NCBI RefSeq assembly: GCF_037126465.1
Contig: NC_088206.1
Coordinates: forward strand, 52,432,841 to 52,496,840
Origin: Ornithodoros turicata
Lineage: Eukaryota > Arthropoda > Arachnida > Ixodida > Argasidae
Reading direction: 5' to 3'
Length of the DNA stretch: 64,000 nucleotides
In this document: in pieces, positions 1 through 64,000 of the stretch
Position numbering within the stretch: position 1 is the stretch's first letter
Layout: each line of letters starts with the position of its first letter
Notes under the pieces: model-generated
Seen by the model: only the letters and a program-made list of their open reading frames with translations
What the model was told of the DNA's origin: nothing
The model's database searches: none
Position numbers and translations under genes: made by a program

Positions 1-820
1 CCGCTAGCTTCCAAACGCGGCGCTGGGAAGGGGTGCCTGTGATACGGTCGTTATAATCTAGTAGGTCGTGGTTCGTACAGCCAGAATCATAACACCATGT
101 TCCACGCAACATGGTAGCCTCAGAACTCACACTGGTAAGCGAAAGTCGGCGTATTTACCGATGACTTTTCATGTAGTGTATTTCAGTGCGAACGCAAAGC
201 AGACGACTTAGGAGACAATCGCCTACGCTGCGCTCCCATTCATGTGCATGGCTGCCCTTATCAGGGTACATGTTACTATACGCTGGGGCTTCTTCGTCTG
301 CAGAAGGAGTGCGAATCTTTAAAACTCGTTTATGTAATTTCTAAACTGTTTTTGAAAGAGAAAATTGGCCAAGTTGTCTGTGAAGCAGTGACGAACGCTA
401 ACATATCGGTCTGATACACACGTATCCAGGTGGGATAGTCCCTTCAACGAAACGGGAACCTGTTTGCAGGCGTAACCCCTCTGTCTGCAAAAGGCACATG
501 GCAATTACCTATGGTTGGGTGTGGCGCTGCGCCGCACACAAATCGTGTATGGTCACAGCACAGGTACCGCCCCTCGAGTACCACTCGCTACCCTACTACT
601 TTTTTAGACTACCACAAACTGTGCGATTTTTAGGACGCTAATTGGCACTACGGACAACCCGAAACACTCCAGAAGATGCGGATTCTTGCACATTGCTTTC
701 GCTCGGATGACATGCGAAACGTCTGTCGGGTATTAAACAGTGATTGTGTACGATGCAGTTATCAACCGATGTCGTTCACGGCCTCTAGCAGTTGAGGGAG
801 GTCGTCCGGAGGAAATTGAT
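1..820. other. left edge, no gene recognised
   Basis: This stretch lies downstream of the last calpain exon seen, since that gene is on the minus strand. I looked on the minus strand for EF-hand loops of a calpain penta-EF domain and for further splice-bounded exons and saw none that convinced me. Only short open frames are present. It could hold the calpain 3' UTR or more intron. Confidence 0.4.
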
Positions 821-824
821 TCAC

Positions 825-1039
825 CTGCAATCGCTCTTCTGTTCTGTGAAGATCCGCAACAGGAATTCGCCGTCGGTGTCTGGTTCTTTTAGGTATGGCA
901 GGATGCAATAGGTAGCTGGCAGGAGACGAAGCCGTTTGGTAACATCGCGACTGGGCTTGGGTTTTACTACCACGACAGAAGTATTGTCACGCAAGTAGTC
1001 AGAGGGCAAAGGCTTAGGTCGAGAATCTGGGTCATCTAC
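825..1039 (-). CDS. calpain exon j (end of domain III)
   Basis: 215 nt after acceptor TTCCCTTGCAG, phase 0 in. It encodes [20 protein letters not shown] to [20 protein letters not shown] and [15 protein letters not shown]. The last codon can be read two ways: AG followed by donor GTGAAT (more exons follow), or AGG TGA, so that the protein stops at 821-823. Sequence alone does not decide. Confidence 0.9.
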
Positions 1040-1171
1040 CTGCAAGGGAAATTTCATGAAATGGTACTACCGGAACTTTGAATATCAATGGCGTAGTCAA
1101 AAAAAAAAAGAAAAGGCCGAAACAGCTGTCCAGTGCTGGTGTGTGCGACTTATAATACTATATATGTGTGC

Positions 1172-1210
<39 letters not shown>

Positions 1211-1423
1211 AAGGGTTGTATGGCGACTTTAGATGGGGGGTGGATGGACCTTCAATCCGCTTACCCAACTGCGTGGGTGGTGAGAGGCATGTACCCTTGG
1301 ACCCCCCCCCGCCCCCTTTTTTACGCCACTTTTGAATATAGAAAAACAACATCTGCAATATTGATACATATCTATGTCTATCGATATCAACGTGCAAAAC
1401 ATTGATAAATTTGAATCTGTTCG

Positions 1424-1467
<44 letters not shown>

Positions 1468-4400
1468 TGGGTGTTTACGTCGCGAGACAACTGAGTGTTC
1501 GATAATATATATATATATAGATTAGAAGCTTAGGAGGGCGGTTGACCACGAGAATGAAATAAGCAGGAAAAATCAGAAGACGACAAAGAGCTTACAGGAA
1601 AACACAAAGGGGAGTTTATTAACACATATAGGGATAGGGGACGACGTTTCGGCAGTCAGCGCTGCCTTCGACGGGACTCAAGTCTCCCGTCTCCCGTCGA
1701 AGGCAGCGCTGACTGCCGAAACGTCGTCCCCTATCCCTATATGTGTTAATAAACTCCCCTTTGTGTTTTCCTGTAAGCTCTTTGTCGTCTTCTGATTTTT
1801 CCTGCTCATATATATATATATATATATATAGAAGTTCAAAAAAAGACGCGGAAACAGATTTTAGGGAAGTTAAAAACACTAGTTTATTACATGGGGAGAC
1901 GTTAAAAAGAAAAATGGGCAAGGGGTCGACGTTTCGACAGTGGCACTGTCTTCGTCAGGACAAAAGATGCGTAGCTGATTACACATTTCTTAAATAGGTT
2001 TGCTACATGACGTCATAATCGGTACGGGCACGCCACAGGCGTTTACCGATACCGATTATGACGTCATGTAGCAAACCTATTTAAGAAATGTGTAATCAGC
2101 TACGCATCTTTTGTCCTGACGAAGACAGTGCCACTGTCGAAACGTCGACCCCTTGCCCATTTTTCTTTTTAACGTCTCCCCATGTAATAAACTAGTGTTT
2201 TTAACTTCCCTAAAATCTGTTTCCGCGTCTTTTTTTGAACTTCTGTAAAACTTCGTGGCCGTTTGATAATCCTTTTACCTCACCCTATATATATATATAT
2301 ATATATATCATATTGCTATATGCCTAAAACATCGATGATATGGATACAAATATCGACAGAGTGGTATCTCCATAGTAGTGCTCTGATAAATTCCTCAAGC
2401 TAGAAACGATGCTTAGTTCAGAATGGTTCATCATGCATTGCAGAAACAAGACATGCATGCCGTTGCCGTTCCGTAGCGACTGACCTCTTCTATCATCTTC
2501 TCCTTGTAAATCTCTTTGCCCTTATGCAGCCAGATTCTGACCTTTCATTCCACAATCGACAGGCGCGTGCCACCAAACATAAACCAATTTCTCTGGGTGG
2601 TGGTGGTGATAGGGCTTCTCGTTGTCAGTCTCACGTATGTGGGCAACGTCACGACTGACGCCCTGGGGGAATGTGCGTCCTGGGCCGACTTCTAAGGGAA
2701 CTGTGCCGACATATGAATTTCTCTGGGAAAATCGTTATGATTACAAAAGTTCGAACCAATTGCTTTCAAGAGATTGACTATGCGCCGTTCGACTTCAGGA
2801 CACCGCTTTGAGATTGGTCGGTTAAACTAAGGCGACCAGACTTCAGAGCTCCTGCCAAGTTTATTGTGGATAAGGATTATAATGGCAATAAAAGGGCATG
2901 AAGATACTTACGGTATACATAATCCACATTTTAATAGTTGGGTTCGTTTCTGTGCCAGAGGAAACGCGAATTCTTCCACGAATACTTCCACGAATTCCAC
3001 GAATACTTCGTGTTCAATTAAATAGTATCAGCGGGAAGCCCTTCGACATGGCTGCAACACCACTGGGGTCTTCTAAAGTTCATGCCAACGGATAGCTCCA
3101 GACACTTTAGGCCCGACTTCACCGTCGTGGATTAACATCTGAACCGCGATTAGACATCCCGTAGCTCGGACTTCCGATTGCAGCTCCGATTCACCAACGC
3201 CAGTGAGCAAGCTCATCAAAGTTGACTGTCCTTCTTGACCACTCACTGTCAGGAGGTTCGCCCAAGCGTTAAATATGACAGCGGCGTTGTTGTCAGACGC
3301 TGCCAGACGACAACGGCGGAGCCACAGCTCAAGGTCGCGGACAAATGCGGGCGATTGTGTCCGCCGTCGAAACTAACCCATTGCTTTCTGCGTTCGAGAG
3401 GAGGCAATTTGGAAGTATCTCCGTTTCTCCCCGAAGGCCTTATCGTTGGCCTCTGGCATGACCTCAATCTCAGTTTTTGTTTACACTTAGCACTTTACAG
3501 CCTGAAACGTGCCTATCTAACATGGGTATAAGACATGTAAGACACCCGGGAATTTCATGTGTACATACTTCGAAAACAGCGAAGCCAATCTCTTTCCACT
3601 GGCCTAAACGCTTGCGTTCGGTATTCTGCCTCAGAGAGATCAGGACGGAACATTCTCCGTCCTCGTCTTCATCGTCAGGTTCTCGAAGCGTCACCAGGTA
3701 CTGGGGATTGGTGGGGAACATGTCTGCATATACCAGGCAATGTTACGCTTAAGTATGTGGCACCTGTGCACACAAAGAACTCACTCCTATAGTAGAATCC
3801 GGTGGTATGGAACTCCTATCATAGAAAGTTATGTCTACCAGCATACCATCGCTTATGTCCGAACCTCCAGCGCTGACACCTGTGAGCCAACTGCCTTCGA
3901 ACGTGGCTGTCTCCCAGCGTTTGGCTTCGGGATCTTTCTCGACGATCCCTGGCTTCAGGTGGCACATGTCCACCATCATGAAGCGTTTCAGGAACACATC
4001 TACACCCATCCTGTAGGGATACATTCTTAATTAGGCTTATGAAGCCATCAAGGAGAGCGACCTCACCAAAACTCTCCGTCATCTTTCACCGTAACGCCAA
4101 GTTCTTCACGTTTCGCTGGCGATACTTTCTTCCATTCGGCGGACCTAAAACAAAAGGTGTAGTGACTGCACCGAAGTACCCTTAATGCATGTGCCTTTAG
4201 AGATAAACAATTGGAAGTTCGGGGGGAGGGGGGATATTTATTAGACGAAAGGAACAAAAAAAAAAACGCGGGAAATGTCAGCCAAACGGGACGTCGGCTT
4301 GCTATTCCGCAAAGAAAGAAAATAAATGAAAGAAGAATAAAATAAATAAATAAGAAAGAAAAGGAAATAACTAGGAAATCAAGGATAAACTAACAAGTTC

Positions 4401-7400
4401 CGCTTGAAGTTATGGCACTGGAGGTGTCGCTTTCTTTACTTCGTCTGGACATGGCTTTCCGTTCCGCTTTCACTGCGTTTGCATACATTGTGATTTCAGC
4501 ATGCACAAATACATAATGGTGCCACGATGTTACACGTAAGGTTTGTCTGCCCAGTGTGGCGACATGTTGCACGTGCCGCAAATAGGACAACGGATAATTT
4601 TTGCCACCTGGGGTTCATTTAACGTGCGCCTCAAACCTCCGAGGCACGGTACTAGATATATTGTTTACCTCCCCCTACATTGCTATCGTCCTCGGCCGGG
4701 ATGGAACCTGCGATCTTGAGCTCACATGTTACCGACGGAAGTACCGAGGCCGGCCAGCATGCACTCAGCTCCATTTCTCAAGCAGATAAGACGGAGAAAT
4801 TTCAGCACGCATTGCACGATTTAAAGAACCAAGGAAAAGACATTATATGTTGCTCGAAACTATACTTAATTCGTCAAAGATCGTATCAGGAGCACACAAA
4901 ATATTTTTACAAAGCAACCTATTAGCACAGCCCAATATAATTTTACAAGGACCGCCCTCGATGGCTGATTTCGTAGCGTGTCGCCCTACTGATCCCAAGG
5001 TTCCGGGTTCGAACCCGGCCGAGGACGCCAGAACCTTGGTGGCAGGGTACGATTTCCTTTGACACGCCGTCTTCTGGTGTGTCGTTTGTTTAGATTTCAG
5101 CGCACGTTCAAGAACTCCCAGATGGGTAAACTTAATCTGCAGACCGACCGCTCATGATCATAGTTGTCTCGCGACGTAAAGCCACGAATTATGATGATAT
5201 TAATTTAATTAGAATCGCTATGAACGCACAGCAAGGCAATGAGCTCACAAATCTGGCCACACTGACGCGGCGAGCGGGACGTGTTCTCTCAGCGCCAACT
5301 CCAATCAGCTACATCGCTACAAAATTCGTAGCGCGTCGACCCTTTTGCACTCAAGAAGTGCGTGGTTTCGGGATGCTTGCATAGCCCTGGGCGCCCACCG
5401 TTCCATCCATGATTCACAAAACATCGATACATAAAGAGGAGGAAAGCGATATATCCCAAACTCACACGTCACTCCAAGGTCCGGTATATTCGCTTTCTCC
5501 CCATGGATTACGGAGACGAATCAATTGGGTGAGGTCATCTGAATTGTCCAGCTTGAACTGAAACGTGACATCTGGTGCTCGTCTTTAATTGCAACGCGAC
5601 GTCTGTAGGCCTCACCTCAGCGACACCTGTGACACTGTACTCGTGGTTTGCATAGAGGCCGTCAGCCACCTTCACTTCTGTAGTCTCACCTTCCTCCTCC
5701 TGTTGTGGTGGCGTCTATACCACATAAAATAACAAAGCAAAAGTAACATTCAGGAACAGATTATACACGAGTTTCATTACGTTTGTTAAATGCGATAGCA
5801 TCGCACTTTTGGGGCCTCGGCGTCCGCATCGGGACACTCTCCTTGGAGAGGTTTCTTCATCACGGTTCCGTAGGGAGACTTAGAAGGACTACAATAGATT
5901 TATGTTGAATCCCAATGGCAGAGTCGGAGATAGACCTTTACCTGTTTGTAAACAAATGACGTCGTAGTGTTCGACAGCGCCACGAATTTGGTAACAGTTG
6001 AACTACGTTCAAAGCTAGTGGCGAACAAGGTGGCGCCTGAAAGCCACGGTCTTGAGGGGATTCGATGATCTTTGAAAAGGACGCGACCTTCGGTCCTACT
6101 TTTCTTTCAATAGGAGGCAGCGAACAATTGCCCATTCGTGGAACCCAGCCTTCCCCTTCCGATCTGTTTTGGTTTCGGTGTGTCTACCGACGTCATCATG
6201 ACGTTTCTCGGGTAGAGGTTTATTGGCAGACTCGGCAATGGAGCGGCTTGATCTGGCCTAGAGCAAGTGATCCGCATCTGCGACCGGAACACTTGCGCCC
6301 AGGTGGTGGTGGTGATGGTGAAAGGACTCGCCGTTGTCGGCCTCACAGAGGTGGGCAACGCCACTACTGACGCTCTGGGGAGTGTGCGTCCTTGGCCGAC
6401 TTCTAGGGGAACTGTGCCGACACATATCTGAAAACGTCTGAGGAAAACCCAGGAAAAACCCCAGACAGCATATCCGGCACCGGGATTCGAACCCGGGTGC
6501 CTCCCAGTCTCAACGACACTTGCGCCCAACTGGGAGTTTAGTAGCTATGGCCCTGGCCAATCTCCCTTGATTGATGACGGCCAGAGACGGAGAAATAAGA
6601 AGAAGTAGGTAGTGATGTTCCTCTACAACCCTATGTTTTGCAACATGAAGGTCCTCCCAATCTCCCAACGTTGCCCTGGTAATGCCTGGCTCGTCGCTTT
6701 CTTCAAGAAGCAAAATCGCCAACGTACGACGCGAAATACCATGAGAGAACTGATGTTCTGAGGCTGGAACAACATAGAAAGGACAAATACATACAAGGCC
6801 TCAAGTTGCCTAAGAAATTAACGATGACAGATGAAAGTCATTGAAAAGGACAAAAAGTAGAGAAACTCCGACTCCGAGAAACTCCGTCCAGTTATGTCGT
6901 CTCCCGGCTTTCGGAGTATTTTTGCGACCCTGAAAAGGTTAGCCAGCTGCAGGACTCGAACCCACATCTTCTGGATTACCGGTCCAGGGCTCTACCAATT
7001 GAGCTAAGCTAACACACCTCCCCAGCGACTTCCAAGGGTGCGTCATCTGAAGAGACAAACCAGCCACTTTCTCTCACTCATCCTCCTTTCCCTCTTACAT
7101 TTTTGCTCACTCATACACATATTCATACGACTGGATCGAAGCGAGCGGCAACTGTTGAACATGAGAGAACTGATGAGAAAGAGAACTCTCATGTTCAACA
7201 GTTGCCGCACGCGTCGATACCGCCGTATGAATGTATGTATGAGTGAACAAAAATGTAAGAGTGAAAGGAGGATGAGAGAGAGAGAGTGGCTAGTTTGTCT
7301 CTTCAGATGACGCACCCTTGGAAGTCGCTGGTGAGGTTTGTTAGCTTAGCTCAATTGATAGAGCCCTGAACCGGTAATCCAGAAGATGTGGGTTCGAGCC

Positions 7401-10400
7401 CCCACAGCTGGCTAACCTTTTCAGTGACTTTCATCTTTCATCGCGAAATACCAGTCACGGCGGATACACATTGCGATCGTGGTCACGTTTAGCGAAGGAG
7501 GGTCAGGAAATAGGAAGCACGAGCGAGAAGTGATACGTCAAGGGAGAGTTCCGGTTGAATCTGTCGATTTTGGCAGAGCAGTCTGGTTTGCTGCTTAGAG
7601 CGACCTTGGCTTGAAGGCCGCTCCAAAGCTCCAATTGGAAGACTCCGGCACTGTTCCCAATCTGCCAATAGAGCAGACTTCCTGCCACAGAGCAGACTCC
7701 CGGCGAGGCAGCAAGCCATGCTCCGGAAGCGCTCCGAACCTGCCATTGGGATTTGAAGGCCTTTACGACAACGATGCCGAAAACATGATAACCTTAGAAG
7801 TGGCTGCCATCACGACGCTGATCTTGTATTTGACAGCTTCCTCTATCGTATAATTTTCATATAGAGTGCTTCCAAAGTGTTGAAACTCCTTATTGCCTCT
7901 TTTTGGTCCTATATTGACCCCATGAACAAACTGTGGCTATGAGTGGCATACACACTTGGACAGCAGGAAAGGCTGAAGGACAGGAGCTTGGTGTGTTGCC
8001 AAGACCGACTTCAGGGGGAACTTGCCAACATTCGTCTGGAAGGTCTGCCGGAAATCCCAGTGAAAACCTTAGCACAGAACAACACAGCACAGCACAGTGG
8101 AAGGATTGAACCCAACACTCCCTAATCTTCGTCACGACCTTGACTACCATCAAGGAGGGGATGCTTTCACTCGTTCAGTGTCTACGCGGCGCCTCACGTG
8201 ATGTCACTCACGTTGTCTGGCAACTAGGACGCCGCGGAGTTACAGCGTAGGTGGTGTGCTGCGGAGCATTCGCACAAGAAAACAGCTTGCTGATGTACCG
8301 CCATTGGATACGTTCAGTATCGACTGTAGCAGTCCGAAGGGAGTGAATCTATCTAACCCCACAAGGAGCCTTTGCTTATAACGCTCAATATCCTGGTTTG
8401 CTCACCCGCCACCCTCTGTTGGAGTGTTTCGGCTTCGCTTGGCAGACACCTGACACCACAAGCACTCCATTTTTAAAAGCGGAACGAATCGAAAACTGTG
8501 TTTGTGGAAGGCTGAGTCGATGCATCGTTCATCGTTGCAATTTTCTGCAGGCCATTCAAGGTTAGGGTATCTTTGTGTAGCGCAGGGCAGGAATGCACAA
8601 AGCGATTCCCACAAACCACGCACCAAAACATCATTACATCCGCCAAAACACGTCTCTGAGCTGGCAGAATGGCGGAACTACTTCACTCCACTAGAGTCGC
8701 GGTGCTTTTCACTCCACCACTCCGTTTCTGAGATGGAGACACGGAAATTGACAGCCGTCACGCGCACCGGAAGTGCGCTTGGCCGTTTAGTAGATGGGTT
8801 CATGACTCCTTGGACTCTGGAGTCGCCAGTTAACACGCCCATTGCTGAGGGATGCGCAGACGCCGTGGCAGAAAATGAGGACCGTAATCTGCGAGCCGCC
8901 GCTATTGGCAGGATGCGGAGTGCGACAAAGTGTGCCACCATTAGGCTTGTTCTGATGTTCAGAAACGTGCACCAAAGATTACAGTGACTTTAATAAACGC
9001 ATTTAGAGGCGAAACCCGTGTTTCTGCACTAAGCCCATGACAATCCATGGTTGGGTTCGTCGCTCTGCCGAACGCATATCACGTGCCGCATAGCACATGG
9101 AGCACCCTTCGTTTGTTGCAATGCCATTGCAGAGTGTACGCGTTGGCAGTGCGCCAAGCTTACAGTGATTTTTTTTTTTTTTACCTTGTAAGCAGAGAGT
9201 ATACGGGTGCTTACCACGAAAGAGCTGGTCAGGATGGACCTTCTCTCGAAGGCTCTCTTGATAGCGCGCCAGATGTTCTTAGGCAATGGTAGCAGAATGA
9301 ACTGCTCAGGAATGCCTCCAGTAAAATCCGTTAGGGCTTCCGTACCTGTGCCTCCCTCCAGGTTCCCGTACGTCCCGTTCAACCTAAACACCAGGATGGA
9401 GTTAAACGCCGGTAGTTGCTACAGCTACGGTTCGTAATATGCAGGCAGTGTTGTGCATAGCAGCGCTACTAGTAGCTCCGCTACCGTACCACTGATAACG
9501 AAAATAGTATTTCTGCTATAAATATGGGTAGCGTAGGACTCTTTCTCCGCTACATGATATGGAAGAAGTGGAACGCAGAGAGAGAGAGAGAGAGAAAAAA
9601 AAAGCGAGGTGACGGTAAAGCAGATGTTTTTCTTTTTATTAGTTACTTGTTATTTCAGGCAGACTGATGTGACTATCTTCCTCAATTTCACTAACTCTTA
9701 TGAGCTAAGCTCAAAAGGAAGTGCAACGGGAATACGAAGATATATCAGCAACGCGATATTGTCATATAGCCAATGAACTTCAAAGGTACCGCTTAGTTTG
9801 TTCAAGGTGTTTGTGCCGCAGGTGAAGCATTTCTGGCGAGATAGAATTTCCTAAGCTTACACAGGCTGCAGAACGCGATCTAGTCGCACTCTATACGTTT
9901 GTTAGTCGCACAAAATGAAGAAATAATAATATTATTCGGGAATCAGTGTAACCAACATCCTTATTGACGCTCTTTGTATAGGTGTTGAACTTTAAACCAG
10001 TTGTTGTTTACATCGTTCTACACGTTTACGGAAAAGTTTTTGTTTTTCTGTAAGTGCTTCATTACGCGGGTAATCTCACACAAGTAGATGACTCTTTCCG
10101 GGGAACTCGTACTCCCAGAAAAAGCACATTCAACGGTGGCTGAAACAATGGAAGCTGGGGTAGGCAACCTTTTGGGGGCAACAACAGGGGTAGGCAACAA
10201 CAGAGTTTTGGTGATGTGGTGATGGCGAATGGACCCGCCGTTGTCGGCCTCAGAGAAGTGGGCTACATCGGACATCGGACACCTGGGGGCACGGACATTT
10301 CGGTGTATGCGCGTGGTACAGCGTTACTTGTCACCTGAATAGGCATCGATATTTTACAAGTACCTATAACATCGTATTGGAAAAATATCGATAATTCTCA

Positions 10401-13400
10401 TAAGAATATCGATATTGTCCCGTTCCTACTGGCTCTGCAACCCATGACGCATCAATGGGTCGTCCAGCAAAAGACACAGGTATGGGAGTAAAAAGGAAAA
10501 AGAAAAAGCCAGCACGAGAAATGTAAGCTACTCGAAAAATCATCAAGATTCAATGGGGCTTTTTTTTTTGGGGGGGGGGCGGAGAGGGGGTATATCCCCT
10601 GTTGAACGTCCCCATCGCTACGGCAGAGGTAGCAAAGCCGGGCGAAGCGAAATTCAAAAGTTGTAACGTTTCTCACTGAGGCTACGGCACTTGATCAACT
10701 GAGTGACCAGTCGTTCGCCGATTCTTCAAGGACTCCCCGACAGCATGAGCTGTTTCTGAGTTATTCAGCAGAAGGATTCGCGTGCAATGTCCCGTGTATA
10801 GGGTGGGCCATGCATGAACCCAAGAGGGCCTAGGGTTAAAAAAAACGAACCGCCCTTGGCGATGAAATTTGCTTGGTGTTATTGCAAGTCGCATGCCCTA
10901 ACCTTCAGTAACTTTTTAATTGCGCTGTAGTAATTACTCAGGCATCCCAACTGTTTCCCAGCGACGTACGCTTCAACCATATACTTTTACTTTTGATGCG
11001 AGTAAAAAAGAAAAAAAAAGAAAAAGCGCAAAACACAAAATGTAGCAGGGAGCGCTCCAACGTATCTCCCTCCCTCCTTCTCTTTTCCACACAGCGCACC
11101 TTCTCCTTTTTAAAGTTTAAAAGCATAGGCAGTTTTAAGGTTTAAAGACACTTTTTTAAAGGCACCTTGTATTTACAAATAAACAAGAATATCGACGTAA
11201 AACATCAAGTTTGCCCTGCTGGTAAGTCATATAAGTAATTTGTCTCTGCTGTTCTACTTTCGGTTACTACATTTAAATTCAAAACTCATTCATGTAACAC
11301 TTCACATTTCAGGTTCAGCAAAATATTACGTGCCTGCAACAATTCTACAGCATCAGCATTTCTCTGCATGTGTGTGCGTATTTCACATGTTCAAGACAGG
11401 AAAACAATCACCTCAATCAGCCTTCCAACGTAATCGACGTCCTGCTCATTCATAAAGTATTTAGTCGTTCTTGCCTCCAGTCGTTATGCAACGAGAGGGG
11501 AGGTCGCCGATTCACGTACTTAAAGAGAGGTACTTTTCACGTACCTCGACGCGTTCCACTTACTTGGCGTACGCCTTCTCTGCCAAGGTACTCCAGAACT
11601 CAGACTTCTCGCCTGATTTTATGCTGTAGATCTCTCCTGAGCGCAACACCGGAAGCCTATCGTCCACAACGACGTCTACCCAACGGTTAGCCTTCCAAAA
11701 GACGAAGTGGAAAACTCCGGCGTATTTCCCTTCTTTGAAGCTCTGACCCTGAGGGACGACTCGGTCGAACAATGCTCGGCGTTGAGTCAGTGACGCTAGG
11801 GCAGCCACGAACCAGCAGTCACCTAGACAAGGCATGCTACTGACGAACGTATTCCCTACATGCAATGAGAGACATACCGAGGGATCCCTGGCGGACGTCT
11901 TCTCTGCTCACACCGTCCACAAAGAACCGCGGTTTCTTCACGATGTCCTGGCAAAAGGGGTGCAAGGTTTGCATGAGAGAAAATCGTGCATCACCACGAT
12001 GCCTGTAACGTTGAAAAGCTGCGGAAGAAGCAGATTTCTGCCCTGATGCAGTGTTGACTCTCTTTCTGCTCTGAAAACGATTTTGCGTGCATGGTTCTCT
12101 TCGCGCCTGCTACCTTGTTGTTAGAAAGTGCGTTCCTTTCATACAGATGGTGTTCGTGTTTATTTTGGCTTGTTTTTAAAGTGGTTGGGTATTACTATGC
12201 TCCTTCTATCCCGGTACTTGAATGGATAGATTTGTTAGACTGATAGTTTGTTTCTGCAATCTGCGAGTTAGCTTATTCCTCTTTCGTTTTTCATGACCTT
12301 AGTTTATTTATTTAGTAGCGAGTACTACCGGCCTCCTCCTGAAAGCACGAGAAATGATGGCACGGTATCACCAAATGAAAGAAGTATGACATGCAACCTG
12401 TCTAACGCGTCACAAGTGATGCTCTTGGCATTAACACGTCAATCGTCCTTGCCGATACAACGTCCCTTGGTAAAGGGCTCTCCACCATGTCACCATCATA
12501 AACCCACTGGAGTCTCAACGGCGTGCGCTCGTACATTCCATCACCCAACAACTCCTGAACGTTGTGTGCACGTTTTCCCAGCACGTCTATGTGTAATTTG
12601 GAAGAATCTCATTCGTCTGTACTTGAAGACTACAGATGCAATCCTCGCTATCGTCATGTCGAAAAGAGCGTCTAGACTCCAGCAAGGTACACAAGGTACA
12701 CCTTGACACATCGGCATAAATCGCTGTCTGACGACAGCTCTCAGGAGACGCTTTTGACAACTGACATGTTTATACGACAGCGGTAACTTTCAAGACAACC
12801 GCCGTTATGTGAGTGTCATGCACACGACGCCTACGATATGGATTACATTACTCCATTACTCGTTCAGTAACGTGGTGACGAAATAAGTGCTACAAATAAA
12901 CGTTGTAGTGGCAGCGACCCTGTACTGCAGTGGAGTATAGAATTCTAGCGAACGTAGCGTTTCTACTGTCAAGTTTCTTTATCCAATATAAAAACGTGCG
13001 AACCCCCATTGTTCACTGAAAAAAAAAGTCAGCATTCATGATTCATCATCTTGTCTACAAAAGGCGTTCTGTAAGCTAGCTCGCATTGACGACCCCCAAG
13101 CAGCAAAATGTACTGAAAGTCGAGTGCAATAGGGGTGGACGGGTAGGTGGAAGGCCTTGAACAGACTCGTGAAACTAAAGAACATTGATAAGACACATAC
13201 CGTCCACCCCTATTGCACTTGACTTTCAGTACATTGTGCTGCTTGGGCCGCCTTCACTTCCCTAGATAAGGTGCATAGGTCGGCGCAATCATGATCGCAA
13301 CGCCTTATCAAAGCCTGATGATCGCAATCATGAGTGCGATCACGAAGCACTGGCAAGGGTGATGCGATCATGATCGCGCCGACCTATGATAAGGTGTCGC

Positions 13401-14154
13401 CTGAAGGATACAGACTGAGTACACATGAAACACAGCAGCTTAAAAGGCGAAACTGCAACGGTGAAAAAGTTGGTACGTCAGCTACTGTTAGCGGTACCGT
13501 TTAGTAAACGGGTGCTCGAATACCTTTGCGGCAGATAATCATGCGGGATTAGTGGACGATCGAGCTTGTTGGTAATGTTTATTATTTATTATTATCTATT
13601 TATTGATGTGTGTCTACTAACAGCCTAAAGCCGCCTTACCAGCAGTACACGTAATATAAGAGGCCCGTCGCTATCAGGAGGGCTTACAATCCGCTTCCCC
13701 TATGAATCACCTGCGTCTTTTCCCCTGTGCGTCTCCTCCATCAGTGTCCGTGCAACGAGCCGAATGGTCTAAGAGCGATTTTTCAGACATGAGTATTATT
13801 ACTGCATATTCTCACCGTTCCAATATAATCCAATATGATCGCGCCTTTCCCGCCACAGTTTCCTTCATGGACCAGCCCAGCTAGACAAACGCACGGTTAA
13901 TAAGCCTTAAACAGGTTTCGAGGAGCTACACTGGGAGAAATTATGAAGGATAGCAAGTACAGTTCGAGAATGCTCACTTTGGGTCTCTTCCAGACGATCT
14001 TTCCTTTATTTGCTTCATCACCGATGCTGGTGTCGTCGCATGGGAATTCAGGATCCTCGAATAGCTTTTTCTCGTCCAGGCATTTCTGAAGAACCTTTTC
14101 AAAGTACTGCGGCTTCCCACTCTTCGTCTTCGTACCGGAGCCGCGTTCTCCGTA
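825..14154 (-). CDS. calpain-type cysteine protease, partial, ten exons
   Basis: Calpains are cytosolic calcium-dependent papain-fold proteases that make limited cuts in cytoskeletal and signalling proteins. Ten exons on the minus strand, in order 13978-14154, 11878-11947, 11564-11822, 9215-9383, 5616-5714, 5466-5557, 4067-4144, 3847-4010, 3569-3723 and 825-1039, all with GT-AG junctions, join in phase into 492 full codons. Numbering from the first codon seen, the catalytic residues are Cys85 in GDCWF, His249 in NHEYS and Asn275 in NPWG. Their spacing (164 and 26) is close to that of classical calpains. Residues from about 316 form the C2-like domain III, with an acidic loop [10 protein letters not shown] and the final LPATYCILP...GEFLLRIF strand. 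The initiator exon lies upstream of 14154 and was not found. No penta-EF domain was found. Splice joins are by eye; no transcript was checked. Confidence 0.93.
1173..1208. repeat. (TA)n microsatellite
   Basis: About 18 uninterrupted TA units. Others in the same calpain intron are a TAA run (1424-1467) and TA runs at 1505-1519, 1808-1830 and 2286-2308. The last two flank the second fold-back described below. Confidence 0.95.
1424..1467. repeat. (TAA)n microsatellite
   Basis: About 14 TAA units without interruption between unique sequences in the calpain intron. Confidence 0.95.
1563..1807. mobile_element. fold-back A, Penelope-like terminal repeat pair
   Basis: A near-perfect palindrome of about 245 bp centred near 1680. 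Each arm read outward runs GAAGGCAGCGCTGACTGCC, GAAACGTCGTCCCC, a TTAATAAACTCCCC segment and a pyrimidine-rich end. The CCGTCGA-stem-GAAACGTC core resembles the minimal hammerhead ribozymes reported in Penelope-like retroelements, with the CUGANGA box mutated. No reverse transcriptase is present, so this is a pair of ends only. Confidence 0.55.
1694..1725 (+). ncRNA. decayed hammerhead-like core
   Basis: In fold-back A the box that should read CTGANGA is CCGTCGA, followed by stem GGCAG...CTGCC and GAAACGTC. The loss of the invariant U-G predicts no cleavage. Its mirror copy is in the other arm near 1649-1680. Confidence 0.4.
1928..1958 (-). ncRNA. hammerhead ribozyme core, inverted copy
   Basis: Mirror copy of the 2116-2146 core on the other strand and in the other arm of fold-back B: CTGACGA, the same GACAGT stem II and GAAACGTC. 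A transcript through the locus in either direction would carry one sense core and one antisense copy. Confidence 0.6.
2116..2146 (+). ncRNA. hammerhead ribozyme core (minimal type)
   Basis: CTGACGA at 2116-2122, a 6-bp stem II (GACAGT / ACTGTC) with a 3-base loop at 2124-2138, GAAA at 2139-2142, then CGTC. Stem III would be A-U plus C-G with no loop, and stem I pairs GTC with GAC around the core. This fits the very short stem III hammerheads described for Penelope-like elements, which are thought to cleave as dimers. Activity is not shown by sequence. Confidence 0.6.
2592..2716. mobile_element. SINE fragment (family 2 body)
   Basis: Contains GGTGGTGGTGGTGATAGGGC, TGGGCAACGTCACGACTGAC, GGGCCGACTTCTAAGGGAAC and TGTGCCGACATATG. 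The same segments in the same order occur at 6290-6520, 10205-10320 (partial), 30486-30640, 31000-31165 and 32355-32490. The tRNA-like head is missing here. Confidence 0.6.
3569..3723 (-). CDS. calpain exon i (domain III acidic loop)
   Basis: 155 nt encoding [20 protein letters not shown] and on to [10 protein letters not shown] and IGFAVFE, ending before donor GTATGT. NPQY and the run of acidic residues are typical of domain III; the acidic loop is thought to interact with calcium and with the protease core. Confidence 0.94.
3847..4010 (-). CDS. calpain exon h (start of domain III)
   Basis: 164 nt beginning with the last base of Trp, then [20 protein letters not shown], and on through [11 protein letters not shown] and [11 protein letters not shown]. 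These correspond to the F...F..LEICHL and W....F.G.W..G.SAGG landmarks that open the C2-like domain. The intron before it is 56 nt. Confidence 0.93.
4067..4144 (-). CDS. calpain exon g
   Basis: 78 nt encoding [20 protein letters not shown] and DDGEF plus two bases of Trp. Acceptor is TTTTAG and donor is GTGAGG. It matches the family pattern W..WSD.S.EW..V....R..L......DGEFW at the end of the protease core. Confidence 0.92.
4212..4330 (-). mobile_element. retroposon 3' end (GGGGATATTTATT family)
   Basis: GGGGGATATTTATTAGACGA, an A-rich tract, a GTCAGCCAAACGGGAC-type segment and GGCTTGCTATTCC. Two related copies are at 23373-23470 and 24158-24245. Read on the minus strand this gives GGAATAGCAAG...AATAAATATCCCC, that is a polyadenylation-like signal near the end, as expected for a LINE or transcript 3' terminus. 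I associate this with tick sequences from memory. Confidence 0.5.
4480..4745 (-). mobile_element. tRNA-related SINE, tick-like (family 3)
   Basis: Holds TTTTTGCCACCTGGGGTTCA, TTTAACGTGCGCCTCAAA and CGGCCGGGATGGAACCTGCG, the last resembling a tRNA B box in reverse. This arrangement resembles a repeat I know from ixodid tick genomes. It lies in calpain intron 6, between exons f and g. Confidence 0.5.
4960..5070 (+). mobile_element. tRNA-derived SINE fragment
   Basis: A B-box GGTTCGAACCCGGCC sits at 5001-5020 after an A-box-like TAGCGTGTCGCC, followed by GAGGACGCCAGAACC. A further partial copy of the first part occurs near 5320-5345. The fold is not a clean cloverleaf, so it is a SINE head and not a tRNA gene. 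Confidence 0.45.
5466..5557 (-). CDS. calpain exon f (catalytic Asn)
   Basis: 92 nt following a 58-nt intron with acceptor CACGTTTCAG and ending before donor GTGAGT. It encodes [20 protein letters not shown], then [10 protein letters not shown] and two bases of a Val codon. NPWG carries the third catalytic residue. I first read upstream of the acceptor (VTFQ) but that puts the frame out by one; the TTTCAG acceptor restores phase 0. Confidence 0.88.
5616..5714 (-). CDS. calpain exon e (catalytic His)
   Basis: 33 codons, phase 0 on both sides, bounded by acceptor GGTATAG and donor GTGAGG. It encodes an acidic stretch [12 protein letters not shown] and then [18 protein letters not shown]. The histidine aligns with the catalytic His of the usual GL..GHAYSVT motif. 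Here the residues on either side are changed (NHEY rather than GHAY). Confidence 0.85.
6290..6520 (-). mobile_element. SINE with tRNA-like head (family 2)
   Basis: On the minus strand it starts near 6515 with a tRNA-like half (GAGACTGGGAGGC, then B box GGGTTCGAATCCCGG) and runs through GTCTGGGGTTTTTCCTGG, GTGTCGGCACAGTTCCCC and AAGTCGGCCAAGGACGCAC to a GGCGAGTCC...CACCACC end. This is the most complete solitary copy in the window and defines the family. It lies in calpain intron 4. Confidence 0.7.
6942..7013 (-). repeat. tRNA-like SINE head (Thr-like, anticodon GGT)
   Basis: 72 nt that fold as a cloverleaf: acceptor GTTAGCT with AGCTGGC (with G-U pairs), D arm GCTC/GAGC, anticodon stem CTGGA/TCCAG and B box GGTTCGAGTCC. 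Loop CCGGTAA gives anticodon GGT, but position 33 is C and not the invariant T. It is embedded in a repeated element, so it is a SINE promoter and not a tRNA gene. Confidence 0.6.
7340..7412 (+). repeat. tRNA-like SINE head, inverted partner
   Basis: Counterpart of 6942-7013 on the other strand. The acceptor stem and T arm (GTGGG TTCGAGC CCCAC) pair well; the anticodon stem has a mismatch (CTGAA/TCCAG), so this copy has decayed further. Confidence 0.6.
7975..8110. mobile_element. SINE-like fragment in calpain intron
   Basis: TTGCCAAGACCGACTTCAGG, GGAACTTGCCAACATTCGTC and GAAATCCCAGTGAAAACC are a diverged version of the family 2 body, followed by short ACACAGCACAGC repeats. It is degraded and has no head. 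Confidence 0.35.
8150..9000. other. calpain intron, unrecognised sequence
   Basis: A 161-codon frame (8502-8987, plus) and an 87-codon frame opposite it exist, but neither has a family signature that I recognise. Composition is balanced and there is no terminal repeat. It may be an old transposon fragment. Confidence 0.3.
9215..9383 (-). CDS. calpain exon d
   Basis: 169 nt encoding [20 protein letters not shown], then FTGGIPEQF, and ending in [14 protein letters not shown] before donor GTAAGC. It corresponds to KLNGSYE.L.GG...EA..DFTGG and KAF.R.S in the family. Incoming phase 2 and outgoing phase 0 fit the flanking exons exactly. Confidence 0.93.
10205..10320. mobile_element. SINE fragment (family 2 body)
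   Basis: GGTGATGTGGTGATGGCGAA, CCGCCGTTGTCGGCCTCAGA and GAAGTGGGCTACATCGGAC match the distal half of the 6290-6520 copy. Beyond it, 10325-10430 is rich in ATCGATATT motifs, perhaps the end of another element. Lies in calpain intron 3. Confidence 0.5.
11564..11822 (-). CDS. calpain exon c (catalytic Cys)
   Basis: 259 nt. It completes Gly83 and encodes [20 protein letters not shown] onward to [11 protein letters not shown], ending within the codon of the next Lys before donor GTAAGT. GDCWF holds the nucleophilic cysteine (Cys85) and [11 protein letters not shown] is a hallmark of protease-core domain 1. The boundary right at Gly-Asp-Cys matches the position of an intron found in many animal calpains. 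Confidence 0.95.
11878..11947 (-). CDS. calpain exon b
   Basis: 70 nt encoding [20 protein letters not shown] and GSL plus the first base of a glycine codon. Acceptor is CCTTTTGCCAG and donor is GTATGT. It supplies the strand just before the active-site loop (compare FVDG.SRFDV.QG.LG in other calpains). It is separated from the next exon by only 55 nt. Confidence 0.9.
13099..13252. repeat. inverted repeat, about 50-bp arms
   Basis: AAGCAGCAAAATGTACTGAA and TGCAATAGGGGTGGACGG on the left return as their reverse complement in CCGTCCACCCCTATTGCA and TTCAGTACATTGTGCTGCTT on the right, with a spacer of about 50 bp. A small fold-back element in calpain intron 1. Confidence 0.75.
13268..13395. repeat. 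inverted repeat with ATCATGATCGC motifs
   Basis: ATAGGTCGGCGCAATCATGA near 13277 mirrors TCATGATCGCGCCGACCTAT near 13390. The interior repeats GATCGCAATCATGA-type words that are themselves palindromic. It directly follows the previous inverted repeat. Confidence 0.7.
13978..14154 (-). CDS. calpain exon a (N-terminal linker)
   Basis: 59 codons, phase 0 at both ends. It follows an acceptor TTTCCAG and ends before donor GTGAGC. It begins YGERGSG, runs through KPQYFEKVL and [11 protein letters not shown], and ends IVWKRPK. This is the segment that precedes the protease core in arthropod calpains, where WKRP is a standard landmark. The true first exon must lie further up the minus strand, beyond 14155. 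Confidence 0.88.
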
Positions 14155-15861
14155 CTGGAAATATAATATTCACCTGTCACTCGAACACCAGAGATCCAGG
14201 ACCAGCGCTCACGAATGTGGCAGCTTCTCGGTATGTTCGAGTAGATTTTGGATTTTCAGTGACCTTTACACTTGCAAAATGACCTGACATCGCTACTGTC
14301 GCCAACGAAATGTTTGACGTCTTTGTGTTTTATTATCTGCTGCGACAAAAGGTGAAATGCGCGTTTCTTTGAGGGCTGCTAGTGGACCACGTAAAAAGAG
14401 CGTTCCATGCATATTAAACTAGGACAATTTTTATACTCGCATCAGTTAAGCTGTCAAAAATCGCTAACGGCGACACAGACGAGAAGACAAGAATATTTTT
14501 TCCTGTCCTCCACATATCGAAAATGAAAACTTGTTCGTTGTACGCGTCAGGGCGTTTTGAGCAATATGGATGAATTACTGCATTGAGTGTCGTGAAAACT
14601 GTACCTTAGAGGTCGTAACTGTATAATGCCATTCTATGAATGTTTGATACACATGACATAGTGTAATGTATTATTCTTTCTTTCAGAATTTCACAGCAAG
14701 CATACTACGCAACTTCGCCTTGCCGAAGTGTAATGCCCGTCGTAACAGTTTCGATACGAAGCAACCAAGGCGTTCCATGACAAGCAACTTATTTTGAAAT
14801 TTGTTCAGAGCTGTGGGATGGACACCACCTTTTAGGATCCTCTGTGCATGATCTTGTGATAATTGTGAGTAGTGAACTTCTAGTGAACATGTGAATAGTG
14901 AATAATTGTGAATGGCGGACTGCTAGTGAACATGTGAACAGTGGACTTCTGAAGAGCGGACATGTGCATAGTGATCAGCGAACTTGCGAATAGAGCTCAT
15001 GAGAAGTATTTTTGGGGAGTGAGGGGTGGGAGGGGGTAAGAATTTATGTTAGGGTTAGGAGTAGCAGAACAAGTCGAGAGACGAGTTCAGTTTCTCCTCT
15101 TTTTTCTTTTTCGATACAAACAGAAAAACAAGCTTATTTGGATATGACGAATGGAGAGTTTTCCATCGCTATCCGTTGCGTTGCAGCGTAATAATGATTA
15201 GGCGATATTTATTCTTTGATACAGCCGTGCTCCTAAACGAATTATTTTTCATTGTTCTCGTGCACTTTTAGGTGGGCGCACGACAACTTGATAGCACATT
15301 AGCATAAAGAAAGCTACAAAGGCGAGACGAATTATCTAAACCACGGGTGGAGGCGGATGTGAGAGTTTGTGTAAAGAAAAGGAAAGAACAGCCAGAACTT
15401 AGACATAAAAATAAATAAAAACATAACTGAGCAGTCGAAGTGGGGTGAAAGAAGCTATTTCTTTGTCCGCGGTGAAATGTATCACCACTCTCTTATGTTT
15501 TTGACACAATGAATACTGCTGTCCTTGCAGCTAAGTATATATGTGTGGTAGGAAAATTTCATACGGCGTGGAACGCTCAGGACATGGTCAGCGCCTCGAG
15601 AACAGCATTTACAATCTATGAGCTACGAGGGCGATATAGGCATCGCTGTTGTATCACTGCATGGGGCTTCCGAGAGCAATCGTCCACCCTCAGCCCACTA
15701 TATACTGATGGACTGAGTGAGAAAAAAAAATCCATAGAGCCCTATTTCGTGCATCGCATCTTCAATGTGCGTAATTTAACCCTCACAACAACAACAACAA
15801 AAACAGCAGATAATTGATGAGGGGTGGGGAAATTCGCCACATGAGGTGCGGCCTATTACCC
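14155..15861. other. between calpain exon a and the LTR element, no gene recognised
   Basis: Upstream calpain sequence should lie here or beyond the retrotransposon. I found no exon with a plausible initiator Met. The stretch holds a degenerate minisatellite (14865-15000), a G-rich run near 15020-15045 and ordinary AT-rich DNA. Confidence 0.4.
14865..15000. repeat. degenerate minisatellite (AGTGAACATGTGAATAGTG)
   Basis: Words AGTGAACTTCTAGTGAACAT, GTGAATAGTGAA, CTAGTGAACATGTGAACAGTG and GAGCGGACATGTGCATAGTG recur with roughly 9- to 20-base spacing and many substitutions. No coding or terminal-repeat structure. Confidence 0.6.
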
Positions 15862-15865
15862 CAAG

Positions 15866-16375
15866 TGTTGCGTCTCGGGGTCCGAGCGGTGATGTGACGG
15901 GGAGGTGGCCAGGCAGGGGTCCGACTCAAACAACAAAACAGTGGTTTATTGCATCTTCGACGGGTTTCAGAGAACAGACAGAGCGAACGGGAGAGTCCGC
16001 TCCTTATAAAGCATTCGAGCGGCCGTGGCCGTTACATACAAAAGAGCATTCACTTCATTAACAATAAAAGCACTTTGGCTTAACGTATTAGTTCTGTACA
16101 TATCACTGTTGTCTGGGTCGTCTCCAGTCTGGAGGTGGCCGCTTTGTCCGAGGGAAGAAAGGCAGCTGATCCGACCGTGACCTGCTTTTGCGCCCACATT
16201 GGAGACACGTTAATGGGTTGGACGGATTAACTGTCCGTTGTGGCTTTTGAGAATCGTTTCAAGAACCAGGTCGTATGCGGGAAGAAAAGGTTGCTCGGCG
16301 TACGCTGACCATTCTTGGAGGACGCAAAGAGGTTCTTGCATTAGTGAATGGCCCAGGGAAACTCGTGTCGCAACA
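15866..16375 (-). repeat. 3' LTR of the Gypsy-type element
   Basis: 510 bp, TGTTGCG...CGCAACA. It matches 22450-22959 apart from one site (GCGCCCACATT here against GCGCCTACATT). Read on the minus strand this is the 3' LTR because the gag end lies at the other copy. It contains AATAAAAGC near 16063 on the plus strand. Confidence 0.95.
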
Positions 16376-16391
16376 ACTCCTCCCCCGCCGG
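16376..16391 (-). promoter_or_regulatory. polypurine tract
   Basis: On the minus strand GGCGGGGGAGGAGTT abuts the 3' LTR directly. This is the position and composition expected of the plus-strand DNA primer in reverse transcription. Confidence 0.8.
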
Positions 16392-16903
16392 TGGTCGTCA
16401 CGATGGGGAGCAGTTACTTTCGCTGCTCCACTATGATGATGGACGTCATGATGCCTTGGATTCAACCAGTGCGTCCAGCTCCACGTGCCACTTTGTTTCC
16501 CGCTGAAGGACGGACAGATGTCTTCAGCACATGACGAAACAGGGACACCCCTACGTTGAAGTCTTGGACTTGAAAGGCCTCTGATGAAGAAGTATAGCTC
16601 TGGATACAACAATAGACAGCAGTGCGCGAAACAAACACACCGAACCACACGTGCGTGCACAAACAAGTGCCCCGCTATCCAAAGCCCGATCACACCAGAC
16701 AGTGTTAACTCTGATAATATGTACATCTAATTTCTTTATGCCCTCAATTCAGCTACTTAACAATGAGCATAACCCTTGTACACAAAAGAGGAATTACGCC
16801 CTCACAATTCGCTGGTACCAGACGAGCACTCTATGATACAAACACAAAGAAGTAGGTATTTACAATTGAAAATTGGTAAGCATTCTTGAGCTCATCCAGT
16901 GAA

Positions 16904-19900
16904 CTAAAAGCCTCTGCTCAGGCCGTCGGCATTTCCGTTTTGGCTCCCCTTTTTGTAGCGTATTTCGTAGCTGTACTGTTGGAGTATGAGAGACCAACGT
17001 AACAAACGTCCGTTCTTTGGCGACATGTTCTGCAACCAGGTCAGAGGACAATGGTCTGTCTCGACTATGAATTTTGTCCCTGCCAGGTAGCACTCAAGCT
17101 TTTGTACAGCCCATACGAGACACGCGCACTCTTTCTCCGAGGCGCTGTACGCCTCTTCGCGCGCAGTCAACTTACGGCTAACGAAGAGAACTGGCCGCTC
17201 TCGCCCGCGATCGTCAAGTTGGCACAAGACGGCTCCTATGCCACGGTCGCTTGCATCACACTGCACTATAAAAGTGCGGTTGTAGTCCGGTGTTGCGAGT
17301 ACCGGTTTGCGAGTTAGGGCCTCCTTTAGGGCCTGGAAAGCCTGTGCCTTACTTTCGTCCCATACCACCTTTGAAGGGGCTGTTTTTCGAAGGGCATCCG
17401 TTAGTGGACTAGCAATTTGAGAGTAGTTAGAAATGTAATGCTGGTAATAGCCAGCGAGGCCTAAAAATGCCCGTATGTCTGTCTTAGTTTTGGGCTGCGG
17501 GAAATCGATTACAGCGCTAATCTTCAAGTCAGAAGGACGGCGGTAGCCCTGATCAACAACGTGACCCAGATAGGTCACCTCCGCGCTTCCCAGTTGACAT
17601 TTCTTTGGTCGCACGGTTATTCCAGCCTGCTGCAGACGACTCAAAACCTCCCTGAGGTGCTCTACATGTTCCTCCCAGGTATTTGAAAATATAGCCACGT
17701 CGTCGAGATACGGCAGAGCGAAGCTGCTTAGACCGTCCAAGATATTATCCATCAGCTTCGAAAAGCAAAAGGGAGCATTTTTGAGGCCGAATGCTAATGC
17801 TGTAGGACGAAAGGTACCAAAGGGAGAGACAAAGGCGGCATACCGGCGGGCCCTCTCCGTTAGTGGCACCTGCCAGTAGCCCCTAACCAAGTCTAAGGTC
17901 GAAATAAACTTAGCTTTGCTCACTGTCTCAACCCTGTCCTCGATGTTGGGGATTGGGTATATCTCGTCCCGGGTTATCGCATTAAGTCGCCGATAATCAA
18001 TGCACGGCCGGGGATCCTTTCCTGGGACTTCAACCAATATCATTGGCGAGGTGTAGTCACTTTCACCTCGTTCAATCACACCGAGTTGTATCATGCGTTT
18101 GATTTCGACCTCCATAATGTCCTTTTGTCTGGGCGACATTCGATACGGCTTAGATCGAATAGATTCATTGCTAGTGAGCTGAATGTCATGGGTTGTAACC
18201 GATGTTTTGCCTGGCTTTTCCGAAAAGACTCCTTTGAAGTCATGTACAATCCTTTTAAGGTCAGTTACCTGCATCGGTTCGAGCGATTCTCCTAAACGCG
18301 CGCAGCATACAATTTCCTCGACTGTGAGTTCTCTGGTGTCATCGACAGTGGGAATCTCAGGAGCCACTTCCTCGGGAACATTTAAACTGAGATTAACAAT
18401 GACATCGCGCTCTCGGTACGGCTTCATGAGGTTAGAGTGGTACACCTTTACTGATTTCCGACGATTTCCCAGCTCAACCACGTAGTTGGTGTCTGAAATC
18501 TTTTGCACTACATTGGCGGGTCCCTCCCATTGCACGTCTAGTCGGTTTTGCTTTGCGGGTTTCAACAGCATTACTTTGTCTCCTGTCGCGAACACTCGCT
18601 TCCTGGCCGTCCTGTCATAATATCTCTTTGCTCTTTCTTGAGCCGCTTTCATGTTTTGCTCAACAACTTCTTTAGCGTGACTCAATCGTTCTAAGAGATT
18701 CAGAACGTACTCGACGACCGTCGGGTCCTCTCCTTGGCCTTCCCAAGATTCCCTCAATAAGCGCAATGGCGATCTTAGGTTCCTTCCATAAACTAGCTCT
18801 GCTGGATTGAAGCCGGTTGTTTCATGCGGAGCTGTGCGTAGTGCGAACATAGTCGCCGAGAGGCACGATTCCCAGTCCTTTTTGTTTTCAAAGCACAACG
18901 CCCGTAATACGCGCTTTAACACTCCGTGAACGCGTTCCACGCTATTCGATTGGGGATGATATATCGAGCTGTGAATTAGCTTAATTCCACATTTTTCCAA
19001 GAAGGTAGTGGTTAGACAGCTTGTGAAAACGCTCCCGTTGTCACATTGGATCTCTGATGGGAAGCCGACGCGCGCAAATATGCTGAGAAGTGCGTCAACG
19101 ACAGTCGTGGATTTTACTTCTACGAGAGGCACTGCCTCCGGGAACTTAGTTGCAGGGCAGAGCGCAGTAAGGATGTAGCGGAAACCTGACTTTGTGGCGG
19201 GAAGTGGTCCTACGATATCTATCACTAGACGCTTGAATGGTTCTGTGATAATGGGGACAAGTTGCATCGGGGCTCTCTTCTTGTCGCCCGATTTACCTAC
19301 GCGTTGGCATGTGTCGCACGACCTTACAAACATTTCCACATCCTTCCAGCACATGGGCCAATAGTACTCCTGCACCAAGCGGAGCTTAGTCTTACGAATC
19401 CCTAGGTGCCCAGCCCATGACCCTGAGTGGGCTATGTGAAGGAGGTCGCCACGGTATTTCTGCGGAACCACCAATTGATCAAAAGTCCTACCATTTCGGT
19501 CCTGATATTGTCTGTGTAGAAGGCCCGATCGTACGAAAAATTTAATATTTTTCCTTGCTACACCTTCCTTGATGCTGTTACGCAGCTCGATAAGCGTTGG
19601 GTCAGCCTCCTGTTCCTTGGCGAAAGCTTCCGCATTTACATTTGCAAGAATTTCAAAATTCTTCGATACTGGCGATAGGAAGTTGCCTTCGAAGGGCTGT
19701 ACATTCGCGTCCGTCGCCTCCTGCGCAATTTCTTCACGGGCGCGATTTTCGTCCCTTCCCGAAGTTCCCTTATCGGCGCCACCCGCACTCAGACTATCGG
19801 AATTTATCGGGTCTCCCTGTGCCGTCTGATTTGGAACAGCATCGTACTCCATTTTCGGCGCGAGCTCTCTTGCCTTAGAGCGAGTTAAAGCCAATACAAG

Positions 19901-20188
19901 CTCATCTGAAAAACACTGACCACGGTCCTTTAGCAACTGCTCAGATTTGTTGGAAAACAAGTAGGGATACGCCTGAGGGAGGTTTCTCGATACTGCCGCC
20001 TCTGTCACCAGTGTTCCGAATGGACCCTTAATGGTAACTCTCGCTAACGGAAGACACACGCTGTGTTCTTCCACGACCTGCTTAATCCAGGCACATTCCC
20101 CAGTATAGCTTTCCTTTTCTACGTACGATGGGTGGACAACATAGGTGGGGAAGTTACTTTTATTTTGTAGTGCACTACCGTTACTCAC
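16904..20188 (-). CDS. pol: pol: integrase, reverse transcriptase, RNase H (protease remnant at start)
   Basis: An open frame of 1094 codons; about the first 16 codons lie inside the hAT-like insertion. Integrase comes first: zinc finger His254/His261/Cys291/Cys294, then DDE residues Asp324 (VIDIVGP), Asp383 (QCDNGS) and Glu418 (NSVERV), with the 34-residue gap typical of the family. A GPY/F-like module follows (WEGPANVV...HSNLMKPY, about 554-591). RT runs from about 660 to 930 with TSPMILVE, FGLKNAPF and active site YLDD (827-830). RNase H occupies about 970-1092, with Asp978 (QCDAS), Glu1018 or Glu1020 and Asp1045 (ETDHCPL), ending near NADGLSR. No stop or frameshift is seen. The order integrase-RT-RNase H within one frame excludes a simple rearrangement artefact. 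Confidence 0.95.
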   Translation of the reverse strand: MSNGSALQNKSNFPTYVVHPSYVEKESYTGECAWIKQVVEEHSVCLPLARVTIKGPFGTLVTEAAVSRNLPQAYPYLFSNKSEQLLKDRGQCFSDELVLALTRSKARELAPKMEYDAVPNQTAQGDPINSDSLSAGGADKGTSGRDENRAREEIAQEATDANVQPFEGNFLSPVSKNFEILANVNAEAFAKEQEADPTLIELRNSIKEGVARKNIKFFVRSGLLHRQYQDRNGRTFDQLVVPQKYRGDLLHIAHSGSWAGHLGIRKTKLRLVQEYYWPMCWKDVEMFVRSCDTCQRVGKSGDKKRAPMQLVPIITEPFKRLVIDIVGPLPATKSGFRYILTALCPATKFPEAVPLVEVKSTTVVDALLSIFARVGFPSEIQCDNGSVFTSCLTTTFLEKCGIKLIHSSIYHPQSNSVERVHGVLKRVLRALCFENKKDWESCLSATMFALRTAPHETTGFNPAELVYGRNLRSPLRLLRESWEGQGEDPTVVEYVLNLLERLSHAKEVVEQNMKAAQERAKRYYDRTARKRVFATGDKVMLLKPAKQNRLDVQWEGPANVVQKISDTNYVVELGNRRKSVKVYHSNLMKPYRERDVIVNLSLNVPEEVAPEIPTVDDTRELTVEEIVCCARLGESLEPMQVTDLKRIVHDFKGVFSEKPGKTSVTTHDIQLTSNESIRSKPYRMSPRQKDIMEVEIKRMIQLGVIERGESDYTSPMILVEVPGKDPRPCIDYRRLNAITRDEIYPIPNIEDRVETVSKAKFISTLDLVRGYWQVPLTERARRYAAFVSPFGTFRPTALAFGLKNAPFCFSKLMDNILDGLSSFALPYLDDVAIFSNTWEEHVEHLREVLSRLQQAGITVRPKKCQLGSAEVTYLGHVVDQGYRRPSDLKISAVIDFPQPKTKTDIRAFLGLAGYYQHYISNYSQIASPLTDALRKTAPSKVVWDESKAQAFQALKEALTRKPVLATPDYNRTFIVQCDASDRGIGAVLCQLDDRGRERPVLFVSRKLTAREEAYSASEKECACLVWAVQKLECYLAGTKFIVETDHCPLTWLQNMSPKNGRLLRWSLILQQYSYEIRYKKGSQNGNADGLSRGF

Positions 20189-21016
20189 TACTTTTTCGAA
20201 AAGTAACGCGTTACGTTATTCGTTACTGTTGCGGTAGTAGGTAACGCGTTACTAACGTCGTTACTTCTGATAAGTAATGCCGTTACTTTTGCATTACTTC
20301 ACCAGTTGTCCTTATAATATGTACCATTTTTGGTTGAGTCACATAAGTGCATTCCGCAAATCAATACAAGCAATGTTGGGCACAAACAAGGGTCACGCAT
20401 GAACACAACTTACATGTACGATTTATTTATTACAACGCAGAAGTAGTTGATATTCAAAATTTCCATCGGTGAGCTTCGCCCGTTGGGCTGAGAGGACGCC
20501 TATTGACCAGTGAGTGCTCCTTGTCAAGGTTGATAGAGACGGTGACCTTTTATCTCATACAGTACAAACCCAAACAGCCAATTCCTTGGTACTTTGTTAC
20601 TTGTTCAGGGGGTAGAGGATATTTTTCTGCCGCTTTTGCCCCATTCGTCCGAAAAATACCAGAGGGAGTGAAAAACAGAGGTGGTGAACAAAGGTGACAC
20701 CTCAACCAGGGTAGGTCAACAACCCTTCTTTTGCGTTCTTCGTGGGTGTCGATGTGACCTTCTTGTCATTGTTGAAGATGAATAGAAGAAATCGGGGATT
20801 TTCCCCGATTCTGCAGGCACGGTCCTCGCTCAAGCTTTCAAGTTCCCGAACACGCAGTAACGCATAACGCCGTTACGCGTTAGTTGTTAAAAATGTAATG
20901 ACGTTACGTTACTCATTACTTTTCTCCCAAATGTAATGCGTTACCATATTGCACTACTCGGATGTAACGCGTTACCGGTAACGCACTACTTTGTAACGCG
21001 TTACTCCCCACCTATG
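20140..21016. mobile_element. hAT-like non-autonomous element inside the protease
   Basis: 877 bp with terminal inverted repeats CATAGGTGGGGA / TCCCCACCTATG and an 8-bp target duplication GTGGACAA (20132-20139 and 21017-21024), both hAT hallmarks. Inside both ends, words like GTAACGCGTTAC and GTTACTTTT recur, giving long subterminal palindromic clusters. No transposase frame. Insertion plus duplication is 885 bp, a multiple of three, and the interrupted frame resumes in the same register. Confidence 0.88.
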
Positions 21017-21024
21017 GTGGACAA

Positions 21025-22252
21025 CGTCCATCGTAGCGGCAGAATCACGTAGTACACGGCACGGTTTGTCATTTACAGTCATGTCCCGCAGGTACGGTTC
21101 GAGCAATTTTGCGTTCTCGGCGCTGCTACTGACGTAGGAAAACACTACTTTATTTGGGCAGCTTCCCGCATAGTGGCCTGGTTTGTTACAATCGTAGCAA
21201 ACGTCACGTCTCCTAGACTCGAATACCCTCGTATTCTCTCTGTTAGACTGGCCTCTGTTTTCTGACGTAGCAGGCGTCAGTCGTGCCTCGTTGCCGTTTC
21301 GCTTAGCTGTTTCCTGACCTTTTCCGAAACGCCCGGAATGAAACTTTTTCCTATGAACCTTTCCTGATTCTAGGCTTTCCTTCTCGCTTTCCAGCGAACC
21401 CTTAGACGACAGCGTGCTCACTGTCTGCGCTTTACGACGGGCTGCGAACTCCTCCGCGAGTTCTGCGGCTTTTTGCACATCTACCTGTTTCATGCGATCC
21501 TGAACCCAAAACATGGTCGCTTCGGGGAGGCAGCGATAGAACTGTTCTAAAGCTATACATTCGATAACCTTATCGTGGTCGCCGTGCACCTCTGCACTCT
21601 TAAGCCACTCTAGCAGGTTTGCCTTCAGCCTGTACGCGTGCTCTGGAAATGATTCGTCTGGCTTCTTGTTCGACGTGCGAAATCGCTGCCGAAAGGCTTC
21701 GGTAGACAAGCGGTATTTCTTTAACAGAGCGTTTTTCGCTTTGGCATAGACAGCGGCGTCTTCTTTACTTAGCCGAGCTATGACATCCGCGGCTTCACAG
21801 GGCAATAGAGTGAGGAGTTTCTGAGGCCAGACATCGCGCTCGAAACCTACTTTCTCACACGTGCGCTCGAAATTGACGAGATACAGACCAATGTCCTCCC
21901 CGACTTTGAAAGGTTGTAGCAGATCTTTGATTTTGATTCGCTCACTGTTCGCGCTTCTGCCTACAACACGTCCGGAACTTTCAGCCTCCAACCTGAGTCT
22001 CTCTAACTCCAATCTTTTCACAGTGAGCTCATGATCGCGTTTTTCCTTTTCAACGCGCTCCTGTTTTGCAGCTTCTTCCTTCTCTTTTCTTTCAAGGATC
22101 AACTGCCAACATTCCGTTAGTTCCTCATCATCGGCTCCAATTCCCCGGATAAGCTCAATGATTTGGGGTTTTCGTTTTGCCTGCCCAGCGCTACCTCCAA
22201 GTTCTTCTAGCAGAAGTAACAAGTCTGGTACCCGCAATTTACTTAAGTCCAT
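21025..22252 (-). CDS. gag: gag with zinc knuckle and N-terminal protease part
   Basis: Begins MDLSKLRVPDLLLLLEELGG; residues 55-95 form a charged, coiled-coil-like stretch (ERKEKEEAAKQERVEKEK). The gag body follows, then a CCHC knuckle CYDCNKPGHYAGSC at 352-365 for RNA binding. At 402-406 RDSAA is the protease active-site motif, with Ala where DSG/DTG usually has Gly. The open frame actually continues to 20972 through about 17 codons of the hAT-like element before a stop. Before that insertion gag and pol were one frame of roughly 1500 codons. Confidence 0.9.
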
Positions 22253-22449
22253 GGTTCCTCTCTAGAGTGCCAAATTCCCCGCTATACTTTTGGGTTGAAG
22301 CTGAACTTCGTGCTTCCTAACGAAAATAGCTAACAGAATTTGCCTACTGCTTCCTCACCGTCTGGTAAAGATCTGACAAGGAAAGCGGTGCACTCACCCA
22401 TGCGACGACTTGCGGTCCAGCGAGGTCTATCCCGACGCTGCCATCCAGT
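22253..22449 (-). promoter_or_regulatory. leader and probable primer-binding site
   Basis: 197 nt between the 5' LTR and the gag start. Right after the LTR the minus strand reads AC then TGGATGGCAGCGTCGGGATA. A tRNA-complementary site normally starts with TGG at this place, so either TGG (22447 or 22443) could be it. I could not assign the tRNA. Confidence 0.5.
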
Positions 22450-22959
22450 TGTTGCGTCTCGGGGTCCGAGCGGTGATGTGACGGGGAGGTGGCCAGGCAG
22501 GGGTCCGACTCAAACAACAAAACAGTGGTTTATTGCATCTTCGACGGGTTTCAGAGAACAGACAGAGCGAACGGGAGAGTCCGCTCCTTATAAAGCATTC
22601 GAGCGGCCGTGGCCGTTACATACAAAAGAGCATTCACTTCATTAACAATAAAAGCACTTTGGCTTAACGTATTAGTTCTGTACATATCACTGTTGTCTGG
22701 GTCGTCTCCAGTCTGGAGGTGGCCGCTTTGTCCGAGGGAAGAAAGGCAGCTGATCCGACCGTGACCTGCTTTTGCGCCTACATTGGAGACACGTTAATGG
22801 GTTGGACGGATTAACTGTCCGTTGTGGCTTTTGAGAATCGTTTCAAGAACCAGGTCGTATGCGGGAAGAAAAGGTTGCTCGGCGTACGCTGACCATTCTT
22901 GGAGGACGCAAAGAGGTTCTTGCATTAGTGAATGGCCCAGGGAAACTCGTGTCGCAACA
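22450..22959 (-). repeat. 5' LTR of the Gypsy-type element
   Basis: 510 bp, the partner of 15866-16375. Transcription of the element would start within this copy and run down the minus strand into gag. The right flank starts CAAG, the target duplication. Confidence 0.95.
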
Positions 22960-22963
22960 CAAG

Positions 22964-23372
22964 GCACGATGGATCAATGTCGTGCAACGTGGTGATGACG
23001 ATGGTGGCGATGAACGATGAAGCCTCTCAAAAATAAAAATGAAAGCCTGCGAAACAGGAGTTCCACTACTTCACACTGATTATTATTATTTGCAACAGAG
23101 AGATATAGATATATCTACATATAGATATAGATAAACAATCGAAACTGTAGAGGTGAGTGTAGAATACATAATTCTACATTCAAAATCGAAGACAACGTCC
23201 GGATCAGCCTGTCCGATCCCATGCGTGAAATCATCGAACAGCAACAAATAATACACAGTGACGAGTGGATACATACTTCGCCATATATGATTCAACCTCT
23301 CCCTAAAGTATATTCAATATCAACATCAACTTCGCCAGCGAAGAAATTTGTGCTTCATATGTGAGTGTGTGT
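22964..23372. other. no gene recognised
   Basis: Flank of the LTR element. Contains a short (GATATA)n-like stretch near 23100-23130 and otherwise unique-looking sequence without a coding signature. Confidence 0.4.
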
Positions 23373-23710
23373 AGAGGGGGGGGGGGGATATGTTTATTGA
23401 GAAAAAAAGCCAGGAAAGGTTAGTCAGGCATAGGCCGACTTGCTATTCCTTCCATAAAAAGAAAACGAAAAGAAAACCAAAGAAATAAATTAAAAAACAC
23501 ACACAGACAGACACACAAAAGGGCCTTAGAGGCTGGTCGAGAGGCCGGTGGCACGGAGAAAGCCCAGGAGAGTAGTCGTAACTGCCCACTGGTTGTGTAG
23601 GACCTTGCCGAGCAGGGTGACCAGAGTGACGTTAGGGTAGCCAAGTTGTCGCAAGTGGCGTTGGAGGATTTGTGGCTCACTACATCAGGGTGCAGTGATG
23701 GAACCACCCT
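23373..23710 (-). mobile_element. retroposon 3' end, longer copy
   Basis: GGGGGATATGTTTATTGAG, AAAGCCAGGAAAGGTTAG and GACTTGCTATTCCTTCC, followed by an A/C-rich region and then a GC-richer part to about 23700. Same family as 4212-4330 and 24158-24245. On the minus strand it would end in AATAAACATATCCCC. Confidence 0.5.
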
Positions 23711-24157
23711 GATGGCAATAGTTACAAGCTGACAATGGCTTCCCCTGTTCCACCCAGGCAGATCCAGAAGTGCAAGTCAGCGTTCCGTCACGTTGGTTTC
23801 GCCTGAACGTGCCGAAGTATATCGACAGTTTGTTTCCATTGAGTTCGCTGGGCTGGCCATGCAAATTGCTCAGTGTGTGCGGCGGTGGACAGCACGGTGC
23901 ACACCCTCACGCATTGTACCAGATGCTCATCCCACGGTGCTATAGAGTCCGCTGGACTAAAATCTGCTCGCGAATGCCTGGACAATGCAAGCTTCGACAT
24001 AGCAGGGGTGCTGGGCGTTTGAGAAACGCGAACCCAAAAAGGAGGACGTTGCGCTGTCCACTTGCAAACTGCGCCCACGTCATCATCATCCAATTGATGT
24101 ATGTGTGTGTGTGTGCCCTAAACACTGTATTGAGGTGCGCTGCTGAGACGGTCTCTT

Positions 24158-24245
24158 AGGGGGGGGGGATATGTTTAATGCAATTTAAAAAAGAGAGAGA
24201 AGAGAAAGGTTGGCCAAGATGTGGGCTTGCTATTCCCTAAAGCTG
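24158..24245 (-). mobile_element. retroposon 3' end, short copy
   Basis: GGGGGGGGATATGTTTAATG, A-rich tract, AAAGGTTGGCCAAGATGTGG and GCTTGCTATTCCCTAAAG. It lies 0.8 kb from the 23373 copy in the same orientation, with unassigned sequence between. Confidence 0.5.
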
Positions 24246-24549
24246 TCAAGCAAACAAAAGAAGATACAAGCAGCTGAGATACAGAAAATTATGAAAAAAT
24301 ACAGAAGAAACAGCTCCTTCACTAATCGTTGCACACAGGACGTTGCGCACAGGAGAATGCCCAGGAGTTTAGATTCCCAAAGGAATCGTGTCAGCGCAGA
24401 CGTGACTTCAGCGTGCTAGGTAGGGCCAAGTAGAACCGCGAGGGAAAGCTCTCGGTCTGTCAGGCTCTTGTGCCTTGTTTTACGCTTATCGTGTTATCAC
24501 GTGTCTGTATAGTCGTATAAGATGCAGCTAAAGGCAGTTCGTGCAGTTA

Positions 24550-25496
24550 GGGTAAGGTGCGGCAAGATGAGACACGCGGCAGGATGCGACATTTTGTTCT
24601 GGACGCCGCCTATCTCAGAGACGAGTTGCCCTATGTGCTTGAAACTTTACTCATAGGTGGCTCTGCACGTCCGCTTCATTACACGTGAGAATTGTCCGGA
24701 TAGGTATTTGCGTTGAAGAGAGAGAGAGAGAAAAAAAACGGTTACGTCTGCCTCGAATGTAGAGACCCGCAAAAAAGGCCGCGATTTTTCTGTAGTCTTT
24801 CTTCTTGTCAGCTGTGCAGCAGCGTGTCGCAGGTTTATTTTGTCAATGTAAGTCCACATCCTATTTCTTTAATCATTGACCTTTATATATACAAAATATG
24901 GGTACTCTTGGTTAACCAGTGTTTAAATGAAAAATTACTGCATCCGATGGTATCTCGGGGCAAGAAGCGACAACTTAATGTATTTAAATATAATGCAATT
25001 TAAATTTAATTAAATTTCGAACTGATCACTCAACTATAGATGGCCTTATGCTTGTTCCCCAGATATTCCTTTTTTGCATATTGCCTAGGATTTACAACTC
25101 AAACGCGAGCGACCAACCTGGCGATGCCTGTTTGCAAAGGACGGTGCAGGGAAATAGCACCGGGTTTTGTGTGGCTTTATTGCACATCATGTAGGCGGCG
25201 GGTCCAAGGGGGTCGTGTTGGTGCTGAGACAGCAAAGTCTAATTTGTATAATTCATTACCACGGCGTGTCTCATCTTGCCCCGAGGATTGGAGCAAGATG
25301 AGACAATCTGCATTTTTGAATTTCTTCTTCTGTGTTTATTTTAGAACTGGTTACGTTGGTTCTGGTTTACAGATCAGAAGCTCTAGACCCCTGAGAATGT
25401 GCCTATATGAGTAGTTTATTTTTTTTTAACACGAAAAACAGATATTCCACATTCAATTGCAAATTTCTGTCTCATATGTTGCTCCACCTTCCCCCA
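24550..25496. mobile_element. pogo/mariner-like degenerate element, copy 1
   Basis: Flanked by TA (24548-24549 and 25497-25498). Left end GGGTAAGGTGCGGCAAGATG and right end related to ATATGTTGCTCCACCTTCCC form an imperfect terminal inverted repeat built on GGCAAGATGAGAC. The same word recurs near 25270-25310 in both orientations (GTCTCATCTTGCCCC, GCAAGATGAGACA). The interior is homologous to copy 2 at 28862-30062. The transposase is destroyed. Confidence 0.55.
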
Positions 25497-25499
25497 TAT

Positions 25500-26660
25500 G
25501 CAGTGCAGTGCTGTAGCATTTTTCTTTGTTTGTCTCTCTCACCCTCTCTGTGTGGGCTTGTGTATATGTGTGCACGCGCTGGCGGTGGCGATGGGAAGAT
25601 GATTCCTTATGATATAGTAACTAGTACAATTCGTCGAGGGGCGAGTCCAATTTCTTCCTTTCTAGACTCAAACTGCGTCAAATTACAACAACCGAGACTG
25701 CATTTCCTGGCTGCAGACAGAAATCGGAGAGTATTTACACGACACATTAGAGTGCACCACAGTCTGCGCTCATACTGTAACAGAAAGACGACACGACGAT
25801 GACGTCTCGACTACTGTAAGGTGCTAAAATAACGTAATGACACTCTAATGTTGAATTTGATCAGTCATCTTAAATATTAGGAATGTTGTTCTACCAACCA
25901 TTTTCATAAAACGTGCTATAAAAGAACGTGAGCCTCAATTATTTCCTATAAAGCCATATTTCTAAGGATTAGTAAACCTTTTATCGGTGATCGTTTTCAA
26001 GACCGTTTTGCGTTGGGCCCAACCTCGCGTAATTATAGCGCTTCGGTTGTCGAGGCAACGGCGCAAAGCATTCTCTCACGAAAACAAACACTTGCTACAG
26101 GCAGCATGAAACAATCCGCCGCCCCTCCACGGCGGATCAAATGATCACGGTACTTCCATCGAGTCACAGTGCACAAAAACGCCATGCGATTCAACCGACG
26201 CAATGCTGTTGGCAAAACTCACCGCGTAAATCTTCTCTTCCTTGACGTGCGTCGACATGCTGCTTCACTGGTAACGCCGGTGGAGCGACTGACTCCAGCA
26301 CCGCCTGTTCCGGAGCTAAATTCATGTAGCTCGATAGACATTCAAGGTCGGTTTATCTGAGCGTTTCCTTCATTCCGCCATGCGTGCCAGATGGCTAGTA
26401 TTGGATGGGAAACACTCACGTTTCAACGGGTAATTATTTGATGTACCGCCCGCACATAACTTATCGTCAAAGCATGATATGGTGATAGTATCACGAAGCT
26501 GGTAATCCGAGTTGTGTTTGCGTGGGGGAGGGATGGAATAACGTTGAGCGGTTCGCCTGGCCGCATCGACGGCGAGGTTTACATGGAAGTGTTTTACATT
26601 GTAGAGTCATAACATAGTCTAAATCCTCCCAATAAACCGACTAGACTGCTTATTTCAGTT
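25500..26660. other. no gene recognised
   Basis: Unique-looking sequence without terminal repeats or coding signatures. Open frames are short and have no protein character that I recognise. Confidence 0.35.
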
Positions 26661-26661
26661 C

Positions 26662-26830
26662 AGGGGTGGGCAGTAATACTCATATTTTGTATGATAATAC
26701 TAATACGTGATGCTCCGTAGAAACCGGTATTATAATACTAATACATAATACTTTCATTCTAAGGTAAATACATAATACCAATACTTGTGTGTATTACACG
26801 AGTAACAATAGTAACACACTGACAGAAAAA
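26662..26830. mobile_element. hAT-like end with AATAC-rich interior
   Basis: Starts AGGGGTGGGCAGTAATACTC, then many TAATACTAATAC words. GGGTGGGCAG at the edge resembles the ends of the hAT-like elements at 20140 and 55490. I did not find the matching right end, so this is probably truncated. Confidence 0.35.
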
Positions 26831-26864
26831 TTGGGGGAAGGAACGGGAAAGAAAAGTCGAAATA

Positions 26865-27513
26865 CAGGGTGTATGCTATAAAAGGTCAGTGACATTTTCG
26901 TGCGTGACACTATATCTATTTGAGAGACGGACTTGTGCTGCCATACAGTGAATCACTTATGCCAGAGAAACCTACGAAAACATTGTGGGTACCATTCACT
27001 GCGTAATAAAATAAACACGGCCACGGAAACTTTCGTCTTCATGTCTTTCCTACACTCTTAAAAATGAACTTCACCGCATAGCACACACATAGCCAACCAT
27101 CGTCTCGAATGATATCGTTATCTGCCCTGATTTGTTGAAAACGGGAGGCGTACGCCTTTTTTGTGACACTTATGCTGTTCATAATTGTCACAGAAAAGGC
27201 GTACGCCTCCCATTTTCAACAAATCAGGGCAGATAACGATATCATTCGCGATGTTGGTTGGCTAGGAGCTTGGTATGCGGTGAAGTTCATTTTTAAGAGT
27301 GTATGCGCAATACCGATAGATGGAGGTGAAAGTTTGCATGGTCATATTTATTTTGTTACACACTGCTAGGTAACCACAATCGTTTCGTAGGTTCCTCTAG
27401 CATAAATTAGTCACTTTGAGGCAGAGGAAGTCTTTTCGTGATAGAGGTATAGCATCAAGGAGGTATCACTTCTTGCACGAAACTGTGACTGACCTTTTAT
27501 AGCATACACCCTG
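26865..27513. mobile_element. TA-flanked MITE containing a nested MITE
   Basis: Ends CAGGGTGTATGCTATAAAAG and CTTTTATAGCATACACCCTG are exact inverted repeats. TA flanks both (26863-26864 and 27514-27515), pointing to the Tc1/mariner superfamily. No coding frame. A different 249-bp MITE (27053-27301) sits inside, so this element is the older of the two. Confidence 0.85.
27053..27301. mobile_element. fold-back MITE, family M, copy 1
   Basis: 249 bp, TA on both sides (27051-27052 and 27302-27303). Terminal repeat CACTCTTAAAAATGAACTTC. The arms pair over most of their length, with a centre around GGCGTACGCCTTTTTTGTGA and its mirror. Same subfamily as 39498-39746. Confidence 0.85.
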
Positions 27514-27515
27514 TA

Positions 27516-27960
27516 TATACAATTTGTGCATTACTTATTGAGACAGCCGTTTTCTTAATTATCTGTGCGTCCTAGAGATAATAAATTGTGGCCACTAAAA
27601 TATGAGACAGTATGCATTGATGCACTGTTACTTCAACACGTTTTTGGTGCGGAGTTTTCCTCTAAAAAGCCCCCAGGTGGGCAAAATTAATCCACAGACG
27701 TATCAATATGGCTCCGCTCATCATCATAGTTGTCTCGCGACGAAAAGCCACGAACTATCATTAAAACCATCCGATTTGGAAACAATGGGGAGTTTTCGTG
27801 TGTCGGAAGAAATCTACAAAAACGATACGATCAAGGAAGTTATCAAATCCAAGCCAAGCAGTGTGATGTCACCCAACTTCAAAGAAACACAGCAATTGGC
27901 TTACCATATTTTCGAAACAATTATCGTGAATACCTTCCGATCTACTGAAGCTCGCTATGA
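27516..27960. other. no gene recognised
   Basis: Between two MITE copies. Contains CCCCAGGTGGGCAAAATTAA and GTCTCGCGACGAAAAGCCAC, which also occur near 5125-5190 in diverged form, so part of it is repetitive. A 195-codon frame here runs into the neighbouring MITE and is not convincing. Confidence 0.35.
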
Positions 27961-28207
27961 CACTCTAAAAACTGAACTTCACCACATAGCACGCTCTGCG
28001 CCAACCATTGCCATGAATGATAGGGTTATCGCTTCTGATTCGAGGAGAGAGGGAGGCGTACGCCTTTTTGTGTCAATGATCATATATCCAAATTGCCACA
28101 AAAAAGGCGTACGCCCACCTGTCTTCGAGTCAGAAGCGACAACCCTATCATTCCTGGCAATGGTTGGCGCACAGCGTGCTATGTGGTGAAGTTCAGTTTT
28201 TAGAGTG
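27961..28207. mobile_element. fold-back MITE, family M, copy 2
   Basis: Starts CACTCTAAAAACTGAACTTC and ends with its mirror before TA (28208-28209). The left flank is not TA, so it has changed. Long arms meet near 28075, with GGCGTACGCC in both. Same subfamily as copy 3. Confidence 0.82.
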
Positions 28208-28388
28208 TAGGGAGCTCCATGAAAACGTAGATGTTTCACGATAACGTTACCGAAAACATAAGAGAACAGCCTGGTTCCCTTGGGGTGGCTGACATCATGT
28301 TGCTGATATCTGATTCATTGACAGCGATTAGGAGTCGGAGTAGAAGGGCGCTAACGATTTCCTAAGGCTCCCAAATGATGCTCGTTTG

Positions 28389-28636
28389 CACTCTAAAAAC
28401 TGAACTTCACCGCATAGCACGCTCTGCGCCAACCATTGCCTCGAATGATAGGGTTATCGCTTCTGATTCGACGAGAGAAGGGGGCGTACGCCTTTTTGTG
28501 TCAATTTGGATATATGATAATTGACACAAAAAGGCGTACACCTCACTCTCTCTTCAAATCAGAAGCGATAACCCTATCATTCGTGGCAGTGGTTGGCGCA
28601 GAGCGTGCTATGCGGTGAAGTTCAGTTTTTAGAGTG
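28389..28636. mobile_element. fold-back MITE, family M, copy 3
   Basis: Same ends as copy 2 (CACTCTAAAAACTGAAC), only 181 bp away from it in the same array. Neither flank is now a clean TA. The centre has GGCGTACGCCTTTTTGTGTC and its partner. Confidence 0.82.
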
Positions 28637-28861
28637 TGGTTGACGAATAGGCTCCCGAGTATCAGTCGGTAGCTTGTCCGCCTGCCAATCAAAGGGTTCG
28701 ATCACGGGCGAGAACGCAACATAAAGTCGCCAATTACATTAACGAATATACGTCATGTCTAAAACTTTTTCGTACTTCTCTAAAAATGTTTACACCTTGT
28801 GCCCTGGCAATGATACTCCCCATTCATCATCTCAAAAAAAAAAAAAAGTTGATTTGTTGTA

Positions 28862-30062
28862 GGGTAACGTATGGCAAGATGAGACACGCGGCAAGATGCG
28901 ACATTTGTTTCTCGACGACGCCTGTCTCAGAGAAGCTTTGTTCCATGCGGTTGAAACTTTACTCATATAGGTGGCTCAGCATGTTTGCCTTCTTCCATGT
29001 GAGAATTGTGCAGATTGGTGTTTGCGTTGAAGAGGAAACAAATCGGTTACTTCTGCCAGGAATGTAAAGACCCGCAAAAAAGGCGCGATTTTCTGTAGTT
29101 CTTTTTCTTGTTATCTGTGCAGCTGCGTGTCACAGGCTTATTCCATCAATGTATGTCCACAACCTATTTCATCTAGATATATGCAAAGTATGGGCACTCT
29201 TAGTTATGCGGAGTTTAACAGAAAATTTAATGCATGCGCCCCATATCATCGTCATTATGTATTTCTCTCTCTCTCTTAATGCATGTGATGATTATTGCAC
29301 TAGGGAAGACGCAACAACTTAATGCCATTGCAGTTGCCATTACAATTGAATTGCAATTACAATTGCCATCATGTTCAAACTTAATGTAATTTAAATTTAA
29401 TGTAATTCAGAAAATATATCTATTAGGTGGATTTATATTATCAAACCTATTACGTGGATTTATTCTTGTTCCTCAGATTCTTCAGATCTTCATTCAGATT
29501 TCATTTTTGCATATTGCTTGGGATTTTCCAGCAAATTTTCCTGTGTCCTAGGATATTTCAGAGAGAGTTTAATTGCACGCAACAGCGAGACATCCGACTG
29601 GCACTGCCTTGTTTGCAAGGTGCGGTGGAGCAAAATACAGTGTCGGGTTCTGTGGTGGTTTTATTGCAGATCATGTGGGCGATGGGCTCAAAGGGGCTGC
29701 GTAGATCGAGGCCTACGGGCTTTACAGTTTGCGCTTGGATTGCAAAACCTAATTTGTATAGTTCATTACCACGGCGTGTCTCATCTTGCCCCGAGGGTAA
29801 GGGGCAAGATGAGACAATTTCGAGGTTTAAATTTCTTGTGCTGTGCTTATTTTAGACCGGCTACGTCCGTTCTGCATTTACAAGTCAGAAGCTCTAATCC
29901 CCTGAGAACGTGCATATGGCTACCTGTTTTGAAAAACAGAAATACAAATTTCATATTCAATTGCGAATTTCCGTCTCAGCCCCGTCGGCATCAGCCCCAT
30001 CTCATCATCGTATCTTTATGTATGTGTGTGTGTATGCCGTCTCATCTTGCCCCACCCTCCCC
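28862..30062. mobile_element. pogo/mariner-like degenerate element, copy 2
   Basis: TA on both sides (28860-28861 and 30063-30064). Left end GGGTAACGTATGGCAAGATG, right end CATCTTGCCCCACCCTCCCC. Inside, plus-strand residues CLVCKVRWSKIQ...FYCRSCGRWAQRGC (from about 29605) look like the cysteine-rich finger often found at the end of arthropod pogo/Tigger-type proteins. That family link is from memory. GTCTCATCTTGCCCC occurs again in the interior near 29778. Confidence 0.55.
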
Positions 30063-30404
30063 TACATCTTGCGATTTTGAAACATTAAAAAATACCGAGT
30101 TCCTCTTTGAATTTGAATTCTACCTGGAGGACACTGGTTATGCATATCATAAAGCGACCATTCCCTTCTAAAAAAACGTTTCAATATTCTATAGGAATTC
30201 TATAGAAAAACCTAGACAAGGCAGGTACAAAAGCTATAAGAATTCTATACAGCCTTTATCTAATATTAATCCATTTCCAATGGATATTTGGTGACAGGTT
30301 TCTATAGAAACTGTATAGAGCAAAATAGATAGTATACAATAAAATATATACAAAAGTAGTATACAATATGAATAGAATCCCCTTTAGTAGCTCATAACCT
30401 CCAA

Positions 30405-31300
30405 ACGCCCATGAGCCAAATGAGCAGGAGGGGAGAAGCTGCTCATAAGCACCAAACGTCCAGAACATCCGAATGCTCATATGCACCGCAAGGAAGGAGA
30501 CTACACCAGCTCCGGTGGTTCGAATCCGCGGGCCGGCTGTGCCGTCTGGGGTTTTTCCTGGGTTTCCCTCAGATGTGTAATAGGCGTATGCCGGCACAGT
30601 TCCCCTGAAGTCGGCCCATGGACGCAGCTATCCTCCCCCCGAGCGGATTCCGCTCGGTCTTCCACTTCACCCTTTCCTCTCCTCCTCTCCACCACCTTTC
30701 CCTTCCCGAGAAACATGCCGCCTAATCAGGCAGGCAGACCTCTCGGGTTCCTCCCAACGACACTCTTCCTCCTCCTCCTCCTTTGTGGTCTCCTTCGAGG
30801 AGGAGGAGGAGGGGAGGAGGAGTCCACAAGGAGACCACAAAGGAGGAGGAGGAGGACGAAGAGTGCCGTTGGGAGGAACCCGAGAGGTCTGCCTGCCTGA
30901 TTAGGCGGCATGTTTCTCGGGAAGGGAAAGGTGGTGGAGAGGAGGAGAGGAAAGGGTGAAGTGGAAGACCGAGCGGAATCCGCTCGGGGGGAGGATAGCT
31001 GCGTCCATGGGCCGACTTCAGGGGAACTGTGCCGGCATACGCCTATTACACATCTGAGGGAAACCTAGGAAAAACCACAGACGGCACAGCCGGCCCGCGG
31101 ATTCGAACCGCGGACCTCCCAGTCTCCAAGCGCACGCGTTACCGCTGCGCCACCGGAGCTGGTGAGACCACAAAGGACGGGTCTTCCTCTCCCGCATTTG
31201 CAACAAGGTCATAGGGTGAGAAAGGTGGGATGAACGGTGACTACCAAGGCCGCTTAATGTGTCAGTTTGAAGTTTATGTAACAGCTTGGTATGTTATTGA
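30405..31300. mobile_element. dispersed repeat split by a SINE palindrome
   Basis: The outer parts (30405-30485 and 31165-31300) match, in reverse, one continuous segment at 34325-34560: GAGCAGGAGGGGAGAAGCTG...CATATGCACCG on one side and ACCACAAAGG...CGGGTCTTC...GTGAGAAAG on the other. In the 34 kb copy the two parts are adjacent. Here 680 bp of SINE palindrome lies between them. Confidence 0.75.
30486..31165. mobile_element. inverted SINE pair, 680-bp palindrome
   Basis: Arms of about 330 bp meet near 30800 in GGAGGAGGAGGAGGGGAGGA. The right arm (minus strand) has a full tRNA-like head (A box TGGCGCAGCGGTAACGCG, B box GGTTCGAATCCGCGG, 31085-31160). The left arm has lost about 45 nt from the middle of its head (CCGGTGG runs directly into TTCGAATCC). 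The body matches family 2 (GCCGGCACAGTTCCCC, GGGTTTTTCCTGGG), with an additional pyrimidine-rich central part. Confidence 0.85.
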
Positions 31301-31497
31301 TGATTCTTATGATCTTGATGATTATGATTGATGATTATGTTATGTTTGTTTATGTAAGCTTCATTTTGATTATTATTATTTTTTATTTTTATTTTTTTGC
31401 AGGGAGACCACTCGTTACTTGCAGACGTTTGTAATTTACGAACCAGTCGGACATATGTTGAAGAAAGTTGCCCCAGCTTGGGAGCAGCCGATAGTCT

Positions 31498-31938
31498 GTG
31501 CTTCTACTGAGCACCCTTCTCATTGCTGGTGACATATTTAAAGAGAACGGTCTGAAACGGGATAGCCATATGTGCGCGAAAGCCACTCGAAGTCTGTGGA
31601 TGATAAGAAGGAAATTTCGCCATGGCACAACGAAATATATTAAATTAACAGCATATAAAACCTTAGTTCAACCTCGTTTAGTGTATGCCTCTGCCATCTG
31701 GGCACATGCACGCTATCCGAAAAAAATAGAGAAAGTACAAAGATCTGCTGCCCTGCTTATCTTGTCTAGGTTTCGAAGGACTTCTTCGGTTACATGTCTG
31801 TTGCAAGAGCTAAATTTAGATTCACCTACACATAGGCGAAAAGTAAATAAACTAAAACTGTTCTTTCTCCCCAACAATGGTCAGTTGATTACAAACAATA
31901 ATACATTGCCAAAATTTATACACAGTCAACAGGAATAA
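31498..31938 (+). pseudogene. LINE reverse transcriptase C-terminal fragment
   Basis: Encodes AYKTLVQPRLVYASAIWAHA, KKIEKVQRSAALLILSRFRR and NLDSPTHRRKVNKLKLFF, the thumb-to-C-terminal pattern (AYKTLVRP.LEYAS..W, K.EK.QR.A..) of non-LTR retrotransposons. There is no YADD core upstream. A 5'-truncated copy; clade not resolved. Confidence 0.7.
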
Positions 31939-31944
31939 ATGATC

Positions 31945-33085
31945 GAAAAATGTCATTAATTTATTTTTTATTTATTTGCCAAAAATGTTTCATACTTGAA
32001 ATCAATTATTATTTGATAAAGGGTTGGGGGATTAACATGTATGGCATGTTTAGTCATTGTGTGTCAGAGCGGAAAAGCCTATCAGGTTGTCGAACGGGCT
32101 AGGGTGAACAACATGGGCCCTTGGACCGCTTCTTGGACATGAAAAAGTGGGTTAACATGAGGAATGTGTTTACGAGCAAGCGGGTTACGCACAGTTAAAT
32201 GTTGCCTAGGACAACGGCATTTAGAACTCCGGCTTTGTTTCTTTCTTTGTTTCCTTTTTTTTTTTTTTCATTTTCAACACTTCAAGTGAACCAATAAACA
32301 AATCTATCAAACGACCGCTGCCGTTTCGATCTTCGATGAAATGTCTTTCGACCAAATCATATGTCGGCACAATTCCCTTAGAAGTCGACCAGGATGCACA
32401 TTCCCCCAGGCCGTCAGTCGATCGTGACGTTGCCCACCTCTGTGAGGCCAACAACGGCGAGACCTGTCATCGTCACCACAGTGAATTAAATTTGCCTACC
32501 TGAGGTAGAGTGTGGTTGACAAAACGTCTAAGAGAAAATGTGGCCGATGAACGGATATCAACATGGAACGCCGTCTACTCCATAGCTCCTGAAGCTACAT
32601 AAACGAATAAACATAAGAGAAAACGAGTAGTAAAAATAAACTGAAGAAATAACATTAAACTGAATATGTGTTAGAGGTTCAACAACACCCAGTGAGCTTG
32701 AACTAGCGGTGTAGGAAGGAGGATTGACGCTGCACAGCGTCGCAGTCAGGCACTGGAGTCATCAAATGGTTCTGTAGCATTCGCTACAGTTCCACAGTAT
32801 GAATTCTGCGTCGTGAAGCGTACATTAGAAGTAGTTTTGGCATGTGCTACAACGTGTCTGTTTTTGCATGTTTTGCCTGTTTAGGTGTTTTTTGGGGTCT
32901 AAGTACCTGCCTATTTTCATGGTTTTGGCACGTAAATTTCCGAGTTCTACTTATTAGAGGTGTGCCTAAATCGATGGGCAAGCAGAAATGAGTTGAAAAC
33001 CAATCATCCAAAGAACCAAGCCAGTCATCTTCAAGACTGAAGATAGAATAACTATAGGAGCAAGAATGTGTAGAGCATGTAGGAT
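31945..33085. other. no gene recognised apart from a SINE piece
   Basis: Unique or decayed sequence. The only recognisable part is a family 2 SINE fragment at 32355-32490. The rest shows T-rich runs near 32258 and no coding signature. Confidence 0.35.
32355..32490. mobile_element. SINE fragment (family 2 body)
   Basis: ATGTCGGCACAATTCCCTTA, GAAGTCGACCAGGATGCACA, GACGTTGCCCACCTCTGTGA and ACAACGGCGAGACC match the 6290-6520 SINE. There is no head. Confidence 0.6.
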
Positions 33086-33087
33086 GG

Positions 33088-33145
33088 AGTTCCGGAAAAA
33101 AATAGTCCTGGAAAAGTTCGTCCCGGAAAAATTGGTCCCTGGTTG
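33088..33145. repeat. short 15-17 bp tandem (CCGGAAAAATTNGTC)
   Basis: TTCCGGAAAAAAATAGTCC, TGGAAAAGTTCGTCC and CGGAAAAATTGGTCC follow each other with a 15-17 nt period. Read on the minus strand it gives DQFFR-DELFQ-DYFFP, five residues per unit. A comparable pattern is seen near 45060-45100. Confidence 0.5.
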
Positions 33146-33789
33146 CGTGGCGGAAGCAGTGGTCCCGCGCGGTTCCGCGTGCGCCCAAAAATGCAGGAGT
33201 GTCGTTGTGGACATCTGATAAACCGGATCATAGCCAATCAAGTGCTATCATTCGCACTCCTCATTTGTTCGAAATTAGAAGACATGCTTTTTTAAATTAA
33301 CATTAATCTTAATGAACAATAAATGCTGCACGTCATTTAATGAGGAACATAAAAGCGGTTCCATTTGCTGCACCGCTTGTATTGTATAAATTGCGTATGT
33401 TCTTTCTGTTCCTCTGTTTATTTTGCGGAGTACAGACAACGCGACAAGATCAGGAAGCAGTTCTGCAATGTCTGCTACCTTCTCCTAAAAGTGAAAAAAA
33501 AGTAAGAGTCGTTTTTCTGCAGAACAAAAATTCAAATCTCAGTTCTTTCTTATTCTCACTGATGAGTGGTAAAAGTCGTTCGGATTTCTGTAAAACGCTA
33601 ACAACTTGGGGCAGTGTCAATGGGAACTTGAACTGGAGAATCGCAGCAAAAATTTTGAGTAAAAATGGTAGACATCGATTCCAGCGAACTTATAATGGAA
33701 TATCGTTTTGTGTCATTGAGAAAACGAGAGGACGCCAAACAAAGAGATGCCAAACAATTTTTAACGTACACATACAGGGAAGCCTCCAG

Positions 33790-33970
33790 GAGGTATATCT
33801 GAATCCTTGCATTTGCGTCAGGATTCTATTTTCTGACCACACCAGCTACTTTCGCTGATGCTGAAAGAAGCCTCAGCACAATGAAACTGACCGACGCTCA
33901 ACCATAAGAGATGTCAGGCTTTCTGAGTTCGTAGGCAACCGAAAACATGATTATCATATCTCTAGACTAT
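33790..33970 (+). pseudogene. hAT transposase C-terminal remnant
   Basis: One frame reads FYFLTTPATFADAERSLSTM KL, resembling the L..PVT.A.AERSFS.LK dimerisation motif at the end of hAT transposases. It is followed by a stop and a shifted continuation (LSEFVGNRK). The 172-codon frame just upstream (33340-33858) may include more of it but is not clearly conserved. Confidence 0.45.
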
Positions 33971-34324
33971 GACGCATTAATTAACCAACTTGCGAAGAAC
34001 AAGGCTCGAAAGAAGGGTTTTGCGCAAATGTTCATTGCAGGCCTATGTATGCATAATATAAACCCTATATAAATATCGTATTCCAGCTTCTGCATTGTAA
34101 GTGAACCCGGACACATGTTCGGAGAGGACCACGCTCTTTCAATGCTACAGCACTGGGAGCCGAGTGCCTTTCGAGCTAGAATCAAGTCTTTTGTCCTAGG
34201 CTGCCTCCATATCTATGAAAATAAAGCTCAAATTCCGAATCCGAATTTAATATTTTCATTTATTATTATACCACAAGCGGTACAGGGGCGGCCAAAAATT
34301 GAAATCATAAACGAGAAGGCGCTA

Positions 34325-34660
34325 TTCCTTCTGGCTACATAGAAGCAGGACCAAGCTGCTACATAAACTTCAAACTGGCACATTAAGTGGTCTTGGTAGT
34401 CGCTATTCATTCCAGCTTTCTCACCCTTTGACCTTGTTCCAAATGCGGGAGAAGACCCGGCCTTTGTGGTCGCCCGCCTTTCGGTGCATATGAGCATTCT
34501 GATGTTCTGGACGTTTGGTGCTTATGAGCAGCTTCTCCCCTCCTGCTCATTTCCACAAAACGCTCAAGACCACCAACTTTTTTTCGGTGCATATGAGCGT
34601 TTGGAGGTTTTGAGCGTTTGGAGGTTATGAGCATTTGGTGCATATGAGGCACAACCAAAT
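34325..34660. mobile_element. dispersed repeat, unfilled copy
   Basis: Continuous in reverse over the region interrupted at 30405-31300. At its right end (34585-34650) short units such as TGAGCGTTTGGAGGTTTTGA and TTATGAGCATTTGGTGCATA are tandemly repeated. Confidence 0.7.
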
Positions 34661-34839
34661 CAGGAATATTCCATTTATTCCACAGCGACAGCAGAGAGGT
34701 GCTTTCCCACACCAAACCGCGAAAAGAGAGTGAGGGAGAGAGAGAAAGCAAATAAAATAGCAACAGACGGGAGGGCAACACTTGCACACGCACAAACCTG
34801 TGTGTATTGCATTGTTGACTGATTGGGGGGTTACACTAA

Positions 34840-35065
34840 TAAATGTTTAAAAATAAATCCTTCAAGAAAAACTGTTTCAAAGTAAATTGTTTTACAATAA
34901 ACCGCGTAAAATTCCCCGATAAGGAATCAAACGCGCAAAAATCCCCGCTCAAAAAACAATCGCTCAAGAATCCACCATGAAAATATATCGTTGCAAAATA
35001 TATCATCACAAATAAACTGTTTAAAAATATATCGTTAAAAATAAAGTGTTTCAAAATATATCCTG
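34840..35065. repeat. degenerate 14-15 bp tandem repeat, block 1
   Basis: About fifteen units such as AATAAACTGTTTAAAA, ATATATCGTTAAAA and ATAAAGTGTTTCAAAA, average period about 14.5 nt, with strong drift. The minus strand is open through the block and reads with F, I and L recurring every fifth residue. Confidence 0.8.
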
Positions 35066-35384
35066 TAGTCCAACAAGACAGCGGAGTGATAGCTCTACGC
35101 AGAGGATAGCAGTAAGACATAGCTTATATTGGTGGTTTTTGCCCTTCTTAGCACTCACCCTCTACATAGTGGTCTGTCATGGCTGCCATATTTGTTTTGT
35201 GTGTGTGTTGTTGCTATGTTTTCCTCTCTAGTGCAGAAAAGCATATGCATGCCCCGCGTTGTTTCGCTTGACAAAGCATCGACGGGAACTGTGGCAGTGC
35301 TGAGCGCTCGTTCGTTCGCGCGTGTGCTCTGAGTTCGCTGTCCACTGACGTTCAAGTGGGGGGTCCCCGAAATTCACCCTTAAG

Positions 35385-35545
35385 AATAAACGTTTAAGAA
35401 TAAAATATTCAAGAATAATTCGCTTAAAAAATACACGGTTAAAAATATATCTCCTAAAATAAACCACTTACTATCCCAGCTTAGAGATCACCGTTTAATA
35501 ATCCACCATTAAAAATAAACTGTTTCAAAATCCCCTCACTATCTA
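35385..35545. repeat. degenerate 14-15 bp tandem repeat, block 2
   Basis: AATAAACGTTTAAGAATAAA, ATATTCAAGAATAATTCGC, TTAAAAAATACACGG and TTAAAAATATATCTCC continue the pattern of block 1 after about 320 bp of unrelated sequence. Confidence 0.78.
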
Positions 35546-35624
35546 GCACGGAAGCGCACTGATTGCAATTTGCGCCGGGTTAGGTCATGTTATGTTAGGT
35601 TAGTTTGGGTGTAACCTATTTGAA

Positions 35625-35815
35625 ACCGTTAAAAATAAACGCTCAAGAATAATCGCGTAAGTATCCACCGTTAAAAATAAAACGCCCAGAATATACGCTT
35701 AAGAATCCACCATTAAAAATAAAGCGCGTAACTATCCACTTTTATCAATAAATTCTCAAAAATCTACGGTTAACAATATATCGTTAAAAATGAACTGTTC
35801 AGTATCCACCCGGTT
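35625..35815. repeat. degenerate 14-15 bp tandem repeat, block 3
   Basis: CCGTTAAAAATAAACGCTCA, AGAATAATCGCGTAAG, TATCCACCGTTAAAAATAAA and TATACGCTTAAGAATCCACC. Same unit as blocks 1 and 2. All three share the words CGTTAAAAATAAA and AAGAATCCACC. Confidence 0.8.
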
Positions 35816-35819
35816 TCGT

Positions 35820-37085
35820 TGGTCGCTGTAGCCAAGCAGTATAGCAGCAAACGGGGGTGTCGTTGTCCGCTCTGAAAAATAGTTCTCAACTTCCATTCGT
35901 CGTGGCTTGGCCGGCTTGGCCGAACCCGGATGATCCTTGTGACAGCGCCACACCCGCGGCAGAAAATAGTTCCAAATGTCTTGTCAGTTCTGTGTTGACC
36001 GATCAGACGTGCCACTTTAGCGCGATCTTTATTTTGAATAATTATTTTCAAGAAGAAAGAGACACATGCCGTTCACTTGTTTAGTCTCATGATCGGATTT
36101 GTGCACAGTTTGATGCAGTGTGGTGTCAGTTGTGAGCACCGTAGTCATAGTGAATTCGTAACGGGATAACTGAATTTTATTTGGTAGGTTACATACTAGA
36201 TATAGGATGAAATTAAACACTCCGTGCGGCCACGCGTCCGCTTTCGTTCGTGTCTCGTGGTTCTCTCTCTCTCTCTCTCTCGGGCGTCGGCCGGTGCGCC
36301 TCCTTTGTCATCTGATACCTGTATTTAGAGAAGCAGCGATGCCTGGCGATAGATTCTTACTTCGCTAACAGCCTGGTCTGCTTAGTTACACAAACTGTAG
36401 ACATTCTGACACGCAAACACAATGGCATGGAATTAATGATAATAAATCATTCCCTGCTCAGAGTGCAGGTGGTCCCCAACATCTGTTTTTTTTTTCTTTT
36501 TGAGCACTCCCAAGTCTAGGGCATTTTACACTTTGCAGAGGCTTTCAAAACGCATGGTTGTCGAGTGCCAAGACGTGGGTGCTTGCAACAAGTTGCTATG
36601 TTAAAACATTAAACGTAGGTGGTCCATTTGTTGTTTGGAAAAAGCAGATATGCAATGCAGGGGACTGACCACTCTGGTGCAGTTTTAATCACAAGTATTT
36701 CTGCACTATGTCTGCATTACATCAGGTGATGCGATCGATTTGTTCTATGAAACATCTCACTTGTTTTCTGCTCAACAGTATGACATGTAGTAAAATTTGC
36801 TGAAGAAGCGAGAAATTGAGAACTACACTGCCACATGCATGTGCAACAGTAGGAGGACAGTAAAAATATAAAAAATGAACATGGAAAAATGGTTTAACCA
36901 TACACACAGGCAAAACATGTATAAAGTTTAATAGCAGTAGAAATAGCAGACAGAAGCAGTGAAGGGAGAGACAGGTTTACTACAAAATACTCAAGGAATT
37001 TAAAGGCCACCTATGTGGGATGCAAGGTAATAGAATCAATGTGTTGAACTGATTAATTGTTGCACGAAGCAGACACTTCATGATA
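35820..37085. other. no gene recognised
   Basis: Contains a CT microsatellite near 36263-36280 and an adaptor-like word near 36226. Otherwise AT-rich DNA without coding or terminal-repeat structure that I can identify. Confidence 0.35.
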
Positions 37086-37684
37086 ATACGTATATTACCG
37101 GCAAAGTGTTAAATCTGGCATTCTACAGAATGCCCCCTCCTGGCATTTTATAAACTATTCGAAATCAGCCGGCAAAGTGTGAAATGAAATTCATTTCATA
37201 CAGTGTCTAGGCATTCTATAGAATATGTACAGAACGTGTACGCTGGGGCAGGCAAAGTGCGAAAATGTTTTTTTCTTTTTTGTTTTCATCATGCAAAATA
37301 TAAACAAAACTACCTAAGTCAGGAACGACAGATGAACAGTGTACTTGTACCCACTCTGGTTCCTCTGTTGATGCAAAAGGATAGTCAAAACTAACCAGTC
37401 ACGACGGATGAACAATCTATGGGAGGACCCACTCTGGTCGCATGTTTTTTGCAAACAATACACACTAAAAATAACAAAAATTAGAGATTTCATTCATCAA
37501 CAGGTGTTTACTATCGAGAAGAAACATTTTTCATACTTTGCCCGAGGCGGCTTTGGCAATATACAGAATGCCTATCACTGCAAAAAATTTCACCGTAAAA
37601 AAAACGGGCAAATGCAAGGAAAGTTGGCTGCCAAACATTGGCCGTTTTTTTTTACGGTGGCCCCGTATAAGTTGTGCACATGAA

Positions 37685-37800
37685 AAACTACTGCATTGGC
37701 CAGTAATTTTAACAGGGATACGCCGTGTAGCATTACTGCGCTGTGGTCGTTAAAAAAACTGCATTGGCCAGTAATTTTAACTGGCATAAGCCGTGTACCC
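37685..37800. repeat. two-copy tandem repeat, about 70-bp unit
   Basis: ACTGCATTGGCCAGTAATTTTAAC followed by ...GCATACGCCGTGTA-like sequence occurs twice, at about 37690 and 37759, with a few substitutions. Just upstream, TTTCACCGTAAAAAAAACGG and its mirror CCGTTTTTTTTTACGGTGG make a hairpin (37588-37660). Confidence 0.7.
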
Positions 37801-37949
37801 TTATCGTGCCCGTCCCTGGAGCCCCTCTTTTTTTTCTACATATAGTCGCAGCAATGAGAGCAGTTTAAGCAATGACCATGCGCAACACATTGGGATGTTT
37901 GTCACATTGGGATTGATTTTCTATGTACATAATGATGAAAATGCGCCAG

Positions 37950-38155
37950 TCACCTCTGGCATCAAAACCCTGCAAAGAGAAAGAAAACTGTTACAGGGAG
38001 CAGGGCAATTGACATGCAGTTATACTCATCGTTTATTTTTTCAAAGGAAGAACATACGAATGAGCCATGTGCACCCATCAGTCAGCTCTCGCATCAAAAC
38101 ACTTCAAAGAGAAAGGAAATTAGACTCACTGTTTTATTTTTTCAAAGGCGCATAT
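37950..38155. repeat. two-copy tandem repeat, about 125-bp unit
   Basis: CTCTGGCATCAAAACCCTGC...TTATTTTTTCAAAGG at 37955 returns as CTCTCGCATCAAAACACTTC...TTATTTTTTCAAAGG at 38085. Both contain AAAGAGAAAG. Confidence 0.7.
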
Positions 38156-38814
38156 TAAGATGGTGCACACAAAACGCGGAGACGGCACGGAACTTCTTCT
38201 GGCAGCGTTCATAAGGATATCTGATCATGACCCTCTCGTATGTACTGCTTCATATGCGACACTGTCCCTATATTCGTAGTGAACAGGCGCGAAAACCAAT
38301 GGACGTGACATACTTTCGTGGTTTCGGAGAGCAAATCGATTCGTGGCGCTGGTGTGTTGTTGTAACGCCCAAAAATGTGACATCCGAGTTTTGCATAGTT
38401 CGCCGCCGTGTACACACATACTGTATGACAGCACGGTATTCTGCTCGCTTCATGTACACCTCTACGGTGGCCAACTAGCTCATCAGAGTGTTAAAAACAC
38501 AAGGGCACCTTCCGCAACGATACTTTACAATAAGAGTGCCTTGATCACCCTACGAGCCAGGACGCATGACACACGGGGAACTAGGAAGACGCTTCACAAC
38601 AAACGCGAGCCACGATTTCCTGGTGTCCCATAAGTTGAATAAAAACCAGGCATACGGTGCACCACGCTCCAATCGCAAAGAACAGGATGTGCGAACAGAA
38701 ATGTGCTTACCGGACTATGTGCATTCACGAGATTTACAACAACTGCTTCGTCCTCCTTAGTCAACCATCGTCCGCGCACGATGTTCCGCTTCCGGCGGTT
38801 GCGAATGACGGCGT

Positions 38815-39925
38815 GTTGCCAGGTCACTTAGGCGGAAATTCAGGAAGTCGGCATCAGAAAATTCAGTAGAATTCAGTAGATGTAATAAAAACAAGGGGAA
38901 ACGCTCCACGGCGACCTAACTAGTGGGCCATATGATAAATAAAGACGAACTATCACGATATATAGGCGATAGAATAAGTAAAATATACTTATAATTTGGT
39001 GTACACAGTAAAGACGTGACTGCACACCGTCATTCGATCACGTACTCTTGCTCATACATATTCGTTATATTTTCGTTCTTATATTATATTTTCGTTTTTA
39101 TATTCGTTCGTCATATTTGTTATAGCAGTTCTTGTCTCCTATCAGCCGCTTCGTGTGCAGCAGCCCAGTGATACTTTCTGTCGAAAGCTGTTCATGAGGT
39201 TCACCTAAGAAAATATCCGTTCCACGCACGCGCTCGAATGCGTCAAGCAGCTTCCTAACGACGGAACAACGAAACTTCCTCACGACGGAAACATAAGTTC
39301 GTCGGAACTTGTTTTCATGTTTGCTATGTTACCGGGTGTCCTGTGGAGTATGCATGATTCTGCAATGTATTCGCCATAAATTGTTTTACTTGGGCAGCTG
39401 CTCGCTTTTTTAAAGGTGACTGCCTGCTGATGCCACATAACGCGTAGACCCCTCACTATGTCAAAAGTACATGATTTTCTCGCTCGTACGCGGACTACAC
39501 TCTTAGAAATGAACTTCACCGCACAGCACGATCCTAGCCAACCATAATCTCGAACGATCTCGGCATGTTCCCTGATTTGTTGAAAACGGGAGGCGTACGC
39601 CTTTTTTGTGACAATTATGAACAGCATAAGTGTCACAAAAAAGGCGTACGCCTCCCGTTTTCAACAAATCAGGGAAGATAACGAGATCATTCGATGTGAT
39701 GGTTGGCTAGGAGCGTGCTATGCGGTGAAGTTCATTTTTAAGAGTGTACGATGCAACCAGACAGTGCCAGCGAACGTGAATAGGAGTTCCCTATGCAAAA
39801 CCACACTTCAGGCAAAAAATTCAGTAGATTTAAGCATGTTTTGATCTTTTTTCAGTATTTCAGTAGACCAACTCGAAGTCCAGTAGATCTACTGAAATTT
39901 CAGTTGACCTGGCAACACTGCGCGA
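38815..39925. mobile_element. element with TGTTGCCAGGTCA ends, contains MITE copy 4
   Basis: TGTTGCCAGGTCACTTAGG near 38815 mirrors TTGACCTGGCAACA near 39905. AATTCAGTAGA words lie inside both ends (38862-38880, 39820-39900). I could not match an 8-bp duplication. A family M MITE (39498-39746) is nested within it. Confidence 0.5.
39498..39746. mobile_element. fold-back MITE, family M, copy 4
   Basis: 249 bp with TA on both sides (39496-39497, 39747-39748), ends CACTCTTAGAAATGAACTTC / mirrored. Internally almost the same as copy 1 at 27053 (GGGAGGCGTACGCCTTTTTT and mirror). Confidence 0.85.
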
Positions 39926-40199
39926 TGCCCCGTACTTGGCTTGGCCTTGCCTCCGCCTTGAAGTTTTTGGCCGCGCATGATGATGGCGCCACCGTTTTAA
40001 GTAGTTTTCGCAGTATTTTTGATTACGGTAGCACGCCGTCGTCAGATAATATTAAACGCCCATAGAAATCACAGTATTTTTTTACAGTGTAGGCAGAGTG
40101 TGAAAGACGTTTACTAGGAAGCAAACTTCATACTTCGCGAAAAAGATCTTGGTATTCAACAGAATACTTTGCCGGTAACATATGCTCCAGTGAGACTGA

Positions 40200-40900
40200 C
40201 AACTGCAATCTGAAGAGCACAATCTTTGTGGCTACTCAGAAACATTCATACTGTTACAAAAGGGCATATACATCATCAGGTTTTAAACAAAGTGGTACTG
40301 GCCAATGTCATTGTAAGCGATTACTTAGACTGACATATGTAGTCTATGCCGCCTTCTACATTCTCGTCATTCACAGGTGATGGCTTTGCTGATTTTGAGC
40401 AGGTGGTGGCAGTGGTTGCCACTCGACGTTTCATGAGCAGGGCATCATCATTTAATACGCTCAGGAGCAATTACTTCGCAAGATAAAAGTTACATGTTAT
40501 AGTAATGCTAGCGCAAGTTTAAAGGATTGAAGTTATGCTTGCTATTTGCTATGAAAGCAGGGTGCACGTCTTTCAATTACTGTTAAAATATATGCAAAGT
40601 GTCAGATAATGGTACAGTGCCTGTTCTCAACTTCTCAGAGGAAGAGTTGCACATTGCCCATTCTCCGCATTAGAGTGCCCACCATAAACCATCCCAAAAA
40701 TCTATCGTGAGCATTGCAATCCCCTGCCTCAGTCCACCATACAAAATTAAATATAGCAAACAAATGTAGTGCAGTAGACATAATATGGATCATTCCAATG
40801 GAGGCAAGTTCATCTTATTGAGCTCGTTCATGGACCGAACTGTTTAGAAATAACAGGTTTGAACCACTATAGTTGCCTTTCGGAGCCGAACCCTTATGAT
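40200..40900. other. no gene recognised
   Basis: Between the composite element and the LINE. AT-rich, no open frame of interest. It may include 5' LINE sequence too decayed to recognise. Confidence 0.35.
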
Positions 40901-41204
40901 CAAACTGGAACAAACCTAACACTTTTTTCTTGCTCCTACAGATCCCCACGAAATTGAGCAGCTAATTAGCAGACTAAAAAAAAACACGTTGGGTGCACTA
41001 CGATCGGATCTCAACTGAATTTGTCAGGCGGTTTCTTTAGCCTCCTCTCACAACCCATGGCAACCTTGTCAACAAAATGTTTGAGGCTAGGGTGTATCCC
41101 TCAGAGTTAAAAATAGCAAGGGTCATACCTATATACATAAAGGTGCTAAACAAGGAGTTCAGAACTACAGACCTATAGCTATTCTTCTGGTCCTAAGCAA
41201 GATT

Positions 41205-41423
41205 GTGGAAATGCTAATCTTAAAGCGCTTGCAGCATTTCTTTGATTGTCACAAGTTATTGACACCTTTTCAGTTTGGTTTGTGCAAAGCTAAATCAACA
41301 GAGTTGGCCTTTGTGAATGCAACAGAAGACATAAAACAAAACATTGATCAGAAGCTGCTGACTATGGGCATATTTATTGACTTAAAAAAGCATTTGATCT
41401 ATTTGATCACAGCATACTACTAA
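41205..41423 (+). pseudogene. RT palm fragment
   Basis: 72 codons, EMLILKRLQHFFDCHKLLTP to GIFIDLKK. It corresponds to RT blocks just before the A motif (FIDL..A..). The next codons already shift frame, so no functional product. Confidence 0.6.
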
Positions 41424-41625
41424 GGAAGCTCCCCAGGTATGGTGTATGTGGCGTCCCCCAGAGCTACCTTAACAGCAGATATCAGTATGTACAGATCTGT
41501 GAAGTATAGTCACGCATGTTGCCAATAAACAGTGGCATTCCACAGGGGTCAGTTTTCGTCCCATTTCTCTTCCTAGTATATGTAAACGACGTACTGGACG
41601 ATTTACGAGTTACATGTATATTATA

Positions 41626-42406
41626 CAGGGTGTCCCACCGAAAGAGGGCCAGGGGCTAAAAAAAACGGAGTGCTTTACACAAATGCAACCAACTGTACAT
41701 GCTTGGCAGTTGTGTGGTCTATCCAAAAAAAAATTTTTTCATCGCCCCTTGTCAATTAATTAGCGGTAATTAATTTTCGAACTTTTTAATCATCGGTTTT
41801 AGCTCTCAGATGTCAATGAGGAGGTTGTAGTAGATGTCGAAAGACACACAACTGAAGTGGTTCGAGGTCGCTATGGCTTGTGGTTTCGTTTTTTCCCGAG
41901 CTTAAAAGTCCGGCAATCCGGCACCCGCGCGCGACGATTCCAGCGCCCTCCGGCGTACATTGACTTTGATATTAGCACTTGGAGACCATCCTTGGGCCAC
42001 TTCACACAAGAGGAAGATATTTCACCTGTTTCACGGCACACCTATCAGAGTGTGCTGCAATCGTCGCACGCGGGCGCCGAATTATGGGAAGCGCTCTGTG
42101 GTGCGCACGGCTTCAGAAACCAATTTTTAAACCCGGGAAAAAACTAAACCACAAGCCATAGCAACCTCGAACCACTTCAGTTGCGTCTTTTTCGACATGT
42201 ACTACAACTTCCTCATTGACATCTGAGAGCTAAAACCGATAATTAAAAAGTTGAAAAATTAATTACCGCTAATTAATTGACAAGGGGCGATGAAAAAAAA
42301 AATTTCGATAGACCACACAACTGCCAAGCACGTACAGTTGGTTCCATTTGTGTAGATCACTCTGTTTTTTCATTAGCCCCTGGCCCTTTTTCGGTGGGAC
42401 ACCCTG
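41626..42406. mobile_element. long-arm fold-back MITE with CAGGGTGTCCC ends, inside the LINE
   Basis: 781 bp, TA target duplication (41624-41625 and 42407-42408). Ends CAGGGTGTCCCACCGAAA / mirrored. Arms of at least 250 bp pair, including TCAATTAATTAGCGGTAATT and GACATCTGAGAGCTAAAAC. The insertion point lies between the Leu and Tyr codons and the AD of the LINE RT active site. No coding capacity of its own. Confidence 0.9.
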
Positions 42407-42923
42407 TATGCGGATGGCACAAACATCCTTGTCGAGGCTAATGATACACGCTCATTGTTTTCCAAAGCTAACGCAGTTCTTCTGAGGTATTCAACATGGT
42501 TATCTCCAAACAGAAATATTGAAAATGCCTAGTAAATCTAGCTACATCATATTTCATCCTTAACAGGAAGCAATCGCAACTACTCACTATCAACTGCATT
42601 TTGGGGACGATGAGATAAATAGATTCTCGTCTGTAAAGTTTCTGGGTGTTTTACTGCTTGAGCACCTTGATGGAAGCCACATATTCTGGATGTTTAGACC
42701 ATGATTGTTCCCGGTCTTCTTGCACTTGGAAAAGTCAAATCTATTTTACCTACCAGAGTCCTTCTTCTGATATATTAGGCATTGATTTTGAGCCACATAA
42801 ATTATGCATATACTGACTCACATACTAATCCCATTTGAACAGATGATATATTACGCAATAAAGAGCACTTAGGATTGTGCTATCGTTACATGCTCACGCT
42901 TCTGTTAGCCTCACCTTTCCTTT

Positions 42924-43199
42924 TTGTCTGTAAGTAGTGTCTTTAACTTACTAAAGGTAAAACTTGCCAGCCTTGTCTATAAATTCATAAACAGGATCTG
43001 CAATTCATCAATGATCTCCTTACAACTTTATTCATCACCATACTTACTGCGTACTGATAACCTTACTCTGAAGCTTCCAATTTCCAGAACCAATTTTGGG
43101 CAGTTTATTGTTGCATTTTTTGGTGTCAAGGTCTGGAACATTTTGAATTTGGTTGCACATCAGACTTCTTCCATTCGTAAATTTAAACAGGATGTTTAA
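42924..43199 (+). pseudogene. LINE C-terminal fragment
   Basis: KVKLASLVYKFINRICNSSM, TDNLTLKLPISRTNFG and VKVWNILNLVAHQTSSIRKF are the typical LINE end (RTNYG..S..Y....WN.LP......S...FK). It terminates after KQDV. Confidence 0.7.
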
Positions 43200-43732
43200 G
43201 TGTTCTTTTCTACTGCTAACGGCAATAAATAATTTTTGACATTGTCACATTTTGTTTCCTGTTTGTAAGTGTGCTTGTTGTTACTTTTTGTGTGTTGTTA
43301 ATTTTTGACATCAGATTTATGTTTGTAGTTTCAAAGTGTGTTTGTTGCTACTCTGCTGTATCCTCACAAGGCAGTGACACTGTTTTATTATTATTATTAT
43401 TTATATTATATTTTGTATCTAGGACTGCGTCGCAGGTTTACCATACAATCCCATTTCTTGCATGTTTTCTTTTTTTTTTTGTATTGCTAATAAAGGAAGA
43501 AACAAAGAAAGAAATAACATGTAACAGTGTGCAGAAACAACAGTCCCACTTGAATCAAATCTGAAGTGTCCGTAAAAACCAAACCTGTCACATGAGAACT
43601 GGCCGAGGCAGACCATAATTAGAGACGACACAGACACGTAAGCCTCACACGCCCAGAAATTAAATTCCTTTCTGTGATTTTAATTACTAATCCAGCATTT
43701 ATCTTAATTTTTTTGAACACACTAATTTTGCA

Positions 43733-43850
43733 TAATGTAAAACCCCTAGACTAGGGAACACGAAGGGGCAGACACAACACGAAGTCGTGTTGTTCGTGTT
43801 GTGTCTGTCCCTTTGTGTTCCCTATAGTCTCGGGATTTTACATTATGCAT
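43733..43850. repeat. inverted repeat, about 55-bp arms
   Basis: AATGTAAAACCCCTAGACTA...GGGGCAGACACAACACGA is mirrored by TCGTGTTGTGTCTGTCCCTT...GGATTTTACATT with a very small loop. A small fold-back. Confidence 0.85.
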
Positions 43851-43954
43851 CATCTTCACCAGCTTGCTTGCATCCTAGCCATTTTTCCATTGACACTAAT
43901 TTTACCTAGGTAAAACTTCCAGTAGTATTTGGCACATTATGGCCTTAGTATGGC

Positions 43955-44250
43955 CCTGCTTCAGCACTTCAAGCTATTGGATAGTAGATAGTAATTTCAA
44001 AAAGCAGTTCATCTTGTGAACTAATAAAGCTTTCTTACGCCATTCTCAAATTCAAACAACTCAGGGAAAAGAGGTGCCGAGACCAAGAATTGAACAGATC
44101 AGAAGAACCAGGTTCGATTCCTGGCGTCCGCACCTCTTTTCCCTGGGGTGTTTGAATTTGCGAATGGCATCAGAAGACCTTATTAGTTCACAAGGAGAAC
44201 TGCTTTTTGAAATTACTTTCTAATAGCTTGAAATGCTGAAGCAGGGTAGT
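43955..44250. mobile_element. fold-back element with tRNA-like loop
   Basis: Arms include AGCTATTGGATAGTAG..., TTTCAAAAAGCAGTTCATCT, TGAACTAATAAAG and AATTCAAACAACTCAGGGAA, mirrored on the right to about 44245. The loop (44085-44130) carries AACCAGGTTCGATTCCTGGC, a good tRNA B-box hairpin. It may be a tRNA-derived fold-back. Confidence 0.7.
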
Positions 44251-44654
44251 TGGTATGCTAGAGTAACAAATGGAAACACATCAAGTGACACATCCACATG
44301 AAATGAAGAAGGAACACACACTCTAAAATACCAGCTCTGTTAAGGTGTCATCAGTAACTCACAGGCAGGAATTTGCGAGGACAAAAACATTTATTCTTGC
44401 TGAACACATACGAACGAGACCTCTTCTTTCTTCAACTCTATAGAAGGGATGCGCACACAGTTCTTCCTTTCATGTGTGTCACTTGCTGCATTTACATTTG
44501 TTACTATCAGATAGCCTTCCCAGTTTTCTTTTTTCATTTTGAAGCACTACCCCAATATTGAATAGGTGCTCTACACATGCAAACGAATGCTCTACAGAAA
44601 TGACTGACTTCACCGGCACTTTGCTATTCATTGTTGCTTAGTATCCTCGTACAG

Positions 44655-44815
44655 AGGCGGATCCAGGATTTTTCTGGGGGGGGGGGGGGGTCCTGCCTTG
44701 CACAACATGCTATTGCACAACCAAGGTCAATTGAAACTCTATGTAACAACAGAAATTGAGGGTGGGGTCAGGACATCTCCCCCCCCCCCCCGTAAATCCA
44801 CCCGTCCTCATAAAC
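44655..44815. mobile_element. MITE-like repeat with oligo-G/oligo-C arms
   Basis: GAGGCGGATCCAGGATTTTT then a run of 13 G on the left; a run of C and GTAAATCCACCCGTCCTC on the right. GGCGGATCCAGGATTT ends with poly-G are familiar from hAT-type MITEs of animals. Target duplication not identified. Confidence 0.5.
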
Positions 44816-45659
44816 GGTTATTAAGGAATTTTTGAATGAAAACGATATGATGACAGAAGCTATCAAATCCAAGCTTAGCAATGTGCCGATGTACTAAAAC
44901 TCCCTATTAATATTTTACGTGCACTCTCACTCCTCATTCGGCACGGGCCTTCTGTCCTGCCTGGTCGGGGTCTTAATGCTTTACTCACTGTAGCTCACAA
45001 ACCCAAGGTGCTGCACGTTGACCCTTCTCAAGAGAAACGTGGAAGTCCTGGGTTAGAGAAAAACTTGCTCCAGGAAAAAGGGTCCCGAAAAGAATGACAC
45101 CACAGACAATGTCCCAGCTGGCATGGGAGGACAAAATTGTCCCGTGTAAACTGATGGTGCTTCCAGGCTGCTTTATGGTAGCCTCATTTTATAGTAGATG
45201 TCATACATTAACGAGTTCTGTTTTAAGGGGAAAAGGCACATTTTAGTGAAAAGTTCCGGTTTCAATATATGGGAGGGCTGGTGGGCCAAAAGCTGGTGTA
45301 AGTTGGCAATGTATGCCATTTGAAGTTGGGTCACTCTCTATTATCCAGGAAAATCTGCAAGTATTCTGCGTTTCCAACTGCTTTCCTCAGAAACCTGAAC
45401 CACGGTTTTGTGAGATTTGTCAATGCAAACAGAAGAAAGACAAAAGACAAGAAAAATACAGAAGGCTGGTTTTGAGGCAGAAGTACTGCCTCCCACACTG
45501 TCCTGCGTTTTGCCAATCACCCCAGTGGTCACCATGAGAGACATAGACAAGCACACGGTTGGGGCATCCCTTCCCCCACTAGATCGTTGCTTCAGCCTTA
45601 TTGTTTCTGTAACATGTGCAACTGTTTGCTAGTCATCAAAAGTGTACATAATATCTAAA

Positions 45660-45785
45660 CTTGAAGAAGCCTGAGCTTGGGCACTAGGAAGAATAGCAGA
45701 CACTCACACAGGACTCTTGAGCTCCCAGTTCGTGTATATCGCTCTTACGAGTGCCCAATCCCAGGCTTCTCTGAGTATGGAATTT
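45660..45785. repeat. inverted repeat around GAAGCCTGAGCTTGGGCAC
   Basis: AGAAGCCTGAGCTTGGGCAC at 45665 and GTGCCCAATCCCAGGCTTCT at 45754 are near mirror images. The loop is about 70 bp. Nothing coding. Confidence 0.6.
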
Positions 45786-45842
45786 ATCCACCAGCTTGCC
45801 TGCACTTATAATTAACATTATCTAAACATATATATCTATGTA

Positions 45843-46718
45843 CAGGGTGTCCCAGAAAACGTGTCATTGAATTATAATAAAAAAGCTACGCCACCTAGAA
45901 TCATACGGTCAACGGCATTTGTTCTTATCATGTATTTGCCACCTCCTGATGTGAGTGTCATGTATCGTAAGTTTAATTATGTAAATATTTGCGAACTGAA
46001 CTCGGAAATTTGCAAAGTAAAGGTCACTTTTTTATCCCACCAATATGAAGAGCGTGCCAAATTCACTCAAATTCATGATAATTGACAGTGCTATTCACGA
46101 GCTATCCCACCGGAAAAAATAGCCGAATATCATGCTTTTCGGAGCACCGGACCATAACGTGCGATGACTTTTTGAGCGTAAGCGCTCTCAGTCCGGCGAA
46201 AGGAGGCACAAAAGCCAGCCCACAGAGTGATAGTAGAAAAAGTAACAGTTCCTAAAATTGGGAGAGGGAAAGCATTATCCCAGCGAAAGTCGGACGTGAT
46301 AAGCCATGCCTGTGTTATCTCTTTCTGCGATGCCGGGGTGGGCTGGGTTTCCAACCTCGTTTCGTCCGACTGACAAAGATTGCGCTGAAAAATTCATCGT
46401 GCGCTATTCTGTGGGAGCTCCGTAGAGCACGATGTTCGCCTATTTTTCGGATATGATAGCTCCTGAATATCCCTGTCAATTATCATTAATTTGCGTAAAT
46501 TAGACACGCTCTTCACCTTGGTGGGGTAAAAAAGTGACCTTTACTTGGCAAATTTCCGACTTAAGCACGCAGAAATTTACATAATTAAACTTACGTTACA
46601 CGACATTCACATCAGGAGGTGGCAAAACCCCCTTAAGAACAAATGCCATTGACCGCATTACTCTAGGTGGTATAGTTTTTTTATTATAATTCAATGACAC
46701 GTTTTCTGGGACACCCTG
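45843..46718. mobile_element. long-arm fold-back MITE with CAGGGTGTCCC ends, second family
   Basis: 876 bp with TA on both sides (45841-45842, 46719-46720). Ends CAGGGTGTCCCAGAAAACGT / mirrored. Arms of about 300 bp share ATTGAATTATAATAAAAAA, CACCTCCTGATGTGA and GTAAAGGTCACTTTTTTA. Only the terminal 12 bp match the 41626 element, so the two are related only at the ends. Confidence 0.9.
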
Positions 46719-46984
46719 TATAATACAACCATTAGTTATCTTTTCCATAGATTCATGTGCACAATGTGCACATTAGCCAAAATGATGAGTGTCAATCTTG
46801 TGTTCTCACATCACACCAAATTATATTATCATGATGTATGTAAACTCATACTTCTTCACACCAAATTTCATGAAGTTGTGAGCCAGAACTCATGAACTGA
46901 TCATGGCTGGGAAAGACAGTACGAACAACAGGTTTTCCCACTGGGTGCTTATCAGATGATCGATAGAAGAGACAAAGCGCTGAC

Positions 46985-47185
46985 AAGCTGGTGCATGATC
47001 AAGGAGGGGAACCCGAGATAGGGATGAAGAGACGACACAACAAATTCTCAAACACAGCAAAAAATGGAGGTTTTTGGATATATAGGGCACAGTTGCATTA
47101 CAGTTTTTTGCTGTGTTTGAGGATTTGTTGTGTCGTCACTTCATCCCTGTCTTGGGTTCCCCTCCTTGGTGTTTATCAGAAACGG
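46985..47185. repeat. inverted repeat, about 85-bp arms
   Basis: AGGAGGGGAACCCGAGATAG, GATGAAGAGACGACACAACA and CTCAAACACAGCAAAAAA are mirrored by TTTTTTGCTGTGTTTGAGGA...GGTTCCCCTCCTTGG, with a 40-bp loop. Fold-back element. Confidence 0.8.
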
Positions 47186-47774
47186 GAAGGAATGCAGAAA
47201 AGAGGACACACATACACAGCTTGTATGCTGCTCATTTTCCAGATGAAGAGAAGGTATTACGTGCTTACTAAGTTATTGGATCTTCACTTCCAAAAGACAT
47301 GAACCTAGCACGCGCCATGCCTGTTGCGAGTTTCATTGGTGAACCAGTTCTTGTGTCCCATTCTAAGTTTCAAGTTTATTTTTATAAAGTGCCCATTAAC
47401 AACCTATAAAGGTCTACCTAATGGTAGGTCTACCTATGACCTAAAACAATATAATGAACATTAGAAACATCATATAACAAACAGCTAAACAATAGGTTTT
47501 ACAGCACTATATAAAATAGGCTACAGGGCATAAAAATGCTGACACCGTGCTGATGATAAAGGTGACTGAAATTAGTCATTAGGCATGTTAATGGACTATA
47601 GTCACTGTGTGTAGCAGTGTAAAAAATAGGGGAATGACATAGCACCTTTGACGGCACATTAAAAGAAAGAGACGATAGCCGATAGGTACAATCAAGGAGG
47701 GAATGAACTATGCACTACTCTGTGCAGGAACAAAAGATCATGAATAGCTCAACGAGATAATAATGTTGGCGAAC

Positions 47775-48206
47775 CTAAGTTTCGTAGCAGGTGATGACAG
47801 TTGTAATAAATAGAAACGCCAATTTGTCTATCATAGAACAATCTGACTGCACTTTTTCGATCGCTTGTTGTCTTGTCAAGTCTAAAGAATTCCATGCGGT
47901 ACAAGCAAATTCTAGATGTGGCACAACCAAAGTGATGTACAGGCATAAGAAGCAAGAAGGACTCGAGAATAATTTAGAAATGCGGGCAATAAGACCAAAG
48001 TTTCTCATCGCTGCAGATGTCACTTTGTTGACATGGTGAACAAAAGATAAGGAGTGTTCAAAATGAACGCTGAGATCACAAGTAAGATCGACACGTACAA
48101 TTGTTAAAGTCGAAAGATAGTACTTGTGGGTAATCCAATAAATTTTCATTGTGAATGAAATCATGAAAGTTATTATAGCACCCCTCAATAACAGAAGTAA
48201 TATCAT
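47775..48206 (-). pseudogene. LINE RT thumb and C-terminal fragment
   Basis: VRVDLTCDLSVHFEHSLSFV, HHVNKVTSAAMRNFGLI and LYITLVVPHLEFACTAWN match the standard post-YADD region (DLGV.FD..L.F..H......A...LG.I, LY..LV.P.LEY...VW). Confidence 0.75.
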
Positions 48207-48284
48207 CCTGGAGCAATATACAATCTCTAATTAGCATCTAATTTCTCTCAACAGCTTCAGGTCATCTGCTTATTGAAGAACATT

Positions 48285-48548
48285 TTAATTTTTCACACAA
48301 GTTGGCAGGTCATTCACAAAGATGTTAAAAGGTAGGGGACCTAGGTAAGACCCCTGTGGTACACCTGCGGATACATTATAAGAGCATGAATAACCGTTGA
48401 CACGAACAACATTCAATCTGTCAGAGAGGTAAGAGGCAAACCATGAGCAAAGTGGATTACTAATACCATAGTGTGATAATGTACATAATAACAATGGGTG
48501 ACAAACCGAATTGAAGCCCTCCAAAAAAATCAAAAGAAATAGTATCAA
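48285..48548 (-). pseudogene. RT palm fragment
   Basis: LEGFNSVCHPLLLCTLSHYG, SWFASYLSDRLNVVRVNG and VSAGVPQGSYLGPLPFNIFV, followed by NDLPT. These are RT motifs from the A block (F..D.V.H..L) to the B block (G.PQGS.LGP). The A-block Asp is lost in this copy. Confidence 0.75.
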
Positions 48549-49734
48549 CTTGTAAGCTCGATGCTACTCTTTGTCCCATATAATTAAGGAAAGTGACCAA
48601 GTTTGTTTCTACTGCTCTACCAGAAGTAAAGCCATGCTGGGTAGCTGACAGCAAAGATTTAAAAAACGACGAAAGGTGGACGAATGCTATCTTTTCGAAG
48701 AACTTCGAGAAACGAAAATAGCGATATCAGCCGATAGTGTGCCGAAGAATTGGTGCGACCCAGATTCATGTACAGGAATAATAGCTGTTTTCCATAACGA
48801 TGGGAACACACATCGTCTAAGAGCCCTATCAAATATAGTTGCTAGTATGGGAGCAAACACTGAAGCACGACCTTTCACAATGAAGTTGGGTATCTTGCTG
48901 AAGCCACAACTTCTGTTACCTTTCAGGTCTTTTATAGCAAAATAAACATCTGACTCAGTTATGTAAATGCGTGACAGTGTAAAAGAAGTTGTCGGAATGC
49001 TGGATGTACACTTTGCACAATTGCAAGGGGAATTTTGCTTTGTTCAAACCACTTCAGCAAACTGCTTAGCAAATGCATTGGCAACTTCAATGGAGTGAGT
49101 CACAGGGGCGTTGCTTTCTAACAGACACATACAACAGGTATCAGGCGACATTTTGATTTTAACATGTCTCCAGACCATTTTAGGATTTCCATTAAGCGAA
49201 CCCTCTACAGGAATCATCCCGTCTATATAAGCTTTTTATTTGACGACGAACAACTGAAAATGTATTGTGCCAGTAGGAACTGCCCATAGTGAGATGTCTG
49301 TGGTGGAAATGAAGCTTTCTGCGCATGAGGCATCTTAGTTTCCGAGAAAACCAGTAAGGGTATCTTCTCAATTTGACTTTACATTTTGGAATAAATATGT
49401 CGATGGCATCAAGAACTAAGCTGGTAAGATTAGCTGTGGCAATATTAATGTCATCAGCATTTGTTACTGGAGACCAGTCAGCGTTGGCATAAAATCTGCA
49501 CAGCTGTAAGTAGTCGCCCCTACTGTACTCATAGCCGTTTCTGACCTCTGGATATCGTCGATTAGCGGTAAGGGGGAAAATAGTGATCAGGGGTGGATGA
49601 TATTTGTCAGGCTCAACTAATGCGGTTGAAGTAGTTATGATGGGAATTGATGTTCTGAGGCTGGAACAGATAGAAACGACAAATACATACAAAGCCTCAG
49701 GTGATTAAGAAATTAATGATGAAAGAAGGAAGTC

Positions 49735-49910
49735 ACTGAAAAGCTAGCTGTAGGACTCAAACCCTCATCTTCTGGATTACCAGTCCAGGTCTCTTATCAA
49801 TTGAGCTAAGCTAACGTACGTCCCCAGCGACTTCCGAAGGTACGTCATCTGAAGGGACAAACCAACCACTACAGCTGGCTAGCTTTTCAGTGACTTCCTT
49901 CTTTCATCAT
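49735..49910 (-). mobile_element. SINE, solitary copy of the Thr-type family
   Basis: tRNA-like head 49743-49815 (minus strand, GTTAGCTTAGCTCAATTGAT...CTGGACTGGTAATCCAG) followed downstream by CCAGCGACTTCCGAAGGTAC and TCATCTGAAGGGACAAACC. It matches the arms of the 6937-7430 palindrome. It interrupts the minus-strand LINE. Confidence 0.7.
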
Positions 49911-52455
49911 TGAAGTGGTTATTATGTCTTCCATATGAAAGTTGCTAATTAGCAAATCCAGTGTGTTGGAGGAGCAGTTCTTAAATATATTTGACAGGAC
50001 AAGGCTATGGTGATCGAGAAACTCAAGGAGATAAGAGACCTTGAGCCTTAGTTCTCCAGTTGAGCCTTGGTATTTCGACGCAAACAGACTTGTGATTACT
50101 AGAGCCCGGATTTTTAAGCACGAAAAAAAAAAAACTTGTTTTTTGGCACCTATAAAAGGCGCAAAAAAAAAAACATTTAGGGACCAAAAATGGCATTATT
50201 GACACCATAAACTTATTAATTTTTTTCATCTGTAGCTTTGAAAGTGCAAAAACAAAGTGAATAAATAACTTTCATCTGCAAGAACAATATGATAAATGAG
50301 AGTTGTGGAAATTGATGTTCTGAGGCTGGAACATAGAGAAAGGATAAACACACCAAAGCACAGTGACTTCCTTCTTTCGTGAGAGTTCATTTTTGCTGCA
50401 CGAAACGCAAAGCTTATCCATCCTACTGTGGTCACGAGGCTTCTAGTCATTGCCACCCGTTTAACGACACTTCTCAGAATGGCTTGTCACGGGCAGCGTA
50501 CTGGCGCTATGCGAGATGGGCTTGGAACATCTGAGGTTTTAGTCTAACGCGCAAATTTCTTAGTCCTAGAATCTTTGAAGCTTCACCTTCTACATTTCGT
50601 TTTCAGCATTACCACAAGACTCGCACTAGCAGGCAAATATGGGGGATCAATTCTGCTTACACTAGACATGGTGTCACTTTCGCTCGTGTACCTATGGCTA
50701 TAGTGGACTAGAAACTCCACTCTGGCCCTGACTGCCCGCAAGGAGTTCAGCTTCCTCATGTTGCAAAACTGTAGGGATAGTACCGGGCCTGTGCTGTGCC
50801 TCTCTTCGTTCGTCACACCCCTCATTTACCCCACACCCGACAACACCGTTACAAAACATGCCTATATTTTACAATTACGACGTGCAAAACCACGCAATGC
50901 TAGAAAGTAGAGAAAGAACGAGCAACTGTACAGAGTAAGAGATTATCAATTATCAGCTTTACATTTCAGCACCTTTGAGATGCTCGCGCCTTTCAAGCGA
51001 TTGATGGCTTCAAAAGGATGTGCGACGTGACCAATGTCAATTTCACCTGGCCAGTGAAGTTTCGCCACCGCCTTAGAGCTGTTAAAGGCATTTTTCGATG
51101 TGTAATCGGAGTTTTAGGCATCTTTGGCAAAATAGGCACTAATGCTGGAATAAGCATTTATAGGCACTATCAAATCGATACAGGAGGTTCCTCAGTACCC
51201 AGTTCGTGCTCCTGTATTGATAAGGCACTATTGCAACCGCACAAACAAAAAAAGGCAATTGCTTAGGAATCTGGGCTGCAGTGATTACTTTCGAGGTCGT
51301 ACCGTCGAAAGGCAGGAACAGATGCATGAACAGCCATAAGGACACCCCCACAAATTTGTAGACCCAATGAGCCATAATGTCTGTCACGTCAGAAGACCTG
51401 ATATTCGTTACCAAAATAATCGGAACTAAGAAAATGTGAATGCAACCAAGTTTCGGTAATCCATATATTATCGTAACTGGAAGCCACAGGCTAGCTGAGA
51501 ATACTCCCCTTGTGCGGAGACCTCTAGCGTTCTGATAATATACAGAAAACATGTTAGTCATGCCGAATGTACAGATAAAGTAGTAGCACTTAGAGTAGCC
51601 TCCAGTGAAGGAATTCTGTCACAAAATACACGGCACAAATAGCCCTCTGGCCAAAGATCTCGATTGTGGATTAGATGAAAGATGGCGCTATCCGTTACTA
51701 CACAAAAGGAAGAGTAGGAGCTGTAGCGTGTTAAATTCAGCCTGTTAAATTTGCAATGTTTCATGTGTGTTTCTGCTGTAGTGTTTGTGGACAAGAAAGA
51801 GTTCCCTCTTAATGTGAAGCTAAGATTTCGGCATATCACCTTGATGATTGGGTTATGCTGGGGGTTATGGGAAACCAAATAGAAAACGTGTCAGAGAACT
51901 TCTCAGACAAAGCATTCAAAACATGTCACCATAAGTTAGTGAAGAGGCCTTGATCAAAAATGCTGTGACGAAGTTGTGCTCAAAGTCGGGTTACCGATGC
52001 ATTAGTACAACAAGTGATCAAGTTATTGCAAGCCTATAGTGTTGCTCTCTGCAGCGGTTGGCCGGTGTTCGAGAGCCGCTTCGTGCTCGTGAATTTCTTC
52101 CCGGTCTGTCTGGTTCTCGTTAGGGCTTGTGCCCCGCAAAACGATGTATTGAACTTCATCGTGTCGTGGTGTCTGAACGAGAGACTCTTGTAATTAGTTT
52201 GATCCTCTCTTCTGTGCGACAAACGTGACGTCCCGATTCATAATTACACGCTTCTCTTGAGGGTCGTAGAAACGGTAACCTTTCCTGTCGATGCAGTAGC
52301 CGAGGAATATGACAGGCTTGCTTCGATTGTCCAGCTTCGTCCTGTACCTATCGGGAACGGATATGTAGGCAAGACATCATAAGGTTTTGAAGTACTTCAC
52401 CGTCTGAGGTCTCTTTGTAAACACTTCTTCGGGGAGTTTTCCATTCAGAACTGTT

Positions 52456-52815
52456 TTAACTGCATCTATTCCGGACATACGCAGCAGTGTTCATGGCCTC
52501 AGCCCAAAATACGGGCGGGAGCTTGGACTCTGCCAACATTGATCTTGCAGTTTCTACTAGGGTGCGGTTCATGCGCTCCGCGATTCCGTTTTGAGCTGGT
52601 GAATGCGGAACAGTCTTCTCATGAATGACTCCTTTGTTCCCCAAAAAACGCTCGAGGTGTTCACCAAGACATTCCCCACCGTTGTCTGTTCGCAACCTCT
52701 TGACTTTTCTTCCTGTTTGTACTTCTGCTTGACGTACAAAATGTATAATTTTGTCCCCTGCTTCATCCTTGTATTTGAGGAAGTAGACGAAGACTTTTCT
52801 ACTATGGTCATCCAC
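52456..52815 (-). pseudogene. Copia integrase catalytic core
   Basis: 119 codons with VDDHSRKVFVYFLKYKDEA, LRTDNGGECLGEHLERFL and HSPAQNGIAERMNRTLVETA. TDNGG and the Glu of IAERMN are the second and third catalytic acids. The first Asp (HADLCGP) is in the neighbouring frame; a short CATTTACTTTA duplication at 52836-52858 separates the two. Confidence 0.88.
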
Positions 52816-52842
52816 AATGATGAGGGCGTATTTACTTCACAT

Positions 52843-53469
52843 TTACTTTACATTTACTTTACCAATCGATAATACTGGAAACGGACCACAAAGGTCGGCA
52901 TGCAGCAATTCCAGTACGTAATCCCTTGGTTTAGCGTTTATGGACTTGAACGAAGTCCTTGGCTGCTTCGCTGTAAGGCACTCTTCACATTGGGGATGTT
53001 CGCGTTGGATGGAGGGTAAACCCCTGATAACGTGTCGTTGACCCATCTGTATCAATGTATCGAAGTTCAAATGACACATACGCCGGTGCCACACCATACT
53101 GTCATTCTTTTTTAAGGTTTTCGCAACCTCTGTGGAGGATGACGTCACTTCCCCATTCAGTCTGTAGATTCCTGCTTCTTTGGCCCCCGAGAAAACGAAC
53201 CGGTTTCCTTTGAAAGCAGTACTTTCGTCCCCGCTGAATGTGACGATGATACCACTGTCGCTTAGTTTGGAAACGGAGATCAAATTGTCCGCCATTCCGG
53301 GTACATACAGGACTTCCTTTGCTGCCAATGTGTTGACAACACTTCCGTTTTTCACTTTGAACATGACTGTTCCAGTTCCGCAGGCGTTCATAACCTTCCC
53401 GTCCGCCAAAGTCACCTTTCTTCCCTCATCATTTTTGAAGTTGGTTGAAACTTCCTTTCTGCCTGTCAT
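52843..53469 (-). pseudogene. Copia protease end and pre-integrase zinc finger
   Basis: Begins MTGRKEVSTNFKNDEGRKVT; VLYVPGMADNLISVSKLSDSG is the conserved Copia segment between protease and integrase. MVWHRRMCHLNFDTLI and QCEECLTAKQPRTSF form the HHCC zinc site. Ends just after HADLCGPFP. The frame upstream supplies IDSCASNH, in which the usual DSG is DSC. Confidence 0.88.
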
Positions 53470-54332
53470 ATGATTGCTGGCACAAGAATCGATAGACCAC
53501 TTAAGTAGATTCTCTGCCGTTCAACATTCGACTGCGCCAAAAGCGTAGTGATGACCTTGGCCGTTGTCCTGGTGAAACTCGTGCCTAGAAAAAGACTTGG
53601 CCATTCGGGCCCCTGTCTTGGTCTCTCGGGTCTGGTATCCTGTTGTCCTGATTTCGAAGGATGAGAATCAGAGACTTTTCTATTGTCTTGTCGGGAGTAG
53701 CACTCTCGAGCGAAGTGGCCAGGTTTCCCACAGTGGTAGCACTTTACTTTCTTGCTGTCCCTTGGTCTGCCTGAAGAAATCCTAACCTTGCACGCCGCCT
53801 CATCCGTTGACGTAGTTTGACGTCCTTCTTGTAGCAGTGCATATTTCACTTTCTCAGGAGTGATGTTTGCCATTGAACAGGCGTTAAAACTTCTTGCAAC
53901 ACCATAATACGGACGTGGCAACCCCTGAAGCGCTACCGATGCTACCTCCGAGTCGTCGAGAGAGTCTCCCAGTATGGGGCGCAGCACTTTGGCTACGACA
54001 AACGTCCAGCGAAATTTTCTTGGCAGGCCAAAGTCCAGCGTCAAATTGCGCTCGCCATACGAGGGAATCGGTGAACCGTTGGCAGCTTGCAAGGATGGTC
54101 CGTTGGACGGTCGATGACGCTCGTGGGGCAAAGGGGGAACGGCGCTAATCTGGGCCCCAGTGTCGACGAGAAACTGCAGACCTGATAGTCGGTCGGTGAG
54201 AAAAAACAGACGACTTTGTGCCGTACCTACTCCGTTCGTCGTCCCTAACGGCCGGCGGGCTCGTTTCCCGGCCACTGACATGGCGGGGAACACTGGCGAG
54301 CCGATGCGCCGAAGTTGAAATGATACCAGCAA
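53466..54332 (-). pseudogene. in-frame fusion of Gypsy protease to Copia gag tail
   Basis: One open frame of 288 codons. The first part is a Gypsy protease (FLTDRLSGLQFLVDTGAQIS AVPP, then VVAKVLRPILGDS). From about residue 139 it becomes Copia gag (DSEVASVALQGLPRPYYGVA ...) and the zinc knuckle CYHCGKPGHFARECYSR. There is no stop or shift at the join near 53935. Overlaps the gag frame by 88 nt at its start, as in frameshift-expressed Gypsy pol. Confidence 0.82.
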
Positions 54333-55147
54333 TAAGCCGACGTGGGCGGTGGAGCAAGTGCTGGGGACCGAAACCTGCCAATGCTTCTGCGAGAGTTCGG
54401 CGGCGGTGATTGTTGCCGTCGAGCCGCCGGCTGCCGGTTAGGCGATGCCGGGGAGAGGGATCTGCGCGTATCTCGGGTGGCCTGAAGTTGGAGACACAAA
54501 TTTTCCACTGAAGTTTCCAGGGCGCGGAGGCGAGAATCTATATCGCCGCAGCCCCGGAGGGTGCTGGCGGGATGGACAGCTGCGATCGACGCTTCACCTT
54601 CTTCCATTAGCTTGTCCGCCAAAAGAGCGAGGTCCGGTAGCGATGATGGCTGGGAGACAACGAGTAGACTACGGACAATGGATGGCAGTCGCCGTAAAAA
54701 AAGCTCCCTCAGACAGTCTTCATCGAACGTACTTGTTTTCTCTCCGAGAAGGGCGTAGAGACGCCGCAGAAGCTGAGAGGGTTTGCTGTCGCCCAGCTCC
54801 TCAGTCGAAAGTAAGCGGTTCAGTCGCTCGGTAGCAGACGCCTGAAACCTGCGAAGGAGCTTCTGCTTCAGATCCTGGTACTGCAAAGTAGTGGGAGGGC
54901 TGGCTATTATGTCCGCGACTTCGACGATATCGCGCTCAGAAAGCGCCCGAATGACCAGGTGGTACCTTGACAGCTCGGAACGAACTCCCTTTAACGCGAA
55001 TTCTGATTCGGCTTGTGCGAACCAAAGCTGGGGGTTCGTCGGCCAGAAGTCAGGAAGGCGACATGCCGCGGTGACCGTAGCAATTTCAACTGAGCTGCCG
55101 GTGTCGCCGGTGCCGGTTGGGCGTTGCGGTTCTGACGTGAGAGACAT
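54245..55147 (-). CDS. gag: Gypsy gag
   Basis: 300 codons, uninterrupted. FWPTNPQLWFAQAESEFALK, DIIASPPTTLQYQDLKQKLL RRFQ and LRELFLRRLPSIVRSLLVV are typical of arthropod Mag-type Gypsy gag. A coiled-coil-like stretch (DSRLRALETSVENLCLQLQ) and a basic, Pro/Arg-rich C-terminus with WYHFNFGASARQC follow. It starts 3 nt inside the leader from the primer-binding site. Its partner pol is truncated after the protease. Confidence 0.88.
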   Translation of the reverse strand: MSLTSEPQRPTGTGDTGSSVEIATVTAACRLPDFWPTNPQLWFAQAESEFALKGVRSELSRYHLVIRALSERDIVEVADIIASPPTTLQYQDLKQKLLRRFQASATERLNRLLSTEELGDSKPSQLLRRLYALLGEKTSTFDEDCLRELFLRRLPSIVRSLLVVSQPSSLPDLALLADKLMEEGEASIAAVHPASTLRGCGDIDSRLRALETSVENLCLQLQATRDTRRSLSPASPNRQPAARRQQSPPPNSRRSIGRFRSPALAPPPTSAYCWYHFNFGASARQCSPPCQWPGNEPAGR

Positions 55148-55150
55148 AGC

Positions 55151-55171
55151 CGGAAAACGTTCGGGTCACCA
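55151..55171 (-). promoter_or_regulatory. primer-binding site of the Gypsy element
   Basis: On the minus strand TGGTGACCCGAACGTTTTCC lies 3 nt after the LTR end CCTCCACA. TGGTGACCC is a common Gypsy primer-binding start. It overlaps the approach to the gag start codon (55147). Confidence 0.75.
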
Positions 55172-55174
55172 GTT

Positions 55175-55476
55175 TGTGGAGGCAGGTTGCAACAGTAGTT
55201 TATTCCAACGAATAAACGAGCGGTTCGAGAGAAACGGGGTGTGCGCGCGATGCCCATGCGCATCCCGTCAGGTCATCTTCCTCCGCTACACCCTCAACCG
55301 TTCACTCCTGTTCAAAATGGGCCGCGTCTCATCTCCCACTTGCCACTCCTTGGCCCTGTGCAGCCAGCTAACCAGTGGAGAGTCACAAAAGCGGTGCTCC
55401 GCTTTCTGCGTGACACGGGTTCCTGGCGCGTGAGCGCGTTCCTGGCAGCGCGTGAGCACCGTAGTATCGTTGCACA
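55175..55476 (-). repeat. 5' LTR of the Gypsy element
   Basis: 302 bp; on the minus strand it starts TGTGCAACGATACTACGG and ends CTGCCTCCACA, giving TGTG...CACA termini. AATAAACGAGCGG on the plus strand and TTATTCGTTGGAATAAACTA on the minus strand near its end could serve polyadenylation. There is no matching 3' LTR within the chimera; an inverted partial copy of its start is at 56769-56815. Confidence 0.75.
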
Positions 55477-55489
55477 GTTCATGCTTTTG

Positions 55490-56751
55490 CAGTGGTGGGC
55501 GGTATCGCAGATACATGTATCTTCAATACAATCTTTCGATACATTTTGTGTATCGGTATTAGGTATCGCGTGCCAAAAATGAGAGTATCTGAGTATCGGT
55601 ATCCAAAATACATTTTTAGTGTATCGTGTATTTTAACGATACTCGATACTAAAAGAAGACGCAAATATTGAGTTGTTGTGAGACTTAGGGTTGGCGGCGC
55701 TCGCTCAGGCGGTAGTACAAGCCAGGCCGCAGCGGCGTAGACATGTCGACCATAAATTCGTTTGAAGCTTACGTCCGCGCGCGCGCTCCATCGTCAAGGT
55801 CGCCCGGAGAGGAAGCCCGGGCCCTGCCCTGGGACGCCCTCGTGGGCGCGCGCGGCTTCTAGTTGGTTCCAGAAGAATCTCTTCCGTCTCTTTCTACGGC
55901 GGGCGCGCCGAAAACGCCTTACACAGGACCAACCTCACGGCTTCTGGAACTGCGCTGCCCGATGTCCCCCTCCTCAGAGCGCAAGAGCTCGTCCACTTGA
56001 CTTGAAGTGTGGATTCCGCGTCTGCCATGCGGAAAGAATAACCGCCGGCTTAGCTTGAGCACTGTAACCCGTTCTACAGCTCACAATTCACAACGGCCAA
56101 CTAAGAAAATGAAGTCAGAGGCAAAGTCAGAGGCTACCGGGTAATTACTGCAGTACCAAACGATAAAAGCAGCAGAAAAAAAGTTTCAGGTTTAGTCGTA
56201 TGTATAGTCAAGTGCTCACAGACTGGTACGCACGAAGAACATTGTCTTAAAGAATTGTTTTTTGCTAGGCTGCTTATTGATGCGATCGTTTCAACGTACC
56301 CATGGCTTCAGTTTAAAGTTCTAACAAGACTAGCTGCTTAGACAGTGCAGCTTCATTAAATCCGTGCGGTCGGATACGTTCAAGCCCTGTCAGAAAAAGT
56401 GCGCTATAAAAATACACTAAAGGCTCTAGAAATAACGAATAAATGTTTTTACTTCCCAAATCATATTACCAGCTTTATTATAGTGTTATTTCAGTCATGT
56501 AAACTTCGCGAACCATAACACCAGCTTTATTATATTGTGATTTCAGTAATATAAACTTCGCTAATCATAACACCAGCCGTATTATATTCGGGATTTCAGT
56601 TATGTATCGAAGTATCGACGATACAGTACCGAGTATCTGTATCGAAAATCAATTTCGGTTCTGTATCTTGTATCGGTATCGGAAATACAATTTTTGAGGG
56701 TATCAGTATCGGCATCGAAGATACTTTTTTGAAGTATCTTGCCCAGCCCTG
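55490..56751. mobile_element. hAT-like non-autonomous element, GTATC-rich ends
   Basis: 1262 bp with 8-bp target duplication TGCTTTTG (55482-55489 and 56752-56759). Ends CAGTGGTGGGCGGTATC / mirror of GATACTTCAAAAAAGTATC...GCCCAGCCCTG. Both ends carry clusters of GTATCGATAC-type words, while the centre (55690-56200) is unrelated GC-richer DNA. Two tandem copies of ATAACACCAGCTTTATTATA-like sequence lie at 56450-56590. No transposase. Confidence 0.85.
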
Positions 56752-56768
56752 TGCTTTTGCAATGAGCG

Positions 56769-56820
56769 GCACTACGATGCTACGGTGCTCACGCGCTGCC
56801 AGGAACACGCTCCAGGGATC
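56769..56820 (+). repeat. inverted fragment of the Gypsy LTR start
   Basis: CTACGATGCTACGGTGCTCA and CGCGCTGCCAGGAAC match the first about 45 nt of the 55175-55476 LTR but on the opposite strand. With the hAT-like element removed, the two LTR starts face each other only about 25 bp apart. Confidence 0.7.
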
Positions 56821-56829
56821 CCCGTGAGC

Positions 56830-59080
56830 CGAGTGTCTTTTTCAATTTTTCTTGTTTTCATTTATTTGTTTATCTTTTTGTTATTTCATTTTCTCTTGTT
56901 TATATTTTGCCTTTCTTTTTTCTTTTTAGGAATAACAAGCCGGCGTGCTGCATGGCTGACCTTTCCCCTTTCTTTTTTCCTTATTTTTTTCTGCCAATAA
57001 ATCCCCCCCCCCCCCCGCCGCTCGTACACCTGTTCCAGAAAGTCGAAAAAGGCAACAGTAGCGGGGCTGGACTCTGCAGCTCATTTGGCTTACAGGTTCA
57101 AAGAGTGCGCCGAACAAGGAGCCAAATGGCTATGGCTAGGGGATTCTTCTGCCATATCAGTGCTTGGGAGGCTGAGTAGTTTCCGCTCATAGACGCAGCA
57201 TTGTCGTTGGGCTGCCCACGACCGTCCTTGATATCTGTATGCCAACGTGTGTCGCACAAGGACGCCCAACTTTCGTCTTGCAGACACGCGGCGCTTCTTG
57301 TGGAGACTTGGGTACTCGGTGGCGCAATATATCTATCCCTGATGGGGCCTACTCAATGGTGGTTGTGTACCAGTAATTAGAGCAGCCGTTAACGACCTTT
57401 CATAATTAATCGTCATAATTAGCGAAAATAGGTTAATGGCTTAATTGCAAGGTTGTAGAGCACAACCCTGAGGAGTCTAACCCATAAGAATCGAAACCGC
57501 AGCCCTAGTAAACAGGACACGAAAATCAACAAATTTTCGAGTTGCGGGAGTTGCGACAACTTTTTCCTATCATCCTCTCGCTGTCACCCTTTCTCAACTG
57601 ACATCAGGCTGCTCTTTGAAGCATGGGGCACACCCCTGACGGCTGCGTTCCAAAACAAATTCTCGAGTAGGAGTTCATCACGTGACAGATTTGTACTACA
57701 TCATGATCAAGTGTGATGTGATCCTCAAGTTGGTTTTGGAACGAGCGCGGAGTGCAATCCTCGACACGGCGACAGCAGACGACAGTGACATTGAGCTCCC
57801 GGACATCAGATCCCGTGGGCTGCAACTTTGTTTTGCTGTGACGGTGTTGACTTCGGTGTGGGGTGATCTACTTGAGTTTCCAAAGCGTTCACGCAGTGAA
57901 TTAGGGCTATATAACGCGCATTCCGAGAAACAGTAGCGTTCTTCTGGTCTGCAGCTAGCTCTAAAACGCACAGACACAGCTTGTGACCTTCACATGTAAC
58001 GAGCTGGTGTGCGTCGTATGTATGGTTCCGCGCATGCTGCTCTGAAGAAAACATCAGGTTGCAAAATCCGAACTGGAATTTCTGGGCGTCCTCAAGGGTG
58101 AAGCCGAGACGAGCAGCACCAAAACCAGACATCACCTCTGAGTTCTCTACTATAAGCTACCTCCATATAATAGTGAGTAGCGCGGGTCGATCTCGGGTGG
58201 CTATATACTTTCAAGTAAGCGACACGCTTTTGGAACTGGGGTCGTGACGTCGTCGAGTATAGGTACCCGGGTAAGTTCTGGAACGTAGCCATGTGTTTCA
58301 GTCTCAGAACACTTACTTTCCATCATGTTGAAGTTCTGAATTGTAATGCCTTGCCATTCTGAAGTGTTAGCGAATTTTAGTGGAATGGAAGGTATATTCA
58401 TGATAACTGCCCCGAAAAGATAATAACTCCGCCTTAACCCGAAAATTTAATAACCCGATGGCTGACATCACTTTTCTATTTGATTTCACAATTGTATTTA
58501 TTGTGTGAAGCGGAGAATACGTATCGTACCCTTTGTGAGGTCGACTATCTATTATATGAACGGTTTCCTCATGTAGCACATCCTGTGAACGTAATAGGCA
58601 ATGTACATAAAACACGCTGTCCTTACTTTTATTTTTCAATCAAAATCCAGTCTGTCTCCAGTAACCACAAGGGGATTACTTTAATTTTGAGTCAACGAAA
58701 AGCGACTAACGTTACAGGCGCCATGGAAGGAAATCGAGGATAAGCGAGTATATCTGAGCCACTAGTTCCGCTGCCGCTGATTATAGGGACGTTAACCCCA
58801 ACAGATGCGATGTGAGGAAATACTCGGTCGCTCCATCCGCATGTAGCCGTGAAATTATTTCCACCGCGTGCGGGTCTGTATAACTACATAGTATCCATGT
58901 TAGGGTCAATGCCATCCTCGCAGGTAACCTAGCTGTCCTCTGTGCTGATGTGGAAACAACCGCAAAATCCGCTTTGTTTTAACCGCCCTTCGTCCCGCGT
59001 CAGTGCTGCATTGTAGCGCATGAACTACCACCAACTCCCCTGCGTGCTGTATGTATCCGGTACTTGCGCTGTAATTAGTC
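56830..59080. other. no gene recognised
   Basis: T-rich run near 56835-56930, a 15-C run at 57003-57017, then mixed DNA. A 109-codon minus-strand frame (57806-58135, with FGFCNLMFSSEQHARNHTYD) has a vaguely zinc-finger spacing, but I cannot place it in a family. No terminal repeats seen. Confidence 0.3.
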
Positions 59081-59084
59081 GTTC

Positions 59085-59564
59085 ATGCAATATGAACTCT
59101 TTTTGTTTTTGCTTGGGTTCCGACTCTCACTTTTTCTTGGTGATCGTTCATCGTGGATGAAGCACTGTACACTCTCCCACGCCAATGTGATACAGACTGC
59201 TATCACAGATCACTTTGCTATATCTGTTGTATTAGATACACGTTTGTACTGTCAGGCGAAAAATAGCCAGTCTATGCGCTTTAACGCACAGATCTATGTG
59301 AATTATATAAGTAGTGTTGACTGGAGTAATGTTTACGATGCAGTTTGTGTTGATGACGCTTACGATAGATTTACTGCACATATTACTGATGGTCTTAGAA
59401 ATAGTACGACTACCTCAGTTACTAGAAACAGGTATGTTAGTTGCGTCTGTCCCTGGATGACCACTGGAGTTTTAAAATCTGTAAAGAAAAAACATAATGT
59501 TTGGAAGAAGGTAAAAAGAAATCCTTTTAGCGTGGCTTTACGGAACAGATACCTGATGTACTGA
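59085..59564 (+). pseudogene. LINE endonuclease end and linker
   Basis: HANVIQTAITDHFAISVVLD carries the (S/T)DH motif of AP-like endonucleases. CVCPWMTTGVLKSVKKKHNV WKK is the usual linker (PW.T..L...I..R). The frame stops at 59564 and continues in another frame. Confidence 0.8.
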
Positions 59565-59816
59565 AAGTGCTTGTCTAGGATCATCAGCTATACAAAAAGA
59601 AGGTACTATTGCTCCATGATTGTGAAATGTTCCAACACTAATGATAAGTGAAAGATCATTAATAGGTTTCTTAATAGATCTGGTCGTCATGTAGTTTCCA
59701 ACACGATAACTCATGATGGCATAACATATTGCGGCTCAGCTAATATCGCAACTGCTTTTAACAATTATTTTTCGACAGTTGCTTGCAGTACACAGAGTGC
59801 GCCGTCCGCTTCAGTC

Positions 59817-60719
59817 TTGCAGCATTCATCTCAATCTTTTTATTTGCGTCCTACTTGTTGCTCTGAAGTTTTGCCTACCATATCTTCGCTGCGCAATACA
59901 TATGCTGGCTATGATAACATATCTGTGTTAAACCTTAAACTCGTCCAAACTTTAATCTCCCCTGTTCTGGCACACATTGTTAATCTAGCTTTTCAACAGG
60001 GCAGATTTCCCGCGGTACTGAAAAGGGCAATTGTTGCGCCTATCTATAAAAAGGGGAATGTCTGTGATATTAAAAGCTACAGGCGAATATCTATCCCACC
60101 TGCTGTTAGTAAAGTCCTTGAAAAGCTAATTCATGACCGCTTAATGAGTTATCTTCAATCTTTCGACATTCTATACGCTAAACAATTCGGGTTCCGCAGT
60201 GGTTTGTCGACTGTGACTGCTCTCATAAATTTCGTCGAACGTGTCAAGCAATCAATTGACTCTGGCGGCGTTGCTTTATCTGTATTTGTTGACTTTTCCA
60301 AAGCTGTCGATTGCGTGAACCACAGAACTCTTTTGTCGAAACTTACCAGCTATGGAATATGTGGACCCGCCCACGACCTTCTGCGTAGCTATCTTGCTGA
60401 CCGCACACAAGTTGTCAGATATGATGGCGCACTATCGCTTGCTACGACACTCAACGTCGGTGTTCCTCAGGGATCTATTTTAGGGCCTCTCCTTTTCTTA
60501 ACATACATAAATGACCTTCCTAATCATATCGTGCATTCCGATGTGTTCTTGTACGCTGATGATACTACCTTACTTATCACAGGCCAAAATACAGAAGAAC
60601 TAATAGATAGACTACAAGTTGATTTAGATAGTTTGGAACAATGGTGTGGCAGCAATCATTTGAAGTTAAACTCTGATAAAACTGTTTGTATGCTATTTCA
60701 TTCCCCGCAGTGTCGCTAG
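59817..60719 (+). pseudogene. LINE reverse transcriptase core
   Basis: 300 codons. IVAPIYKKGNVCDIKSYRRI S.P, KQFGFRSGLSTVTALINF, SVFVDFSKAVDCVNHRTLLS, GVPQGSILGPLLFLTYINDL and LYADDTTLL supply all the palm motifs; the YADD active site is intact. SYRRIS replaces the usual NYRPIS. The RT core would be functional but for the frame breaks on both sides. Confidence 0.9.
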
Positions 60720-61381
60720 CTCTCCGGTCCCGACTATCTATCACCAGTACGCTACTTAGTTTTAGTAATGAAGCAAAATTTCTTGGTGTTGTGCTCGATA
60801 AGCACCTCCGCTTTCAGTCACACATTAGACATATCTCTAACAAAATTTCTTATGGTATTAGTGCACTTGTCAGGACACGACAATGCTTTCCTCGTTCTGT
60901 GCTCCTAAGCTTATATTTTTCTTTTGTCCATTCCCATATCGCCTACTGTGCCCCAGTCTGGGGCCTTACTTATAATTCTCACTTACGGGCACTGCAGGTG
61001 TTGCAGAATCGTGCTATAAAAATTATATTTAGCTTACCTTATCAGTTCCCTGTTTCTCCTGTGATGACTAATTACAGAATATTAAGTGTTCAACAAGTTA
61101 TTTCTCATAACGTCTTACTCATCGCGCGGTTGTATATTACCGGCTGTTCAGAATCAGAAATGTTTAGTTATAACCATTTGAAGGCAAAACGTGAAAGCAG
61201 GGCTTGTGCGGAGGGTCTGCTCAGTCTACCTCTAACAAAAACTAATTACGGTAAGCACTCATTTCTTTTCCGCAGTGTATGCGAGTGGAATCATTTACCA
61301 CCTGAAATAAGGAGGATTGCTAGCCCCAGAGCGTTTAAACTCCAAACTAAGAACTTCTTGCTATCTTCTTTACCTATGTAA
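60686..61381 (+). pseudogene. LINE RT thumb and C-terminus
   Basis: Overlaps the previous frame by 34 nt in another register. NEAKFLGVVLDKHLRFQSHI, LYFSFVHSHIAYCAPVWGLT and LTKTNYGKHSFLFRSVCEWN complete the protein. It ends SSLPM. A single-base change near 60700 would explain the shift. Confidence 0.88.
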
Positions 61382-61819
61382 TCAGTTGTTATACGGATCT
61401 CTTTTTGTGTACATTTAGTTGTCTTACTGCTACTGTTTGTGTCTTCTAACTAGTTTTCAGAAGCCTTCTAGAAGTGTGATGCCGAATTAATGTATGTTAA
61501 TACTTGGTGAACTGTCCCTAATGTATTTGTTTATCACTATGGAGAACCCTTTAACAGGGATTTTGTTTCCTACTGGGTTCTCCACCTGTATGTAAATATG
61601 TATGTATTTTCTAATAGTGATGACTAATAAAATATATTGTATTGTATTGTATTGTTTCGGTTTTGAATTAACCTGATCAAAATATTAGAAAAAGAGTAAA
61701 TCACACCTCAAGTATGGCTGCTAAACCAGCATGAACATGATCGTGGGCCGTAAAGTGGGACTCCGTAACAAAATCACCACACAGGTTGTCATGTAACCGT
61801 AATCTTTGGGATGTCAGGA

Positions 61820-62343
61820 TCATGTGTACGAAATATTTCGGTCCAAAACTTCGCAGATTTTCTCAAACGAATTATTGCGAAGGCACCGCTTCGCCTCTGT
61901 GAATCGAGAGGGCGCTGAAAACAACACACTGCTGACATCATCCGGCATCCGGCAAGGGAGAAAGAATGCAGGCTTGGAAGCAGACGAAAATGCTGGCTGA
62001 CATCACGGTATCCTCCTCCGGACGAACCACCGTTTCATGGAGCTGTTTCCTGCTCTTCGCATTCCGGTTTCGGTTTGCTATTCTCATCATTTTATGAATT
62101 ATTTACTTCCGCAAAATGCATGCGAATGTTGTATTTGGTATCGAGGTGGAGGTTCGTGTTCGGTACGATGCTCACCTAATTTTTTTGTCGAAACCTTGCC
62201 AAGTCTCCCTTTAGTGAAACATTCTGAAATCCCAGTCCTAATGCGCTTCATACATTCCGCATAGACGACTCCAATGTTCGCTACAGTGTTGAGGAAATCG
62301 GGTCCCTCACCTTTACCCGCTTGCAAGAACGTTGATGAGATTT
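61820..62343 (-). CDS. 3' end of an unrecognised host gene, two exons
   Basis: Penultimate exon about 62176-62343 on the minus strand, encoding FLQAGKGEGPDFLNTVANIG, VVYAECMKRIRTGISECFTK and GRLGKVSTKKL. It ends with a strong donor (G/GTGAGC) in phase 1. The last exon 61820-61914 starts after acceptor TTGTTTTCAG in the matching phase and encodes PSRFTEAKRCLRNNSFEKIC, EVLDRNISYT and a stop. The protein looks helical and charged, but I cannot name its family. The upper edge is uncertain: acceptors at 62344 and near 62322 both fit. Exons further up the minus strand were not found. Confidence 0.45.
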
Positions 62344-62359
62344 CTCAGTAGCATTGGTA

Positions 62360-64000
62360 GCATAAGCACGATCATCGTTGAGGACTGTAGCGCGTCCCCG
62401 GAACTACCGAAGCATTACAAAGGACACCAATGACACGAACAACTTTATTTTAGATTATGAATGGGAAGTTTCACAACGAAGACCGATACGCGACCCCGTT
62501 GCTGGTGGGGATGTGGAGAATGAAATAATGAGCCCCTTCACAAGAAGGATCGAAGTTCTATTGTGTCCAAAAAGGTCAAAAGAGCTTTGAGGGCAGAGCA
62601 TTAGTGGGCTTGTGGGTGGACACCAATGTGGAATCTACTCAACGTTCGTGCAAGCGGGTCCTCGAGTCAAACTAATGTCGAACCGCGCAAATGCACCCAC
62701 GAATAAATAAATAAATAAATAGGCTGGCAAAGTTTGAGGTTAGGCTCAGAGACGATATCTGCGCACGCTCCAAATCTGATCACATTACAGTACGCTAAAA
62801 TTTCCTTGATGATTATGACAATCACCTCTCTTTATATTGACCTGATTCCAATTAATTGTATTTTTTTGCTCTTTGTTACGCAGTTGTAATTATCGATTTT
62901 GTGTGCGATGTCAAGTCATTTGTCCTGAATGCGGGTTTGCACTGGAGCCGAGATTGATAAAATAAAAATAAATTCCCCCCTTTCCCACCAGCAATGGGGT
63001 AGAGTATCGCCTCCCATATAAGCTCCCCACCCTCCAAAGCCAAAATATAGTTGTTGTTGGCTGTCAAACTGCGTGAAACTCGAAATGTTCGCTGCTATCT
63101 CCCTCTCTGTTTCATGCTATATTCTTTTATTTGTTCTGCGCGCGTATTATTTATAACCACTGTTCAGATCCTTTAGTATGCTGCGGTAGTGCTGAAGCTG
63201 ACAGGAATCGATCTGTTTGATTCAGGACTAAGGTAGAGAGAGAGAGAGAGAAAAAAAAGAAACGGAAGGAAATCTGTAACTACGCACCAGCCACGGGGTT
63301 CGTCAATTAAACAAGCACGACATCGGTGTTTTTGTTGTCTTTTTGCACCATGGCGCGCCATTGTGGGCGGACTCACTTTACGCGTAAATCTACACTCAAT
63401 TATTATTCTTGTTGCCTTTTTCTTTCTGTTTTCTGGACCCTATCCAATCTTAATTTCTGATATTTTGCCACGATCAGAAACGAGGAAAGCTTAATCCATC
63501 GTCAACCAAGGCATATCCTCAAGGAAAGTCGCACTCAACCACAGGGACAGAAGCAAAACAACCTTGATGATTTATTCGTGACGAAAAATAATATTGGCAT
63601 ACATCGTCGTACGCAGAAGCTACAGAGGTGGCCGATATGATGTAGAAAGAAAGAAAACGTGAAAGGCTAGACTCTGCATACTTTTACGTTGAAGCCGGTT
63701 GTTTCGTACAGCGGGCAGGAAAGTAGCTGAGTGAGTACAAGCGGGTAGGAAACGAGAATATTTGCTGCATTAATAACGCGTAACGACGCAATAAGGAATA
63801 ATAGTACGGCTTGTTTTCGAGCACATAACGTGGGGAAGGGTAGACTCATTAACCGCTGGACCAACCGTTAATTAACTTATAGGATACGCGTCGCTCAAAC
63901 GGGCCAGTTATGCAGATTATCTTTAGCCTGAAACGGATGCCGCTCAAGTAGAATCTGGACGAGAGCCAGGACGTCGCTTTATTTCCGCTGATGCAATCAA
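62360..64000. other. right edge, no gene recognised
   Basis: Holds an (AATA)n run at 62701-62722, a GA microsatellite at 63235-63250 and otherwise unassigned DNA. If the 61.8-62.3 kb gene is real, its upstream exons should lie here or beyond the window. Confidence 0.35.

Follow-up and report, generated by a model that had tools for sequence, protein, structure and literature searches.

The window, a 64,000-nucleotide stretch of the genome of the soft tick Ornithodoros turicata, most probably (about 0.93) contains a Gmr1-like Ty3/Gypsy LTR retrotransposon of this tick, a young copy that is now disabled. Its pol region encodes the integrase upstream of the reverse transcriptase (RT), and the catalytic spacing of this integrase is, as far as its aligned relatives can tell, a lineage-wide variant. 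A first-pass annotation, made from the letters alone, had proposed a tick host and a Gypsy-type element of the Gmr1-like group; the source of the DNA bears out the former, and domain order, a SCAN-like Gag and phylogenetic trees all agree with the latter.

The element is bounded by two LTRs and flanked on both sides by CTTG (Table 1). It is recently inserted, judging by its LTRs, which are identical at 509 of 510 positions. Downstream of the pol frame lie, in order, the 3' UTR, the polypurine tract and the LTR. The putative primer binding site is placed by position and conservation: TGG(A/T)TG(G/A)CAGC is conserved at this position in the five LTR-paired copies fetched from the same genome, and a G-rich tract before the 3' LTR is also present in them.

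Table 1. Features of the retrotransposon and its insert, in window positions; residues are those of the frame concerned.
Feature	Positions	Strand	Remarks
LTR retrotransposon, whole	15866..22959	-	7094 bp, counting the 875-bp insert with its added 10-bp duplication
5' LTR	22450..22959	-	510 bp, TGTTG...CAACA
3' LTR	15866..16375	-	510 bp, one difference from 5' LTR
Target-site duplication CTTG, 5' side	22960..22963	.	4 bp
Target-site duplication CTTG, 3' side	15862..15865	.	4 bp
Putative primer binding site TGGATGGCAGCGTCGGGAT	22429..22447	-	2 nt past 5' LTR; by position and conservation
Gag and first part of protease	20972..22252	-	426 aa; frame ends within insert DNA
SCAN-like capsid region of Gag	21431..21700	-	residues 185-274; Pfam SCAN E=1.7e-15
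CCHC zinc knuckle of Gag	21158..21199	-	motif read in sequence
Protease active-site motif DSAA	21035..21046	-	motif read in sequence
MITE-like insert, inverted ends	20141..21015	.	875 bp, splits protease
Insert duplication GGTGGACAAC, first copy	21016..21025	.	10 bp
Insert duplication GGTGGACAAC, second copy	20131..20140	.	10 bp
Pol frame	16904..20188	-	1094 codons; rest of protease, then integrase, RT and RNase H; opening codons lie in the insert
Integrase zinc-binding domain (Integrase_H2C2)	19295..19468	-	residues 241-298; Pfam E=4.8e-18
Integrase core, rve	18953..19246	-	residues 315-412; D324, D383
Shortened active-site loop HPQSNSVE	18935..18958	-	residues 411-418; catalytic E418 (DD34E)
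GPY/F module (Integrase_p58_C)	18419..18523	-	residues 556-590
Reverse transcriptase, RVT_1	17558..18019	-	residues 724-877
YLDD of RT	17699..17710	-	residues 827-830
RNase H	16973..17362	-	residues 943-1072
Polypurine tract GGCGGGGGAGGAGT	16376..16389	-	adjoins 3' LTR directly

The five pol domains (H2C2, rve, GPY/F, RT and RNase H) each score above their own Pfam cut-offs, and the integrase-first order with a YLDD-bearing RT read in the first pass stands. Similarity to Ty3 lies well outside what chance would give: 3e-70 for the frame with the RT chain (4ol8) and 1e-26 for its integrase part with 7q5b. The element thus resembles yeast Ty3 in RT, RNase H and integrase sequence, and in RT also by fold, which keeps the RT within Gypsy; its RT and RNase H are those of Ty3/Gypsy (Metaviridae), but the usual order of that group, RT-RNase H-integrase, which Ty3 has, is not found here. 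In Gag, the capsid region also matches the SCAN domain of ZNF24 (3lhr) at E=8e-5, and Pfam zf-CCHC is detected in 18 of 32 integrase-first relatives. The DSAA protease motif recurs in 29 of 82 aligned relatives (the alignment covers 82 of 119 rows). A TIHG protease flap has been published for Gmr1-like elements, in a passage that gives it as 'data not shown' (PMC2577118); the corresponding position reads TIKG in the window and is variable over 23 aligned relatives.

The polyprotein of the window copy is broken because the MITE-like insert splits the protease. A search of the same genome with the insert gave at least 42 matches (40 of 910 candidates scored), 40 of them at 96-100% identity (the window copy at 100%); 38 of these 40 cover the full 875 bp, and the last two matches (91% and 97%) are pieces adjacent to one of them. 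The borders of the insert are fixed by these near-identical, full-length copies. Three other copies (L043-L045), with pol and gag DNA 98-99% identical to that of the window element, are without the insert, with 10 bp, the single target copy, separating their gag piece from their pol piece. From the insert-free copies and the fixed borders it follows that the GTG start of the pol frame sits inside the insert. Insertion into the protease came later than the arrival of the element itself, whose gag and pol share one frame across the insert. What had been described as a single unbroken frame is therefore open over its 1094 codons but begins in foreign DNA, with the protease divided; likewise, the element described as complete has both LTRs and its target duplication but a broken polyprotein.

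Further copies are present in the same genome (1.07 Gb, 379 contigs), where the pol frame found at least 46 matches (42 of 19,620 candidates scored). All six further copies that were fetched read integrase-RT-RNase H in a single gag-pol frame, which measures 1482-1519 codons between stops. LTR pairs are present in five of these copies, with 0 to 3 substitutions per pair and a 14-nt gap in one, flanked by 4-bp duplications read by eye as ATAT, CTGG, CCAG, ACAG and CCCC; in the sixth, L045, no LTR pair was seen. The window LTR as query gave at least 43 matches (40 of 97 candidates scored), including eight LTR pairs 5.7-6.6 kb apart (that of the window among them) as well as single or partial LTRs. 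An RT-first Gypsy query (P0190) also found at least 41 matches (33 of 20,732 candidates scored), and hence both domain orders coexist in the O. turicata genome.

Beyond this genome, 117 of the best 120 of 911 homologues of the window query hold both domains, and all 117 are integrase-first; the other three are incomplete. Named hosts of integrase-first elements among those listed are ticks, spiders, Onthophagus taurus, turtles, frogs, Holothuria leucospilota and the sponge Halichondria panicea. As controls, two RT-first Gypsy loci taken from MAGs were used as queries and, here too, the best 120 per query were taken, so that none of the three lists is a survey; 120 of 120 and 111 of 119 among the matches listed were RT-first and 7 were incomplete. 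One control relative, P0298, is a chimeric gene model.

Separate trees of integrase and of RT-RNase H were built from 88 rows, of which 71 came from greedy clustering of the 309 in which each of the three domains had a usable length and 17 were added by hand; P0298 was excluded. In the integrase tree the integrase-first rows occupy one side of one branch (100/99). The RT-RNase H tree of the same rows needs two changes of order, owing to the very long row L014, which is placed apart; without it the conventional rows join at 97/95. After removal of L014, L003 and L002 (long branches) and P0249 (a near duplicate of P0123), the integrase-first rows again fall on one branch (100/100). With all rows, an AU test did not reject a single integrase-first clade (p 0.618), and the likelihood of the constrained tree was higher by 6.4. 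These results support one origin of the integrase-first order among the rows sampled, with the RT tree in agreement once very long rows are dropped, and no reversal of the order was seen among those rows. In both trees the nearest row to the window is P0003 of O. turicata, and the window sits in a 34-row set (100/100) made up of 11 rows from ticks, spiders and one beetle (window included), one labelled as an Asgard MAG and 22 rows without an organism name.

The integrase had been annotated as DD35E. Between D383 and E418 there are 34 residues, making it DD34E. Among 121 integrase-first rows, 79 have a spacing of 34 and 29 a spacing of 35, and 13 (P0298 among them) were unmeasured by the pattern. 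Of the 242 RT-first rows the pattern measured all but 48, giving 35 in 191 of them and 32, 33 or 34 in the remaining three. The difference lies in one place. When 61 integrase-first proteins are aligned, the first and second aspartates stand at a distance of 58-59 in both groups, and 'GL' precedes the 'VE' or 'CE' of the glutamate in 14 of 14 members with spacing 35; at this position the 47 members with spacing 34 have one residue (S in 25, P in 13, A in 7, C in 1 and M in 1). Mapped on the RT-RNase H tree, to which the integrase does not contribute, the difference between 34 and 35 takes a single change, at a branch supported 100/100 (scores for 80 of 84 rows, the rest being conventional; P0022 was scored by eye as 34, P0117 and P0120 as 35). 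All 34 tree rows of the clade have spacing 34, and every animal host named among them is an arthropod. Within O. turicata, 13 of 14 Gmr1-like loci were measured, from nine different places including that of the window, and all have 34, whereas the loci of a conventional query have 35 (8 of 8). Because spacing 35 holds for the other 29 integrase-first rows measured, DD34E is a variant within the Gmr1-like group. No report of DD34E in integrases of Gypsy elements or other LTR retrotransposons was found in the literature searched, and the passages on DD34E that were found concern Tc1-mariner.

A shortened loop could mark a degenerate integrase, the elements being moved by enzymes of other elements. 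A spacing of 35 is what a passage on fish Copia, Gypsy and ERV integrases gives (PMC11117352) and what 191 of 194 measured conventional relatives have, yet we consider such degeneracy improbable: D324, D383 and E418 are invariant over the 61 sequences, tick, spider and beetle hosts all contribute DD34E rows, and a single genome holds several subfamilies whose LTR pairs show 0-3 substitutions. Since the variant needs one change on the tree and occurs where the two LTRs of a copy are identical and the frame is open, the DD34E integrase has probably stayed active.

The distinct loop, together with the 100/100 clade formed by the tick, spider and beetle rows, might also suggest that arthropod Gypsy elements were permuted independently, in convergence with Gmr1. 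We rate this as very unlikely, as integrase-first elements of turtle, frog, sponge and sea cucumber join them on one side of a branch and a SCAN match occurs in 29 of the 32 integrase-first members scanned. SCAN did not appear in the list of 25 families obtained for 28 gag-bearing conventional members, a list in which a single-member match could be missed, and PF02023 was not seen by eye among the listed relatives of the two RT-first control queries.

The order is Copia-like, and a chimera in which a Gypsy RT was joined to a Copia-derived integrase would account for it. There is very little room for this origin. The integrase scores 97 bits against Ty3 and 93 bits against foamy virus integrase, but only 25 bits against 7z0h, which we take to be the Ty1 integrase, and it carries a GPY/F module. 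The RT matches RVT_1; the Pfam search gave no match at E<=0.001 in the pol frame to RVT_2, presumably the family of Copia-type RT. Neither the RT nor the integrase is thus of the Ty1/Copia type. Finally, disturbed as the window copy is by the 875-bp insert in its protease, there is next to no chance that a local rearrangement or assembly artefact put integrase before RT in this copy alone, as the order is shared by all six further copies, each in one long frame, and by all 117 listed homologues with both domains.

The Gmr1-like group is defined, in passages of two papers, by an integrase upstream of the RT in a Gypsy element (PMC3587641, PMC6238403), the arrangement found in the window, and passages of two others tie SCAN to its Gag (PMC4592553, PMC3424704), as in the capsid region here. 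The continuous gag-pol frame of about 6 kb that goes with the group is present in the six fetched copies and interrupted in the window copy. RT and integrase both group with integrase-first vertebrate elements (turtle and frog rows), the all-row RT tree with two changes of order. On the strength of order, SCAN-like Gag, single frame, size and vertebrate company in trees that hold no row named Gmr1, the window element is Gmr1-like. It departs from published Gmr1-like and Gypsy integrases in the 35-residue spacing, as does its whole clade.

Several known elements can be compared with it. Gmr1-4 of tetraodontiform fish, according to passages of PMC11117352, are Gypsy elements of 6.06-6.47 kb with one gag-pol frame of 1506-1634 aa and LTRs of 337-518 bp; the fetched O. 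turicata copies are similar (about 5.98-6.23 kb, LTRs of about 390-519 bp), but the tick clade has spacing 34 against the 35 published there for Gypsy and is separate from the vertebrate rows. Crustacean elements, GyRex4/5 among them, share arthropod hosts and Gmr1-like status with the tick element; the passages describing them present fragments and give the GyRex5 integrase as DD35E (PMC3587641), and GyRex5 may therefore lie outside the DD34E clade. LGF3 of Lamellibrachia likewise places the Gmr1 clade in a protostome, in this case a marine annelid (PMC8220671). Proteins of O. turicata (P0003), H. longicornis (P0010) and I. scapularis (P0014) belong to the same family at 63-74% identity and are integrase-first with DD34E, as in the window, but are annotated merely as uncharacterized proteins. 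Of the first-pass suggestion of a new lineage or a wider spread, the lineage part fares well, the tick elements forming their own clade; spread beyond deuterostomes was already in print for the crustaceans and the annelid, and tick copies were already in protein databases, without an element name. No report of Gmr1-like elements in ticks was found in the literature searched, and a scan of viral_contigs found no relatives.

From established LTR-element biology, an intact copy would be transcribed from its LTR promoter and translated as one Gag-Pol chain, which the protease would cut; tRNA-primed RT/RNase H would make DNA inside particles, and the integrase would insert it with a 4-bp stagger. 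The integrase-first order would have been inherited from one old permutation inside Gypsy pol and not from Copia, a permutation within Gypsy pol being most likely because both halves are Gypsy-like. Later, the line from which the tick-spider-beetle clade descends would have lost one residue of the active-site loop, the enzyme apparently remaining active.

Gmr1-like elements are a known but little-studied group, and the integrase-first order is in itself an ordinary finding, new for ticks within the literature searched. The present data extend Gmr1-like elements with SCAN-like Gag to ticks, show a sponge member, and support a single permutation of Gypsy pol. They further show that one residue can be lost from the catalytic loop in an LTR-element integrase and the shorter loop inherited across arthropod hosts, so that natural proteins allow the rule of 35 to be tested. 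If the DD34E reading is true, which we consider likely, nature would here depart from the DD35E that is near-universal in the integrases of LTR elements and retroviruses.

Four elements of animal type with integrase-first order (L001, L002, P0074 and P0090) lie within records labelled as bacterial or archaeal metagenome-assembled genomes (Thiodubiliella, Heimdallarchaeota, Nitrososphaeraceae and Asgard), where their presence most likely reflects contamination. The Cordylochernes scorpioides gene model P0298 encodes RNase H and integrase followed by reverse transcriptase, and is probably a fusion of conventional, reverse transcriptase-first elements that mimics this order.

Of the 82 relatives that were aligned, 29 have DSAA at the protease active site where DSGA/DTGA would be usual; on the integrase tree the motif state changes at least four times among 30 scored rows. 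AC-TGG(A/T)TG(G/A)CAGC is conserved 3′ of the 5′ LTR in L043, L044 and L046–L048, further O. turicata copies of the element family, and resembles a primer site for tRNA-Leu, apart from a single additional base.

Features located in the window
Feature	Positions	Strand	Evidence
Protease active-site motif DSAA	21035–21046		alignment with relatives
MITE-like repeat, 875 bp	20141–21015		inverted ends, 10-bp duplication
Broken Copia-like frames	52843–55147	minus	Pol_BBD, gag_pre-integrs, CCHC
Second reverse transcriptase frame	59817–60719	plus	RVT_1, E=6e-32
tRNA-like sequences (three)	6941–7013, 49742–49815, 7340–7413

A DUF7041 frame adjoins the Copia-like frames, and the second reverse transcriptase frame may belong to a non-LTR element. 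The tRNA-like sequences, two of the three called as tRNA-Thr (anticodon ggt), may be tRNA-derived repeats.

The MITE-like repeat splitting the protease is rich in GTAACGCGTTAC, and its target duplication is Mutator-like in length. Since at least 39 other matches at 96–97% identity occur in the O. turicata genome (40 candidates scored), the repeat has amplified there recently.
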